From assembly GCA_013821605.1 (NCBI GenBank), contig JACDGP010000021.1, forward strand, positions 1-54,435: 54,435 nucleotides of DNA. Direction: 5' to 3'. The DNA is from Herpetosiphonaceae bacterium. GTDB taxonomy: Bacteria > Chloroflexota > Chloroflexia > Chloroflexales > Kallotenuaceae. The position numbers and the translations under genes were made by a program. Under the pieces are notes generated by a model. That model saw nothing but the letters and a program-made list of their open reading frames with translations, had not been told where the DNA came from and did not search any database. Numbering within the stretch: position 1 is the first letter of the stretch; each line of letters opens with the position of its first letter. Shown in pieces: positions 1 to 54,435 of this stretch.

Positions 1-135
1 CGGTATAATGCCGAGGCTCGGCGCTGGCGCTATGGCGGAGATATACCTGCACGTTAATTCCCCCTCTAAGGTGGCGAGTGCCAAACTATCAGGGGCACTC
101 AGTCCTTCGTCAGGCAGATGTCACCGAGCAATCCG

Positions 136-141
136 TATAAT
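136..141 (+). promoter_or_regulatory. candidate -10 box
   Basis: A TATAAT hexamer lies 55 bases before the first glycosidase-like gene. No convincing -35 or extended -10 element accompanies it. A second TATAAT lies at 4-9. Bases 1-196 are otherwise judged non-coding, although the reading frame stays open through them. Confidence 0.3.
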
Positions 142-196
142 GGAACCAATCAGTTTATTCGTGTTATGGACCACCGGAGGTCCAGAAGGAATCTGT

Positions 197-1969
197 ATGC
201 GACGTCGAACCATTGGTGGACTGCTGCTAACATTGGTCGTGGCATTAGTCGTTTTGCCAAGCCGCTCCCAGGCTAGCCCACCCCCGCCGCAGGCCCAGTA
301 CTTCAAGGAAACTGGCCATTCGGCCCAGAACTGGTACTGGCAATTCTGGAAGAACACGCCCGACGCTCTCCGCGTTCTAGGCTATCCGATCTCGGAGCCT
401 TTTGTGGAAGAAAGCTTTACCGAGCCGGGTAAGTTCTATCGGGTGCAATACTATGAGCGGGCCGTCCTCGAAGAGCATCCCGAGAACTTCGGCAAGGACA
501 ACAACAAGTTTTATATTCTTGGTCGCTTACTCGGTAACGAGCTGATCAAGAACCGCTTGGGCGAAGCGCCCTTCCAGAGCGTGCCATCCATCTCGGATAC
601 GGCGAATCAGCGCTACTTCTCCGAAACCGGCCACACATTGCGTAATGACGCAACGAAGGGACCGTTCCTGAGCTTCTGGAATAAATACGGCGGTTTGCCG
701 GTCTTTGGCTTCCCGAAGTCGGAGTTATTCCAGGAAAAGAACCCTGACACGGGTGAGACCTATTGGGTGCAATACTTCGAGCGCAATCGCTTTGAGTTCC
801 ATCCCAGCGAGAAGGCAGACTTCCAAGTGTTGCTCGGTCGTCTCGGTGCTCAATACCAAGTGGATAATCCAACCACGGTCGATAAGCGCCCCTTCAACTA
901 CCGCCAGCCGTCTGACTCGCTACCAGAGGCATTCGTCTATGGTGCCAACATTGCTGGCTTCTATACCGACCATGACCGCGTTATGACGCTGGTGAACAAC
1001 GCCTTCAAGGCGAACAACTACTCGGGTGGTCCCGCCTGGATTCGCCAGCAGGTGCCCTGGAAAGATACCGAGACTGCTGACCATCGGCTTGTACCCGGTG
1101 ACCTTGATGCGATCGTGGATTCCGCCCACGCGGCAGGTGTCAATGTCTTCTTGAGCGTCGTTGCAGCACCTAGTTGGGCAACATCAGACGGCAAGAACGG
1201 CATGCCAAGCCCCAATCATTTCGGTGATTTCGCGAGCTTCCTGAGTCGCTTGGCACAGCGTTACCAAGGCAAGGTCCAGGCCTTTGAGATTTGGAACGAG
1301 CAGAACTACGCCGTAGAAAACGGCGGCAATGTGAAACCTGCCTCGTACTATGTCGATATGTTAGGCGCTGCCTATGATGCGCTGAAGGCAGTTGATCAAA
1401 ACATCATCGTGGTGGCCGGTGCACCGACTCCCACCGCGACCAATCGGGTCGATATTGCCGTTGATGATCTAGCCTATTTCGACCAGATGTTCAGCAACCA
1501 GAAGTTCTGGGACAAGAGCGACGTGGTAGGCGCCCACTTCTCAGGCACGCTCAATCCACCGGATGCCTATGCGCCGAACGGCCCTGGACCGGGCTGGCAA
1601 GGCAACTCGGAGTTCTATTTCACGCGTGCCGAGGAGTTGCACCAACATATGATTAGCTCCGGTCACGGCGACCGCCAAGTCTGGCTGACCGAGTTCGGCT
1701 GGGCTACCAAGAACGTGACCCCCGGTTACGAATATGGACAATACAACTCACTGGATCAACAGGCGCAGTATGTGAAGCGTGCCTTGCTACGGGGTCGCTT
1801 TGACTACGCACCGTGGATCGGCGGTATGTTTGTCTGGAACCTGAACTTCTCGGTCACGGCCGGTCAGTCGTTCGACCTGCAGGATCAGAGCTCCGGCTTC
1901 AGTATCCTGAACGCGGACTGGAGCCCGCGCCCGGCATATTCGGCGATCCAGAATATGCCCAAGCCCTAG
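197..1969 (+). CDS. secreted clan GH-A glycosidase-like protein with two N-terminal repeats
   Basis: A 590-residue protein starting at ATG 197, chosen because AGAAGGA sits just upstream and a signal peptide (residues 1-26) follows at once; the frame is open back to base 8 but that part looks non-coding. Two repeats follow (about 35-112 and 130-216), each with YF.ETGH, GGLPVFGFP-type and QYFER.RFE.HP cores, a repeat common in exported proteins of Chloroflexota (family knowledge) and possibly wall-binding. A TIM-barrel catalytic domain runs from about 245 to 590. FEIWNEQN gives the likely acid/base E368 and WLTEFGWATKN the likely nucleophile E499, the paired glutamates of clan GH-A enzymes such as GH39/GH5. 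The substrate cannot be told. The next gene encodes a paralog of the catalytic domain, so the pair probably arose by duplication. Confidence 0.85.
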   Translation: MRRRTIGGLLLTLVVALVVLPSRSQASPPPPQAQYFKETGHSAQNWYWQFWKNTPDALRVLGYPISEPFVEESFTEPGKFYRVQYYERAVLEEHPENFGKDNNKFYILGRLLGNELIKNRLGEAPFQSVPSISDTANQRYFSETGHTLRNDATKGPFLSFWNKYGGLPVFGFPKSELFQEKNPDTGETYWVQYFERNRFEFHPSEKADFQVLLGRLGAQYQVDNPTTVDKRPFNYRQPSDSLPEAFVYGANIAGFYTDHDRVMTLVNNAFKANNYSGGPAWIRQQVPWKDTETADHRLVPGDLDAIVDSAHAAGVNVFLSVVAAPSWATSDGKNGMPSPNHFGDFASFLSRLAQRYQGKVQAFEIWNEQNYAVENGGNVKPASYYVDMLGAAYDALKAVDQNIIVVAGAPTPTATNRVDIAVDDLAYFDQMFSNQKFWDKSDVVGAHFSGTLNPPDAYAPNGPGPGWQGNSEFYFTRAEELHQHMISSGHGDRQVWLTEFGWATKNVTPGYEYGQYNSLDQQAQYVKRALLRGRFDYAPWIGGMFVWNLNFSVTAGQSFDLQDQSSGFSILNADWSPRPAYSAIQNMPKP

Positions 1970-1997
1970 AAGCCGTACTCTCTCGTTAACTGGATGC

Positions 1998-2039
1998 CCG
2001 GCTGCGCTATCATCAAGGGATGGCGCAGCCGGTTCCTTT
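1998..2039 (+). terminator. stem-loop between the two glycosidase genes
   Basis: A 10-bp perfect GC-rich stem (1998-2007 with 2023-2032), extendable by two pairs, is followed by TTCCTTT. It could end transcription of the first gene or act as a partial terminator before the second. The second gene's GGAGG ribosome site begins directly after it. Confidence 0.5.
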
Positions 2040-2051
2040 GGAGGTTCTTGT

Positions 2052-3497
2052 ATGAAGCAACTTAAGCGTGCTCGATGGTGGGCTGCCGTTGGATTAATGC
2101 TGTGGCTGCCCTTCCTGGCAGCTTGTGGTGGTAATGCTTCCCCGTCCGCCTCGAATGCTACCGCCACGACAGTGGCTGGCATAACGGCAGTGGCATCGGC
2201 TGCCGCCACGGTATCCCCCGTCTCACCCGTTGCGTCGGCAAGCCCAGCCTTGACCACGACCTCGGCCCCAGCTACAACAGATACCGCCACGACGAGTGCC
2301 GAGCCGAGTGCTACCGGCGAAGCAACGACTTCCGTCGCTACCACCGATACCACCATCACGACGACCGCCAGCGCGGCCACGGCGACCACCGGCAGCCCTG
2401 CTCCCGCGAGCACGACGCAAACTGCACCATTGGGCAGTAAATCGCAACTTGAGTACGGCGTGGTCGCGCATCTGTATTACACCGACCGTGATCGCGTGCT
2501 CACGCTCGCTGGTTTTGGTAACTTTGATTGGATTCGCCAGCAAGTGCCCTGGAAGGACACTGAGAAGGCTGATCATACCTGTGGCTGTGAAGAGCTCGAT
2601 CAGATCGTCGATGCGGTGAGCAATAAACACAAGAAATTGTTGTTAAGTATCGTCAAGGCCCCTGATTTCGCCACCGGACACAAGGGTGACAATGGTATGC
2701 CGCAAGATCCGCAGTCCTTTGCGCGCTTTGTGTCACTGCTGCTCAATCGTTACAAGGGCAAAGTGCAGGCCATCGAGGTATGGAACGAGCAGAACTTAGC
2801 GGTTGAAAATGCCGGCCATGTCACGCCCGCCGACGCCAGCCGCTATGTTGAGCTCCTGAAGGCCGGCTATACTGCTATCAAGGCTATCGATCCGTCTGTA
2901 ATCGTGGTAGCGGGTGGTTTGTCCTCAACCGGCGTTAATGATCCTGCCATTGCGGTCGCTGACGGTGACTACCTCAAGGCGATGTACGCCTACCATAACG
3001 GCGAGATCAAAAACTACTTCGACGTACAAGGCTTCCATCCTTCTGACACGCTCCATAGTCCGGATGAGAAATTTGGTGAGCCTAGTACCACCAAGCCGCT
3101 TGGTGCGGGGTGGGACAATAGCACGACACATTACTTCCGGCATATCGAGGACGTGCGGGCGGTGATGGAGCAAGCCGGAATAGGTGACCACAAAATCTGG
3201 ATCACCGAGATGGGCTGGGCTACTAAAAATACCACACTCGGCTATGAGTACGGCAACGATATTTCCCAGGAGCAGCAGGCCGAATTTTTGGAGGGTGCGT
3301 TGCAGCGCATCAAGGATAACTATGACTATGTCGGTGCCGCCTTCATCTGGAATCTGAACTTTGCGATCCCGTGGACGCAGCAGGGCAATTCGCTCCACGA
3401 ACAAGCATCGTTTGGCTTGCTCAACGGCGACTGGTCACCACGTCCGGCCTTCACGCGGGTGCAAGGCTTTATTAGCAAAGCGAAGAGCGGCCAGTAA
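2052..3497 (+). CDS. lipoprotein clan GH-A glycosidase-like protein
   Basis: A 481-residue paralog of the preceding gene, with GGAGG seven bases before the ATG. The N-terminus is a lipoprotein signal with lipobox LAAC (Cys25). Residues 30-125 are a low-complexity Thr/Ala/Ser linker, which probably holds the enzyme away from the membrane. The catalytic domain spans about 134-478. IEVWNEQN supplies the likely acid/base E246 and IWITEMGWATKN the likely nucleophile E386. The N-terminal ETGH repeats of its neighbour are absent and are replaced by the linker. So one copy appears soluble or wall-bound and the other membrane-anchored. The substrate is unknown. Confidence 0.85.
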   Translation: MKQLKRARWWAAVGLMLWLPFLAACGGNASPSASNATATTVAGITAVASAAATVSPVSPVASASPALTTTSAPATTDTATTSAEPSATGEATTSVATTDTTITTTASAATATTGSPAPASTTQTAPLGSKSQLEYGVVAHLYYTDRDRVLTLAGFGNFDWIRQQVPWKDTEKADHTCGCEELDQIVDAVSNKHKKLLLSIVKAPDFATGHKGDNGMPQDPQSFARFVSLLLNRYKGKVQAIEVWNEQNLAVENAGHVTPADASRYVELLKAGYTAIKAIDPSVIVVAGGLSSTGVNDPAIAVADGDYLKAMYAYHNGEIKNYFDVQGFHPSDTLHSPDEKFGEPSTTKPLGAGWDNSTTHYFRHIEDVRAVMEQAGIGDHKIWITEMGWATKNTTLGYEYGNDISQEQQAEFLEGALQRIKDNYDYVGAAFIWNLNFAIPWTQQGNSLHEQASFGLLNGDWSPRPAFTRVQGFISKAKSGQ

Positions 3498-3516
3498 GCA
3501 GTCGCTCTCATAAGAG

Positions 3517-3550
3517 ACAGCCGGAGGTCTTCCTCCGGCTGTTGTGTTTT
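3517..3550 (+). terminator. rho-independent terminator
   Basis: A perfect 11-bp stem (3517-3527 with 3532-3542), tetraloop TCTT, then TGTGTTTT. It lies just after the lipoprotein glycosidase gene and before the convergent DUF58 gene. Confidence 0.85.
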
Positions 3551-3573
3551 CTGGTCATGGCTCAGCGCCGCCG

Positions 3574-4884
3574 CTAAAGCCTCCCGCGTGTCTTAAGCTC
3601 AAGATAGCGATTGATGACTGCAATCGATAGCTGGTCAGCCTGCACGTCGAGCGTTAACACTCCTGCGCGGTTCAAAGTATCAAGGATCACTTTACGCTCG
3701 TCTAGCAACTGCTCGGCGATGGCCCTGCTATATACCGCCTGAGACGTGTCAAGGGCTTGATCGGCCAGACGGGTCACGTTCGGGTCGCTCATTGTTACCA
3801 GTAGTGCCACATGCTGGCGTGCCAGACGGCCCATATAAGCAATGATCGGCTGGGCAGCATCCAGGGTTTGGAGATCGGTAAACAGAATAATCAAGGAGCG
3901 CCGTTTGTTTTTGACACCCAAATAGCTCAAAGCACGGCCATAGTCGGCTTCGACCGGCTCGGTTTCGAGGTTATACAGTAGCTCCAGCATCGCATAAAAC
4001 TGCCCGCGACCCTTGCTCGGCGCGAGGTAGACCCCCACATCATCGGCAAAGGTGAGCATGCCAACCTGATCGCCACGCAGCGTGGCGACATAGCTGGTTA
4101 ATAGCGCGGTGTTGACCGCATAGTCGAGCTTGGCCAGGTCACCGATCGGTGGCCGCATCAGTCGTCCGGTATCGAGCACACACATAATATGTTGGGAGCG
4201 CTCGGTCTCATATTCGACTGCGATCAATTTGTTGCGTCGTGCGGTCCCTTTCCAGTTAATGCGCCGAAACTCGTCGTCCGTCGTGTAATCGCGTAGCCGT
4301 TCAAACTCCGTGCCGCTACCAAACACATGGGCATTGCGTAGTCCTAACTCCGTCAGCAGTCCCTTGCGGGCCATGAGATCATACTTGCGCACGTCCAGCA
4401 CATTCGGGTAGACCCGTACTGCTCCTTCCGTGGGATAGCCCACCTGCCGTTGGAAGGTACCAAGCGTCGAACGATAGCGCAGGTTGGTCGCGCCAAAGTG
4501 GTAGTCGCCCCGCGTCAACGGGCGCACATGGTAGCGTATGTCGTTGCTGCTGAACGGGGCGAACTGGCCCGTAGCGATCACATGGGCAGAAATAAACGGA
4601 TCGGGATATTCATCGCGCATGGCGAGACGTAGCGGACGTGGGCTGTTGTTCGTGATGGTGACAACGATCAAATTTGGGACACCCAGGGACAATTTGGAGT
4701 CATGGGTTCGCGTAACCACGACCTGCTCGGGTTTCGTGCTGATCACAACATCCACGATCACCAATGTGAGCAACACGCCAAAATACATCACGGCAAGCCA
4801 TACCAGCCCTGGAACGACACTGGCACCGATGATAACGACTGTGGCTAGCAGCAGGGTAGTGAGCAGCCCGCCCGTGGGAATCAC
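3574..4884 (-). CDS. DUF58 domain protein (MoxR-associated)
   Basis: A 436-residue protein with two hydrophobic segments near the N-terminus (about 7-45). The DUF58 core reads [25 protein letters not shown] in the middle of the chain (quoted in part: [22 protein letters not shown]), followed by a von Willebrand A-like fold that includes VLDTGRLM. Proteins of this family are partners of MoxR ATPases and are thought to act in envelope stress or complex assembly; the exact role is unknown. Its ATG overlaps the stop codon of moxR by four bases, which implies translational coupling. It is the last gene of the operon. Confidence 0.88.
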
Positions 4885-5828
4885 CGCGGTACGTCTACGC
4901 GTGCGAGAATGCGATCAACCGCGCCGTCGGCTGACAGCCCCTCGATCTCGGCCTCCGGACGCAGGATAATACGGTGGCGGTAGACCGGCTTGGCCAGGAA
5001 TTTGACATCGTCGGGCACGACAAACTCATGGCCCTGCATTGCAGCCCAACTCTTCGCTCCGAGCAGCAGATTGATCGAGGCCCGTGGCGAACCACCCAAG
5101 ATCAGCTCCGCCATCTGCCGCGAGGCATTGGCGATGTCGGTGATATAGCGGAGAATCCCCGGCTCAACCTGCACTTGGCGAATCTCGTCACGACAGCGCC
5201 GCAGTACATCCGGGTTCACATCGGCTTGCAGTTTCACGTCGGCCACATCTTGCGCGCGGAAGCCCTGGTCGTAGCGCCGTAGCACCTCGATCTCGGCCTC
5301 AGCAGGCGGATAATCAACGATCACCTTGAACAAGAAGCGATCAAGCTGGGCTTCTGGCAGTGGATACGTGCCTTCATATTCAACCGGATTTTGAGTTGCG
5401 ACTACAAAAAAAGGATCCCCGAGCTCGAGTCGCTCACCCTCGATCGTGACCTGATGCTCTTCCATGGCTTCCAGCAGTGCCGATTGTGTTTTGGCCGGGG
5501 CACGATTGATTTCGTCGGCCAGCAAGACCTGCGTGAAGATCGGGCCGCGCCGCAAGCGAAACTGACCACTTGCCAGTTCATAGATGGTGGTGCCTAGCAC
5601 ATCCGATGGCATAAGGTCGGGGGTGAACTGGATCCGCCGGAACTCAGCTTGGAGCAGCCGAGCTAGCGTCTTAGCCATCAAGGTTTTAGCGGTACCTGGT
5701 ACCCCTTCCAGCAGCACATGCCCGCCGGTTAATAGGGCGATCAGCAGATGCGTAAACGGATCGTCCTGGGCAACCAAGACTTTTTTTGACTCACGACGAA
5801 TGTGCTCAGTAACTTGTTGAACCAGCAT
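4881..5828 (-). CDS. MoxR family AAA+ ATPase
   Basis: A 315-residue MoxR-type ATPase. Walker A is GVPGTAKT (residues 42-49), Walker B is [10 protein letters not shown] (D105, E106), and the sensor-1 asparagine lies in VATQNP (N147). The ATG is preceded by GGAGCACAC. MoxR ATPases act as chaperone-like motors with VWA/DUF58 partners, and here the DUF58 gene follows with a 4-base overlap. About 100 non-coding bases separate it from the upstream membrane-protein gene, so a separate promoter is possible but none was clearly seen. Confidence 0.93.
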
Positions 5829-5930
5829 GTGTGCTCCCTAGCTGTAGTAGCGCTGTCATCATGGTCAATGTAGAGACGTAGTCGCGCAGGTCTATAGGGG
5901 CTGGCGGGTACCCTCTGGATGTCCCTGCCC

Positions 5931-6857
5931 TCAATGTGGAGACGTGGTCGTCCAGGCGGTGATGCGCTGCTCAAGCGCAGCTCCTTCCCGCTCTACCTTG
6001 ATGCGCAGATACAGCAGCGCCATCCAGATTGGCATGGGCGGCATTAATATGACCGCCGAAATAGCCCCGGTCACCGTCAGGATGGCTTGACCGGTGATGC
6101 CTTGAAAAAAAAGGGGCTGGCCGAAGAAGCTCTGCGCTAGCTGAGCAACGCCGAACGAGATGGTCCCGGTATACGCGGTAAGCATGGTCGCGAAGATCGC
6201 TCCGCCAATGATAAAACACAGCAGATTGCGCCGCGTCCGGTAGAACAAGAAGTCATTGAGCCGCGTGATCGAGTCACCGAAGCCTGCGGTATCGATCGCG
6301 AAGGCCTGTACTGCATAAATGGTGCTCATTGCTACTGCACTGAAGAGCAAAACATACGCAAAGAGGGCCAAGCCTCCGGCCAGTGCGAAAAAGGGACTGA
6401 GCGACAGGCCAAAGAATGACTGCCGAACGAGGCGGAACGTAATGGCCAGCGTACCACACAGCAAGATGACGCCACCAACTCCAAAACATAGGCTCGCAAC
6501 CAGCGTAAAAACAACGGCATAGCAGCTCATGCCTAACACACGTATCAGCGACATACGTAGGGCGCTGCGCAAGCTTGGCGTACGCCCACTGGCTGCTTGC
6601 GCTGCCATGCGCGACAAGACCGCGACCATATAGCTAGAAAACGGGATACCGAGCAGCGCTACAACCAAGGACCCTACGAAACCCCAGCCGCTTCCAAGCT
6701 GATTGATCACAAGTGCGTTAACGAGAAAGCTGAGCAACGAGATCGGGACTATCAGCGCGGCGGTAGCTAAGGCAAAGCTGCTCCAATAACGGCGATACAA
6801 CCGTAGGCCATCATCCAAAATATCGATCACCCATGGTAAGGCACGCGTCCGCTTCAT
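5931..6857 (-). CDS. multi-pass membrane protein of the MoxR operon
   Basis: A 308-residue, very hydrophobic protein with about six predicted membrane segments. It opens with a short cytoplasmic stretch (DILDDGLRLYRRYW) like the membrane domains found near glycerophosphodiester phosphodiesterase and in DUF7847-type proteins. No catalytic motif was recognised. Its start overlaps the stop of the DUF4350 gene by four bases. Context suggests it belongs to the membrane complex served by MoxR and DUF58. Confidence 0.75.
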   Translation of the reverse strand: MKRTRALPWVIDILDDGLRLYRRYWSSFALATAALIVPISLLSFLVNALVINQLGSGWGFVGSLVVALLGIPFSSYMVAVLSRMAAQAASGRTPSLRSALRMSLIRVLGMSCYAVVFTLVASLCFGVGGVILLCGTLAITFRLVRQSFFGLSLSPFFALAGGLALFAYVLLFSAVAMSTIYAVQAFAIDTAGFGDSITRLNDFLFYRTRRNLLCFIIGGAIFATMLTAYTGTISFGVAQLAQSFFGQPLFFQGITGQAILTVTGAISAVILMPPMPIWMALLYLRIKVEREGAALEQRITAWTTTSPH

Positions 6858-8059
6858 TGCAGCCGTCCTTTACGATCAACGAGTTGGGTGCTGCTACGAG
6901 CCATGGCCAGCAAATCCGCTTCGCTGGGCTTGGCCTCGTGCAACCTTCCAAGCAGCGGGCGTAGCCTTGTGATCTGATCATCGTCTAGGTTGCCCCAGCG
7001 TTGGAGCTCGCTGATGAACTGCTCGTCGTCGACCGGTGGGGCAAAGCCGTAAGGCTGAGCGAGCCGTCGCTTCAACTGCGTGTGATAATGCTCTGCCATC
7101 TCGTGACGCTTCCCAGCTCGTCGCAAGAGCTGCGCCATTGAGGTAACATATTCTGCCGATGAGCGGCGCGCCAGTTCTTGACGCATGACCAGCGGGCGAC
7201 CAAAGCGCTTTCCACTGAGGATCAGGTAGAGCGTCACGACCAGCAGTGTATATATCAGTGCCCAGCCCCACCATGATGTTGTGAGCAAGCCACCTGCACT
7301 CGGCGCAGCGTGAAAGCCGTGATGGAACTCGTCGAACAAAATGTGACCATGCACCGGCACACGACCAATGAGATTCAATATGAGCGGTCCGCTGCCCGGC
7401 TGCTTCAACCCCCCATTTGTAAAAGGTTGTGCGCTGGCACCTAAAAAGACATAACCACGCTCATACTGCCGTCCAACTAGTGACGGTCCATAACGCGTTT
7501 GTAGCAAGGTGACAAAGCCCGTGCTGCTGGGATCGGTGGTGTCAGCCTCGGCTAAGGCAATGCTATTTGCGGTCTCCATAGCAACACTGGCAACCGGCGG
7601 CGTCGTCAACAACGGCTGGACAGCTTCCGCCCGCTCAGCCACGGGCAATTGTTTAGTCGTTGAGACGATCACACTCGCGCCTAAAGCGCTCCACAAAGAA
7701 TCTGGCGCGAGTGGCCGGGTTGGCTGTTCCAGAACCGATATCAAGGTGCCACCGTCCTGTACCCAGCGCAGAATCGCATCGCTCTGCGCTTTGGTCACCG
7801 GCTCTTTGTCGGTAGCTACCATGAACAGCGCATCTGTCGTCGCTGGTACCTGCCATTCGGTGTATTCGAGGTTGCCGGTCCGGTAGCCTAAGCTGTCGAG
7901 CCATAGTTGGAGCCCACGGCTGCCGTCGTCCTGGATCGAATGCGTCGAGCCGCGTACGCCTTGTGTGTCAGCTTGGTTACGTCCAGGGCCCCAGATCGTA
8001 AACGCGACCAAGACCGCAAAGAGCAGCAGCATGAGTCCCAGGTCGCGCAACTGTTTCAT
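6854..8059 (-). CDS. DUF4350 domain protein
   Basis: A 401-residue protein with an N-terminal membrane anchor (about 7-25), then a DUF4350-like extracytoplasmic domain with SRGLQLWLDSLGY and FDEFHHGF, and a second membrane segment near WWGWALIYTLLVVTLYLIL. A cytoplasmic tail follows. DUF4350 proteins regularly sit between DUF4129 and MoxR genes; their molecular role is not established. It overlaps both neighbours by four bases (ATGA), so the whole set is probably one transcript. Confidence 0.82.
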   Translation of the reverse strand: MKQLRDLGLMLLLFAVLVAFTIWGPGRNQADTQGVRGSTHSIQDDGSRGLQLWLDSLGYRTGNLEYTEWQVPATTDALFMVATDKEPVTKAQSDAILRWVQDGGTLISVLEQPTRPLAPDSLWSALGASVIVSTTKQLPVAERAEAVQPLLTTPPVASVAMETANSIALAEADTTDPSSTGFVTLLQTRYGPSLVGRQYERGYVFLGASAQPFTNGGLKQPGSGPLILNLIGRVPVHGHILFDEFHHGFHAAPSAGGLLTTSWWGWALIYTLLVVTLYLILSGKRFGRPLVMRQELARRSSAEYVTSMAQLLRRAGKRHEMAEHYHTQLKRRLAQPYGFAPPVDDEQFISELQRWGNLDDDQITRLRPLLGRLHEAKPSEADLLAMARSSTQLVDRKGRLQ

Positions 8060-9063
8060 GCCGTCGTTTCCGAACTGGTCCGTAGCTGGGCAATCTGCGC
8101 TTCATAAGCCTGGAACTCGTCGGATGCGAGCGCATACTTGCCATACCAGACCCGGTCGAAGGTCTCGACGATCGGTGTCAGTTGCGCTTGCAGTGGCTTG
8201 CCTTCGAGTTGCTGCAGATACTCACGGTTCGTTAAGGCATGATCATAGCGTAACCGATGCTGTTCGGACAGCCATAAGAGCGAGGAAAGATACAGAAACC
8301 GTACAGCACTGCGGTAGTCGCCGCTCCTGGCCTCAGTTTCGGCGCGCTCTAATGCTGTGGTAGCCGTTAACTCTGCTTCGGCCTCGGCACTGGTACGGGC
8401 TTGGGTATCCCGTACCAATGAGTCTTTGACACCCCGCACGGCATAGACCACGATCATAATCACTAAGAGCAGCCCAAGCCCCAACCAAAACAGGCCCCAG
8501 CCTGATAAGCCGGTCCAGGCGGTTGACGGAGTAACAGGGCTCGTTGGCGTTGTTCGTGGTGTTGGGCTGCGGTTCGATGCACCGCCGAATAGCCAATCAA
8601 ACAAGCGTTGGATCGTACGCCCGACAGCTCCCCAAAAGCTGCGCCATCCATTCGTAACGGCGGATGGTACTGCCCGATCTCGGAAAGGCGGTACGTTGAA
8701 AATGCCCTGTAATTTTTGCAATGCATCGGCGCTAGGCGGCGTATGCGGTTGGTTGATCGCTTCCAGAATTGCGCCGAGCTGTGCCGTAATCGTGGGGAAC
8801 GGTGGTGGCTCCTGTGCCAGAGCTCGCTTAAGCCAACTATTGTTGACCGGTAACTCGGTTCCATCATCGAGCCTAACCGTCTGCGTGGCTTCTAGTGTGG
8901 TCGCCTGCTCATCAAGCCCAATCCGGTCCGAGCGCTGGGCGGCTGCATAGGCCGCCCGGATTTGCTCGTGATACGCCGTCAATGTTGGTGGCGTATCGGC
9001 ACGGACCTGCTTGGTGAACAACAGGCTCAACACCAGTATGCTGAATGAGAGCAAACGACGCAT
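8056..9063 (-). CDS. DUF4129 domain protein with signal peptide
   Basis: A 335-residue protein and the first gene of the five-gene operon. It has a signal peptide (residues 1-22), an extracytoplasmic helical region, a membrane segment at about 190-210 (LGLGLLLVIMIVVYAVRG), and a C-terminal DUF4129 domain with RFLYLSSLLWLSEQHRLRYD and LTNREYLQQL. In other bacteria DUF4129 proteins are coupled to MoxR systems and often to transglutaminase-like proteins. No transglutaminase gene is present here. Confidence 0.82.
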   Translation of the reverse strand: MRRLLSFSILVLSLLFTKQVRADTPPTLTAYHEQIRAAYAAAQRSDRIGLDEQATTLEATQTVRLDDGTELPVNNSWLKRALAQEPPPFPTITAQLGAILEAINQPHTPPSADALQKLQGIFNVPPFRDRAVPSAVTNGWRSFWGAVGRTIQRLFDWLFGGASNRSPTPRTTPTSPVTPSTAWTGLSGWGLFWLGLGLLLVIMIVVYAVRGVKDSLVRDTQARTSAEAEAELTATTALERAETEARSGDYRSAVRFLYLSSLLWLSEQHRLRYDHALTNREYLQQLEGKPLQAQLTPIVETFDRVWYGKYALASDEFQAYEAQIAQLRTSSETTA

Positions 9064-9100
9064 ATCATCTCTGGCTTAACGCAGAATGGGACGTAGGTGG

Positions 9101-9109
9101 ATTATAACA
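9101..9109 (-). promoter_or_regulatory. extended -10 promoter of the DUF4129-DUF58 operon
   Basis: On the minus strand TGT-TATAAT lies about 38 bases before the DUF4129 start. No good -35 box is visible, as expected for an extended -10 promoter. Confidence 0.6.
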
Positions 9110-9138
9110 GAGTGGTTATGTTCGCGGCGTTGTTGGCC

Positions 9139-10164
9139 CTAGTTGAGCAGGGCTGCAAGCACGCGTTCCCAGCTAAGTGTGGCGACACGCTGCGGATTGT
9201 TGTGCCCCAAGGCAGTCGCGCGCTCAGCGGTCAGGCTAGCGATACTGTTGGCAAGTACTCGCGCAGCCGGTGCCACCACCAAGCCACTCACACCATCGAC
9301 CACGAACTCCAAAACTCCGCCTGCATCGGTCGTGGTAAGGACCGGTTTCGCAGCAGCGAAGGCTTCGACAGTCGCCAAGCCATAATCTTCATCGACCGGC
9401 GCATAAAAGACGCCCCGGCAGCCTGCATACAGCTCCACCAACTCCTGATCGTTCACATAGCCGGCGAAGTGCACACGCTCCCTGAGGCCCAGCTGCTGTG
9501 CCAGGGCTTCGAGCTGCCGGCGTTCGGGGCCGTCGCCGCTAATGATCACGTGTAAGGAACTGTCGGCCTGTGCTAAGGCATACAGCAGCAGATCGATCCG
9601 TTTGGCACGGTCCAGCCGCGCTGCTGACAGCAGATAATCACCATAAGGTCCAGTATGTAACAGTGGGGCGAGATGGCTCGGTGGGTAAAGCGTCGTCGCC
9701 TGTAAGCCATTATATTGTCTGAGCCGGTTCGCAACATTACGTGATATCGCATACAGACCCTGTGCTTCGCCGAGGGTCCGCCGGTCAAGTCGCATTAAGC
9801 GTGCACGGGCGGCTTGGTCGTCCGCTTGTGCGCCCCAATCACTAAGCGCTGTACCATACCAATCATAGGCCTGACGATGTTGGTGAACCAGCCATACCAC
9901 CTTGCGCGGATGGCGCACCGCATACGACGGAAACTTGGTCGCGATGACCATGTCAATGGGCACGCCGTCAACCGCTTCGAGATCAAGTAAACGCCACGCC
10001 AGTGCGCCACGCAAGATATTAGCGCGCGGACTCCATTGAAACGGTAAGGCAACAACTTCGGCGGCGTGACCCGCCGTACGTAGTGCAGTGCAGAGCCCCT
10101 CGGTCAGTGTTTCAGTGCCCCCACGCACAAACGGTACCTGGGTGGTGCAGATCAGGATGCGCAC
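9139..10164 (-). CDS. GT4 family glycosyltransferase
   Basis: A 341-residue GT-B fold glycosyltransferase. The N-terminus (ILICTTQVPFVRGGTETL) carries the glycine-rich acceptor-side loop of GT4 enzymes, and the C-terminal half has the E-x7-E nucleotide-sugar motif (EDYGLATVE). The start is a GTG that overlaps the rpoD stop codon, so it is translated as the last gene of the dnaG-rpoD operon. Donor and acceptor sugars are unknown. Having a glycosyltransferase tied to the sigma factor gene is unusual and has no obvious functional explanation. Confidence 0.85.
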   Translation of the reverse strand: MRILICTTQVPFVRGGTETLTEGLCTALRTAGHAAEVVALPFQWSPRANILRGALAWRLLDLEAVDGVPIDMVIATKFPSYAVRHPRKVVWLVHQHRQAYDWYGTALSDWGAQADDQAARARLMRLDRRTLGEAQGLYAISRNVANRLRQYNGLQATTLYPPSHLAPLLHTGPYGDYLLSAARLDRAKRIDLLLYALAQADSSLHVIISGDGPERRQLEALAQQLGLRERVHFAGYVNDQELVELYAGCRGVFYAPVDEDYGLATVEAFAAAKPVLTTTDAGGVLEFVVDGVSGLVVAPAARVLANSIASLTAERATALGHNNPQRVATLSWERVLAALLN

Positions 10165-11855
10165 TACTCCAAATAGTCCCGCAGTTTTTTACCGAGCTTG
10201 GGATGGCGCAGTTTGCGCAGCGCTTTCACTTCGATCTGCCGGATGCGTTCGCGGGTCACATCGAAGATTTTGCCGACATCTTCAAGCGTATTATGCCGGC
10301 CATTTTCTAGTGCGAGCTCGTTTTCACGCGGCTTGCTAGACACTGCGGATAGCTGTCTGCGCTCGTCCTCGTTGATTTGCAGCCCATAGCGTAGCTTGAT
10401 CACGAGCCGCTCGCGCTCACTGAGTTGGTCCAAGACCTGCTCAACGGCTTCTTTGAGCATCTGGTTCGTAGCTGCATCCGAGGGTGCTTCGATCTTCGAG
10501 TCCTCGATAAAGTCGCCCAGATTCGAATCTTCTTCCTGTCCGACCGGCGTTTCCAGCGATACCGGCTCCAAGGCGGCCTTGTGGATGTCGCGCACCTTGT
10601 TAGCGGCCCGCTCCAAGGCTTGCCGCAGCAGTGGATCATGTTGTTTACACGTCGCTACCAGCGCTGCTGGCCCGCATTGCAGCCGGATCCGCAGTTCTTC
10701 GGCCAGAATCTCCGGGACGTGACACTCCAGCGCCAGCTCTTGCGAGGTCGGATTGCGCCGTAGCTGCGGCTTGAGGAGATCACGGCACTCGTTGATCCGG
10801 AGAAACAGGGGGTTCGCCTCATCGGCCTGCTCCATGATCGCCGCGACTTTCTCGCTCGCCTGGGCCAGCATCAACGCCAAGTAGGGATCATAGACCTCCT
10901 TGCAATCGGGGTCGATCGCCGCCGGATTGAGTTGGAGTTGCAGCCGCTGATTATCCGGTAGAATGCTCGTGATGCGACACTCCAGCGCCAGTTCTAACAT
11001 ACTTGGTTCGCGGTCAAGTTCCTGGGCCAGATGCCGCGATACCTTGGTCAACCGGTTGATCGTCTCAACCATATGTACCGGAATGCGAATGGTGCGCGCT
11101 TGATCGGCGATCGCGCGGGTGATTGCCTGGCGAATCCACCAGGTCGCGTATGTAGAGAATTTATAGCCCTTACGGTAGTCAAATTTCTCGACTGCCCGCA
11201 ACAGGCCCATGTTGCCTTCTTGTACCAAATCCATCAGCGACAAACCACGGTTCATGTATTTTTTCGCAACCGAGACAACGAGCCGCAGGTTGGCTTCGGC
11301 CAGATGGTGCCGCGCATCCTCAGCGATCAGAATGGCGCGCTCGATCGCCTCGCGCTCGACCGAGGACAGATCGGCTTGCTTTTTGAGTTTGGCCTGTGCC
11401 TTCGCGCCCTGCTCGATCTGCTTCGCTAGGCGGTACTCCTGATCGCCTGAGAGCAGCGGCACACGGCCAATCTCGTGCAAGTACATGCGTACGGTGTCGC
11501 CAACGCCATTGTCACCGAAGTCGAGCCCATCATCCAGTACCACCATCGGCTCATTTTCGAACTCGATCGTAAAGGCATCTTCCTCGACCAGCCCATCCTC
11601 GATCATGATGCCTGCGCTGGCCAATGCCTCGTAAATCTCACCCAGCTTGTCTACATTCTCTTCGATCTGTGGTACAAGCTGCAAAATTTCTTCCTGCGTG
11701 ATCATACCCCGCTGTTTCCCGCGCGCGATCAGCTCTTCCACAGAGTGAACAGCTTCGGCGGCAGAAATCTCTTCGAGGGCCTGAACGCCTACGCTCGGTA
11801 GCTCAAGCTCGACATCCTCAACCAACTCCATTGGCATGTCAGACATACGGGGCAT
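10164..11855 (-). CDS. rpoD: housekeeping RNA polymerase sigma factor with duplicated region 3
   Basis: A 563-residue sigma-70 family primary factor. Region 1.2 is near 120-150, region 2 near 185-257 ([30 protein letters not shown]), region 3.0 near 259-280, and region 4.2 is the C-terminal helix-turn-helix ([20 protein letters not shown]). Region 3.1 is abnormal: residues 280-340 and 365-424 are diverged copies of one unit, both with ELALEC, PAA and CK, before the chain rejoins the normal [10 protein letters not shown] linker at 430. A further ~23-residue insert (about 494-520) splits region 4.1 from 4.2. The reading frame is intact throughout, so this is a working gene rather than a pseudogene. 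It follows dnaG after 57 bases, as in the macromolecular synthesis operon. Confidence 0.95.
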
Positions 11856-11912
11856 CTCCTGGTGGCCTTGGGCATTCGTGTTCGTCTCAGACGGATCGGA
11901 CGTGGGATAATG

Positions 11913-13856
11913 CTATCCCAGCGATTCTCGTCGCCAGAGTGGCTCAGGAAAATAGCTACTCTGGCGGGGGGTCGTAATCGCATTTTTGTAATCGTTCAGT
12001 GCCATGAGTTGCACCAGCAACTCGTGCTGTTCGGCCGGCTCCTCGACAGATTCGTACATAGCCTTAATCTGCTGCTGTCGCTGTTGTACAACCGTTTTGC
12101 GGAGTTCCAGTGCGATGGCTTCAGCGATCTCGGCGGCCCGAAAATGTGGTCCATATACGGGTAACGGTGGCGTGTCATGCCATTGTACCAGAGTTAGGGC
12201 ATGCTTGCGCAACGCGGGCGCTAGTGATGTGGCCCATTCCTCAAGCACCACTTGGTCTATACCCACCTGTTCATTCCATAGATCCCAGATCCAGCGATTT
12301 TCAGTTCGTTGGAGTGCCTCGCGAATATCGCCCCGAATAATCTCTTGGAGCGGTGGGAAGCGTGCGAGTTCACCTTTGAGAGCTGCCTCAACGCCCGGAC
12401 GGATGGTTGGAAAGCGCAAAAGTAGGGACACCAACTCATCCTCGCGAGCGTATTTCGCTTCGGGCGAACTTTCCTGCTCGCTCGGGATGACCATCAGTTT
12501 CGCTCGACCCCGCCGAGCAGACTCGACCGCTGCTCCGATGACGGCTTCGCTCAGCCCCACCAGTCCTGCCAGCTTTTGAACGTAATGCGCCCGCTCCGTA
12601 TCATGCTTGAGCAGCGCTATGATCGGTGCCAGCCGGTCAACGGCGATGGCGCGGCCTTTGCCGCTCGTTAAGTCGAGATCACCGGTCGAGGCATGCAGGT
12701 GATAGTCGAGCAGCGGCTCGGCCCGCGCGATTAACTGCCGCCAGCTGTGTGGATCATGCTGAATAACGTCGTCGGGATCCTGTCCCGGCGGTAAGGTTGC
12801 GATCTTAAGCGTACCTTCGAGATTTTGCTCCCAGCGAATACCACCTCGTGGTGTTATAAGCGGAGTATTGCTTGCTGTGTCAAGCGTATTCTGTAGTGCG
12901 TCGAGGCCCTTGGTCGTCGCATTTTCGCCGGCAGCGTCGGCGTCAAGGGCTAGGATTACGGTGCGGGTCAGTTTTTTAATTAAGCCTGCTTGATCTAGGG
13001 TGAGAGCCGTGCCCATTGGTGCCACCACATTGCGGAAGCCGAACTTGTGCGCGGTGATCACATCAAGGTAGCCTTCAACGACGACCACCGCATCCTCCTC
13101 CCGGATCGCTTCCCGGCCCTCATAAAAGCCGAACAGCAAACTGCCTTTATGAAACAGCGCGGTCTCGGGCGTGTTAAGGTATTTGGCGTGATCATCACCG
13201 ATGGCCCGCCCACCGAAGCCAACAATGATCCCTTTTGCGTTACGAATCGGGAAGATCAGTCGATTGCGAAAGCGGTCGTAATAGCCACCACCCTCGCGGT
13301 GAATGATCAAGCCAGCTGCTTCGATCTCTTCGGGTGTATGGCCCTTACGGTCCGTCAAGTAGACGAGGAGGTTACTCCATTCGTCGGCAGCGTAGCCGAT
13401 TTGCCACTGTTCGATCGTTGCTTCATCCAAGCTACGGCTTGCGGCATAGAGTCGCCCAGCTTCGCCCCGTTGGGCCTTACGTAGAATATGGCTCCAATAC
13501 ACAGCGGCATCTTCATTGATCTGCCGGATCGTCGCTTGGCGGCTATCTTCGGTCGCCTGCTCGGGTGTATGCGGCTGGAGTTGGACGCCCGTGCGCCCCG
13601 CCAGCTGTTCGAGTGCCCCGGCGAAATCCAGCCCCTGGCGTTGCATCACGAAGTTAAATGCATCGCCCGCCGCATGGCAGCCAAAGCAGTAGTAGCTTTG
13701 TGTGTCGGTGAAGACGTAAAAAGCGGGGGTGCGCGTGTTGGGATGGAACGGGCAAAACCCGCTCCAATTGCGCCCCGCTTTGCGCAATGCCACGCCGCTC
13801 CCGGTAATTAGATCGACCAGGTCAAGGCGTTGCTTGATGTCGTCGGTGACGCTCAC
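11913..13856 (-). CDS. dnaG: DNA primase DnaG
   Basis: About 647 residues. The CHC2 zinc site is CPFH ... CFGC near the N-terminus, and the TOPRIM catalytic centre shows VVVVEGYLDV and ILALDADAAGENA. It makes RNA primers at the replication fork. The start is taken as GTG 13856, whose GTGA overlaps the dgt stop; a GTG nine bases upstream (13865) is also possible. A short palindrome (11904-11919) covers the stop codon, just before rpoD. The C-terminal helicase-binding part is short on visible motifs but of normal length. Confidence 0.94.
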   Translation of the reverse strand: MSVTDDIKQRLDLVDLITGSGVALRKAGRNWSGFCPFHPNTRTPAFYVFTDTQSYYCFGCHAAGDAFNFVMQRQGLDFAGALEQLAGRTGVQLQPHTPEQATEDSRQATIRQINEDAAVYWSHILRKAQRGEAGRLYAASRSLDEATIEQWQIGYAADEWSNLLVYLTDRKGHTPEEIEAAGLIIHREGGGYYDRFRNRLIFPIRNAKGIIVGFGGRAIGDDHAKYLNTPETALFHKGSLLFGFYEGREAIREEDAVVVVEGYLDVITAHKFGFRNVVAPMGTALTLDQAGLIKKLTRTVILALDADAAGENATTKGLDALQNTLDTASNTPLITPRGGIRWEQNLEGTLKIATLPPGQDPDDVIQHDPHSWRQLIARAEPLLDYHLHASTGDLDLTSGKGRAIAVDRLAPIIALLKHDTERAHYVQKLAGLVGLSEAVIGAAVESARRGRAKLMVIPSEQESSPEAKYAREDELVSLLLRFPTIRPGVEAALKGELARFPPLQEIIRGDIREALQRTENRWIWDLWNEQVGIDQVVLEEWATSLAPALRKHALTLVQWHDTPPLPVYGPHFRAAEIAEAIALELRKTVVQQRQQQIKAMYESVEEPAEQHELLVQLMALNDYKNAITTPRQSSYFPEPLWRRESLG

Positions 13857-14929
13857 ATGCTCCACATGCGCGGGACATAGATGGCATTAAACGTTTTAAG
13901 CGCATACCGATCAGTCATGCCGGCGATATAGTCAACGACGGCACACTCAATCGGCTCGTTATGCTGCTCGTTGATTGCTCGCAACTCGCCGGGGATTTCT
14001 TCGGGATGCGTCTTGAAGTGTACGAACAGTTGCTCGATGACGAAGCGCACCTTATGATCATCGGTCTTGGCCGAGCTATTTTGATACACATGGTTGAACA
14101 TGAATTCGCGGAGCGCATTCGTCGCTGCGAGCACGGTGGGGCTCATGGTCATAATCGGTTGCTCAGGCACCGGTGCCTCACCGGTTGCCCACCAGTTCTG
14201 ATCGACCAGATCACAGACCATGGTGTTAATCCGCGCCGCAGGCGTATCGCCCAGCACGTTCAGAGCATCAGTCGGCAGATCCGCTTGTTGCAGGATACCG
14301 GCCCGGATTGCATCATCGATATCATGGTTAATATACGCGACGCTATCTGCGACCTTGATAATCTGACCCTCAAGCGTTGACGCTACACCCCACCCACGCG
14401 CACTAATATCTTTGCGGACCTTGGAATGGAGTGCGATCCCTTCGCGTACCACGAAAGTCAGGTTGAGGCCGGCACCCTGTTTTTCTAGCATCTCGACGAT
14501 GCGGCGACTTTGCTCGTTATGCCGAAATGAATGACCCAGCGCATGCGATAAGGCACTCTCGCCAGCATGGCCGAACGGTGTATGGCCGATATCATGCCCT
14601 AGCCCGATCGCCTCGACCAAGTCTTCATTAAGGCGTAATGCCCGCCCGATGGTACGTGCGATCTGTGTAACTTCCAGTGTGTGGGTGAGCCGGGTACGAT
14701 AATGATCGCCTTCGGGGGCGATAAAGACCTGAGTTTTATGCTCAAGCCGGCGAAAGGCTTTCGTATGGAGGATGCGATCACGGTCACGTTGGAAGCGGGT
14801 ACGCACCGGCGACTCCACTTCAGGCCGATCACGATCGGCTGTCGCGCTTTGCGCCGCCAGCGGGGAAAGCGCCCTGCGTTCAGCAGCTTCTAAAGTCTCC
14901 CGTACACGGCTATGACGCCCCTGCTCCAT
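13853..14929 (-). CDS. dgt: dGTPase-like deoxynucleoside triphosphate triphosphohydrolase
   Basis: A 358-residue HD-domain enzyme that would hydrolyse dNTPs to deoxynucleoside and triphosphate. The metal-binding HD motif is seen as LTHTLEVTQIAR and GHDIGHTPFGHAGE; the family signature RDRDRILHTKAFRRLEHKTQVF lies just before (quoted in part: HTKAFRRLEHKTQVF). The start at 14929 is chosen because AGGAGGAG stands eight bases upstream; the open frame extends further back but overlaps the preceding gene heavily. It overlaps the upstream membrane-protein gene by 20 bases and dnaG by four. A dgt-dnaG pairing is also known in other phyla. Confidence 0.9.
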   Translation of the reverse strand: MEQGRHSRVRETLEAAERRALSPLAAQSATADRDRPEVESPVRTRFQRDRDRILHTKAFRRLEHKTQVFIAPEGDHYRTRLTHTLEVTQIARTIGRALRLNEDLVEAIGLGHDIGHTPFGHAGESALSHALGHSFRHNEQSRRIVEMLEKQGAGLNLTFVVREGIALHSKVRKDISARGWGVASTLEGQIIKVADSVAYINHDIDDAIRAGILQQADLPTDALNVLGDTPAARINTMVCDLVDQNWWATGEAPVPEQPIMTMSPTVLAATNALREFMFNHVYQNSSAKTDDHKVRFVIEQLFVHFKTHPEEIPGELRAINEQHNEPIECAVVDYIAGMTDRYALKTFNAIYVPRMWSM

Positions 14930-15374
14930 CTGCCTGCTCCTCCTGGGATCCGTTGCTGGGTGTGGGCTGCATTGTACCCCGCATGCGTGCCTCCTGCAAC
15001 GCGGCGACGAGCGCTGCCAAGAGGTTAAGCCCAATCGTCAACTGGAAATACAGGCGGTGTCCGTTCCGCGTCGCTACATCAGCTCCTTGCAGCAGCCGCT
15101 CGATCCGGGCAGCCGTGAAGATGCTGAAAAAATAGATCATAAAGCACCAGAATGCGGCTTGCCATCCGTGCTCGCGGCGCGCCAGCAGCCAGCCCCAGTA
15201 GGTGACGAAAGGTGTGCCAAAGACCGTCCACACGAGGGCACGTACGACCTCACTATTACGAACATCGTGACTTCCGGCACTGGCATAAGCCGCCAACGCT
15301 GTCGCCGCTCCAATAACGGCACAGCCGGCGATCAGCAGGAAGATGCGGAGATTAAAGGACCTGCGTTGCATCAA
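14910..15374 (-). CDS. small membrane protein, function unknown
   Basis: A 154-residue protein with about four membrane segments (near 9-30, 46-62, 71-88 and 108-125) and a polar C-terminus rich in Gln/Glu/Gly. A second ATG directly follows the first. No family was recognised. It sits 26 bases after murT and overlaps dgt, so it is co-transcribed with both. By position it could be a membrane partner of cell-wall synthesis, but nothing in the sequence shows this. Confidence 0.7.
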   Translation of the reverse strand: MMQRRSFNLRIFLLIAGCAVIGAATALAAYASAGSHDVRNSEVVRALVWTVFGTPFVTYWGWLLARREHGWQAAFWCFMIYFFSIFTAARIERLLQGADVATRNGHRLYFQLTIGLNLLAALVAALQEARMRGTMQPTPSNGSQEEQADGAGAS

Positions 15375-15400
15375 GTATTACCTTATTAACACACATGGCG

Positions 15401-16804
15401 CTAATCCGCCCAGAAGGGGCGAGCGAAGCCACGCTCTACGAGTTCGGCGCGCAGATCCAACATTGCCGTATATGTTGGTAGCAGGTAGAGGGTATCGCCG
15501 GCTCCTAATTCAGCCAGCGCTCTATCGAGTGCCGTCGCACCATCAGCAATTGTCTCCATGTGATCCGGTGGAACACCGGCATATTTCAAGCGTACTGCCA
15601 TATCGGTAGCCCGCGTGCCGGTCACAATCGCATGCGCAACATGACCACCGAGCTGCTCCCAGTCAGCATCCCACAACCAGCTTACATCGGTACCATCGGC
15701 AATCCGATCATTGATCGCGATCAACAGGTGCAGCCCCTGCGCAGCCTCCGCTGTTCCCACGACCATGCGCACGGTTTCGCTGGCCCCTACCGGGTTTTTG
15801 ATCAAGGCCATCAGGATCTCATGCGCCCCGGCGCTGATCCGCTCGATTCGACCAAAGGCCGCCGCAAACCCTTCCAGCGCGTCGCGCATCTTCACGGGCG
15901 CGACCGGTAGTTGCAAGGCAGTTGCAATCGCGGCGGTGGCATTAATCGCATTGTACAAGCCCGGTAGCGGCAGCGTGAGGTCAAAACCTCCGTGCGGCTC
16001 GCGGATCGTTAGCTGCGAAGCGGCGGTTCCGGCGAGCCTCAGATGTTGCAAAGCGACATCCGTGGCGGGACGCGTGTTTCCGCAGTTGGGACAGTGCCAG
16101 TGGCCCATATGTCCATAAAAGTTGGGTGCGTAGTCCAGCGCCGTTCCACAGCGGCTACAAAAGGCCGAGTCTGCTGTGTGCCGCGCCGCACCAATCCCAT
16201 GTGACACATCTTCAAGGCCGTAATAAACCACCTTGCAGGCAAGACCGGCTCCCAAGTTCGCTACTGCCGGATCGTCGGCGTTCAGCACCACTGTCGAGCT
16301 TCCGGGCAAGCTCGCGAAGGCCGCTCGCCAACGCCGTGCAATCGTGTCGACTTCCCCGTACCGGTCTAGTTGGTCACGAAACAAATTCAGAACCAGCACA
16401 ATCCGTGGCTGGGTCTCGATGACTGCCGCCGGCACGTGTGCCTCATCGGTTTCAAACAGCGCGATGTCGGCCTGCGGGCGACCCCATAAATCGGTATTGG
16501 CAACCGCGGTCGTTGTCAGACCACTAAGCAGATTAGCACCGGCCCGATTATGCAACACGCGCCGACCATCAGCCCTCAGGATCGCGGCTACCATCCGAGC
16601 CGTAGTTGTTTTGCCATTCGTCCCTGTCACTAGGATTACCCCTTGCGGCAGGGCTTGCACCACATCCTGCAGCACGTGCGGCGCAACCCGTCGTGCTACC
16701 AAACCCGGCAGCGTCGTGCCACCACCCGCATGCAAACGCTGGCTTAGTTGTTGCGCAGTTTTACCAGCCAGTGTTGCTGCTGCTTGCCGAATCCGTAGTG
16801 CCAC
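15401..16804 (-). CDS. murT: MurT-type Mur ligase (lipid II isoglutaminyl synthase subunit)
   Basis: About 467 residues. The ATP-binding loop is VTGTNGKTTT, and a four-cysteine ribbon CSRCG ... CPNCG interrupts the Mur ligase central domain, a hallmark of MurT. The C-terminal part matches DUF1727. MurT with GatD amidates the D-Glu of lipid II. The start is put at GTG 16804, preceded by GGAGAA and placed so that the protein begins where the family does (ALRIRQAAATLAGK). Upstream in-frame codons lie over the promoter. No gatD neighbour exists in this window; the next gene is a membrane protein instead. Confidence 0.85.
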   Translation of the reverse strand: MALRIRQAAATLAGKTAQQLSQRLHAGGGTTLPGLVARRVAPHVLQDVVQALPQGVILVTGTNGKTTTARMVAAILRADGRRVLHNRAGANLLSGLTTTAVANTDLWGRPQADIALFETDEAHVPAAVIETQPRIVLVLNLFRDQLDRYGEVDTIARRWRAAFASLPGSSTVVLNADDPAVANLGAGLACKVVYYGLEDVSHGIGAARHTADSAFCSRCGTALDYAPNFYGHMGHWHCPNCGNTRPATDVALQHLRLAGTAASQLTIREPHGGFDLTLPLPGLYNAINATAAIATALQLPVAPVKMRDALEGFAAAFGRIERISAGAHEILMALIKNPVGASETVRMVVGTAEAAQGLHLLIAINDRIADGTDVSWLWDADWEQLGGHVAHAIVTGTRATDMAVRLKYAGVPPDHMETIADGATALDRALAELGAGDTLYLLPTYTAMLDLRAELVERGFARPFWAD

Positions 16805-16832
16805 GACTTCTCCAGAGGCGTTAAACGGCAGC

Positions 16833-16841
16833 ATTATAGCA
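16833..16841 (-). promoter_or_regulatory. extended -10 promoter of murT-dgt-dnaG-rpoD
   Basis: Minus-strand TGC-TATAAT. Predicted transcription starts near 16826, about 22 bases before GTG 16804. This promoter argues against the longer murT reading frame that begins upstream of it. Confidence 0.65.
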
Positions 16842-16967
16842 GCGATGCGAGGCTCGCGTCGGCGCAGGCGCAGCTCCAGCGCACCCTCAACCTCTTGCAT
16901 TGGGAATGTAGCCAATTAGTGTCGTAAAAGTGAGCAGAACATTAAGCCTACCTTAACAAAGGTACGG

Positions 16968-16973
16968 TATACT
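16968..16973 (+). promoter_or_regulatory. candidate -10 of the secreted nuclease gene
   Basis: TATACT lies 64 bases before the GTG start in the divergent intergenic region. The -35 region is weak. Confidence 0.4.
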
Positions 16974-17037
16974 CCCTGCCGTCTCGCGTTCCCCCTCTCG
17001 TACGCGTTCATAAGCAAGTGCCATGAAGGAGAAGTGT

Positions 17038-20000
17038 GTGAAGCAACATAGGGTAGCCGGTTTTAGCCTGTTCGCATTAGTGGCAAGTCTGTTGGCCGGT
17101 TGGTGGGCGGCACCTACCAGCGCTTTGTCAACCTCGCTTGTTATCAGCCAAGTCTACGGGGGTGGTGGGGCTACAAGCGGTAGTCCCACCTACAAAAACG
17201 ATTTCATCGAACTCTTTAACACCAGCAACGTTACCGTCTCGTTGAATGGCTATTCTGTTCAATATGGCAGTGCCACCGGGAGCAGCTGGCAGGCTACCAG
17301 CCTGACTGGGGCGGTTGACCCTGGCCACTATTTCCTTGTCCAGGAGGGTGGTGGTACTGTCGGCGGTACCCTACCGCCGGCCGATGCCATTGGCACGCTT
17401 AACATGAGTGCTACCGCTGGTAAAGTGGCGTTGGTTAACAGCGCTACAGCGTTGACTGGTGGCTGCCCGACAGTGCCAGTCGTTGATCTGCTTGGCTATG
17501 GCACGGCTAATTGTTCGGAGGGTAGCCCAACTGCTGCTTTGACCAACGTCACGGCGGCTACGCGCACGAATAGCTGCGTTGACACTGATCAGAACTCTAC
17601 TGACTTCACTGTAATCACAGCCAGCGCTCGCAACTCGAGCACGCCCGCTAATCCCTGCTCGCCTCTTCCCACGGCCACCAACACCCTTATACCGCCGACG
17701 GCGACCGATACGGCCGTTCCGACCGCCACTGCTACCTCGGACCCGAATAGTACTCCGACGGCGACCAGCATTGCGACGGCGACATCTACGGCAAGCCCGA
17801 CCAATACATCCACAAGCACGCCGACGAATACTGGTGTGCCGCCAACCGCAACTGCAACGAGTGCTCCACTCACGCCCATCTATACCATCCAGGGAGCAGC
17901 GCAACGTAGCTCATTGACTGGCAAACCTGTGACGACCCAAGGCGTCGTGACCGGTGTGAAAGTTCAGACGAGTAGCAGTGGTGCGCAAACCTTCGGCTTT
18001 TTCCTTCAGGATGCGGTCGGTGATGGCAATATTGCTACCTCAGATGCGATCCTTGTCTATACCGGTAGCAGCCGTCCTGTTGCAACGCTCCGTAGCTACG
18101 TTGGTCATAGCCTGCAGGTAGCAGGGACTATTTCTGAATACGTGGCAGGCACAGGTAGCTCACCCGTAACCGAGCTAGGCGGCAGCCTGATCATTACCGA
18201 TCTTGGCCAAGGACCAGCAATCACACCGGTGGTCATTGGAATGGGTGGCTGGATGCCACCAACCACGGTAATCGATGACGACAATAATACAACCTACGAC
18301 CCAACCACCGACGGTCTGGATTTCTACGAGTCGCTGGAAAGTATGCTTGTCCAGGTTAATAACGGCCTGGTCGTAGGTCCAACAAACCAATACGGTGAGT
18401 TTGTGGTGGTGGCTGACCGCGGTGCAAATGCGACTGGCCTCACCGCCCAGCGCTCGCTAGCCATTAGCCCCAATGATTTTAACCCAGAGCGCATCATGAT
18501 TGGCCAGGATAATATCGATGTTGCACCCGCCACAGGTGGAAACGGTAATCCCGCGCTCACGGTAGGCGACGTCACGAGCGGTGCGGTCATTGGCCCCCTC
18601 GACTATAATTTCAACAATTACAAGATCGAGCGGCCGGCGACACCACTCGTCATCGATACGACAACTGAGACGACGCCCGAGGTGACCGCGCCCCTTACGA
18701 GCAACAGTCAACTGCGAGTCGCTAGCTTCAACGTCGAAAACTTTTTCAATATCGGTGACCCGGGCGAGCCACAACGTATCCAGCGGGTTGCGGACGATAT
18801 CCGCGTCAACTTGGGTGCCCCCGATGTGCTCGTGGTCGATGAGATCCAGGATGACAGTGGGCGTACCGATGATGGTACGGTCACTGCTGAGAGTCACCTC
18901 ACCACGCTGACCGATATGATCAAGAGCGGCGGCGGACCCCAGTATCAGTGGCGGTATATCAATCCGGTGAACGATCAAGATGGTGGCGAGCCAGGTGGCA
19001 ACATTCGTGTGGTCTTCTTGTTTCGCGCCGATCGTGGGCTAACCTTTGTCGATAAGCCCGGTGGTGGCCCGACCATTGCGGATAGTGTTAATCCGGATGG
19101 TACACTGGCCCAAAGCCCGGGCCGCGTCGATCCCAATAACCCTGCTTTCACCTCTAGCCGCAAGCCGCTGGCCGGCGAATTCTTATTCAACGGTCATGAC
19201 ATCATTATCATCGGTAACCATTGGAACTCCAAGGGTGGCGATCAACCATTGTATGGTTCGACCCAGCCCCCTGTTCAAAGTTCGCAGACCCAGCGCGATC
19301 AACAGGCGACGGTCGTGCGTAGCTTCGTTGATCAAATCTTTGCCGGCAATCCTAACGCCAACGTTGTTGTGGCGGGTGATCTGAACGACTTCCAGTTCTC
19401 GCCCCCGCTCACGATTGTGAAAGGGAGTGGATCAACGGCGCTGATGGATCTCGTCGAGCGACCGGAGGTGGCTAACGAAGTCTATACCTATAATTATGAG
19501 GGCAATGCGCAGGTACTAGATCATATCCTGTATAGCCAAGCTCTGGCGCAGCAGCTAACCACCGTCGACATCGTCCATCTCGACTCGAGCTTCCCAGTCG
19601 GTGTTCGGGCGAGCGACCATGATCCTGATGTCGCGAATTTTGATCTTCCGGCGTCTGCGACGCCAACGCCAACCTCAACCAACACGTCTGTGCCGACGGC
19701 CACGAATACCCCGTCACCGACGAATACCCCGACGGCCACGAATACTGCGGTGCCGACAGCTACCAACACCCCCTCACCGACGAGTACCCCGACGGCCACG
19801 AACACATCCTTACCGACGGCGACCAATACACCGCTCCCAACAGCGACGAATACCCCAAGCCCAATGCCAACCGATGCTACCCCATCTGTCACTGCAAATG
19901 CAGCCACCGTCGTGGCCAACGAAGGGAAACTCGCGACGTTGACAGGCACATACTCCGATGCGGATGCAGGCGACAAGGTCACACTGACGGTGTCGGTCGG

Positions 20001-20451
20001 AATGGTAACCAAGAATGGAACCAATAGCGGTACGTGGCGCTGGTTCTTCCCAACTACGGATGGCCCAGCCGATGGTCAAATTGTTACGCTAACTGCTACT
20101 GATAGCGAGGGTGCCACAGCTACTACGTCGTGGAGCCTCACCGTACGCAATGTGGCCCCTACTGCCACCTTGACCAACAGCGGTCCTGTCTCGCCGGGGG
20201 ATACGGTCTTCGTTTCCTTCACGAATACCAGCGATCCATCCTCTGCCGATACGAGTGCTGGCTTTCACTACGCCTTTGCGTGTGGCGATCCGACGCAGTT
20301 CTACCAGTCTACCTATGCCAACAGTAGCACCACGCCGGGAACCAGCTGTAGCTTCGACAGTCCAGGCGCGCATAGCGTGCTCGGTCGTATTATCGATAAG
20401 GATGGTGGCTATGCCGACTATAGCACCGTCGTGAGGGTCCGTAGGCACTAA
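17038..20451 (+). CDS. large secreted nuclease-like protein (LTD + endonuclease/exonuclease/phosphatase domain)
   Basis: About 1137 residues starting at GTG 17038, seven bases after AAGGAG; an ATG at 17023 precedes the ribosome site and is less likely. It has a signal peptide (about 1-30), a lamin-tail-like domain (SLVISQVYGGGG, IELFNTSN), a Thr/Pro linker, an OB-like region as in ExeM/NucH nucleases, and the catalytic EEP domain (VASFNVENFFN, VVDEIQDD, IIIGNHWNSKGGD, VVVAGDLNDFQ, SDHDPDVANFD). A second Thr/Pro linker and a PKD/Ig-like C-terminal domain follow. All expected EEP residues (N, E, D..N, D-H) are visible. It most likely degrades extracellular DNA, for nutrition or biofilm turnover. 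A phosphodiesterase acting on another substrate is possible. Confidence 0.88.
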   Translation: MKQHRVAGFSLFALVASLLAGWWAAPTSALSTSLVISQVYGGGGATSGSPTYKNDFIELFNTSNVTVSLNGYSVQYGSATGSSWQATSLTGAVDPGHYFLVQEGGGTVGGTLPPADAIGTLNMSATAGKVALVNSATALTGGCPTVPVVDLLGYGTANCSEGSPTAALTNVTAATRTNSCVDTDQNSTDFTVITASARNSSTPANPCSPLPTATNTLIPPTATDTAVPTATATSDPNSTPTATSIATATSTASPTNTSTSTPTNTGVPPTATATSAPLTPIYTIQGAAQRSSLTGKPVTTQGVVTGVKVQTSSSGAQTFGFFLQDAVGDGNIATSDAILVYTGSSRPVATLRSYVGHSLQVAGTISEYVAGTGSSPVTELGGSLIITDLGQGPAITPVVIGMGGWMPPTTVIDDDNNTTYDPTTDGLDFYESLESMLVQVNNGLVVGPTNQYGEFVVVADRGANATGLTAQRSLAISPNDFNPERIMIGQDNIDVAPATGGNGNPALTVGDVTSGAVIGPLDYNFNNYKIERPATPLVIDTTTETTPEVTAPLTSNSQLRVASFNVENFFNIGDPGEPQRIQRVADDIRVNLGAPDVLVVDEIQDDSGRTDDGTVTAESHLTTLTDMIKSGGGPQYQWRYINPVNDQDGGEPGGNIRVVFLFRADRGLTFVDKPGGGPTIADSVNPDGTLAQSPGRVDPNNPAFTSSRKPLAGEFLFNGHDIIIIGNHWNSKGGDQPLYGSTQPPVQSSQTQRDQQATVVRSFVDQIFAGNPNANVVVAGDLNDFQFSPPLTIVKGSGSTALMDLVERPEVANEVYTYNYEGNAQVLDHILYSQALAQQLTTVDIVHLDSSFPVGVRASDHDPDVANFDLPASATPTPTSTNTSVPTATNTPSPTNTPTATNTAVPTATNTPSPTSTPTATNTSLPTATNTPLPTATNTPSPMPTDATPSVTANAATVVANEGKLATLTGTYSDADAGDKVTLTVSVGMVTKNGTNSGTWRWFFPTTDGPADGQIVTLTATDSEGATATTSWSLTVRNVAPTATLTNSGPVSPGDTVFVSFTNTSDPSSADTSAGFHYAFACGDPTQFYQSTYANSSTTPGTSCSFDSPGAHSVLGRIIDKDGGYADYSTVVRVRRH
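19702..19821 (+). repeat. 60-bp tandem repeat encoding a Thr/Pro linker
   Basis: Two 60-base units (19702-19761, 19762-19821) with partial copies either side encode 20-residue TNTPSPT.TPTATNT..PTA linker units inside the nuclease gene. A similar linker lies near 17680-17870. Such tracts expand and shrink by slippage. Confidence 0.8.
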
Positions 20452-20494
20452 GCGCACCAATCATCACTCGCGCACCCGGCGAGTCATTCACAAG

Positions 20495-20540
20495 CACGCC
20501 AAACGCCGCTTCGATGTTATTCGAGGCGGCGTTTGGCGTG
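20495..20540. terminator. long intergenic stem-loop
   Basis: A perfect 15-bp stem (20495-20509 with 20526-20540), extended at its tip by a TCGA/TCGA pairing. It has no strong T-tract on the plus strand. It likely separates the nuclease gene from the peptidase gene. Confidence 0.6.
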
Positions 20541-20580
20541 ACATAATGTTTCGGTTTGAGAACGAGGTGGACATGGCTTC

Positions 20581-20589
20581 TGCTATAAT
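20581..20589 (+). promoter_or_regulatory. extended -10 promoter of the peptidase gene
   Basis: TGC-TATAAT, 29 bases before ATG 20619, with no canonical -35. Same nine-base sequence as the murT and glycosyltransferase-operon promoters. Confidence 0.7.
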
Positions 20590-20618
20590 CGATCATCTTT
20601 CAACACGGAGCAGCATTG

Positions 20619-22211
20619 ATGACCCCTGACGCATTTATTACAGCCTTTGTTGCCCGCCTGGCACCCGTTGATCGTGCTCTTCAGTTGGCTTGGTGGGATA
20701 GCAATACGGAAAATAATCCGGAGGCAATCGAGCGCCTACAAACACTAAGTGAGCAGCGCATGGCGTTGTTTACCGATCCAGCGGAGTGGCAGAAAGTCCA
20801 ACATTGGTATGCGACCCGTGAGCAGCTAACCGATCCTGATTTACGTCGGCAAATCGAACTGCTCTATCTTGATTTTGCCGCGAACCAACGCACACCCGAG
20901 CAAATTGCGCATGTTGCCCACCTGGAAAGCAGCCTTGAAGCGACCTATGCCGCTTTTCGTGGGACACTCGTCGGCAAGCCCCAATCCGACAATGAGCTGC
21001 TTGATGTGTTACTGCATAGCCGTGATAGCGCGACAGTGCAGGCGGCCTGGGAAGCAAGCAAGCAGATTGGCCCTCAAGTTCAGCCAGACTTGCTCGAATT
21101 GGTACGACTCCGTAACACGATCGCACAGGAGCACGGCTATCCTGATTACTACGTCCAGCAGCTGTTCTTGCAGGAGATCGACCCTGGAGTTCTCACAACT
21201 CTTTTAGACGAAGTCGATCAAGTCACTGCCGGACCGTTTGCTGCCGCTAAGGCCGACCTTGACCGACAGCTTGCGCAGCGCTTTGGTATTGCTCCCGCCG
21301 AGCTGCGACCCTGGCACTACGGTGACCCTTTTTTCCAGAGCGCCCCGCCAAGCGAGGGTAACGAATCAGACACACCCTATGCCGAGCAAGATGTTGTTGC
21401 CCTCGGGATCGAGTCCTTTGCAGCACAGGGTTTCGATGTCGGCGATATTATCGAGAGTTCTGACCTGTTTGAGCGACCGGGCAAGAACCAGCATGCCTTT
21501 TGTACGCAGATTGATCGCCAAGTCAATGATGTGCGTGTGTTGTGTAACCTGCGTCCGACCGCCCGCTGGATGGACACGATGCTGCACGAACTCGGACATG
21601 CAGTCTATGACAAGTATATTCCGAGCGATCTGCCCTATTTGTTGCGTGCAGTAGCGCACATTAATACGACTGAAGCGATCGCCATGCTAATGGGCCGTCA
21701 GGCGCTTAATGGACGTTGGCTCACGACGGTCCGTAAGCTCGATCTCGAGGCAGCCAATCAGCTTGAACTGGGCGCCAAGACTGAGCAACGCCTCGGCATG
21801 TTAATCTTTGCCCGCTGGGTCCTGGTGATGGCACACTTTGAACGTGAGCTCTATGCTAACCCCGACCGGCGCGATCTCAACACACTGTGGTGGGATTTGG
21901 TGGAACGCTTCCAACTCCTTCATCGCCCCGATGGCCGCGACCAGCCGGACTGGGCCGCCAAAATTCATCTCGCCGTTGCGCCGGTGTATTACCATAACTA
22001 CCTGTTGGGCGAGTTGACTGCATCTCAGCTCGAACACTATATCGAGCGCGAGGTCATCGGCAATGCTGTCGTCGCCAATCCTGCCGTCGGTCCATTCCTA
22101 CGCGAAAAGCTGTTTGCTCTTGGTGCTCGCTATCCGTGGAATGAGGCCCTAGAGCGCGTGACAGGCGAGCGATTAACGGCTCGCCACTTCGTTGAGCAAT
22201 TTGTGGCGTAA
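20619..22211 (+). CDS. gluzincin metallopeptidase, M2/M3-like
   Basis: A 530-residue, mostly helical zinc peptidase without a signal peptide. The zinc motif is HELGH within MLHELGHAVYDKY, and the third ligand is probably the Glu of NTTEAIAMLMGR about 30 residues on. This spacing and the FCTQIDRQVNDVRVLC stretch resemble peptidyl-dipeptidase A (M2) and oligopeptidase F (M3) relatives. It probably trims oligopeptides in the cytoplasm. ATG 20619 is preferred over TTG 20616, with CGGAG eight bases upstream. It is transcribed alone and converges on the methyltransferase-like gene. Confidence 0.85.
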   Translation: MTPDAFITAFVARLAPVDRALQLAWWDSNTENNPEAIERLQTLSEQRMALFTDPAEWQKVQHWYATREQLTDPDLRRQIELLYLDFAANQRTPEQIAHVAHLESSLEATYAAFRGTLVGKPQSDNELLDVLLHSRDSATVQAAWEASKQIGPQVQPDLLELVRLRNTIAQEHGYPDYYVQQLFLQEIDPGVLTTLLDEVDQVTAGPFAAAKADLDRQLAQRFGIAPAELRPWHYGDPFFQSAPPSEGNESDTPYAEQDVVALGIESFAAQGFDVGDIIESSDLFERPGKNQHAFCTQIDRQVNDVRVLCNLRPTARWMDTMLHELGHAVYDKYIPSDLPYLLRAVAHINTTEAIAMLMGRQALNGRWLTTVRKLDLEAANQLELGAKTEQRLGMLIFARWVLVMAHFERELYANPDRRDLNTLWWDLVERFQLLHRPDGRDQPDWAAKIHLAVAPVYYHNYLLGELTASQLEHYIEREVIGNAVVANPAVGPFLREKLFALGARYPWNEALERVTGERLTARHFVEQFVA

Positions 22212-22253
22212 GCTGTAGCCCTGGCGGGTATGATCTGTTGCCTGATCGATAAG

Positions 22254-22721
22254 CTATAGCCAGCGGCGGACACGAGCCTTGTATTCGGTATACTCTTTGC
22301 CAAACACGCGCTCAAGGTACTGCTCCTCACGGCTGATCACCCCCTGATTCATCACCGCTAGTACCCCTGGCAACAAGAGCAGAGCCCACAGTGCATTCGC
22401 GAAGGTGGCGATGCCAATGTACATAACGGTGAACGACAGGTAGATCGGATTACGAGTATAGCGGTACGGCCCCGTTGTAACAATCGCCGTCGTTGGTGTG
22501 GCTGGATTTGGACTAGTGCCAGCCCGCCGCATATTCATAAATGCCGGCATGCCAACCAGGAAGTTTAAACCGATCAGCAGCGCACCAACTCGGCGTGCCA
22601 CATTACGCGGCAAAAAGGCCACAGGTAACAGGCGATTGAGTAGCAACCCAACGATCAGTGTACCGCCATAGATTAACGGGGGCGGCGCCACGATGCCAGC
22701 TGTATCACGCTTTTCAGTCAT
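22254..22721 (-). CDS. isoprenylcysteine carboxyl methyltransferase-like membrane protein
   Basis: A 155-residue integral membrane protein of the ICMT / phospholipid N-methyltransferase fold. The C-terminal SAM-binding signature is GPYRYTRNPIYLSF ... EEQYLERVFGKEYTEYKARVRRWL (quoted in pieces: RYTRNPIY, EYTEYKARVRRWL). The start at 22721 has AAGGAGG six bases upstream; the frame extends to a TTG at 22781 but that is less likely. It is the last gene of the glycosyltransferase-heptose operon. The methyl acceptor is unknown. Confidence 0.82.
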   Translation of the reverse strand: MTEKRDTAGIVAPPPLIYGGTLIVGLLLNRLLPVAFLPRNVARRVGALLIGLNFLVGMPAFMNMRRAGTSPNPATPTTAIVTTGPYRYTRNPIYLSFTVMYIGIATFANALWALLLLPGVLAVMNQGVISREEQYLERVFGKEYTEYKARVRRWL

Positions 22722-22777
22722 TGAAGCCCTCCTTTTTGAGGTAGTGGGCACTATCGTAGCTACACAACACTCGGTCG

Positions 22778-23377
22778 TCAAGGCTGCGGCTGCGCATTTT
22801 GCCCGCTTCCCACCCCTCCCAGAATCACTCCCACTGCTGCCGGCAAGTCGGCGACGATCTCGAGCACTCCCTGCTTTTCCAGTTCCAAGGCAGTTTTCTC
22901 GCCGTACCCGGTGCGAACGAGGATACTGCGGCAGCCGGCCGCCTTCCCGGCCTCAATATCACCCTGGGTATCGCCGATCATCCAGCTTGCTCGCAGATCG
23001 ATCTTAAGATCGGAAGCAGCTTGGAGTAGCATCCCTGGGAGGGGTTTCCGGCAGCTACAAGCAGGCGTAAAGTCGGGGTGATGGGGACAGAAATACCAGC
23101 CGTCAATCTGCGCTCCGTGCTGTTGCAAGAGCATCGTCATGTGCGCGTGGACGGCCGCTACATCGCTGACATCATAGAAGCCACGTGCGATGCCGGCTTG
23201 GTTGGTCACGACGACGACCAACAGACCGGCACGGTTGAGCTGCGCAATCGCCTGCCCTACTCCAGGAATGAGTTCGACATCGTCAGCGCGGTGTAGGTAA
23301 TTAACTTCGACGTTGATCGTGCCATCGCGATCAAGAAAGACGGCCGGGCGTAGCATAGTGCTTGTAATCGGCATCAA
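22778..23377 (-). CDS. gmhB: D-glycero-D-manno-heptose-1,7-bisphosphate phosphatase GmhB
   Basis: A 199-residue HAD phosphatase. The catalytic FLDRDGTIN motif is near the N-terminus, and the zinc loop CPHHPDFTPACSCRKP is typical of GmhB/HisB-N. It removes the C7 phosphate of heptose bisphosphate in ADP-/GDP-heptose synthesis. The ATG overlaps the stop of the HicB-like gene by four bases. With gmhA two genes upstream, the operon makes a heptose-1-phosphate intermediate, but neither the kinase nor the nucleotidyltransferase (HldE or HddA/HddC) is in this window. Confidence 0.9.
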   Translation of the reverse strand: MMPITSTMLRPAVFLDRDGTINVEVNYLHRADDVELIPGVGQAIAQLNRAGLLVVVVTNQAGIARGFYDVSDVAAVHAHMTMLLQQHGAQIDGWYFCPHHPDFTPACSCRKPLPGMLLQAASDLKIDLRASWMIGDTQGDIEAGKAAGCRSILVRTGYGEKTALELEKQGVLEIVADLPAAVGVILGGVGSGQNAQPQP

Positions 23378-23598
23378 GCTAAGATGAGCCTTCTTCCTTT
23401 CGGCTCTGGAATAGGGTCGTTGAACTCGTGCACTGTATCAATCCACAATTGCATCGCAAGTTCCGCATTGTGTAATGTACTGGTCGGTGTATCACCGTGC
23501 GCCATACAGCCCGGTAGCTCTGGGATGTCGGCAATGAAACATTGATCCTCATTACTCCAGTAGATAATAATTTCATATTTATACATTTGTGTGATCAT
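23374..23598 (-). CDS. HicB-like protein without HicA
   Basis: A 74-residue HicB-fold protein: YEIIIYWSNEDQCFIADIPELPGC followed by a helix (NAELAMQLWID). In quoted pieces, FIADIPELPGCMAHGDTP is the family core. HicB is usually the antitoxin to a HicA mRNA interferase, but no HicA-size gene is adjacent. It is locked into the heptose operon by 4-base overlaps with gmhA before and gmhB after. It has no visible DNA-binding domain. It may be a relic or a repurposed small protein. Confidence 0.8.
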   Translation of the reverse strand: MITQMYKYEIIIYWSNEDQCFIADIPELPGCMAHGDTPTSTLHNAELAMQLWIDTVHEFNDPIPEPKGRRLILA

Positions 23599-24203
23599 TC
23601 ATCGGTCAAAGCCTCTGGACCAAACATCGCTTGCTCAACCTGATCGCACAGGAAGTGGCCGACGACCATATACACTTCCTGGATCACGAACGATGGTTGA
23701 GCCGGTACGATCAAGGCATGATCACACAGTGGTGCCACGATGCCGCCGTCACGCCCTAACAAGCCAAGCACTTCGCAACCTTTGCGGCGCGCAACTTCCG
23801 CTGCGCGCACGATGCTCAAAGAATGGCCGCTAGTCGTCATACAGATGAGTACGTCGCCCGGTACGAGATGCGCCTCGGCCTGACGCGCGAAGGCGTGTTC
23901 ATAGCCATAGTCGTTGGCAATCCCCGTCAAAGCCGAGGTGTCGGTATGCAGTGCCAAAGCCGGTAGGGGTGGCCGGTCCAGCAGATAGCGTCCAACGAAT
24001 TCGGCGGCGAGATGCTGCGCATCGGCCGCCGAGCCGCCGTTACCGCACCAGATCGATTTGTTGCCGCGTTGATAGCAAGCTACGAGCACTTCGGTTTGCC
24101 GCGCGACTACCGGCAGTTGCTCATCGATGATGCGTTGCACCATCTGTTGGTGGGCTTGGAACTGTGCTCGTGCTGCTGCTTCGTAGGTGATTGTCCTGGT
24201 CAT
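23595..24203 (-). CDS. gmhA: sedoheptulose-7-phosphate isomerase GmhA
   Basis: A 202-residue SIS-domain isomerase. CGNGGSAADAQHLAAEFVGRY is the GmhA signature (SAADAQHLAAEF in part), with HTDTSALTGIANDYGYEHAF and MTTSGHSLSIVRA further on. It converts sedoheptulose 7-phosphate to D-glycero-D-manno-heptose 7-phosphate. ATG 24203 is chosen since it overlaps the glycosyltransferase stop by four bases; the longer frame starts inside that gene. DiaA-type SIS proteins are similar, but the neighbouring gmhB supports the heptose role. Confidence 0.9.
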   Translation of the reverse strand: MTRTITYEAAARAQFQAHQQMVQRIIDEQLPVVARQTEVLVACYQRGNKSIWCGNGGSAADAQHLAAEFVGRYLLDRPPLPALALHTDTSALTGIANDYGYEHAFARQAEAHLVPGDVLICMTTSGHSLSIVRAAEVARRKGCEVLGLLGRDGGIVAPLCDHALIVPAQPSFVIQEVYMVVGHFLCDQVEQAMFGPEALTDE

Positions 24204-25327
24204 GATGATGGTGGTCCTTGGGGAGTAGCCAGGCACTCGCGGTAAACGTCGAGCATGCGCCCAACCATATGCTCCGGCGTATAGTTAGTTAGCACCTCGC
24301 GTCGGCCTGCCTGACCAAAACGAGCGCGCAGGTCAGGATTGGCGACGAGCACGCTAATTGCTCGTGCCAGCGCCTGGGGATTGGCGGGTGGGACGACAAA
24401 ACCGCTCCGCCCATGTTGATTAATAAAGCTCGTGCCGGTACCAAGTTCGGTCGTCACCAATGGTAGACCGGCTGCCATCGCTTCCAGTAGCACGATCCCA
24501 AAGGCTTCGGAGCGTAGATGCGACGGCAGCACGAACAGGTCGGCAGCATGATAATAAGCTGGCAGATCACGGTTGGCCATGCCGCCCACGAAAAAGACGC
24601 GTTCATGTAGCCCCAAGCGAGCAGCTTCCTCCCGTAGTGCAGCTTCTTCCGGTCCCGCACCAACGATCAACAGCGTGGCCTTGACCTGTTGCATCGCCTC
24701 GATCAGAAAGTGCAGCCCTTTATAGTAGCGCAACACTCCGACAGTGAGCAGGAGCGGACCCGGCCAGCGCCGGCGGATATCGCTAACTTGCTCACCATCG
24801 AAGGTCGCAAAGCGTTGTACGTCGATGCCATATGGCACGACGCGACACTTTGCGGCATGTGGCCGTAAAAATGGCGACGATTCGATATACGGCTTGCTGG
24901 TCGCGACGATGCGTGTCGCGTGCCGTAGTGTGCGTTCCAGCACCGGCCGGTAGATCCGTAGCAACCGTTGCTGTCGGACAACATCGCTATGGTAGCTCAC
25001 CACCAACGGGGGTCGCCCTGGGACAGCGCGGGCCACGATGTCGCCCGGTGGGTAGGGCATATGGAGGTTCACGATGTCGGCCTTGATAGTGCGAGCCATG
25101 ATCGCCATGCCAATGCTGAAGGGTGTGGAGGCCATGTGCAGGTCGCGTGCTGTCCGAATGACCTGAACTCCTTGCTCCTGATCGATCACCGTCTCGGCTG
25201 TGGTATTCGTAACGAGCACGGTCGCCGTATGGCCCTGCTGTACCAGTCCTTCGGCCAACACTTGGATGTGGCCCTCGATGCCTCCGACCACCGGGTAATA
25301 GTCTTTATAAATGTGTAAAACGTGCAC
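24200..25327 (-). CDS. GT4 family glycosyltransferase of the heptose operon
   Basis: A 375-residue GT-B enzyme. The N-terminus HIYKDYYPVVGGIEGHIQ has the GT4 glycine-rich loop. The C-terminal half has the donor site (LLTVGVLRYYKGLHFLIEA) and the E-x7-E motif in RSEAFGIVLLEAMAAGLPLV. It is the first gene of an operon with gmhA and gmhB, so a heptosyl donor is a fair guess, but the sequence does not settle this. Confidence 0.88.
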   Translation of the reverse strand: MHVLHIYKDYYPVVGGIEGHIQVLAEGLVQQGHTATVLVTNTTAETVIDQEQGVQVIRTARDLHMASTPFSIGMAIMARTIKADIVNLHMPYPPGDIVARAVPGRPPLVVSYHSDVVRQQRLLRIYRPVLERTLRHATRIVATSKPYIESSPFLRPHAAKCRVVPYGIDVQRFATFDGEQVSDIRRRWPGPLLLTVGVLRYYKGLHFLIEAMQQVKATLLIVGAGPEEAALREEAARLGLHERVFFVGGMANRDLPAYYHAADLFVLPSHLRSEAFGIVLLEAMAAGLPLVTTELGTGTSFINQHGRSGFVVPPANPQALARAISVLVANPDLRARFGQAGRREVLTNYTPEHMVGRMLDVYRECLATPQGPPSS

Positions 25328-25358
25328 GCACTCTTCCTATGCGGACCACCGCAGCCAG

Positions 25359-25367
25359 ATTATAGCA
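25359..25367 (-). promoter_or_regulatory. extended -10 promoter of the glycosyltransferase-heptose operon
   Basis: Minus-strand TGC-TATAAT about 32 bases before the glycosyltransferase ATG. The nine bases equal those before murT and the M2/M3 peptidase. Confidence 0.7.
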
Positions 25368-25408
25368 TGCGGCACTTAGCGCATCGGCTAGCGCTGGCCC
25401 GGCTTGCT

Positions 25409-25437
25409 TTGACAGTGGCGGAGCACCATGGGACAAT
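25409..25437 (+). promoter_or_regulatory. promoter of fpg placing the transcript start at the ATG
   Basis: A consensus -35 TTGACA (25409-25414), a 17-base spacer and GACAAT (25432-25437). The ATG of fpg begins seven bases after the -10 box, which predicts a leaderless mRNA. No ribosome-binding site precedes the ATG. Confidence 0.65.
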
Positions 25438-25443
25438 GGCTAC

Positions 25444-26271
25444 ATGCCCGAATTACCCGAAGTCGAAACGGTTCGTCGTTCATTAGCGACACAGCTCATT
25501 GGTCTGCGCATTACCGGTTGCCCGCACCTTGATTGGCCCCGTACGATTGCCGCTCCCGCCGCCGCCCAATTTTGTGCACTGCTTCAGGATCGACCGATCA
25601 CAGCGGTTGAGCGCCGTGCTAAGTACCTGATCCTGCGTCTCGACCAGGGTGAAGCCTTGGTCATTCACCTGCGGATGACCGGCCAGCTGACGGTCCAACC
25701 CGCCGGAACGCTCCCCGATAGCCATACCCATGTGATCTTTGATTTGGATGACGGACGTCGCCTCCGGTTCCGTGACGCACGCAAGTTCGGTCGTGTGTGG
25801 CTGCTAGACGCGCCTGGCCTCGCCCTGCTTCACCGGCACCTTGGCCCTGAGCCGCTTGACGAAGCGCTAACCGCCGCCGAGTTTGCCCTGCTATTACGCC
25901 GGCGCAAAGGCGCACTCAAACCGATCTTGTTAAACCAGCAGGTCATCGCCGGGCTGGGCAATATTTATGTGGATGAGGCTTTGTGGCAAGCCCGGCTGCA
26001 TCCCTTGCGCACGGTCCCTTCACTCACTGACGACGATGTGCAACAGCTGTTTCAAGCGATCCAGTCGGTGCTGCGCTCGGCCATCGAACACCGTGGCACC
26101 ACCTTTGGTCAGTACGTGGATGGTTTGGGCCAAGCCGGTGCTAACCAGCATCACCTCAATGTCTACGGCCGACAAGGTGAGCCTTGCTCGCGCTGTGGTA
26201 CACCTATCGAGAAGTTGACCGTTGCCCAGCGTGGCACCCATGTTTGTCCCCATTGCCAGCTCCGCCCATGA
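25444..26271 (+). CDS. mutM: formamidopyrimidine-DNA glycosylase
   Basis: A 275-residue Fpg/MutM. The mature N-terminus PELPEVETVRR provides the catalytic Pro and Glu. LKPILLNQQVIAGLGNIYVDEALW is the helix-two-turn-helix (in part: AGLGNIYVDEALW), and the C-terminal zinc finger is CSRCG ... CPHC. It excises 8-oxoguanine and formamidopyrimidines and nicks the abasic site. Its stop codon overlaps the start of the next gene by four bases, which ties a DNA-repair gene to two glycosyltransferases. Confidence 0.96.
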   Translation: MPELPEVETVRRSLATQLIGLRITGCPHLDWPRTIAAPAAAQFCALLQDRPITAVERRAKYLILRLDQGEALVIHLRMTGQLTVQPAGTLPDSHTHVIFDLDDGRRLRFRDARKFGRVWLLDAPGLALLHRHLGPEPLDEALTAAEFALLLRRRKGALKPILLNQQVIAGLGNIYVDEALWQARLHPLRTVPSLTDDDVQQLFQAIQSVLRSAIEHRGTTFGQYVDGLGQAGANQHHLNVYGRQGEPCSRCGTPIEKLTVAQRGTHVCPHCQLRP

Positions 26272-27233
26272 ACGTTTCATTGATCGCGACCGTCAAAAAC
26301 GAGGCTGACAACATTGTTGATCTCCTAGTTTCAATGCTGCGGCAGACCTTGCCGCCCGACGAGATCGTAATTAATGATAATGGCAGTACCGATGATACCG
26401 TTACGCTGATCGAAAGCTTCATCCGCGCTGGCTATCCAATTCGGCTGGTGCATGGTGGTCATAATATTCCCTCGGGCCGCAACCATGCGATTCAGCATGC
26501 GCTAAGTCCCATCATCGCCTCGTGTGATGCCGGTCTGACCCTGCCTCCGCATTGGCTCGCTACCATCACGGCTCCGCTGCTCAATGGTGAGGCCGATGTC
26601 GTGGGTGGTTTCTACGAGCCTGATCCACGCTCGCTTTGGGAAGTGGCCCTAGGTGCCGCTAACTACCCTGATGTGGCCGAAGTTGATCCCGCTACCTTTT
26701 TACCTGCCGGTCAGTCGATGGCCTTTACCAAGCAGGCCTGGGCCACCGTTGGTGGGTATCCTGAATGGGCCGATACCTGTGAGGATTTGATTTTCGATCA
26801 AGCACTGCAGCAACATGGCTTTCGCTTTCGCTTCGCTCCCGCTGCGGCGGTGCGCTTTCGTCCACGCTCGACCCCTCAAGCCTATGTTCGCCAGTACTTC
26901 ACCTATGCTCGGGGCGATGGTCAGGCCAATCTATGGCCGCGGCGCCATGCCATCCGTTATGCGACCTATATCGGTCTGGGCTTGGTTATTTGGTTAGCGC
27001 GGTGCTGGCATCGGGCCGTCTTGTTGCTGTTGCCACCAGCTATCGCCATATACCTGCACAAACCTGTGCGGCGCGCCTGGTTGCGCACGCAGACGTTTAC
27101 GCTGCCTGATCGGGCGCTTGTCCTGCTGCTACTGCCGGTAATTCGCCTGCTTGGCGACGTGGCCAAGTTGCTTGGCTACCCCGTGGGGCTATGGCGTCGC
27201 GTCCGTTGGCAGAGTGAAGAACAGTATGGATGA
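26268..27233 (+). CDS. GT2 family glycosyltransferase
   Basis: A 321-residue GT-A enzyme. NVSLIATVKNEADNIVDLLVSML and VINDNGSTDDT form the nucleotide-sugar site (in part: NDNGSTDDT), IASCDAG stands for the DxD-type motif, and TCEDLIFDQAL is the usual ED acid region. One or two hydrophobic segments near 235-275 suggest membrane association. ATG 26268 overlaps the fpg stop; the open frame continues upstream through fpg but that part is a shadow. Confidence 0.86.
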   Translation: MNVSLIATVKNEADNIVDLLVSMLRQTLPPDEIVINDNGSTDDTVTLIESFIRAGYPIRLVHGGHNIPSGRNHAIQHALSPIIASCDAGLTLPPHWLATITAPLLNGEADVVGGFYEPDPRSLWEVALGAANYPDVAEVDPATFLPAGQSMAFTKQAWATVGGYPEWADTCEDLIFDQALQQHGFRFRFAPAAAVRFRPRSTPQAYVRQYFTYARGDGQANLWPRRHAIRYATYIGLGLVIWLARCWHRAVLLLLPPAIAIYLHKPVRRAWLRTQTFTLPDRALVLLLLPVIRLLGDVAKLLGYPVGLWRRVRWQSEEQYG

Positions 27234-27245
27234 AACCTAGCGCCC

Positions 27246-28331
27246 GTGAAACCATTGCGGATCGCCTTCATTGATTCGTGGCTGCAGGCTCCTGCCGCTG
27301 GTAGCGGTACTGCTGTGGCCATTGGGGGTTTAGAGGCCGCGTTGCGCGAACGGGGCCACCTCGTTGATCGTCTTGCTCCCGTACCGGATCGGTGGCCGCT
27401 TACGTTGCGGCGCCTGCGCTTCAACCTGCTCTTGTCTCGCCACTTACAACGCTCCACCTATGATCTGGTTGTCGGTTTCGATATTGATGGCTGTGGCTTT
27501 GCGGTCGCGCCCAATAAGCCCTATGTGTGCAGCATCAAAGGCGTAATTGCCGAGGAACTGCAACATGAGCGTGGTCGTGTCTGGCTCTTGTTTCAAATCA
27601 TGGCCCGCATCGAGGGTTGGAATGCACGCCGTGCCCATCGCGTACTAACCGATAGTGCCTATGCTCGCGCTGCAGTTCATCAGCACTACCGCGTGCCATT
27701 AAATCGCCTTGGCCTCGTTCCCGAGGGTATTGACCTTGCGCACTGGCAAGCCACAGCGGCAGAGCTACATGCTAAACCACATCCCCATCCCACTATTCTC
27801 TGTGTGGCCCGCCAATATCATCGCAAGCATGTTGACGATCTGCTGTCAGCTGCCGCCCTGCTGCGCCGCCATCTTCCCGAGGTCAACATCAGGATTGTGG
27901 GCGATGGACCGGAGCATTCGGCTCTGTTGCAACAGGCAGACGAGCTAGGCTTAGCTGATTGTGTCACCTTTCTCCAAGACCTCTCCTTTCATGAACTGGT
28001 CCTTGAATACATCCAGGCCGATCTCTTCTGCTTACCCAGTCGCCAGGAGGGTTTTGGCATCGTTTTTTTGGAGGCGATGGCCTGCTGTAAGCCGATCGTC
28101 AGCACCAATTGCACCGCTATTCCCGAACTCGTCGTGCACGGCGAGACCGGCATTCTGGTTGCACCCGGCGATGTTGAGGCGCTGGCCGGTGCATTGTTTC
28201 TGCTGCTGACCGATGATGCGCGGCGTGTTGCGTATGGTCGTGCCGGTCGTGACCGTGTTGCTGCCTATACCTGGCAGCATAGTGCCGACCGGTTTTTGAG
28301 TGAAATTACACCCTTATTGGATACTACATAG
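27246..28331 (+). CDS. GT4 family glycosyltransferase
   Basis: A 361-residue GT-B enzyme starting at a GTG. The N-terminal loop is RIAFIDSWLQAPAAGSGTAV. The C-terminal half has ILCVARQYHRKHVDDLLSAA and the E-x7-E motif of LPSRQEGFGIVFLEAMA. It follows the GT2 gene by 12 bases, so the two probably build one glycan. Donor and acceptor are unknown. Confidence 0.86.
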   Translation: MKPLRIAFIDSWLQAPAAGSGTAVAIGGLEAALRERGHLVDRLAPVPDRWPLTLRRLRFNLLLSRHLQRSTYDLVVGFDIDGCGFAVAPNKPYVCSIKGVIAEELQHERGRVWLLFQIMARIEGWNARRAHRVLTDSAYARAAVHQHYRVPLNRLGLVPEGIDLAHWQATAAELHAKPHPHPTILCVARQYHRKHVDDLLSAAALLRRHLPEVNIRIVGDGPEHSALLQQADELGLADCVTFLQDLSFHELVLEYIQADLFCLPSRQEGFGIVFLEAMACCKPIVSTNCTAIPELVVHGETGILVAPGDVEALAGALFLLLTDDARRVAYGRAGRDRVAAYTWQHSADRFLSEITPLLDTT

Positions 28332-28340
28332 GAGACGAAG

Positions 28341-28619
28341 ATGCCGAAGTTAACCGCCGAAGAGGTCCGGGCGCAAGTTGCCGATCTTACCGGTTGGAAC
28401 GTCGATACCATGCTACGCAAGCACTACCACTTTCCCGATTTTCAAACCGCGATTGCTTGGGTCGTCCGTGTGGCCTTTTTGGCCGAAGCACACGCCCACC
28501 ATCCGGATCTGACCATTCGCTATAATCGCGTGGACGTCGCGCTAGAAACGCACGATCTCGGCGGTTTATCGGAAAAAGATGTCGCCTTAGCGCACGCCAT
28601 TGATGGTCTTGGTGGCTAA
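28341..28619 (+). CDS. phhB: 4a-hydroxytetrahydrobiopterin dehydratase (PCD/DCoH)
   Basis: A 92-residue pterin-4a-carbinolamine dehydratase. The full active-site pattern is present: EAHAHHPDLTIRYNRVDV and ETHDLGGLSEKD, including the HH pair and the later His. It dehydrates 4a-hydroxytetrahydropterin made by aromatic amino acid hydroxylases, and in some bacteria it supports molybdopterin synthesis. TAGGAG lies eight bases before ATG. It ends the fpg transcript but converges on a pterin-synthesis operon, so the function and the location match. Confidence 0.92.
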   Translation: MPKLTAEEVRAQVADLTGWNVDTMLRKHYHFPDFQTAIAWVVRVAFLAEAHAHHPDLTIRYNRVDVALETHDLGGLSEKDVALAHAIDGLGG

Positions 28620-28623
28620 GTGA

Positions 28624-28640
28624 AGCCGGCCTTACCGGCT
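28624..28640. terminator. short hairpin between convergent genes
   Basis: AGCCGG / CCGGCT stem with a 5-base loop, between the convergent dehydratase and reductase stops and overlapping the latter. No T-tract, so termination is uncertain. Confidence 0.3.
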
Positions 28641-29489
28641 AGGATCGTAGCGCGAGTGCAAGAATAGATAGTCACCACTGCGGTGCAAGCTCAGCAGCTT
28701 GCTTTGTGGTGGCTGCTCGGGTGAAAAGGCGATGCCTTCGACTAGGCTTGGTCGTGGTTCCTTGGGACTATTGCCGATCAAGATCGGGCTGAGTGTCACA
28801 AATTCGTCGTTAACCATCCCCGCTGCATGCAGACTGCCGTAGACCTGCGGTCCCCCTTCGCACAACAATGTGTTCACGCCGTAGTTGCGATGCAGCTGGC
28901 GTAGGAGTTGCTCCATGTCGAGCGTGTCGTCGGGCGCATAGACTTCGACGTGGGGCGCACAGTGCAATAGCTCTGCTGCGGCTTGCACTCCTGCCCGGGT
29001 TGTTGCCAGCAGTACGCGTAGGCCGGGTGTGCGGAAGGTTGGTGCGTCGAGTGCCGTAACTGTGCCACTGCGTGTCATGATCACGGTCATCGGTGTGCGA
29101 CTTCGTCCTTCCTGTTCCCGCAGCGTCTGCCAGGCCGCGCTATCTTCGGTGAAGACAGCATCAGGCGTCCAGATGTGATTGCCGGCGTTTGCCAGCGAAC
29201 TGCCGCCTATGAGTACCGCATCGGCGCGCGCTCGGAGCAGCCCCATCAGCCAGCGATCATGCACGTTGCGCCGACTGACATCGCCCCCGCCCATATGCCT
29301 AGGTATATTGAACGAAACCCGGCCGTCACGTGACATGACGAAGTTCGCATAAACATACGGGCAACCGGCGGGTGGCAGCAGGGGCCAACTGCTATATAGC
29401 TTGGCGAACGTGGGCGGGAGCATGTCGTCTCCTGTCTGTTCGTCAAACAACGTAATGAATGGTGTGCCCGGACCGTTCGGCGGACTCAT
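28632..29489 (-). CDS. RibD C-terminal / dihydrofolate-reductase-like reductase
   Basis: A 285-residue protein of the RibD-C/DHFR fold, NADPH-dependent. YVYANFVMSRDGRVSF starts the domain, ADAVLIGGSSL and LLCEGGPQVYGSL are the cofactor-loop motifs, and DEFVTLSPILIG ends the core. The N-terminal 'PFITLFDEQTGDD' stretch matches the usual lead-in of stand-alone members, which supports the 29489 start; an internal ATG at 29423 has a better ribosome site. It follows folE by 30 bases. Context suggests it reduces a pterin intermediate; a riboflavin-type role is less likely without other rib genes. Confidence 0.83.
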   Translation of the reverse strand: MSPPNGPGTPFITLFDEQTGDDMLPPTFAKLYSSWPLLPPAGCPYVYANFVMSRDGRVSFNIPRHMGGGDVSRRNVHDRWLMGLLRARADAVLIGGSSLANAGNHIWTPDAVFTEDSAAWQTLREQEGRSRTPMTVIMTRSGTVTALDAPTFRTPGLRVLLATTRAGVQAAAELLHCAPHVEVYAPDDTLDMEQLLRQLHRNYGVNTLLCEGGPQVYGSLHAAGMVNDEFVTLSPILIGNSPKEPRPSLVEGIAFSPEQPPQSKLLSLHRSGDYLFLHSRYDPSR

Positions 29490-29519
29490 ACAGCCCCAGT
29501 GGGATGCCTAAGGATCGCG

Positions 29520-30194
29520 CTAGCCCCGACTACGTCCATGTCCAACCAATTCCATGAACTCGGCCCGTGTGCGAGCATCAGTTTTGAAATCACCACGCAG
29601 CGCGCTCGTGACCATATTGGCATTTTCTTTCCGCACGCCGCGCATCATTGAGCACATATGGACGCCCTCAACGACGACTGCGACGCCATGCGCGTCCGTC
29701 GCTTTTTCCATAAACTCAGCGATCTGCTGGGTCAGCCGTTCCTGCACCTGCAGTCGGCGCGCAAACATGTCAACAATGCGCGGAATCTTGGACAGGCCGA
29801 TCACTTTGCCATGGGGGAGATAGGCGACGTGCGCTCGTCCAAAAAAGGGCAGCGTATGGTGCTCACACAAACTATAATATTGGATATCGCGCACCAGCAC
29901 CATCTCGTCATAATGCACCGTAAAAACGGCGTCATTAATCAGCGCTTGGGGATCGACATGATATCCCGCCGTCAGCTCGGCATACATCGTCGCCACGCGC
30001 TGAGGTGTACCGCTCAGCCCTTCACGATCCGGATCTTCGCCGATCTCGGTCAAAATCGTACGGACTGCCGCTTCGGTGCGCGGATTGGATTGGAACTGCA
30101 GCTGCTCCATTTTGCCGATACCGTTTGCGATGTCGAAGGTGGTATCTTCCAGACCCTCATCCATCCCCGGGTCGGTGTATTTCAGGATGCTCAT
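29520..30194 (-). CDS. folE: GTP cyclohydrolase I
   Basis: A 224-residue FolE. Zinc ligands are in [13 protein letters not shown] and [20 protein letters not shown] and ALINDAVF are family landmarks. It opens GTP to 7,8-dihydroneopterin triphosphate, the first step of folate and biopterin synthesis. About 30 extra residues precede the conserved core, with no recognisable domain. Its ATG overlaps the stop of the PTPS gene by four bases, so the enzyme and its downstream partner are translated together. Confidence 0.95.
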
Positions 30195-31009
30195 GGCTCG
30201 CTTACTCCATACTCAAACATATTGTTGGCCGTTTCCCATAGCCTGATCCAGTGTAAGCGAGTACCAAGTACCTGCTCCAGACACTCCCAAAGATACAGCA
30301 CGACATTTTCGGCGGTGGATGGACGGTCACGAAAGGCAGCTTGCTCACGATCAAGATGGGTATGATCGAGCTCGTCCAGCAGCGGCTGTACGGCCCGGTC
30401 AAGATCAACGATGTTCATGACCCTACCCGTTACCCGATCAACCGTTCCGCTGATTGTTACCTCAAAGCGATAATCATGACCATGCCCACTCTCGTTATTG
30501 CACTTGCCATACAACTGCTGATTCTCGCCGGGGCTCAACTGTGCACTATGCAAGCGGTGCGCCGCCGAAAAACTGTACGAGCGGCTGAAGTTTGCAGTCC
30601 CCCCCCCGTAAAAGTCGGCAAAGATGGCGGACGTTGCATACAGCCGCAAGCGGTGCAGGCGAATCGTGTGGGGTAATGCTGGCACGATGAGTGACCACAG
30701 GACTTGGACCAGATTCTCCGTCGTCGGCTGGCGGTCACGAAAATACGGCGTGTCCTCGTTCAGATGTTTGTGATCGAAGCGGTCCAGGACCACTTCTACA
30801 ATCCGTTTGAGTTCGACGATGTTGATGACCATGCCCGTCCGGTCATCCACCGGCCCGGCTACCGTCACTTCCAAAACATAATTATGGCCGTGCCCAAACG
30901 GTGTAGTAGCTTTGCCGAAAACTGCTTGATTTTGTCCTTCATTCCAGTCGGCATTCCAGCAGCGGTGGGCCGCCGAAAACTCAAACCGCTTGGTCGTCAA
31001 TACTTCCAT
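30191..31009 (-). CDS. double-domain 6-pyruvoyl-tetrahydropterin synthase, first domain degenerate
   Basis: A 272-residue tandem of two PTPS domains (1-135 and 140-272). Both keep the zinc histidines (H15, H40, H42; H151, H176, H178). Domain 2 has the full active site: Cys170 in [15 protein letters not shown]215-H216, and Glu259 in LWETANN. Domain 1 has Ala34 in place of the Cys ([14 protein letters not shown]) and Ala125 in place of the pterin-anchoring Glu (LYATSA). The motif GKCNN..GHGHxY is of the animal biopterin type rather than QueD type. It converts dihydroneopterin triphosphate to 6-pyruvoyl-tetrahydropterin. It is the first gene of the operon with folE and the reductase. Confidence 0.92.
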
Positions 31010-31119
31010 AGTAGTTGTCCATCAGTGCCATGCTTCTTTGAATTGCGCCCTAGCCACAGCATACCATAGGTGGTGGAGGGGTGCAGGTTGCCATAATTCG
31101 GTCCCAGGAGCAGTGATTG

Positions 31120-31128
31120 TGCTACACT
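31120..31128 (+). promoter_or_regulatory. extended -10 promoter of the sulfite-oxidase-fold gene
   Basis: TGC-TACACT. It predicts a start near 31135 and an untranslated leader of about 55 bases that contains the stem-loop at 31145-31170. Confidence 0.5.
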
Positions 31129-31144
31129 AGGTATACGCATTCCA

Positions 31145-31170
31145 CTTTCGCTTGAGAGGGAAAGCGAAAG
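31145..31170 (+). other. 5' leader stem-loop
   Basis: A perfect 9-bp stem (CTTTCGCTT with AAGCGAAAG) and an 8-base purine-only loop, six bases before the GTGGAGG ribosome site at 31176-31182. It may stabilise the mRNA or tune translation. Confidence 0.55.
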
Positions 31171-31189
31171 GCTAGGTGGAGGTTAAAAA

Positions 31190-31807
31190 ATGTTCGAGCG
31201 TTTTAAACAAAAGCATGATCGTACCCCCAAGGGTGCTACTGACCGTGTGCCGCCCGGTCAATATGTGACCGAAAAATTCCCGGTGCTACAATACGGTTCG
31301 GTGCCGAGCTATCAAGCGCTCGAGCAGACGTGGGACTTGCGGGTGTGGGGCGAGATTGAAAGTCCCCAAACCTTTTCGTTCGCTGAATTTCGCGCCTTGC
31401 CAGCAATCACGATCAAGACCGATATTCACTGTGTCACGCGCTGGAGTAAACTCGATACAACCTGGACTGGCGTACAGTTCAAAGAGTTTTTGAAACATAT
31501 TCCTGCCTTGAAACCAAGCGCGAAGTTTTTGTTGGCGCACTGTGAGCAGGGCTATACCGCGAATGTGCCGCTCGAAGTCATGGAGGACGACGAGGCTATG
31601 CTGGCATACAAGTTCGAAGCGCAAGAGCTCGAACCTGAGCATGGTTTTCCACTACGGCTGTTCGTGCCCCACAAGTATTTCTGGAAGTCGGCCAAGTGGT
31701 TGCGTGGCCTCGAATTCTTGCCCGAGGATAAGCTCGGCTTTTGGGAACGCTACGGCTATAATAATCACGCCGATCCCTGGCAGGAAGAGCGTTACAGCGA
31801 CGAATAG
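31190..31807 (+). CDS. cytoplasmic sulfite-oxidase-fold molybdopterin oxidoreductase
   Basis: A 205-residue protein made only of the SuoX/YedY molybdopterin-binding fold. IHCVTRWSKLDTTWTGV holds the molybdenum-ligand Cys, followed by HCEQGYTANVPLE and GFPLRLFVPHKYFWKSAKWL. No signal peptide, heme or dimerisation domain is present, unlike classical sulfite oxidase. The substrate is unknown; family members reduce or oxidise S- or N-oxides. No moco-synthesis gene is adjacent, although pterin genes lie just upstream. Confidence 0.88.
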   Translation: MFERFKQKHDRTPKGATDRVPPGQYVTEKFPVLQYGSVPSYQALEQTWDLRVWGEIESPQTFSFAEFRALPAITIKTDIHCVTRWSKLDTTWTGVQFKEFLKHIPALKPSAKFLLAHCEQGYTANVPLEVMEDDEAMLAYKFEAQELEPEHGFPLRLFVPHKYFWKSAKWLRGLEFLPEDKLGFWERYGYNNHADPWQEERYSDE

Positions 31808-31840
31808 GGCTACCGGTAGTACGTATTTCGCGCTGCAGTG

Positions 31841-31849
31841 TGCTAGAAT
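31841..31849 (+). promoter_or_regulatory. extended -10 promoter of hflX
   Basis: TGC-TAGAAT, 19 bases before ATG 31868. The leader is about 12 bases and contains GAGGTGAG. Confidence 0.6.
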
Positions 31850-31867
31850 ACGCGGACGAGGTGAGTT

Positions 31868-33226
31868 ATGCAGCATGAGGCACCATCCCAAACATCCCAC
31901 CGGCAGGGACAAACGACCGGCGTTGAGCTCCGTGCCTTATTAGTCGGCGTAGAGATATACCGTGAGCATAGCCCATGGAGTGCTGCTGACTCGCTGGACG
32001 AACTGGCACGGCTGGCAGACACTGCCGGTCTTGTTACCGTCGCTCAAGTATCGCAAAAGCTTTCTCGCCCGTTCCCTAAACACTATATTGGCCCGGGCAA
32101 GGTACAAGAAATCCGCGATCTGCGTGACTCCCTCAACTATGATGTCGTGGTCTTTGACGATGAGTTGACCGGCTCCCAAACCCGTAATTTAGAGGAAGAC
32201 CTCCAGGCGCGGGTCATTGATCGTACCCAGTTGATCTTGGACATTTTTGCCCAGCATGCGGCGACCCGTGAAGGGCGCTTACAGGTCGAGTTGGCACAAC
32301 ACCAGTATCTGCTACCACGCCTGCGCGGTCAGTGGGGTCACCTGTCACGTCAAACTGCAGCCAGCGTTGGTGGTGGTGCAATTGGTGTCCGCGGACCCGG
32401 CGAAACGCAGTTGGAAACCGACCGGCGCTTGGTCGGGCGGCGTATCGCATTTCTGAAAGCGCAGCTTGAAGAGGTTCGTGCCCACCGTGAGCGTTATCGT
32501 GAACGACGGCGGCAAACGGGCATTCCCGTGGTCTCGTTAGTTGGTTATACCAACGCCGGTAAGTCAACCCTCCTCAATGCGCTTTCTGGTGCAGCCGTTA
32601 AAGCTGAAAACCAACTGTTTGCTACGCTCGACCCTACGACACGCCAGGTTCAACTCCCTGGTAGCCGTACGATCTTGTTGACTGATACGGTCGGCTTTAT
32701 TCAACGCTTGCCCACCTCGCTGGTCGCTTCGTTTCGCGCCACCCTGGAAGAGATCGCTGAAGCCGATTTGTTATTACACGTTGTCGATATCACTCATCCC
32801 AACGCCGAGGAACAATCCGAAACGGTGCTTGAAACGCTGGCCGATCTCAATCTTGACGAGACGCCGGTTCTAACGGTGCTTAACAAGATCGATCAGCTTG
32901 AGGGCGTGACCCACGAAGAAAATCGTCACTTGCCCGAGGCGATGCATCTATCCCCTGACCATATTCCGGTCTCGGCCGAGCTTGGCTGGGGGCTAACGAC
33001 GTTAAAGGCTCGGATTGAGGCGGCCCTGGCCGGCCAAATGACCGATTTACAGGTTGTATTACCATATTCGCGTAGTGATCTAGTTGCTCAATGGCGGCAG
33101 TATGGTACGCTCGAACAAGAAGAGTACACCGCAGATGGCGTCCGCCTCAGTGGCAAGCTCCCGATCCAGCTGTTGAGCCAGTATACTGCTTATCGCCCGC
33201 TGCCAGCCAAGATGGTGGGGGTATAA
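31868..33226 (+). CDS. hflX: ribosome-associated GTPase HflX
   Basis: A 452-residue HflX. The N-terminal domain ends in the glycine-rich GVRGPGETQLETDRR signature, a coiled-coil linker follows, and the G domain shows GYTNAGKST (G1), DTVGF (G3) and NKID (G4). HflX splits stalled or hibernating 70S ribosomes. It is transcribed alone and meets the alkA-type gene tail to tail, with 10 bases between the stops. Confidence 0.95.
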   Translation: MQHEAPSQTSHRQGQTTGVELRALLVGVEIYREHSPWSAADSLDELARLADTAGLVTVAQVSQKLSRPFPKHYIGPGKVQEIRDLRDSLNYDVVVFDDELTGSQTRNLEEDLQARVIDRTQLILDIFAQHAATREGRLQVELAQHQYLLPRLRGQWGHLSRQTAASVGGGAIGVRGPGETQLETDRRLVGRRIAFLKAQLEEVRAHRERYRERRRQTGIPVVSLVGYTNAGKSTLLNALSGAAVKAENQLFATLDPTTRQVQLPGSRTILLTDTVGFIQRLPTSLVASFRATLEEIAEADLLLHVVDITHPNAEEQSETVLETLADLNLDETPVLTVLNKIDQLEGVTHEENRHLPEAMHLSPDHIPVSAELGWGLTTLKARIEAALAGQMTDLQVVLPYSRSDLVAQWRQYGTLEQEEYTADGVRLSGKLPIQLLSQYTAYRPLPAKMVGV

Positions 33227-33236
33227 ATCCCCCATC

Positions 33237-33869
33237 TCAAGAGACAAAAAACTCTCCTGGCAACGCTAAACTTCGCCACAGATACCACGAACCTACACTC
33301 CGATAAGGCTGCCAAGGCTCTGCAATGTCGCGGATACGTGGTCCTTTAGGCAGTTCATCGAGCCGGTAGGCACGTTGCACAGCCTGGCGAATGCCAAGAT
33401 CATCGACTGGCAAAACATCAGGTCGCAGCAAGGCGAAGATCAAATACATCTCGGCGGTCCAGCGTCCGATCCCTTTGACCTGCACCAGTTGCTCAATAAT
33501 CGCTTCGTCATCAAGCTGTGAGAGCAGAGCGAGATCAAGGAGTCCACGATGGACCTTGCCGGCCAGATCCAAGATGTACCGGGCCTTTTGGTTCGATAGC
33601 CCAGCTTCGCGTAAGCTTTCGGGCGTGTGTGCGAGTAAAGCAGTGGGCGTTAACGATCCAACGTGCTCGGTTAGACGTCGCAGGATCGCTATACTCGCCT
33701 TAACCGAGATTTGCTGGGACACGATGGCATCAACTAAGGCGTCGAAGCCTTGGACTGCAGGCTCGAGTGTGAATGGACCAACACGGTCGATAATGCGCCC
33801 GAGTGTTGGATCGCATGCTTGCAGATGGACCAAGGCATGCTCGGGGTCGAAGCTATAATCAATGGCCAC
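33237..33869 (-). CDS. DNA-3-methyladenine glycosylase, AlkA-type
   Basis: About 210 residues of the HhH-GPD superfamily. The hairpin reads VKGIGRWTAEMYLIFAL and the catalytic Asp lies in LPVDDLGIR. It removes alkylated purines. The start is placed at GTG 33869, which follows AGGAAGGAA by eight bases and matches family length; the frame runs on for another 116 codons but these lie over comF. A minus-strand CATAAT (33886-33891) may be its -10. Confidence 0.9.
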   Translation of the reverse strand: MAIDYSFDPEHALVHLQACDPTLGRIIDRVGPFTLEPAVQGFDALVDAIVSQQISVKASIAILRRLTEHVGSLTPTALLAHTPESLREAGLSNQKARYILDLAGKVHRGLLDLALLSQLDDEAIIEQLVQVKGIGRWTAEMYLIFALLRPDVLPVDDLGIRQAVQRAYRLDELPKGPRIRDIAEPWQPYRSVGSWYLWRSLALPGEFFVS

Positions 33870-33888
33870 GAGGTAGTTCCTTCCTATT

Positions 33889-34557
33889 ATGAGAGTGCGC
33901 CTGATGAACCGGCTGTGGACACATGTACTCGATCTTTTGTTCCCGCCGCGCTGTGCCGGTTGTGGCACGTACGGGGCCTGGTTCTGCCAGCCCTGCATAG
34001 CGCGTTGCCAACCCCTCACATCCACCGAGAATGCTCGTGAGCATGCCGTTTTACGCTCGACTTCATTAACAAGTAGTGCCGGCGTCTTTCGCTTTAGTTC
34101 ACCATTACGCGAAGCAATCCACAACTTGAAGTATAAGCGCCATTCGGTCCTCGCGGATCCCTTAGCGGAGTTGGCGGTACAAATTGCTGGGAGTGCCATC
34201 CCACTCGTCGATGCCATCGTGCCGGTTCCGTTATATGCCCGGCGTCAGCGTGAGCGTGGTTTTAATCAAGCCGAACTATTAGCCCAGGGCATCGGCCTGC
34301 GCCTCGATCTGCCGCTGCTCGCCCAAGGACTATGCCGCAAGCGTCCGACTCACCAACAGGTTGGACTTGATCGCACCGAACGCCGGGCGAATATGGTTGG
34401 TGCGTTTCGCTGGCAAGGATCTCCACCACCTCGTCGTGTGCTACTCCTTGATGATGTGGTAACGACTGGCGCAACCATGGAAGCGTGTGCCGCCGCACTC
34501 CGGTTGGCGGGGGCGGCGGAGGTGCATGGGTGGGCTATTGCTCGCGATGGCGTCTGA
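33889..34557 (+). CDS. ComF family phosphoribosyltransferase-like protein
   Basis: A 222-residue ComF. The N-terminal zinc-ribbon is CAGCG ... CQPC, and the PRPP-binding loop is VLLLDDVVTTGATMEACAAAL (core: DDVVTTGAT). ComF proteins assist DNA uptake in competent bacteria; the biochemical step is a helicase-associated one. The start could also be ATG 33904. It is divergent from the alkA-type gene with under 20 bases between starts, so its promoter (possibly TATAAT at 33854-33859) overlaps the neighbouring gene. Confidence 0.88.
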   Translation: MRVRLMNRLWTHVLDLLFPPRCAGCGTYGAWFCQPCIARCQPLTSTENAREHAVLRSTSLTSSAGVFRFSSPLREAIHNLKYKRHSVLADPLAELAVQIAGSAIPLVDAIVPVPLYARRQRERGFNQAELLAQGIGLRLDLPLLAQGLCRKRPTHQQVGLDRTERRANMVGAFRWQGSPPPRRVLLLDDVVTTGATMEACAAALRLAGAAEVHGWAIARDGV

Positions 34558-34748
34558 ATTAGCGATCTTTTGGTTGTCGATCCCTCGCTGGTCAAAGGTC
34601 CCCACCAGACCTATCATTTCAGTGGACTGCACGGGATAGCTAAGTCGGTCGGATTCTAGTTTGAATGTGATGGCGTAGCAGCTATTGGATAAGCGTACTG
34701 TCAGCCGGGCAACAGTCATAACCCATGGCTTACAACTGGTAAGCCAGG

Positions 34749-34754
34749 TATAGT
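34749..34754 (+). promoter_or_regulatory. candidate -10 before the secreted repeat protein
   Basis: TATAGT, 49 bases before ATG 34803. The -35 is weak. The intergenic stretch 34558-34802 shows nothing else recognisable. Confidence 0.35.
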
Positions 34755-34802
34755 GCAACCGTTCCTGCCGTGGTGTTGTATCCGGCACGTGAAAGGACTG
34801 CA

Positions 34803-36395
34803 ATGTACCATCGTCAACCTCTGCGTCTTGCCGCCCTGCTGCTCGCTTTGTTCGTACCCGTGCTGCTCGTACACGCTCCGGTTGCTCACGCTGCCGATGC
34901 TCAATGCTTCCAGGAGACGGGCCAGTGTATCAGTGGCCAGTTCCAGAGTTACTGGCAGGCCAATGGCGGGCTGCCGGTCTTCGGCTTTCCCATTACTGCA
35001 TCGGCGAGTGAGATCAACCGCGATACAGGCCAGAGCTATAGCACACAGTGGTTTGAGCGCAACCGCTTCGAAATCCATCCTGAAAATGCGGCACCCTACA
35101 ATGTCTTGCTGGGACGGCTCGGCGATGACCGGCTACGACAAGAAGACCGCGACTGGCGTACCTTTCCCAAGGCCGACCCTAGCTCCCCCCATTATTATGC
35201 CTTAACCGGCCATGCTATCGCGCCACAGTTTTGGAGCTACTGGCGCGGTCATGGCTTAGAACTAGGCGACCCTGCCATTAGCGAACGCGAGTCACTGGCC
35301 TTGTTTGGCCTGCCCCTCTCCGAGCCCGCCATGGAGACGAACTCATCGGGCGATACCGTGCTGACGCAGTGGTTCGAGCGCGCCCGCTTCGAGTACCATC
35401 CCGACAAGCCCGCGCCCTACATCGTTCTGCTCGGTTTGCTGGGTGATGAAATTCGTGCTGCCCGCACACCTCAGATCATTACCAAAACTGCCTCGGTAGC
35501 TCCGCCGGTCGTTGCAGGCCACTACGTCTTCTGGGACGACATTCGCAACCAACCCGCTGGTACTACTGAACTTGTACAGCTGTATGGTCGCGATCTTGAT
35601 ACCAAGACTGAGTTTCTGATCACGCCCACGCCTGGTACCTATGGCAACGTGGCCAGCGATGGTGCCACCCTCGTGTGGGAAGACCCGGTCTTTGGCACCC
35701 AGCACCATGATCGGATCACGGGCTATAACCTGCAGACCAAGCAAACCTTTACGGTCCTTGAAGTCAGTTCACTGAATGTTTTGGGCAGCATAGCCATGAG
35801 CAACGGTGTGCTGTACTACGTCGATAACAGTGCGAGTCATCGTGGTATCTATAGTCGTACATTAGCAACCAATCAAGAACACCAAATCACGCAGGCTATA
35901 GGGAATAACCTTGTGGCCGCTGATGGGACGCTCTTATGGTACGACACCCAAGGGTGCCAGCCGATGCAATGTCCCGAACAAGTTCGTTTACACATGTTCA
36001 AGCTCGATGGCAGCCGTGGTGATACGATCATTGCGCAGCAGGAAGGTGAAGGCCTGCCGAGTGGCTATGGGGTTTCGGGTAACTATATTGCCTGGGCCTT
36101 CTTGCCACCTGCTATCGACTCGCGTGTCCACCTGTATCGCATCAGCGATCAGCAGAACCTTACGCTTTCCCCGGCCAGCAGTTACTTGATTCAGAACGTC
36201 GTCATCAACGGCAATCGTGTTGTGTGGGCGGCCGGACCAGGTACCTGGACGCTGAACGACTACAAGATCGTCGAGGGCTCGACCAGGATACTCGCGCAAG
36301 GTCAAGGTGCAGAAAGACCTTTCGGCATCGCTGAAGGCACAATCTTGGTCTATATGACTGGCCAGAATGAAATATCCATCGTCAATTTGGAGTAA
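34803..36395 (+). CDS. secreted protein with two ETGH repeats and a propeller-like domain
   Basis: A 530-residue exported protein. ATG 34803 follows AAAGGA by six bases and starts a signal peptide (cleavage near AHA-AD, about residue 30). Two repeats (about 33-108 and 130-215) carry CFQETG / YALTGH, GGLPVFGFP / LFGLPLSEP and QWFER.RFE.HP, clearly the same repeat as in the glycosidase-like protein at 197-1969. Residues 225-530 contain repeated short beta blades of the TolB/PQQ-like type (VWEDPV, LLWYDT, YIAWAF, VVWAAG). No catalytic residues were recognised. It is probably a surface-binding protein. Confidence 0.82.
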   Translation: MYHRQPLRLAALLLALFVPVLLVHAPVAHAADAQCFQETGQCISGQFQSYWQANGGLPVFGFPITASASEINRDTGQSYSTQWFERNRFEIHPENAAPYNVLLGRLGDDRLRQEDRDWRTFPKADPSSPHYYALTGHAIAPQFWSYWRGHGLELGDPAISERESLALFGLPLSEPAMETNSSGDTVLTQWFERARFEYHPDKPAPYIVLLGLLGDEIRAARTPQIITKTASVAPPVVAGHYVFWDDIRNQPAGTTELVQLYGRDLDTKTEFLITPTPGTYGNVASDGATLVWEDPVFGTQHHDRITGYNLQTKQTFTVLEVSSLNVLGSIAMSNGVLYYVDNSASHRGIYSRTLATNQEHQITQAIGNNLVAADGTLLWYDTQGCQPMQCPEQVRLHMFKLDGSRGDTIIAQQEGEGLPSGYGVSGNYIAWAFLPPAIDSRVHLYRISDQQNLTLSPASSYLIQNVVINGNRVVWAAGPGTWTLNDYKIVEGSTRILAQGQGAERPFGIAEGTILVYMTGQNEISIVNLE

Positions 36396-36509
36396 CAGGC
36401 GATGAATGAGGGGTAACAACCAGAGCTTGCTGGAGTGAGTTGACATAAAGTATGCTGGGCTTGAGCCACACTCAACCCCAGCTGTTGTTTAAGATGGTGT
36501 GGTAGTTGT

Positions 36510-37886
36510 CTACGGTTTCGCTGCCGTTGCTTGGCCCAGTACAGGCAATGGAATATGCGGCGGCTGCTCGCCTGTCGTCAGCAGCTTGAGTGCCCAGGAG
36601 AGCTGCGAGTCGCTGGTTTTGTCAGGATCAGTAGCCTTGACCTTAGGCAACGGCACCTGGTATCGCTCAGCGTTATCGAAGGGCACATACCAAGTCGGTG
36701 GAATGCCCTTTTTATGGATTTGGTCTTTGTTAGGCGTCAGCCAATGTGCAATCGTAATGCGCGCCGATGAGTCATCATCCAGCTTCGAGACCGTTTGCAC
36801 CGATCCTTTGCCGAAGCTTTTTTCGCCAAGCAGCGTCGCACGTCCTCGATCTCGCAGCGCACCGGCGACGATCTCGGAGGCACTGGCGGAGTTGCTATTG
36901 ATTAGGACGATCATCGGGATGTCGAACGTACTCGGTGCTCCCATCGAACGCTGGACCTCAAACCGTGTTTCAGCCCCGTCGCCGAACTGTTCATACAACG
37001 CCGTACCGTCCTTCAAAAAGCGCCCAAGTACGTTCTGCGCGGTGTCGAGCAATCCGCCCGGATCGTTGCGCAGATCGAGAATGATGCCATGTGGATGCTG
37101 GGGCAGCAGTTGCTTGAGTGCTTTGTCGAGTTGCGCGGTCGTTGTGCCCTCGAACTGCGTGAGTTGAATATAGGCGATATTGCCCTGGAGCATCTTGCTG
37201 TGGATCGTGATCAGCGGAATGGCCTCCCGAACCAGATTGAACTCCAGCGTTTGCTTGGTTGCAGGGCGTGAGATCAAGAGTTTGATGGGTGTGCCACGTG
37301 GACCACGAATCAGCGCAGCAGCTTGTTTTGCCATCCCATCCGCGTCCAGGTTGACCAGCTTTGGCGCAACTTCGGCGTCGTTGATCTTAAGCACGATGTC
37401 GCCAGCTTGCAGCCCTGCTTTCTCAGCCGGTGACCCTTCGACCGGTGCCGTGATCACTAGTTGGCCGTTGTGGAACTCAAGGTATGCCCCGATCCCTTCG
37501 AACTGGCCATCCATTTGCTCGCGTGTTTTCGTCGCTTCTTCCGGCTCTTGAAAAAAGGTGTAATCATCACCTAACGAATGCATCATTGCCGACAATGAAG
37601 CGTACATCATTTTGTGATAATCGAGCGGTTTATCGCGGTAGAAGTGCTGATCGACCAGGTCCCAGGCTTGCCAGTAGATTTCAAAATCTTTGCTGACATT
37701 GTCCGGCGTGGAACGCCGCACTGCACCGGTTGGACCAAGCACCCGCGAAAATGGCAGGTCGGCTCCCCAATAGAGCGCGACGGAAACTCCACTCATAAAG
37801 GCGACGATGCCGACCAGTATCGCCGTGAGCGCACCCCACCAGAAGGCACGCGAGCTACGAACCAAACTGGGTTCCTTGCGAACCAT
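36510..37886 (-). CDS. S41 family C-terminal processing protease
   Basis: A 458-residue CtpA-like protease. It has an N-terminal membrane anchor (about 12-35), a PDZ domain (GIGAYLEFHNG ... PAEKAGLQAGDIVLKIND) and the S41 core. The Ser nucleophile lies in INSNSASASEIVAGAL and the Lys in GEKSFGKGSVQT. It would cleave the C-termini of exported proteins. AGGAG lies eight bases before the ATG. It is transcribed separately from the secreted protein gene it converges on. Confidence 0.92.
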   Translation of the reverse strand: MVRKEPSLVRSSRAFWWGALTAILVGIVAFMSGVSVALYWGADLPFSRVLGPTGAVRRSTPDNVSKDFEIYWQAWDLVDQHFYRDKPLDYHKMMYASLSAMMHSLGDDYTFFQEPEEATKTREQMDGQFEGIGAYLEFHNGQLVITAPVEGSPAEKAGLQAGDIVLKINDAEVAPKLVNLDADGMAKQAAALIRGPRGTPIKLLISRPATKQTLEFNLVREAIPLITIHSKMLQGNIAYIQLTQFEGTTTAQLDKALKQLLPQHPHGIILDLRNDPGGLLDTAQNVLGRFLKDGTALYEQFGDGAETRFEVQRSMGAPSTFDIPMIVLINSNSASASEIVAGALRDRGRATLLGEKSFGKGSVQTVSKLDDDSSARITIAHWLTPNKDQIHKKGIPPTWYVPFDNAERYQVPLPKVKATDPDKTSDSQLSWALKLLTTGEQPPHIPLPVLGQATAAKP

Positions 37887-37939
37887 TGATCAGCTCCTAA
37901 TTTGATGATGATACTACGAATCCGCACCGCTGTGTAGCG

Positions 37940-38719
37940 CTAATCCAGATCGCCTGCGGTATACAGTACCGCCGTAGCCGCTACAAGCGGTGCTGTTTCA
38001 GCGCGGAGCGTGCGTGGTCCTAATGACACGAGCGTGATGCCAGCATTAACGGCAAGATTGTGCTCGTCGTCGCTCCAACCACCTTCTGGACCACTAAAAA
38101 TGGTTGATAACTGAGGTCCGCGCGTCAAACGTGATCGCAGACTTTCAACGCCACTTTTTTCCCACAAGAGCACGGCTTGCTCTGGCTCATGGAGGCTAGT
38201 GCAGACCGGTCCGAAGGCTTGCGGCGGCTGAAGGCTGGGCAACCGTCCCCGCCTGGCTTGTTCCGCTGCCTCACGAATAATGCGCTGCCAGCGCTCCAGC
38301 TTAGCCGGCGTGATTGCATCTGCGCCGCTCAACAGACTACGTTCACACAGCAGTGGCACAAAGCTCCGAATACCCAGTTCGGTGCCCTTCTGTAACACCC
38401 ACTCGAAACGCTCACTGCGTACCAACGCCATATAAAGCGTCAGCTCTAGCTGTGGCTCTCCACCGGCAGCAGCTTGCTCGACGACCGTCCCGCGCACAAC
38501 ATGCTTGTCGATCTGATCGAGCAGCACCGTATACGCTCGGCCCGCGTTATCTAGCAAGGTAATACATTGCTCCGGTTGGAGCCGAAGCACGCTGCCCAGC
38601 TGGTGGACAAGCCCACGGTCAGTCAGCTCAACCACGTCACCATGAATAACGGCAGGATCGACAAAGAAGCGATATGTATTGCTATCGGTTGTCCGTCGGC
38701 TCGGTGCCCGCTTTCCCAT
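37940..38719 (-). CDS. rsmE: 16S rRNA (uracil1498-N3)-methyltransferase
   Basis: About 259 residues of the RsmE/SPOUT family. The trefoil-knot SAM site shows FSGPEGGWSDDE and LGPRTLRAETA. It methylates U1498 of 16S rRNA. Two starts are possible: ATG 38719, used here as closest to the family N-terminus (YRFFVDP), and a TTG at 38785 that overlaps prmA and has GGAG upstream. Last gene of the cysE-cysS-prmA run. Confidence 0.9.
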   Translation of the reverse strand: MGKRAPSRRTTDSNTYRFFVDPAVIHGDVVELTDRGLVHQLGSVLRLQPEQCITLLDNAGRAYTVLLDQIDKHVVRGTVVEQAAAGGEPQLELTLYMALVRSERFEWVLQKGTELGIRSFVPLLCERSLLSGADAITPAKLERWQRIIREAAEQARRGRLPSLQPPQAFGPVCTSLHEPEQAVLLWEKSGVESLRSRLTRGPQLSTIFSGPEGGWSDDEHNLAVNAGITLVSLGPRTLRAETAPLVAATAVLYTAGDLD

Positions 38720-38753
38720 TGGCGCATAGCATACGTGCAGCGCGTGGGCGGCG

Positions 38754-39755
38754 TCAAACGCCGGGCTGGCGATGAACGAGCGCAACCCATTCTCCGGCTT
38801 GCAGGCGCTCCACAGGTTGCAGTCCTACGGACTCAAAGGCTGCGACGACCTCCGCCTCGCGATCTGCGATGATACCGGAGGTCACCAGGAGACCCCCCGG
38901 CTTCAGTGCCTGGGCTAATGATGGCGCCAGCAAGACATGCACGTTTGCCAGGATGTTGGCGGCGATCAGATCTAGTTCGTGGTCAGGTTGGAGGCTGACT
39001 GGACCCTCCGGATGTGTGGCTGCATGCCGCGCCCGAAGCGCGCTACCCCAATCACTGCCCAGCCAATGACCCAGCGACATGCCCGGTCCGAGGCTACCTT
39101 CGACCACCGTTACTGCCCCCTCTACCCCATTGCGCGTGACGTTTTCGGCCGTCGCCTCAACAGCAATCGGATCGTTATCGACCGCTAACACCGGCCCGGC
39201 CCCGCGTTTCGCTAGCCCAATCGCCAGAATACCCGAGCCACAGCCGAGATCGAGGGCATGCTGGCCGGCCTGCACATAACGTTCGAGCAGCACCAGGCAT
39301 AATTGAGTGGTCGGATGCAGACCTGTCCCGAAGGCCATGCCCGGATCGAGTTGCAGGACGACATCACCGGGCAGCGGGTCGTAGGTCAACCAGGAAGGCA
39401 CGATCATCCAGTGCTCGCCGATCCGCCGGATCGGATAATGAACCTTCCAAGCATTCGCCCAGTCCTCTTCAGCCAGCTGCTTGATCTGCAGTGCGCCGAC
39501 CGGACGCATCATCCCCAGTGCCCACAGTCCTTGCTCCACCCGTAGACGCGCGGCCTCGGCATGCTCGTCCGCTGGAACGTAGGTACGCACGCTGACCTTC
39601 TGCGACGTGTCGATGCTATATTCTGGGCCATCCGGCGAGCCAACGAATGGCTGATCGATTGCCACCCCGCTGTTATAGCCGACTTCGGCCAACAACTCCG
39701 AGACCGACTCGACGGCTTCTTGGTCGATCTCAACACTTAACTCTAACCAATCCAA
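38754..39755 (-). CDS. prmA: ribosomal protein L11 methyltransferase
   Basis: A 333-residue class I SAM methyltransferase. The SAM loop is [19 protein letters not shown], and the catalytic-loop motif [11 protein letters not shown] is diagnostic of PrmA. The N-terminal substrate domain ([21 protein letters not shown]) is intact. The start is a TTG with AAAGG upstream. It trimethylates ribosomal protein L11. A prmA-rsmE pair is common in bacteria. Confidence 0.94.
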
Positions 39756-39797
39756 TAGCTGCTGCCTTTTACGTTACGTGGGGCTTGGCGGCCATAT

Positions 39798-41189
39798 TTA
39801 GCCCCAATGCCAGGTTGTGCCTTGTGGCCCATCTTCGAGCACGACGCCACGCTCGGCTAATTCCTTGCGGACAGTGTCGGCCAGTGCCCATTGTTTGGCT
39901 TTGCGTAGCTCCGTGCGTGTCGTAATCAACAGCTCGATGAACGGTGACGCACCGTGGTCGTCGGCCTCTCCATCTTCAACCAGTTGCAAGCCGAGCACGC
40001 CGGCCAGATCGCGTAGGGTTGCCTGCGCACGCTCGAATGCGTGCCCACCCTGGCCCGCATCACGCGCACTATTGAGCGTACGCACGAGGTCGAACAAGGC
40101 TCCTAGCGCCCCGGCACTATTAAAGTCGTCATCCATCGCCGCTTCGAACCGTCCTTGAGCTTGTTCGGCAGCGGCTGCCAGCATAGTCTCTTGGTCGGTC
40201 GCACTGCCCGTGGCCGGTTTGAGCGCGCCACGTAGCCGGTCAAGCTTGCGTTCATTCTCGGCGACGAGCGCCTCATCATAGGTCAGTGGCGCACGGTAGG
40301 AGGAGCCAAGCACCATCAGCCGCAATACATCCGCCTGATGCGTCGCCAGGAAATCTTTGATCCTGACGATGTTGCCCAGCGACTTCGACATCTTTTCGCC
40401 CCGCAGTTGCAACATGCCATTGTGCATCCAGTAGCGTGCGAAAGTCTCGCCGGTTACGCTTTCGGTCTGCGCGATCTCATTTTCATGATGAGGGAAGATC
40501 AAATCATTACCGCCACCATGAATATCGATCTGCGTCCCCAACGTTGCCAGATTCATGGCCGAGCACTCGATATGCCAGCCGGGACGACCCTCGGACCACG
40601 GTGATGACCACGCCGGTTCGCCGGGCTTAGCCTTTTTCCACAGGGCAAAATCGAGCGGATCGTCTTTGCGCTCGTCGGGGGCAATCCGCGTGCCCGAGCG
40701 CATGTCATCAACGTTCCGTCCCGACAGCTTGCCATAGTCAGGATCGTTCCGCACCCGAAAATACACGTCACCGTCCACCTCATACGCGCTGTTGCGATCC
40801 ACGAGCGCGCCGATCAGGGCGATGATCTCGTCCATCGTTTGGGTAGCGCGTGGATAGCTAGTCGCTGGCTCGACGTTGAGCTCGCGCAGGTGATCATGGA
40901 AGGCGTCAATATACTGCTCGGCCAGGGCAACCGGGTCCCGACCTTGGGCATTAGCCCGGTTAATAATCTTGTCATCGACATCCGTGAAGTTCTGTACGTG
41001 TTGGACGGTGTAGCCGCGATACTCAAGATAACGTCGGACGACGTCAAAGACTAGCGCCGACATAGCATGGCCAATATGAGCATCGTCATAAACCGTCGGG
41101 CCGCAGACATACAGTCGCACCTTGCCCGGCTCGAGCGTCTTAAACGGCTCTTTCTGGTGTGTCAGCGTGTTATAAACTGTCAGTGTCAT
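39798..41189 (-). CDS. cysS: cysteinyl-tRNA synthetase
   Basis: A 463-residue class I synthetase. HIGH is seen in [16 protein letters not shown] in EKMSKSLGN, and the zinc ligands in CGPTVYD, HIECSAM and [13 protein letters not shown] 41189 begins the family N-terminus ([15 protein letters not shown]); the frame extends 15 codons upstream without homology. cysS follows the FGGY kinase gene by about 37 bases. Grouping with cysE joins cysteine synthesis to tRNA charging. Confidence 0.96.
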
Positions 41190-41226
41190 GTTCACCACTC
41201 GCAACGTATTAGGTATTGTATGCCCC

Positions 41227-42792
41227 TCAACCAATCGCTGCCGGATACCCTGTTATCTTCTGGATCTCCTGGTACAACGGCCGGAGTTTGCGATACATAC
41301 CCAGATAGACCTGACGGTACAGCCGGTCGTAGATCGCATGGGCTGCCGGATCGGGTGTGAAGACCCGTTCAACCCGTGTCATCGCACGGACCGCACTCGG
41401 GAAGTCGGGATACAGCTTCAATCCAACCGCCGCATCAATTGCCGCCCCGAGCCCCGATGTCTCATAGGTATGTGCCCGGGCGGTAGGTAGACCGAAAACG
41501 TCGGCGGTCAGTTGCAGAGCGGCATCCGAGCGCGAGCCGCCACCCGAAACGCGCAATTCGGTAATCGTTACGCCGCTCCGCCGCTCGGTTTGTTCCTTGC
41601 CTTCGCGCAAAGAGTACGCGAGCCCTTCCAAAATCGCTCGGTATACATGTGCCCGTGTATGGACGCCGCCAAAGCCAATAATCGCCCCTTTTGCTTCGGG
41701 TCCCGGCGCATTGCCGCTCGGCGACCAGTAGGGCTGCAGCATCAGGCCCAGTGCGCCGGGTGGTACCTGGTTGACCAGTTCGTCAAACAGCTCCTCCGGC
41801 TCGATGCCACGCTCTTCGGCAATCTGCTGTTCGTAATGCGCGAACTGTTGCTTAAACCAGCTGACCATCCAGTAGCCGCGATTAACTGCGATCTCAGGAT
41901 GGTAGCCACCGGGCGTGGCAGCCGGATACGGCGGCACAGGTGGCACAACCTCCAAGTACTTCGGCTGGAGGGTATTAAACGTGGCGGCAGTGCCATAGCT
42001 CAGACAGCCGATCTGCTGGCTCAAACAGCCTACCCCCAGCACCTCACATGCTTTGTCGGCGGCAGCGGCAATGACTGGGAGGCCCACTGGCAGGCCCGTC
42101 CCCCTAGCCGCTTCGGCCGTGAGTACCCCTAAAGGCTGTGCCGGTGGCACCAAGTCAGGCAATAGGCTCCGGTCCATAGGTGCTGCTTGCCAGCGCCAAT
42201 TACCCCGTCCAGCCCAACCCTGCCGCCGCGCATCATAGGGAATATAGCCGACTTGACTGCCGATCGAATCCACGAAGCGCCCGGTGAGCCGGTAACTCAG
42301 GTAGCCGGAGAGCAACAGAAATTTATACGTTTGCTGCCATATCTCAGGTTGGTTAAGGCGAATCCAGTTCGCTTCGGCGTCGGCCTGAAACTGGGCCACG
42401 CGCTCCTCAACACGGCCCAGCTTGAACAGCAACCCCCACCTGCCACGCACCGGTGCGACACCTTTAGCCTGACGCTGATCCAGCCAGATGATCGCGGGAC
42501 GCAGTGGCTGACCGTTGTGGTCAACATTAATCACCGTCCCCCGTTGCGTCGTCAAGGCGACGCCCCGCACAGCACTCGGGGGTATCTCGGTCATGTGCCA
42601 CAGCTGCTGGCAGGCTTGGCACAGCACCTCCCAAAAATACTCGGGACGTTGCTCGGCCCAGCCCGGCTGTACAGCAACATACGGCTCAATGGCGATTCGT
42701 GATCGCGCGACGAGCGTACCGTGCAAATCCCACAGCAGTCCCCGCACACTTTGCGTACCGCAATCAATGGCTAGGATGTGATCTTCGGCCAT
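41227..42792 (-). CDS. FGGY family carbohydrate kinase
   Basis: A 521-residue sugar kinase of the actin-like ATPase fold. The phosphate-1 loop is [17 protein letters not shown], followed by [10 protein letters not shown] and [20 protein letters not shown], both FGGY family motifs. The substrate (a pentulose, hexulose or glycerol-like polyol) cannot be assigned. ATG 42792 has AGGAT upstream and starts 16 bases after cysE. Its place between cysE and cysS has no obvious metabolic reason. Confidence 0.9.
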
Positions 42793-42808
42793 CCTGGCAT
42801 CCTGTATT

Positions 42809-43567
42809 TCAGATGCCCCATCCCGGCCCGCCATCATACCCGTCGCTCTGGTCGAGTGCCAGGAACAGCTCTTCATTCAAAGGCTGCCGTGGGAGTTGGT
42901 GATGCTCACTGTGGTGCTGTGCTGCTTCGGTTTCGAGCTCGTAAAGGCGCTCCTCCATCTCGCAGAGCTTGGTGTGCAGGGATTGCAGCATTGCACCTTC
43001 CGGGTCGGGCATGTGTTCTAATCGACGTGTGGTACCGGTGTGCGGGTCCCGCGTCTGGACGACTCGTGCCGGAATGCCGGTTGCAGTACTATACGGCGGT
43101 ACATCTTTCAGGACCACCGAGCCCGCCCCAATTCTGGCGCCGTCGCCGATCTGAATCGCGCCGAGCACGCTGGCACCCACCCCGACCACGATGTCATTGC
43201 CCAGCGTCGGGTGACGCTTACCGCCTTGCTTCCCCGTGCCGCCCAGTGTCACTTGCTGGTACAGCGTGACATGATCACCGACCTCGGCAGTTTCGCCAAT
43301 AACCACTGCCATGCCGTGATCAATAAAAAACGCCTTCCCAATTCGTGCGCCTGGGTGGATTTCAATGCCGGTCAGCCACCGTGCGATTTGCGACAGCAGC
43401 CGTGGCACAAACGGTATACCTGCGGTCCATAACCGGTGTGATATGCGGTGGAGCACAATGGCATGTAGCCCCGGATACAGCAGAACTTCCCAAATATTGC
43501 GTGCCGCCGGATCAATGCGCTGAATCGCGCGAATATCGGCTCCTAATGTTTCAAGCGCCTGCGCCAT
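42809..43567 (-). CDS. cysE: serine O-acetyltransferase
   Basis: A 252-residue enzyme with the left-handed beta-helix of hexapeptide transferases. The catalytic region is [19 protein letters not shown], and the acyl-CoA side is [14 protein letters not shown]. It forms O-acetylserine for cysteine synthesis. The C-terminal 70 residues after ARVVQ are longer than usual and rich in Glu/His, with a helical look; their role is unknown. GGAGGA lies just before the ATG. Confidence 0.93.
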
Positions 43568-43623
43568 ACCGTCCTCCTCTTCCTTTAGCTACGAAACCGT
43601 CGAAATCAACGAATCACATGTGC

Positions 43624-43648
43624 AGGGAGTGCCTCAGCGACACTCCCT
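43624..43648. terminator. stem-loop between cysE and fmdB
   Basis: A perfect 8-bp stem (AGGGAGTG with CACTCCCT) with a 9-base loop, downstream of fmdB. It lacks a T-tract. Confidence 0.4.
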
Positions 43649-43723
43649 AACGACAAAGTGCTTCGCTGTTCCCGGCTCGTTGTGCCCGGAAGAAGGGAAT
43701 CTCAAAGTGGCGAGCGCTCAGCG

Positions 43724-44104
43724 TCATTCGGCGTTGGCAGCTGGCTTAGTAGCGGGCGCAGCCGGTTTGGTGGCTGTATCTGCTTTCGGTGTATCCGATT
43801 TAGGAGCATCCGCTTTGCCAGTATCGCCCTCTTTCTTTGGCGTGGCTTCGGTCCCCTCACTGCCTGACTTCCCGTCGCCGGCCTCCGCCGTCTCCTTTTT
43901 GGCGCCGTTGCCGTTGCCCGCTCGCTCAGCACGCGAGTCGGTGCTATACCAGCCCGTTCCTTTGAAGACGATCCCGGCCGGCTGAAAGATACGCCGTATC
44001 CGTGCCCCGCATTCCGGGCAAGTAACCAGCGCCGCATCCTGGAATTTTTGAATTTGTTCGAACCCGTGGCCGCAAGCATCGCAGCCGTACACATACGTTG
44101 GCAT
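43724..44104 (-). CDS. FmdB-type zinc ribbon protein with low-complexity tail
   Basis: A 126-residue protein. The N-terminal ribbon is MPTYVYGCDACGHGFEQ ... CPECG, the FmdB/CxxC_CxxC_SSSS regulatory family, and GIVFKGTGWY follows as expected. Residues 60-126 are a disordered Lys/Ala/Glu/Pro-rich tail. The function is unknown; some relatives sit in amidase and formamide operons. A good promoter stands upstream (44146-44174). Confidence 0.88.
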   Translation of the reverse strand: MPTYVYGCDACGHGFEQIQKFQDAALVTCPECGARIRRIFQPAGIVFKGTGWYSTDSRAERAGNGNGAKKETAEAGDGKSGSEGTEATPKKEGDTGKADAPKSDTPKADTATKPAAPATKPAANAE

Positions 44105-44145
44105 AAGTTTGTATTAGCTCGCTTTTCCCGATGATTTACTTGGTA

Positions 44146-44174
44146 ATTTTACCTTGCTTCCCCCACAGCCGCAA
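44146..44174 (-). promoter_or_regulatory. promoter of fmdB
   Basis: Minus-strand TTGCGG (44169-44174), a 17-base spacer and TAAAAT (44146-44151), giving a start about 35 bases before the ATG. The rest of 44175-44362 shows only minor palindromes. Confidence 0.6.
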
Positions 44175-44362
44175 ACGGGCTGGCAGAAAAGAATCTGCTG
44201 CAAGCAGGTCGGGCAGGGCAAGCCCTGGGCAGCGGCTTTCTAGGGCGGGCTTTTATCCCATGGTAGCAGAGCAAACGCAAATTATGTGAAACTTTGTACA
44301 AGCGAGGTCACATGCGCTCACTCATGCTTGTGATTACGTCGTTCAGCTACGATAGTCTTCTC

Positions 44363-44688
44363 TCATATAGGCAATGCTAACAGGCTGTTGATCCATTCTT
44401 CAGCTGCCGATGCTGCCCAGACCAGTATTAACTCTTCAATCGCCACTCGCACATCAGTCTTCTGCCCAATGATGAACAGGCCGGGACTGGTCGCCGTGGC
44501 ATTGTCTTCCGATCATGTGAAACCAGCACTCTTCCTTGGCTTGCTGCATAGGCCAGTACATCCGGATCAGCCATACTTGACAAGCTAGCTTCGTCTGCCG
44601 TTTGAAAGTCAATCAACGCCTCACGACGTCGAATACCTGAAACGATGTCCACGTTCAGATCGGCATCCGCTTGAAAGCGTATTTTCAA
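44363..44688 (-). pseudogene. DUF5615 (PIN-like) toxin gene, frameshifted by internal deletion
   Basis: The first part, MKIRFQADADLN ... GRVLVSHDRKTMPR, is a normal DUF5615 start with the acidic PIN-like residues (D9, then HD). After PR the frame is lost. The expected C-terminus is still readable in another frame: SPGLFIIGQKTDVR, then AIEELILVWAASAAEEW, ending at a TGA at 44363-44365. About nine to ten residues (the usual H.-.EF-.-RQ segment) are missing at the junction. The gene overlaps its DUF433 partner by four bases, the normal layout of this toxin-antitoxin type. So the toxin is inactivated and the antitoxin is left intact. Confidence 0.85.
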
Positions 44689-45035
44689 AGGACGCTCGTT
44701 TCGTCATGTTTGTGTGCTGCTTCAAGACGATCATACAACCCGGGCTTTGTGTTACGGAGTTCGGCGTGTACAGCCTCGCGCAGTGTGTCAAATTCAACTT
44801 CACCTTGCCGCAGGTAGTCGTTGATTGCTTGTTTGTTGGCAAGGTAATACGCAATGGTGCCGTAAACATGTTCAAGTGTCAGCGATGGGAACGAGCGCAC
44901 AATCGACTCCGGCGCAGCCCCACGCTGAAAGGCATACACCACAGAATCGAGCGAAATGCGGGTGCCACGAATCCAGTAGCCCTCATCATGCTGTTCAATA
45001 TATTCTTTACAATGTCGGCCCATATATAGCATCAT
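44685..45035 (-). CDS. DUF433 antitoxin-like protein
   Basis: A 116-residue protein with the DUF433 helix-turn-helix core (YWIRGTRISLDSVVYAFQRGAAPESIVRSFPSL; quoted in part: GTRISLDSVVYAF). It is the usual antitoxin of DUF5615 toxins. ATG 45035 is taken as start because a -10 box ends eight bases before it, which would give a leaderless mRNA; ATG 45023 is the alternative. The open frame reaches 45155 but overlaps an HsdR remnant. Its toxin partner is broken. Confidence 0.82.
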   Translation of the reverse strand: MMLYMGRHCKEYIEQHDEGYWIRGTRISLDSVVYAFQRGAAPESIVRSFPSLTLEHVYGTIAYYLANKQAINDYLRQGEVEFDTLREAVHAELRNTKPGLYDRLEAAHKHDETSVL

Positions 45036-45042
45036 AGGCTGC

Positions 45043-45051
45043 ACTATACCA
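45043..45051 (-). promoter_or_regulatory. extended -10 promoter for a leaderless DUF433 transcript
   Basis: Minus-strand TGG-TATAGT, then seven bases, then ATG 45035. No ribosome-binding sequence is seen. Confidence 0.5.
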
Positions 45052-45089
45052 TAACCAACATGCATAATACGGGTGCCCGTCAAAGTTTT

Positions 45090-45582
45090 GTAGCGAGCGT
45101 GCGGATATATTGGCCTCGTGTTCGAGTGCACCGTAAGCATCATTCGCGAAATCAAGAAAGCGGCGCGTATTGCCCGCTACTACTCCGACTTATGTAGCAC
45201 GTAGCTTCGCCCAGGCACCATTCCCACATGCCTGCTCGACGGCTTGGTTGAACTCTGCATCTGTAATGCCGTCACGCTTACACTCGATCACGGCAAATGG
45301 TCGTTTCTGCGCTGCGTCCTCGAAGATCACAATGTCAGCCCGATCTTTTGGGGTACGGTCTGGAACAGTCAATTCGATGCCAATGCGGTCGGCTGCATAC
45401 TGGTATTGGTAGATCAACTCAGCCCAAAACTCGGCTCGTACTCGCTCTTCCGGATCGGCATATTTTTCGATGTGATTGGCTGCAATGTACTTAATCTTTT
45501 GCTGCTTGCCTTCACCGATCAGTTCGGCGTGTCCATCTTTAAGAGCATGTTGGAGGTGGGTCATGCTGAAGCTATCCTTCAC
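45090..45582 (-). pseudogene. type I restriction HsdR N-terminal remnant with internal stop
   Basis: The open part encodes an HsdR N-terminal nuclease domain: RVRAEFWAELIYQY, LTVPDRTPKDRADIVIFED, PFAVIECKRDG (catalytic D ... ExK) and EFNQAVEQACGNGAW. It stops at TAA 45190-45192 after KLRAT. The same frame continues past this codon as VGVVAGNTRRFLDFANDA, exactly the expected sequence, so the TAA replaced a Tyr-type codon. The match fades around 45090, where the DUF433 promoter begins. The helicase part and hsdM/hsdS are absent. Confidence 0.85.
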
Positions 45583-45604
45583 TGTTGCTTAGATAAAAAG
45601 GGAA

Positions 45605-45642
45605 CGAAAAAAGAAAACCACCTGCCACAATGAGCAGGTGGT
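45605..45642 (-). terminator. rho-independent terminator after hisS
   Basis: On the minus strand a 9-bp stem (45634-45642 with 45617-45625) is followed by TTTTCTTTTTT. It ends the DUF4230-era-hisS transcript. Confidence 0.85.
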
Positions 45643-45687
45643 CTGTAGTCTATCATATATGTTCTGCTTGGAGTGAACTGCTTCTTT

Positions 45688-45736
45688 CCCCTCGCCCGCG
45701 CACTGGGAGAGGGGTGACCCGCAGGTCGGGGTGAGG
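45688..45736. repeat. REP-like palindromic intergenic element
   Basis: CCCCTC ... GAGAGGGG followed by CCCGCAGGTCGGGGTGAGGG. Sequences of this type recur between genes in many GC-rich genomes. Only one copy is in this window. Confidence 0.45.
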
Positions 45737-45804
45737 GCCGTCCTGCACACCTCACAAAACTTTTACGGCCACCCCGAGACGAGATACCTAGGGAATGCCT
45801 CATT

Positions 45805-47106
45805 TTAAGTGCCTCCTACCGCGCCCACCACCGCCTCGCGTCGCACATTACGTTGCTCCCCGCTCCTTAAATCGCGGACGACCACTTCGCCCTTAGCCAA
45901 TTCGTCGGGACCTACGATCAACGCGAACGGGATCGTCTTGACCGCCGCTTCTTTAAGCTGTTTTCCAAGTTTATCAGGAGCCAGGGCCGTAATCGTTGCT
46001 ATGCCGGCCCGTCGCAGTTCGCTGGCCAGACGCAGCGCCTCGCCTGCTAGCTCCGCACTAAAAATGGTGACATAGGCGGTGACTGCACCCTGACTTTGTG
46101 GTCCTAGCCCAAGCTCTGTCATCACGATCTGCAAACGTTCAATGCCGAAGGCGGTCCCAACCGTCGGCACCGCGCGATCTGCGAAGGTGCCGATCAAGTT
46201 GTCATAACGCCCTCCACCCAGCAGCGACCCAATCGGCGGTTGCTCGATCACCGCCTCGAAGACCGTGCCTGTATAATAGGACAGGCCACGCGCTAACCGC
46301 GGTGCAACGTCATATGTGGCCGGATCGATCCCCAGGTCTTGCAAGTAGCCGACGACGGCGCGTAACTCTTGCACTGCTGCCGCGCCCCGTGCATCACTGC
46401 CAAGCTGCGCTGCGACAGCCTCTAGCACTTCTGCCGTAGGACCGTCGAGTTGCGTAAAGCGTATAATCTCCTCGGCTGCTTCCGCTGCGATGCCACCCTG
46501 CAGCAACTGTTCGCGCACGCCTTGCGCCCCAATCTTGTCAAACTTGTCGATGGCACGATATACACCACCCGCCGCCGCTTCGTCCACGCCCACCACCCGC
46601 GCCAGTGCGCTTAAGATTTCGCGGTTGTTCAACAGGACACGGAACCCTCTGAAGCCCAGGGCTTGGAGCGCTTCGCTGATCACCGCGATAATTTCGGCAT
46701 CGGCCAGCGGACCACCCGCTCCCACCGTGTCGAGGTCGAACTGGTAGAACTCGCGGAAGCGTCCTCGCTGCTGTCGTTCGCCGCGGTACGAGGGTCCGAC
46801 CGCCCAGCGCCGGAACGGCAGTGTGATCTCGTTCGGGTACTGTGCGATCACACGCGCCAGTGATACTGTCTGATCATAGCGCAAGGCCAACCGGTCATCG
46901 CCATATTGCAACCGGTAGATCAACTTCTCGTCGTCACCCAGCTTGCCCGCGATTGTATCTTCGTACTCGACAATCGGCGTTTGCATCGGCTCGAAACCAT
47001 ATCTTGTGGCGACCGCAGTCAAGGTGCTAATAATATACTGCCGCAGGCGCATGTCGCCCGGCAGATAATCTTTCATCCCTTTATAGGTTTGTGCTTTGGC
47101 TGGCAT
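45805..47106 (-). CDS. hisS: histidyl-tRNA synthetase
   Basis: A 433-residue class II synthetase. Motif 2 appears as RGERQQRGRFREFYQFD, the histidine-binding site as LARGLSYYTGTVFE, and motif 3 as GGGRYDNLIG. The C-terminal anticodon domain (VTAYVTIFSAELAGEALRLA) is complete. AAGGGG lies before the ATG. It is the last gene after era, 17 bases downstream. Confidence 0.96.
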   Translation of the reverse strand: MPAKAQTYKGMKDYLPGDMRLRQYIISTLTAVATRYGFEPMQTPIVEYEDTIAGKLGDDEKLIYRLQYGDDRLALRYDQTVSLARVIAQYPNEITLPFRRWAVGPSYRGERQQRGRFREFYQFDLDTVGAGGPLADAEIIAVISEALQALGFRGFRVLLNNREILSALARVVGVDEAAAGGVYRAIDKFDKIGAQGVREQLLQGGIAAEAAEEIIRFTQLDGPTAEVLEAVAAQLGSDARGAAAVQELRAVVGYLQDLGIDPATYDVAPRLARGLSYYTGTVFEAVIEQPPIGSLLGGGRYDNLIGTFADRAVPTVGTAFGIERLQIVMTELGLGPQSQGAVTAYVTIFSAELAGEALRLASELRRAGIATITALAPDKLGKQLKEAAVKTIPFALIVGPDELAKGEVVVRDLRSGEQRNVRREAVVGAVGGT

Positions 47107-47123
47107 CAGAACCCCTTACCCTC

Positions 47124-48542
47124 TTATGACTTCAACTTCTTAATATCGTAGCCCAGCCAGTGCAACGCCGAAGGATCGCTCCGCCAATCCTTCCGTACCT
47201 TGACCCACAAATCCAGAAACACTGGTCGGCCCAGCAGCCGTTCGATCTCATAACGCGCCGCTGCCCCAATCTTCTTGAGCATCTGGCCCCGGTCGCCAAT
47301 GATGATGCCTTTATGCCCATCGCGCTCGACATTGACCGTTGCACGAATATACAGCCGTTCGCCGCGCTCTTCCCATTCCTCGACTTCGACCGCCACGCCA
47401 TGCGGCACTTCTTGTTGTGTATTCAGCAGCACCTTTTCACGCACCAGTTCAGCGACTTGCTCGCGTGGCGACAAATCGGTTTGCTGATCCTCTGGAAAAA
47501 GCCTGGGACCCATCGGCAAGCGTTGGATGATCTCCTCCAGCAGCCCTTCGATGCCCTCGGCTTCTTTCGCCGAAACGGCGACCTCCATCTCCCACGGTCC
47601 CATCTCCTGAAACGCTTGCAAATAGAGATCGACATGGTGGGCGATATCGACCTTGTTTAGAACCAGGATCGTCGGCTTATGTGCTTTTTTGATCGACTCG
47701 GCAATTATGCGATCCTGGGATGTCGGCGGCTCGGTTGCATCAACCACGAAGCAGATCACATCAGCGTCTGGGATCGAGCGCCGTGCCGCTTCGACCATGT
47801 ATTCACCCAACTGTGACTGTGGTTTATGCAAACCGGGCGTGTCGACAAAGACGATCTGTGCCTGAGGACGATTCAAGATTCCGCGTACCACAATCCGCGT
47901 CGTCTGTGGCTTGGGCGATACAATCGAAAGCTTGGCACCGAAGTAGGCGTTCAGCAATGTAGACTTGCCGACATTGGGCTTCCCCACCAGGGCTACCAGT
48001 CCCACCCGTACCTCTTCATCCGAAATCCGTGGTGGTGCTGCTACCTCGTCGTGTTCGACCTCGTCCTCACGTGCGCCTGCGTCGCTGGTGACCTCCGTGG
48101 CAAAGACTGCCGCTCCTTCGGTCCCCTCCTCATCTGATCCAAACACTTCGACGATCGAGGGCTGGAGCCAGCGCAGTCGCTGCGCGATCTCGAACTCCAT
48201 ATCCGCGATAAACTCAATCCCCAAGGCTCGACCCGTCCGGTCCCGATCAATGATCGCTTGGTAGGGCAAATCGACATGCGTATCCGGCGTCTCCTGGCTG
48301 AAAGTCAGCCGGAGTACGGTGTCGTCATGATCCAGATGAACCTCAGGATGCGTGAGCGCATCGCGCAACGCCGTGACCGGTAGGTCTTTGCCGATCTCAA
48401 CATGAAACGCGACGATTTGTCCCGCCGCGTCCAGTAAAAACATCCCTGGAAACTCAGCCTGATCGCTATCTTCGCCTTCGTCGATTGGCGTGAAGTAGGC
48501 ATACAGTGTGCGTGCATCCGGATCAAAGGTCAATTCAAGCAT
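47124..48542 (-). CDS. era: Era GTPase fused to two N-terminal DUF2283-like units
   Basis: A 472-residue protein. Residues 178-472 are a complete Era: G1 GKPNVGKST (187-195), DTPGLH (G3), NKVD (G4), and a C-terminal KH domain with GHKGIIIGDRGQMLKKIG. Residues 1-115 hold two DUF2283-like units, LELTFDPDARTLYAYF ... GQIVAFHVEI and VLRLTFSQETPDTHVDLP ... GRALGIEFI, joined to the GTPase by an acidic linker (135-177). The start at 48542 has AAGGA six bases upstream. Era assists 30S assembly; DUF2283 is a small domain of unknown function that is not known to me as part of Era. Confidence 0.93.
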   Translation of the reverse strand: MLELTFDPDARTLYAYFTPIDEGEDSDQAEFPGMFLLDAAGQIVAFHVEIGKDLPVTALRDALTHPEVHLDHDDTVLRLTFSQETPDTHVDLPYQAIIDRDRTGRALGIEFIADMEFEIAQRLRWLQPSIVEVFGSDEEGTEGAAVFATEVTSDAGAREDEVEHDEVAAPPRISDEEVRVGLVALVGKPNVGKSTLLNAYFGAKLSIVSPKPQTTRIVVRGILNRPQAQIVFVDTPGLHKPQSQLGEYMVEAARRSIPDADVICFVVDATEPPTSQDRIIAESIKKAHKPTILVLNKVDIAHHVDLYLQAFQEMGPWEMEVAVSAKEAEGIEGLLEEIIQRLPMGPRLFPEDQQTDLSPREQVAELVREKVLLNTQQEVPHGVAVEVEEWEERGERLYIRATVNVERDGHKGIIIGDRGQMLKKIGAAARYEIERLLGRPVFLDLWVKVRKDWRSDPSALHWLGYDIKKLKS

Positions 48543-48550
48543 AGTTATCC

Positions 48551-49285
48551 TTATTGTGTGCCGGTCTGTGGTGCAGCCGGCGGTGGCGGCAGTGGTGCTC
48601 CGCCGGGCAATGTACATACGCCCGCTTGTGTTTTCACTGTCACCTGCGTAAATTTCAAGTTCTTCAGGAGCACTTCCATCTGGTGTTGCCCATTAATATT
48701 GGCCTGGTCGATAACACCGCCATCACAGGCTGCCCGCAAAATTTCTTGCTCGGCGATGCGGCGCGCCTCGGTTTCCAGCCCCGCGTTACCTTTGGTCGCA
48801 ACCCCAGTTTGGCGTTCGTACACCACCGTTTTACTGTTGTCGAGCTTATAGCTCAAAACCTCGGCCGGCGGCAGCGTCAAGGTAACGCTGGTGCCATCGG
48901 CACCGACCAGAATATCTTGATCCCGCAACTTAGACAGATCAAAGCCGGCGATCACGTCGCCATGCGCGATCAACAACAGCTTATCGCCCAGAAACAGGTT
49001 ATATACTGCATTCCCCTGTTGTCCGGCCTGAATCACCTTTTCGGCAATATAGGTCGTCGTTTCAAGCTTATTGAGTGCTTTAATCGACTGAATAACTGCC
49101 GGTCGGCTCGCGTCCACTGCGGTTGGTCGGGCTGCGATCGGGTTAGAAATGGTTGGAAAGAGATTTTTGGTCGCTTTGTTAACCGAAAAATAAAAAAAGC
49201 CCGCGATTGCGATACCTACGAGCGCCAAGATCAGCGCGCCGCGTACACAACCACTGCCTTGTGAAACATCATCATCATAATACAT
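48551..49285 (-). CDS. DUF4230 domain protein, membrane-anchored
   Basis: A 244-residue protein with an N-terminal anchor (about 14-35) and an exported DUF4230 domain: KLETTTYIAEKVIQ, LLLIAHGDVIAGFDLSKL, VTLTLPPAEVLS. A Pro-rich tail ends the chain. The role of DUF4230 is unknown. GAGGATCAGT precedes the ATG, and the stop lies eight bases before the era start. Confidence 0.85.
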   Translation of the reverse strand: MYYDDDVSQGSGCVRGALILALVGIAIAGFFYFSVNKATKNLFPTISNPIAARPTAVDASRPAVIQSIKALNKLETTTYIAEKVIQAGQQGNAVYNLFLGDKLLLIAHGDVIAGFDLSKLRDQDILVGADGTSVTLTLPPAEVLSYKLDNSKTVVYERQTGVATKGNAGLETEARRIAEQEILRAACDGGVIDQANINGQHQMEVLLKNLKFTQVTVKTQAGVCTLPGGAPLPPPPAAPQTGTQ

Positions 49286-49368
49286 ACTGATCCTCGCGGC
49301 ACTATCCGCTCCTAGCTCCTCTTAAGCAAGTGCATATGGGAGCGAAGTATAGCACGTGCCCTCTGCTC

Positions 49369-50877
49369 TTACGGCTTTTGCTCCTCCTCGGATGCAAGCA
49401 GCGAACCCGTGCCATGTGTTGCCGGTAGGCTCAAATTAATCCACAACCGTTGACCATTACTGCCCTCAATCTTTAGTTCACCACCATGCCGTTCGACGAT
49501 GGCTTGCATGATCTGTAAGCCCAGACTCATTTCGGCTTGGCCAGTTGTAGCTGGGACCGGTCGCTGTGTGAGCGCTGCCTCCGGCGGATCGGTAACCAGC
49601 TGCTCAGCGAGGATGACCTCGACCATGCGCCCGCGCTGTACCAGGATCTCGATTGCACTTCCCTCACCGGCAAACTTTCTGATGCTGCGCACGATACTAC
49701 GCATGACCTGTTCAATCCGGTCGAGATCGGCATCGACCCATGCCGTCGCTGCCCCATACATATGGAGCGGCGGTCTCGATGTTTTGTGCTGCTCGGCTTG
49801 TAGCACCTCGCGTAGCACCTCAACCAGATCGAAGCGGGCAATATCAAGTTCTAGCCGGCCTGCATGAATACTGCTCACATCCAACAGTTGACTCACCAGC
49901 CGTGTAATCCGATCCGCTTGATCATCGATCGTCTGGAGTGAGCGCCGGACCGGCTCCATATCGGGCAGATTGGCAATGCGTTTGAGTGCAAGTTGAGCAT
50001 ACCCTTTGAGTGTCGTGACGGGCGTCTTAAGCTCGTGGGCCGCCACCGACAGAAACTCTTCTTTAAGTCGCACAGCCATCCGTTCCTCAGTCGCGTCATG
50101 CACCACCGCAACGGCTCCCAACGCGGTCCCGTCCTCAGCCCGTACGGGCCGTGCTTCGATCTGTAGGATGCGTTCGCCGTCCTCTCGATGCATTTGGCAC
50201 TCACCCTGCACCACACTATCGGCAATCGCCCGATCCAGTCCTAGTTGGTCATAGGGTGCCGGTATGCCTAACTGCTTGGGTAGTAGACTGATCACCGGCC
50301 CGAGCACGTTGGGTACATACTGGAACAAGCGCTCGGCTGCCTCGTTGGCGAGCACGATCTGTCCCTGCTGGTCGCATAAGATCACGCTATCGCCCATCGC
50401 TCGTAATGTCGCGATCAACTGGGCATTGCGTGCCGCCACGATTGCCCCCTGCCGGCTCAGTTCGTCCTGCAATATGCGATGAGCGGTGAAGTCATGGCTG
50501 GTAAAGGCTGCCCCAATGATCTCGTCCTGCTCGTTGACCAGTGGCGTTATGACCGTGTGGAGGACGCAGCGGCTGTCTTCAGTCGAGTAGTCGTGCATCG
50601 CTTCGTGCCGTGGCAGTTGTCGCTCAAAGATCGCCCGGCACAGTGCTTCAGTTTCCGATCGCCAGGGTTCGCGCATCACCTCAAGCAGGTTGGTACCCTG
50701 GATCCGCTGCTGGAGCAATGGCTCGCTCTGATTCCCGCGCGTGAATTGCTCCCACGCAGCATTAACAGCCACGATACGAAAGTCTGGATCGATGGTGTAG
50801 ATCAGTGCTGTGCTTGCATCCCATGCTCCCCGTCGATGTAACATAACGAGGTCATGATCCAGTTTCGCCTGCTCCAT
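49369..50877 (-). CDS. two-PAS histidine kinase-like protein with degenerate ATPase domain
   Basis: A 502-residue soluble sensor. PAS 1 (about 24-130) and PAS 2 (about 155-265) precede a HisKA helix pair with the phospho-acceptor His281 in SVAAHELKTPVTTLKGY. The HATPase domain (350-485) is unusual. The N-box reads VMRSIVRSIRKF (391-402), so both expected Asn residues are Ser (394, 398). No DxGxG (G1) is found, while a G2-like SLGLQIMQAIVERHGG remains. It probably cannot bind ATP normally. No response regulator is adjacent. It follows purN by 98 bases, perhaps as a separate unit. Confidence 0.86.
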   Translation of the reverse strand: MEQAKLDHDLVMLHRRGAWDASTALIYTIDPDFRIVAVNAAWEQFTRGNQSEPLLQQRIQGTNLLEVMREPWRSETEALCRAIFERQLPRHEAMHDYSTEDSRCVLHTVITPLVNEQDEIIGAAFTSHDFTAHRILQDELSRQGAIVAARNAQLIATLRAMGDSVILCDQQGQIVLANEAAERLFQYVPNVLGPVISLLPKQLGIPAPYDQLGLDRAIADSVVQGECQMHREDGERILQIEARPVRAEDGTALGAVAVVHDATEERMAVRLKEEFLSVAAHELKTPVTTLKGYAQLALKRIANLPDMEPVRRSLQTIDDQADRITRLVSQLLDVSSIHAGRLELDIARFDLVEVLREVLQAEQHKTSRPPLHMYGAATAWVDADLDRIEQVMRSIVRSIRKFAGEGSAIEILVQRGRMVEVILAEQLVTDPPEAALTQRPVPATTGQAEMSLGLQIMQAIVERHGGELKIEGSNGQRLWINLSLPATHGTGSLLASEEEQKP

Positions 50878-50975
50878 AAACGTTTGCCCTACCCTTCCTG
50901 TCGCCGCTCAAACGATCCTTTCGCGTGACGTCTGATGATGCGTTGGCAAGGATTGGGCCACAAAGGTAAAAATAG

Positions 50976-51611
50976 CTATGGCGCTGGACTCCCCTGCGCA
51001 AGCTCCCGCACGATCTGGACGATCAGTGGCCGCTCGACCTGCTTAATCCGCTCGTGCAAGCTTGCTTCGGTATCATCGGGCAAAATCGGGACGCGAACCT
51101 GCGCCAATATCGGACCGACATCAACCTCTTCTGTCACTCGGTGGATCGTACAACCGGTTACCGGCAGACCCAGCATGAGCGCATCACGGACCGCATGTGC
51201 TCCGCGAATAACTGGGATCACCTGTCCGTCGGATAGGGGCATCGTTGCTGCGCCATCGCTAGGCAGCAGTGCAGGATGCTGGTTAATCATTCGATCGGCA
51301 AACTGTGCCACGAACCGGCTCGACATAACCCGCATCCAGCCTGCCATCACGACCAGATCAGGGGCAAAGGCCGCGATAACGCGTGCCACGACCTCCTCCC
51401 ACGCGTGCCGCGCTTCGCTGTCTTTTGGGTGCCGCAGTGGCAAGCAAACGGTAGCTACATTCGCCCGCAGACCGCGCTCAATACCCGCCGCCTTACTTCG
51501 GTCCGCCACGACTGCCACCACCTCATAACCTGTCTGGTCATCCAATAATGCCTGTAGATTCGACCCACTGCCGGAAACGAGCACCACGACCCGGAATGCT
51601 GCGTCTGTCAT
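50976..51611 (-). CDS. purN: phosphoribosylglycinamide formyltransferase
   Basis: A 211-residue PurN. The phosphate loop is VLVSGSGSNLQALL. The catalytic Asn and His lie in INQHPALLPSDG, and the Asp in TEEVDVGPIL. It transfers formyl from 10-formyl-THF to GAR in purine synthesis. The loop after LLPS (DGAATMPLSDGQV) is a few residues longer than the common PAFPG version. It starts two bases after purD. Confidence 0.93.
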   Translation of the reverse strand: MTDAAFRVVVLVSGSGSNLQALLDDQTGYEVVAVVADRSKAAGIERGLRANVATVCLPLRHPKDSEARHAWEEVVARVIAAFAPDLVVMAGWMRVMSSRFVAQFADRMINQHPALLPSDGAATMPLSDGQVIPVIRGAHAVRDALMLGLPVTGCTIHRVTEEVDVGPILAQVRVPILPDDTEASLHERIKQVERPLIVQIVRELAQGSPAP

Positions 51612-51613
51612 CT

Positions 51614-52873
51614 TCAGTGATGCTCAACCGTTAGGCCGCGCTGGCCGATATCGCTACGCATCTGCTTGCCTGCGAACGCTACCTGCTGCGCAAGGGCATA
51701 CGCCCGCTCGGCTGCCTCGGCTAGCGTCGGCGCTTGACCCACCACCGTCAGGACCCGACCGCCAGCGGTAACCAAGCCCTCGCCTGCGAGTGCCGTACCC
51801 CCTTGAAAGATCAAACCATCACCCACCGCCGCTGGCAGATCGATCCGATCCCCTTTACGCGGCGCTTCGGGATAGCCCGCTGCTGCCAGTACCACCCCCA
51901 GCGCAGCTCCTGCGTACCAACGCACCATATCGGCCTGGAGGCGTCCCTCGACACACGCCAGCATAATCTCTAGCAAGTCACCGTCGAGCAGCGGCAGCAA
52001 CGCTTGTGTTTCGGGATCGCCAAAGCGCGCATTAAACTCCAGCACCTGCACGCCTGTTGGTGTCAACATCAGCCCGGCATACAATACGCCCACCAATGGC
52101 GTGCCCTCTGCTGCCAGCGCGCGCAATACCGGCTCAAAAATGCGTCCTTGTAATGACCCAACGAGCGTCTCGTCAACTTGGGGGAGTGGTGCATACGCCC
52201 CCATACCGCCGGTGTTAGGTCCCTGATCACCATCCAGCAGCCGCTTGTGATCCTGGGCCGGCAAAAGTGGTACCGCCTTCACACCATCGCATAGCGCCAG
52301 CAACGACAGCTCTTCGCCGCTCAGCGGCTCCTCCAAAATGAGCGGCATGCCCGTGCTGCCGAAGCTATCGATCGCGGCATGTAGCTCCTCTGCGCTCTGC
52401 GCTACTACGACGCCTTTGCCCGCTGCTAGGCCATCCAGCTTGATCACCCGCCACTGCTCCCACGGCTCGCTGCGCAGGAAAGCATGCGCCGCTGCACCAT
52501 CTCCGAAGCTCCGAAAGCGAGCCGTGGGAATGCCGACCCGCTGCATCAACTGCTTGCTCCAAACCTTGCTCGACTCGATCCGTGCCGCCGCCTTGGTCGG
52601 ACCAAAGCAGCGTATACCCACTGTCGCCAGTGCGTCGGCCAGCCCCGCTTCCAGGGCCGCTTCGGGCCCAATCACGACCAGATCGACTCGGGCCTCCTGC
52701 GCAACTGCGACCAGGCCTCCCACATCATCGGCTGCCACAGCCACATTTTGCCCAAGCGTTGCCGTCCCCGGATTACCGGGCGCAATCAGCAGCTTGTCGG
52801 TGCGCGGCGATTGGCGTAACTTCCAGGCTAGCGCATGCTCCCGCCCGCCGCTACCGACGACCAATACATTCAT
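51614..52873 (-). CDS. purD: phosphoribosylamine-glycine ligase
   Basis: A 419-residue ATP-grasp enzyme. The N-terminus VLVVGSGGREHALAWKL, the ATP-grasp segment LILEEPLSGEELSLLALCDG, and DGDQGPNTGGMGAY are all typical. It joins glycine to phosphoribosylamine, the step just before purN. The ATG overlaps the stop of the JAMM protease gene by four bases. Confidence 0.95.
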   Translation of the reverse strand: MNVLVVGSGGREHALAWKLRQSPRTDKLLIAPGNPGTATLGQNVAVAADDVGGLVAVAQEARVDLVVIGPEAALEAGLADALATVGIRCFGPTKAAARIESSKVWSKQLMQRVGIPTARFRSFGDGAAAHAFLRSEPWEQWRVIKLDGLAAGKGVVVAQSAEELHAAIDSFGSTGMPLILEEPLSGEELSLLALCDGVKAVPLLPAQDHKRLLDGDQGPNTGGMGAYAPLPQVDETLVGSLQGRIFEPVLRALAAEGTPLVGVLYAGLMLTPTGVQVLEFNARFGDPETQALLPLLDGDLLEIMLACVEGRLQADMVRWYAGAALGVVLAAAGYPEAPRKGDRIDLPAAVGDGLIFQGGTALAGEGLVTAGGRVLTVVGQAPTLAEAAERAYALAQQVAFAGKQMRSDIGQRGLTVEHH

Positions 52874-53292
52874 TCGGCTTCACCTGTCGCTGACTCGATC
52901 TGGAGCAAACAAGGTTGCAACTGTGCTCTACGCTGCTGCCACCCGCACACCGCCAGGCCGCGATCGCGCACCGCGATAATCACCACCGGAACGTCATCCC
53001 ACATCATTGCCCGGTCAGTTAGTGAAGGAAAGGGAGCCTGGTTGGGATGGCTGTGGTAAAAGCCGATGATCTCCGAACCTTGTGCTCGGGCATCGTGATC
53101 GGCCCGCAGCAAGGTGGCTGCGTCAAGCATAAAACGGTGTGCCGGCTCGGTTGCCACATTCTGACCGACCACGACCTGCCCGACGCTCTGCTCCCCTGGC
53201 GCACCGACCAGCACACCGCACACTTCGTGCTCCCCGTCACGCCGGGCATGTTCGCACATCTGCTCAAACAGCAGAAGGGGCATCCGTAACAT
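52870..53292 (-). CDS. JAMM/MPN+ metallopeptidase (M67)
   Basis: A 140-residue stand-alone JAMM domain. The catalytic Glu is in EVCGVLVG, and the zinc motif H-x-H-x7-S-x2-D is complete: FYHSHPNQAPFPSLTD. Bacterial JAMM proteins cleave the C-terminal extensions of ubiquitin-like sulfur carriers (ThiS, MoaD, CysO types). No such carrier or E1-like gene is nearby; the neighbours are purD and a PRC-barrel protein. Confidence 0.9.
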   Translation of the reverse strand: MLRMPLLLFEQMCEHARRDGEHEVCGVLVGAPGEQSVGQVVVGQNVATEPAHRFMLDAATLLRADHDARAQGSEIIGFYHSHPNQAPFPSLTDRAMMWDDVPVVIIAVRDRGLAVCGWQQRRAQLQPCLLQIESATGEAE

Positions 53293-53295
53293 GCC

Positions 53296-53877
53296 CTACG
53301 GCTGGTTGGTCAGATGCGTCGGTTGATCAGCCGATGGTGATGCCGCTGCCTTGCCGCCCAAGCGGATGTTCGTACTATCGAGTTCACTCACCTCTGCAAA
53401 CGGAATAGTTTGATCACCGACCAGCACTGCTTGCGGAAGCCCAGTGTCGGTTATGAGCCCATGAAACGTACCATCCCCACCAACCTTGGTACTCGAAGTT
53501 AGGACCACCGCCGTCTCCGCGACCGTTGACGTCGTCGTCGTGACATCAATCAACGTTGGATCGGCTAACCCCGCATTAACATCCGGTGCCGAGGCAATCG
53601 GCAAACCATCGACAAGTGTCGGTTGTTCTTCGCTGTGGGTCGTCATCTTGAAGGCGTTATAAGCCTTCCACTCTGACTCGTCACACTTCAGCATAATAGC
53701 TTCTGGCGTCGACTCGGTCACATCGCTAATCGGAACAACCCGTTCCGGTCCACCGAACAAACCAGGGTTCACGACGAGCTGATTAGCCACGCCGTTATCC
53801 ACGACGATCCGCGTCAGCTTCCCGAACTGACGATCCTCGCATCCCACCGAGGCACCTAGCACAAGCGTATGTTTCAT
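53296..53877 (-). CDS. PRC-barrel-like protein, two units
   Basis: A 193-residue protein with a PRC-barrel-like unit at each end: residues 4-60 (LVLGASVGCEDRQFGKLTRIVV ... RVVPISDV; in part GKLTRIVVDNG) and about 125-178 (VVLTSSTKVGG ... QTIPFAEVSELDSTNIRL). The middle is a Thr/Ser/Val-rich linker. PRC-barrels bind RNA or proteins, as in RimM. AGGAGG lies seven bases before the ATG. It opens the operon with the JAMM protease, purD and purN. Confidence 0.8.
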   Translation of the reverse strand: MKHTLVLGASVGCEDRQFGKLTRIVVDNGVANQLVVNPGLFGGPERVVPISDVTESTPEAIMLKCDESEWKAYNAFKMTTHSEEQPTLVDGLPIASAPDVNAGLADPTLIDVTTTTSTVAETAVVLTSSTKVGGDGTFHGLITDTGLPQAVLVGDQTIPFAEVSELDSTNIRLGGKAAASPSADQPTHLTNQP

Positions 53878-54075
53878 CGCTGTTCCTCCTGCATCAAGGC
53901 TATCGCTGCAAGCTTCATTCCACTACTGGAAGTGAGCCGCTCCCACCGTCGGTTTCCGTACTCCACGCAGTCCTTAGTCCTCAGCACTCGGAGCTTCGTG
54001 AACGCTGCTCCATACGCTTGCTGCATTGTCCATATTTGATGATCAAGCCTCGCTTCCTCTGCGATTGTAAGCGCT

Positions 54076-54155
54076 GCTCGGAAGGAGAGCGTTGCAGAAT
54101 TCGGCCTAGGAATTCCCGCTACCAAGTTTGGAGGATTTTTGACGTGGAGCAGGCG
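54076..54155. repeat. intergenic repeat, copy 1
   Basis: Aligns without gaps to 54344-54423 at a constant offset of 268 bases, with 13 mismatches in 80 by hand count. The left arm of its hairpin is degraded compared with copy 2. Confidence 0.75.
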
Positions 54156-54332
54156 GCGGCGGGCCGCGTGAGCGGACCGAAACACCACGCCAGGCCGTGC
54201 GAGAGGCCCTGGAGTCGCCCGAGACGGGCTGCTGCGACCAGTGCTGGGGGAGAGAGTGCTGGAAACACCTTCACACCCCTCCTAAAAGATGATGGAACGC
54301 AGTCGTTTTGTCAAGTCCTGCCGCCACTTTCG

Positions 54333-54369
54333 AATTCTGCAAAGCTCGGAAGGAGAGCTTTGCAGAATT
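54333..54369. other. 15-bp perfect stem-loop within repeat copy 2
   Basis: Arms 54333-54347 and 54355-54369 are perfect reverse complements around a 7-base loop, GGAAGGA. No T-tract follows directly. In copy 1 only the inner part of the stem is kept. Confidence 0.8.
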
Positions 54370-54423
54370 AGGTCTAGGAGTTCCCGCCACCAATTCGGAA
54401 GGATTTTTCAAGAGGAGCAGGCA
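54344..54423. repeat. intergenic repeat, copy 2
   Basis: Second copy of the 80-base repeat. Its left end is the inner part of a 15-bp perfect palindrome (see 54333-54369). The conserved GGAAGGATTTTT or GGAGGATTTTT lies near its middle-to-right part. Confidence 0.75.
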
Positions 54424-54435
54424 GTGGAGCACTAC

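Follow-up and report, generated by a model that had tools for sequence, protein, structure and literature searches.

Most Chloroflexales encode an Era GTPase with a double DUF2283-like N-terminal extension

The window analyzed here, 54,435 nucleotides from a Herpetosiphonaceae bacterium, carries on its minus strand a complete gene in which one unbroken frame, beginning with ATG, encodes a long N-terminal part followed by the GTPase Era (Table 1). An earlier note on this DNA had described two DUF2283-like units and an acidic linker in front of a full Era with KH domain, and it had put the extension at about 115 residues. While the double unit was upheld by the analyses described below, the length was too short: the folded portion alone comprises about 132 residues, and the whole N-terminal part 178. 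The gene upstream encodes a DUF4230 protein, and the linkage is conserved: DUF4230 also directly precedes era in members of families f1, f3 and f4, out of the four that make up the order; in family f2, it was not found beside era. The histidyl-tRNA synthetase that follows era in the window has a homolog adjoining era in only a few relatives.

Table 1. Coordinates of the fusion gene, its parts and its neighbors in the window (residues are those of the fusion protein)
Feature	Position	Strand	Remarks
Double-DUF2283–Era fusion gene, complete	47124..48542	(-)	472 aa + stop; only Era in genome
Shine-Dalgarno-like AAGGA	48548..48552	(-)	5 bases upstream of ATG; read in sequence
DUF2283-like unit 1, residues 1-56	48375..48542	(-)	strands 3-7, 12-16, 27-31, 33-37, 43-49
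DUF2283-like unit 2, residues 64-115	48198..48353	(-)	strands 68-71, 76-80, 88-91, 96-100, 106-112; orthologs over Pfam cut-off
Short C-terminal helices of folded extension, residues 119-131	48150..48188	(-)	
Acidic disordered linker, residues 133-176	48015..48146	(-)	net charge about -13; pLDDT <50 at 133-174
Era GTPase domain, residues 179-345	47508..48008	(-)	
Era KH domain, residues 378-454	47181..47411	(-)	KH_2, PF07650, E 3e-20
Upstream neighbor, DUF4230 protein gene	48551..49285	(-)	stop 8 bases upstream of era start
Downstream neighbor, histidyl-tRNA synthetase	45805..47106	(-)	17 bases after era; assigned by reading translation

The C-terminal part of the protein matches the Era equivalog NF000908 over residues 179–465 (356 bits, cut-off 237; E = 1e-106), and this match, together with that to KH_2, bears out the full Era that had been claimed. 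The GTPase motifs GKPNVGKS, QTT, DTPG and NKVD are intact and, as read from the alignment, invariant or nearly so. No second Era was detected in the 5.9 Mb genome, the remaining matches being weaker and confined to the GTPase part. Judged by its sequence, the protein is thus the cell's only Era, and a complete one. In having complete G and KH domains and being present in a single copy, it resembles other bacterial Era proteins (NF000908; PDB 3IEV, 1WF3, 1EGA). However, canonical Era proteins are 300–350 amino acids long and have no folded domain ahead of the G1 motif, where the fusion protein has the double DUF2283.

The frame is uninterrupted and has a ribosome site, as had been noted; AAGGA lies five bases upstream of the ATG. 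Wherever the contig is intact, the extension is in frame with Era, in all four families, and the in-frame fusion recurs in dozens of assemblies that are independent of one another, some of them single-contig genomes. An internal start near residue 178 was considered and rejected, as the candidate codons are unconserved: in the window linker they are GTG codons only, located 54, 7 and 1 residues before G1, and the in-frame ATG, GTG and TTG codons of the linker vary between relatives. A purine-rich run lies upstream of some of the linker start codons in relatives; the positions of such codons are scattered, and none is a conserved internal start. With the start conserved, no conserved internal start and this many independent assemblies, the possibility that a wrong start codon or accidental read-through from the upstream gene into Era has produced an artefact is already refuted.

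When the window copy was compared with DUF2283 (PF10049), unit 1 scored 20.3 bits, below the gathering score of 23 that serves as the curator's threshold; hence, we refer to the units in the window as DUF2283-like. All 22 orthologous extensions tested matched DUF2283 (E ≤ 1; best E 1.5e-8), and no other family matched more than two of these 22. The extensions of several genomes exceed the DUF2283 cut-off, and unit 2 does so in two relatives, with 25.8 and 26.9 bits. In profile–profile comparisons (hhalign), units 1 and 2 matched each other at 95.5%, and they matched the stand-alone DUF2283 proteins of the same order at 96.2% and 97.4%, while a reversed control remained below 1%. On these profile comparisons, the two units are homologous to each other and to stand-alone DUF2283. 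Stand-alone DUF2283 proteins consist of a single acidic beta unit of about 70 amino acids with no GTPase, unlike the extension of Era, which joins two diverged units in one chain. Most of the invariant residues of the extension fall in the beta-turn motif of DUF2283 (LLLD..G, ILD.D..G) and not in an obvious pocket.

An AlphaFold model of the extension alone, built from the 22 orthologs, has a mean pLDDT of 90 and a pTM of 0.83, and predicts that residues 1–132 form two consecutive five-strand units with short terminal helices. Sequence and fold searches found no solved DUF2283 structure and no significant match; as the best VIA-align Z was 2.6, we give the extension no fold name. When viral models were searched by fold, several rows near the top were annotated as DUF2283, none of them below an E of 0.001. 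Searches for DUF2283 and COG5428 in the literature libraries covered found no paper. In the full-length model (pTM 0.43), residues 133–174 of the linker have pLDDT values below 50, and the folded extension and Era resemble two beads joined by a flexible acidic string. Among orthologs, the linker varies in length from 21 to 105 residues. The extension is acidic in 54 of 54 sequences (mean charge -19.6, range -14 to -28), and in the same 54 sequences the linker has a mean charge of -11.7. Stand-alone DUF2283 proteins are likewise acidic.

The extension is present in 67 of 158 genomes of the class, with one copy in each, and all 67 lie within the order of the window, Chloroflexales, where they account for 67 of 82 genomes and represent all four families; none was found in the rest of the class. 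Genome contigs were also scanned with the C-terminal KH region. Named members of the order are Chloroflexus, Oscillochloris, Chloroploca, Viridilinea, Herpetosiphon and the Roseiflexaceae. Chance is ruled out by an extension that 67 genomes have in common. When 400 genomes of the phylum were searched with a profile, the double unit was likewise confined to Chloroflexales; matches outside the order were mostly short open frames, and those that were read are stand-alone DUF2283 genes. Thus, the conservation across Chloroflexota that the earlier note proposed to check proved to be limited to this one order. In other Chloroflexota, the N-terminus of Era is at most a few tens of residues long and has no DUF2283 units; several Eras of Anaerolineae, Thermoflexus and Ardenticatenales have a longer N-terminus ahead of G1, of roughly 25–90 amino acids, also without these units. 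In one genome (G021:C608, L087), the double DUF2283 arm enters an RNase E/G-like frame, which is followed by a frameshift. Since RNase E/G was found in none of the remaining 81 Chloroflexales genomes, we take the contig to be a chimera formed across the acidic, low-complexity linker, and not evidence of an RNase E/G fusion.

When a maximum-likelihood tree was built from the Era part, all Chloroflexales rows formed a single clade (100/100), and rows with the extension occurred on either side of its deepest split. Three rows without the extension (G022, G023 and G039) are nested inside one family. Three further genomes (G018–G020) appear to lack the extension but have fragmented Era frames. Most likely, a single gain at the base of Chloroflexales was followed by at least one loss. 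Given these losses in a few lineages, the extension is accessory and dispensable in evolution. For close pairs, to which the analysis was restricted because distant pairs are saturated, dN/dS values obtained by Nei-Gojobori type counts are about 0.04–0.22 for the extension, 0–0.19 for Era, and mostly 0.07–0.6 for the linker. The extension is therefore under purifying selection that is more relaxed than that on Era, and poor conservation of the N-terminal part, which would have spoken against it, was not observed. We regard the architecture and its evolution, as described up to this point, as very nearly certain.

Era is nearly universal and ranks with the most highly conserved factors of ribosome assembly. 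According to a 2023 review, fusions of Era are extremely rare, which is attributed to steric constraints imposed by the nascent 30S subunit; the most prevalent partners are YbeY, RNase III, CS, SGS and DUF916, DUF2283 is not among the fusion domains named, and how complex Era proteins work is an open question (PMC10582724). The order-wide double-DUF2283 fusion is a new example of these rare proteins, and the sub-threshold DUF2283 score of many of its members may explain why it was overlooked earlier. In the YbeY–Era fusions of Clostridia and others, another protein likewise lies N-terminal to Era, but that partner is an endoribonuclease and assembly factor, whereas here it is a double DUF2283 (PMC10582724). 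Fusions with RNase III, CS/SGS and DUF916 are, similarly, rare lineage-specific additions, with domains that differ from DUF2283 (PMC10582724). The window protein has no YbeY match and YbeY is encoded separately in its genome, as it is in 75 of the 82 genomes of the order; we therefore rejected the possibility that the extension replaces YbeY. In a genus without the Era extension (G022 and G023; L083, L084), ybeY and era are close together but oppositely oriented. With its natural losses and its cultured genera, such as Chloroflexus and Herpetosiphon, the order-wide fusion offers a ready system for the question of how complex Era proteins work, a good clue to the regulation of Era, and a first functional handle on DUF2283.

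As to function, we tentatively favor a protein-docking regulatory arm, an interpretation that we hold with somewhat less than even confidence. The arm, most likely acquired in a single event at the base of the order, consists of two fused DUF2283 units, perhaps representing a covalent version of a dimer, followed by the flexible acidic tether to the GTPase domain. Its partner would be a basic ribosomal protein or an assembly factor close to the platform of the 30S subunit, or else some other cellular protein, and docking would adjust when or where Era acts. Such a role is consistent with a stable predicted fold on a flexible acidic linker. In addition, the frequent location of stand-alone DUF2283 genes beside DUF4258 genes suggests that the fold acts through pairing with other proteins, so that it is plausibly a protein-partner module. 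With a mean charge of about -20, the arm is unlikely to bind rRNA directly; the acidity of the extension and linker argues against such binding and would fit docking to a protein, inhibition or simply solubility. Hence, we consider protein docking or regulation a more likely role for the arm than rRNA binding, and the arm is not likely to be an rRNA-binding part or an enzyme. The earlier suggestion that the extension tethers Era survives in part: a folded module carried by an acidic, disordered linker of variable length would fit a tether, whereas direct attachment to rRNA is unlikely. However, the losses in some lineages would also allow a weak or conditional role for a docking arm, and the acidity could instead serve solubility or autoinhibition.

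Autoinhibition and a nearly neutral passenger are the main rivals to the docking arm. The acidic domain and linker might fold back onto the RNA-binding face of Era, keeping it away from RNA until the pre-30S particle displaces them, as the strong negative charge found in every one of the 54 sequences and the flexibility of a linker of 21–105 residues would permit. Yet the KH region is nearly neutral (mean charge +0.6; +2 in the window) and presents no obvious electrostatic target, and the placement of the domains in the full-length model is of low confidence (pTM 0.43). Overall, we consider autoinhibition unlikely, if the best of the alternatives. That the extension evolves faster than Era and has been lost in some lineages would also be expected of a harmless fusion retained through good folding and solubility; its retention in four families, its low dN/dS in close pairs and its invariant residues make a mere passenger rather less probable still. 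A sensor of ligands or ions that controls the GTPase, for which the conserved acidic residues D7, E30, D38, D99 and D101 would speak, seems improbable: several of these belong to the turn motif common to other DUF2283 proteins, no pocket-type motif was seen, and the disordered linker would make it difficult to pass a conformational change directly on to the G domain.

The arm might, finally, be a domesticated antitoxin that binds a DUF4258-type nuclease of the RelE/ParE fold, either blocking it at the ribosome or recruiting it for rRNA processing. At least eight pairs in which a stand-alone DUF2283 gene directly follows a DUF4258 gene were found in the order, and DUF4258 is among the toxin families of the BECR-fold RelE/ParE superfamily (PMC11980606). 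However, DUF4258 was detected in only 24 of the 82 genomes of the order, with none in the Chloroflexus (g6) and Herpetosiphon (g23) genomes, both of which carry the extension, and an antitoxin role for DUF2283 is deduced from gene order alone. The arm does not class as a type II antitoxin with a co-occurring cognate DUF4258 toxin gene, DUF4258 as a general partner of the arm is unsupported, and a canonical DUF4258 partner is unlikely; we consider domestication of this kind the least probable of the functional readings. A broader version, in which an antitoxin-type module captured by Era at the base of Chloroflexales now docks either a ribonuclease of toxin fold or a ribosomal protein on the platform of the 30S subunit as it matures, is a long shot; if true, it would connect the control of ribosome assembly with the chemistry of toxins and antitoxins.

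One of the gene pairs lies in the genome of the window itself (G000:C67; L250:467-721, plus strand), where the DUF4258 gene and then the stand-alone DUF2283 gene have a toxin-antitoxin-like arrangement. In another family of the class, a frame of 158 amino acids (L248:570-1046, minus strand) has DUF2283 at its C-terminus (residues 81–129), and its N-terminal half resembles, by eye, the DUF4258-like neighbors, so that it may be a natural DUF4258–DUF2283 fusion.
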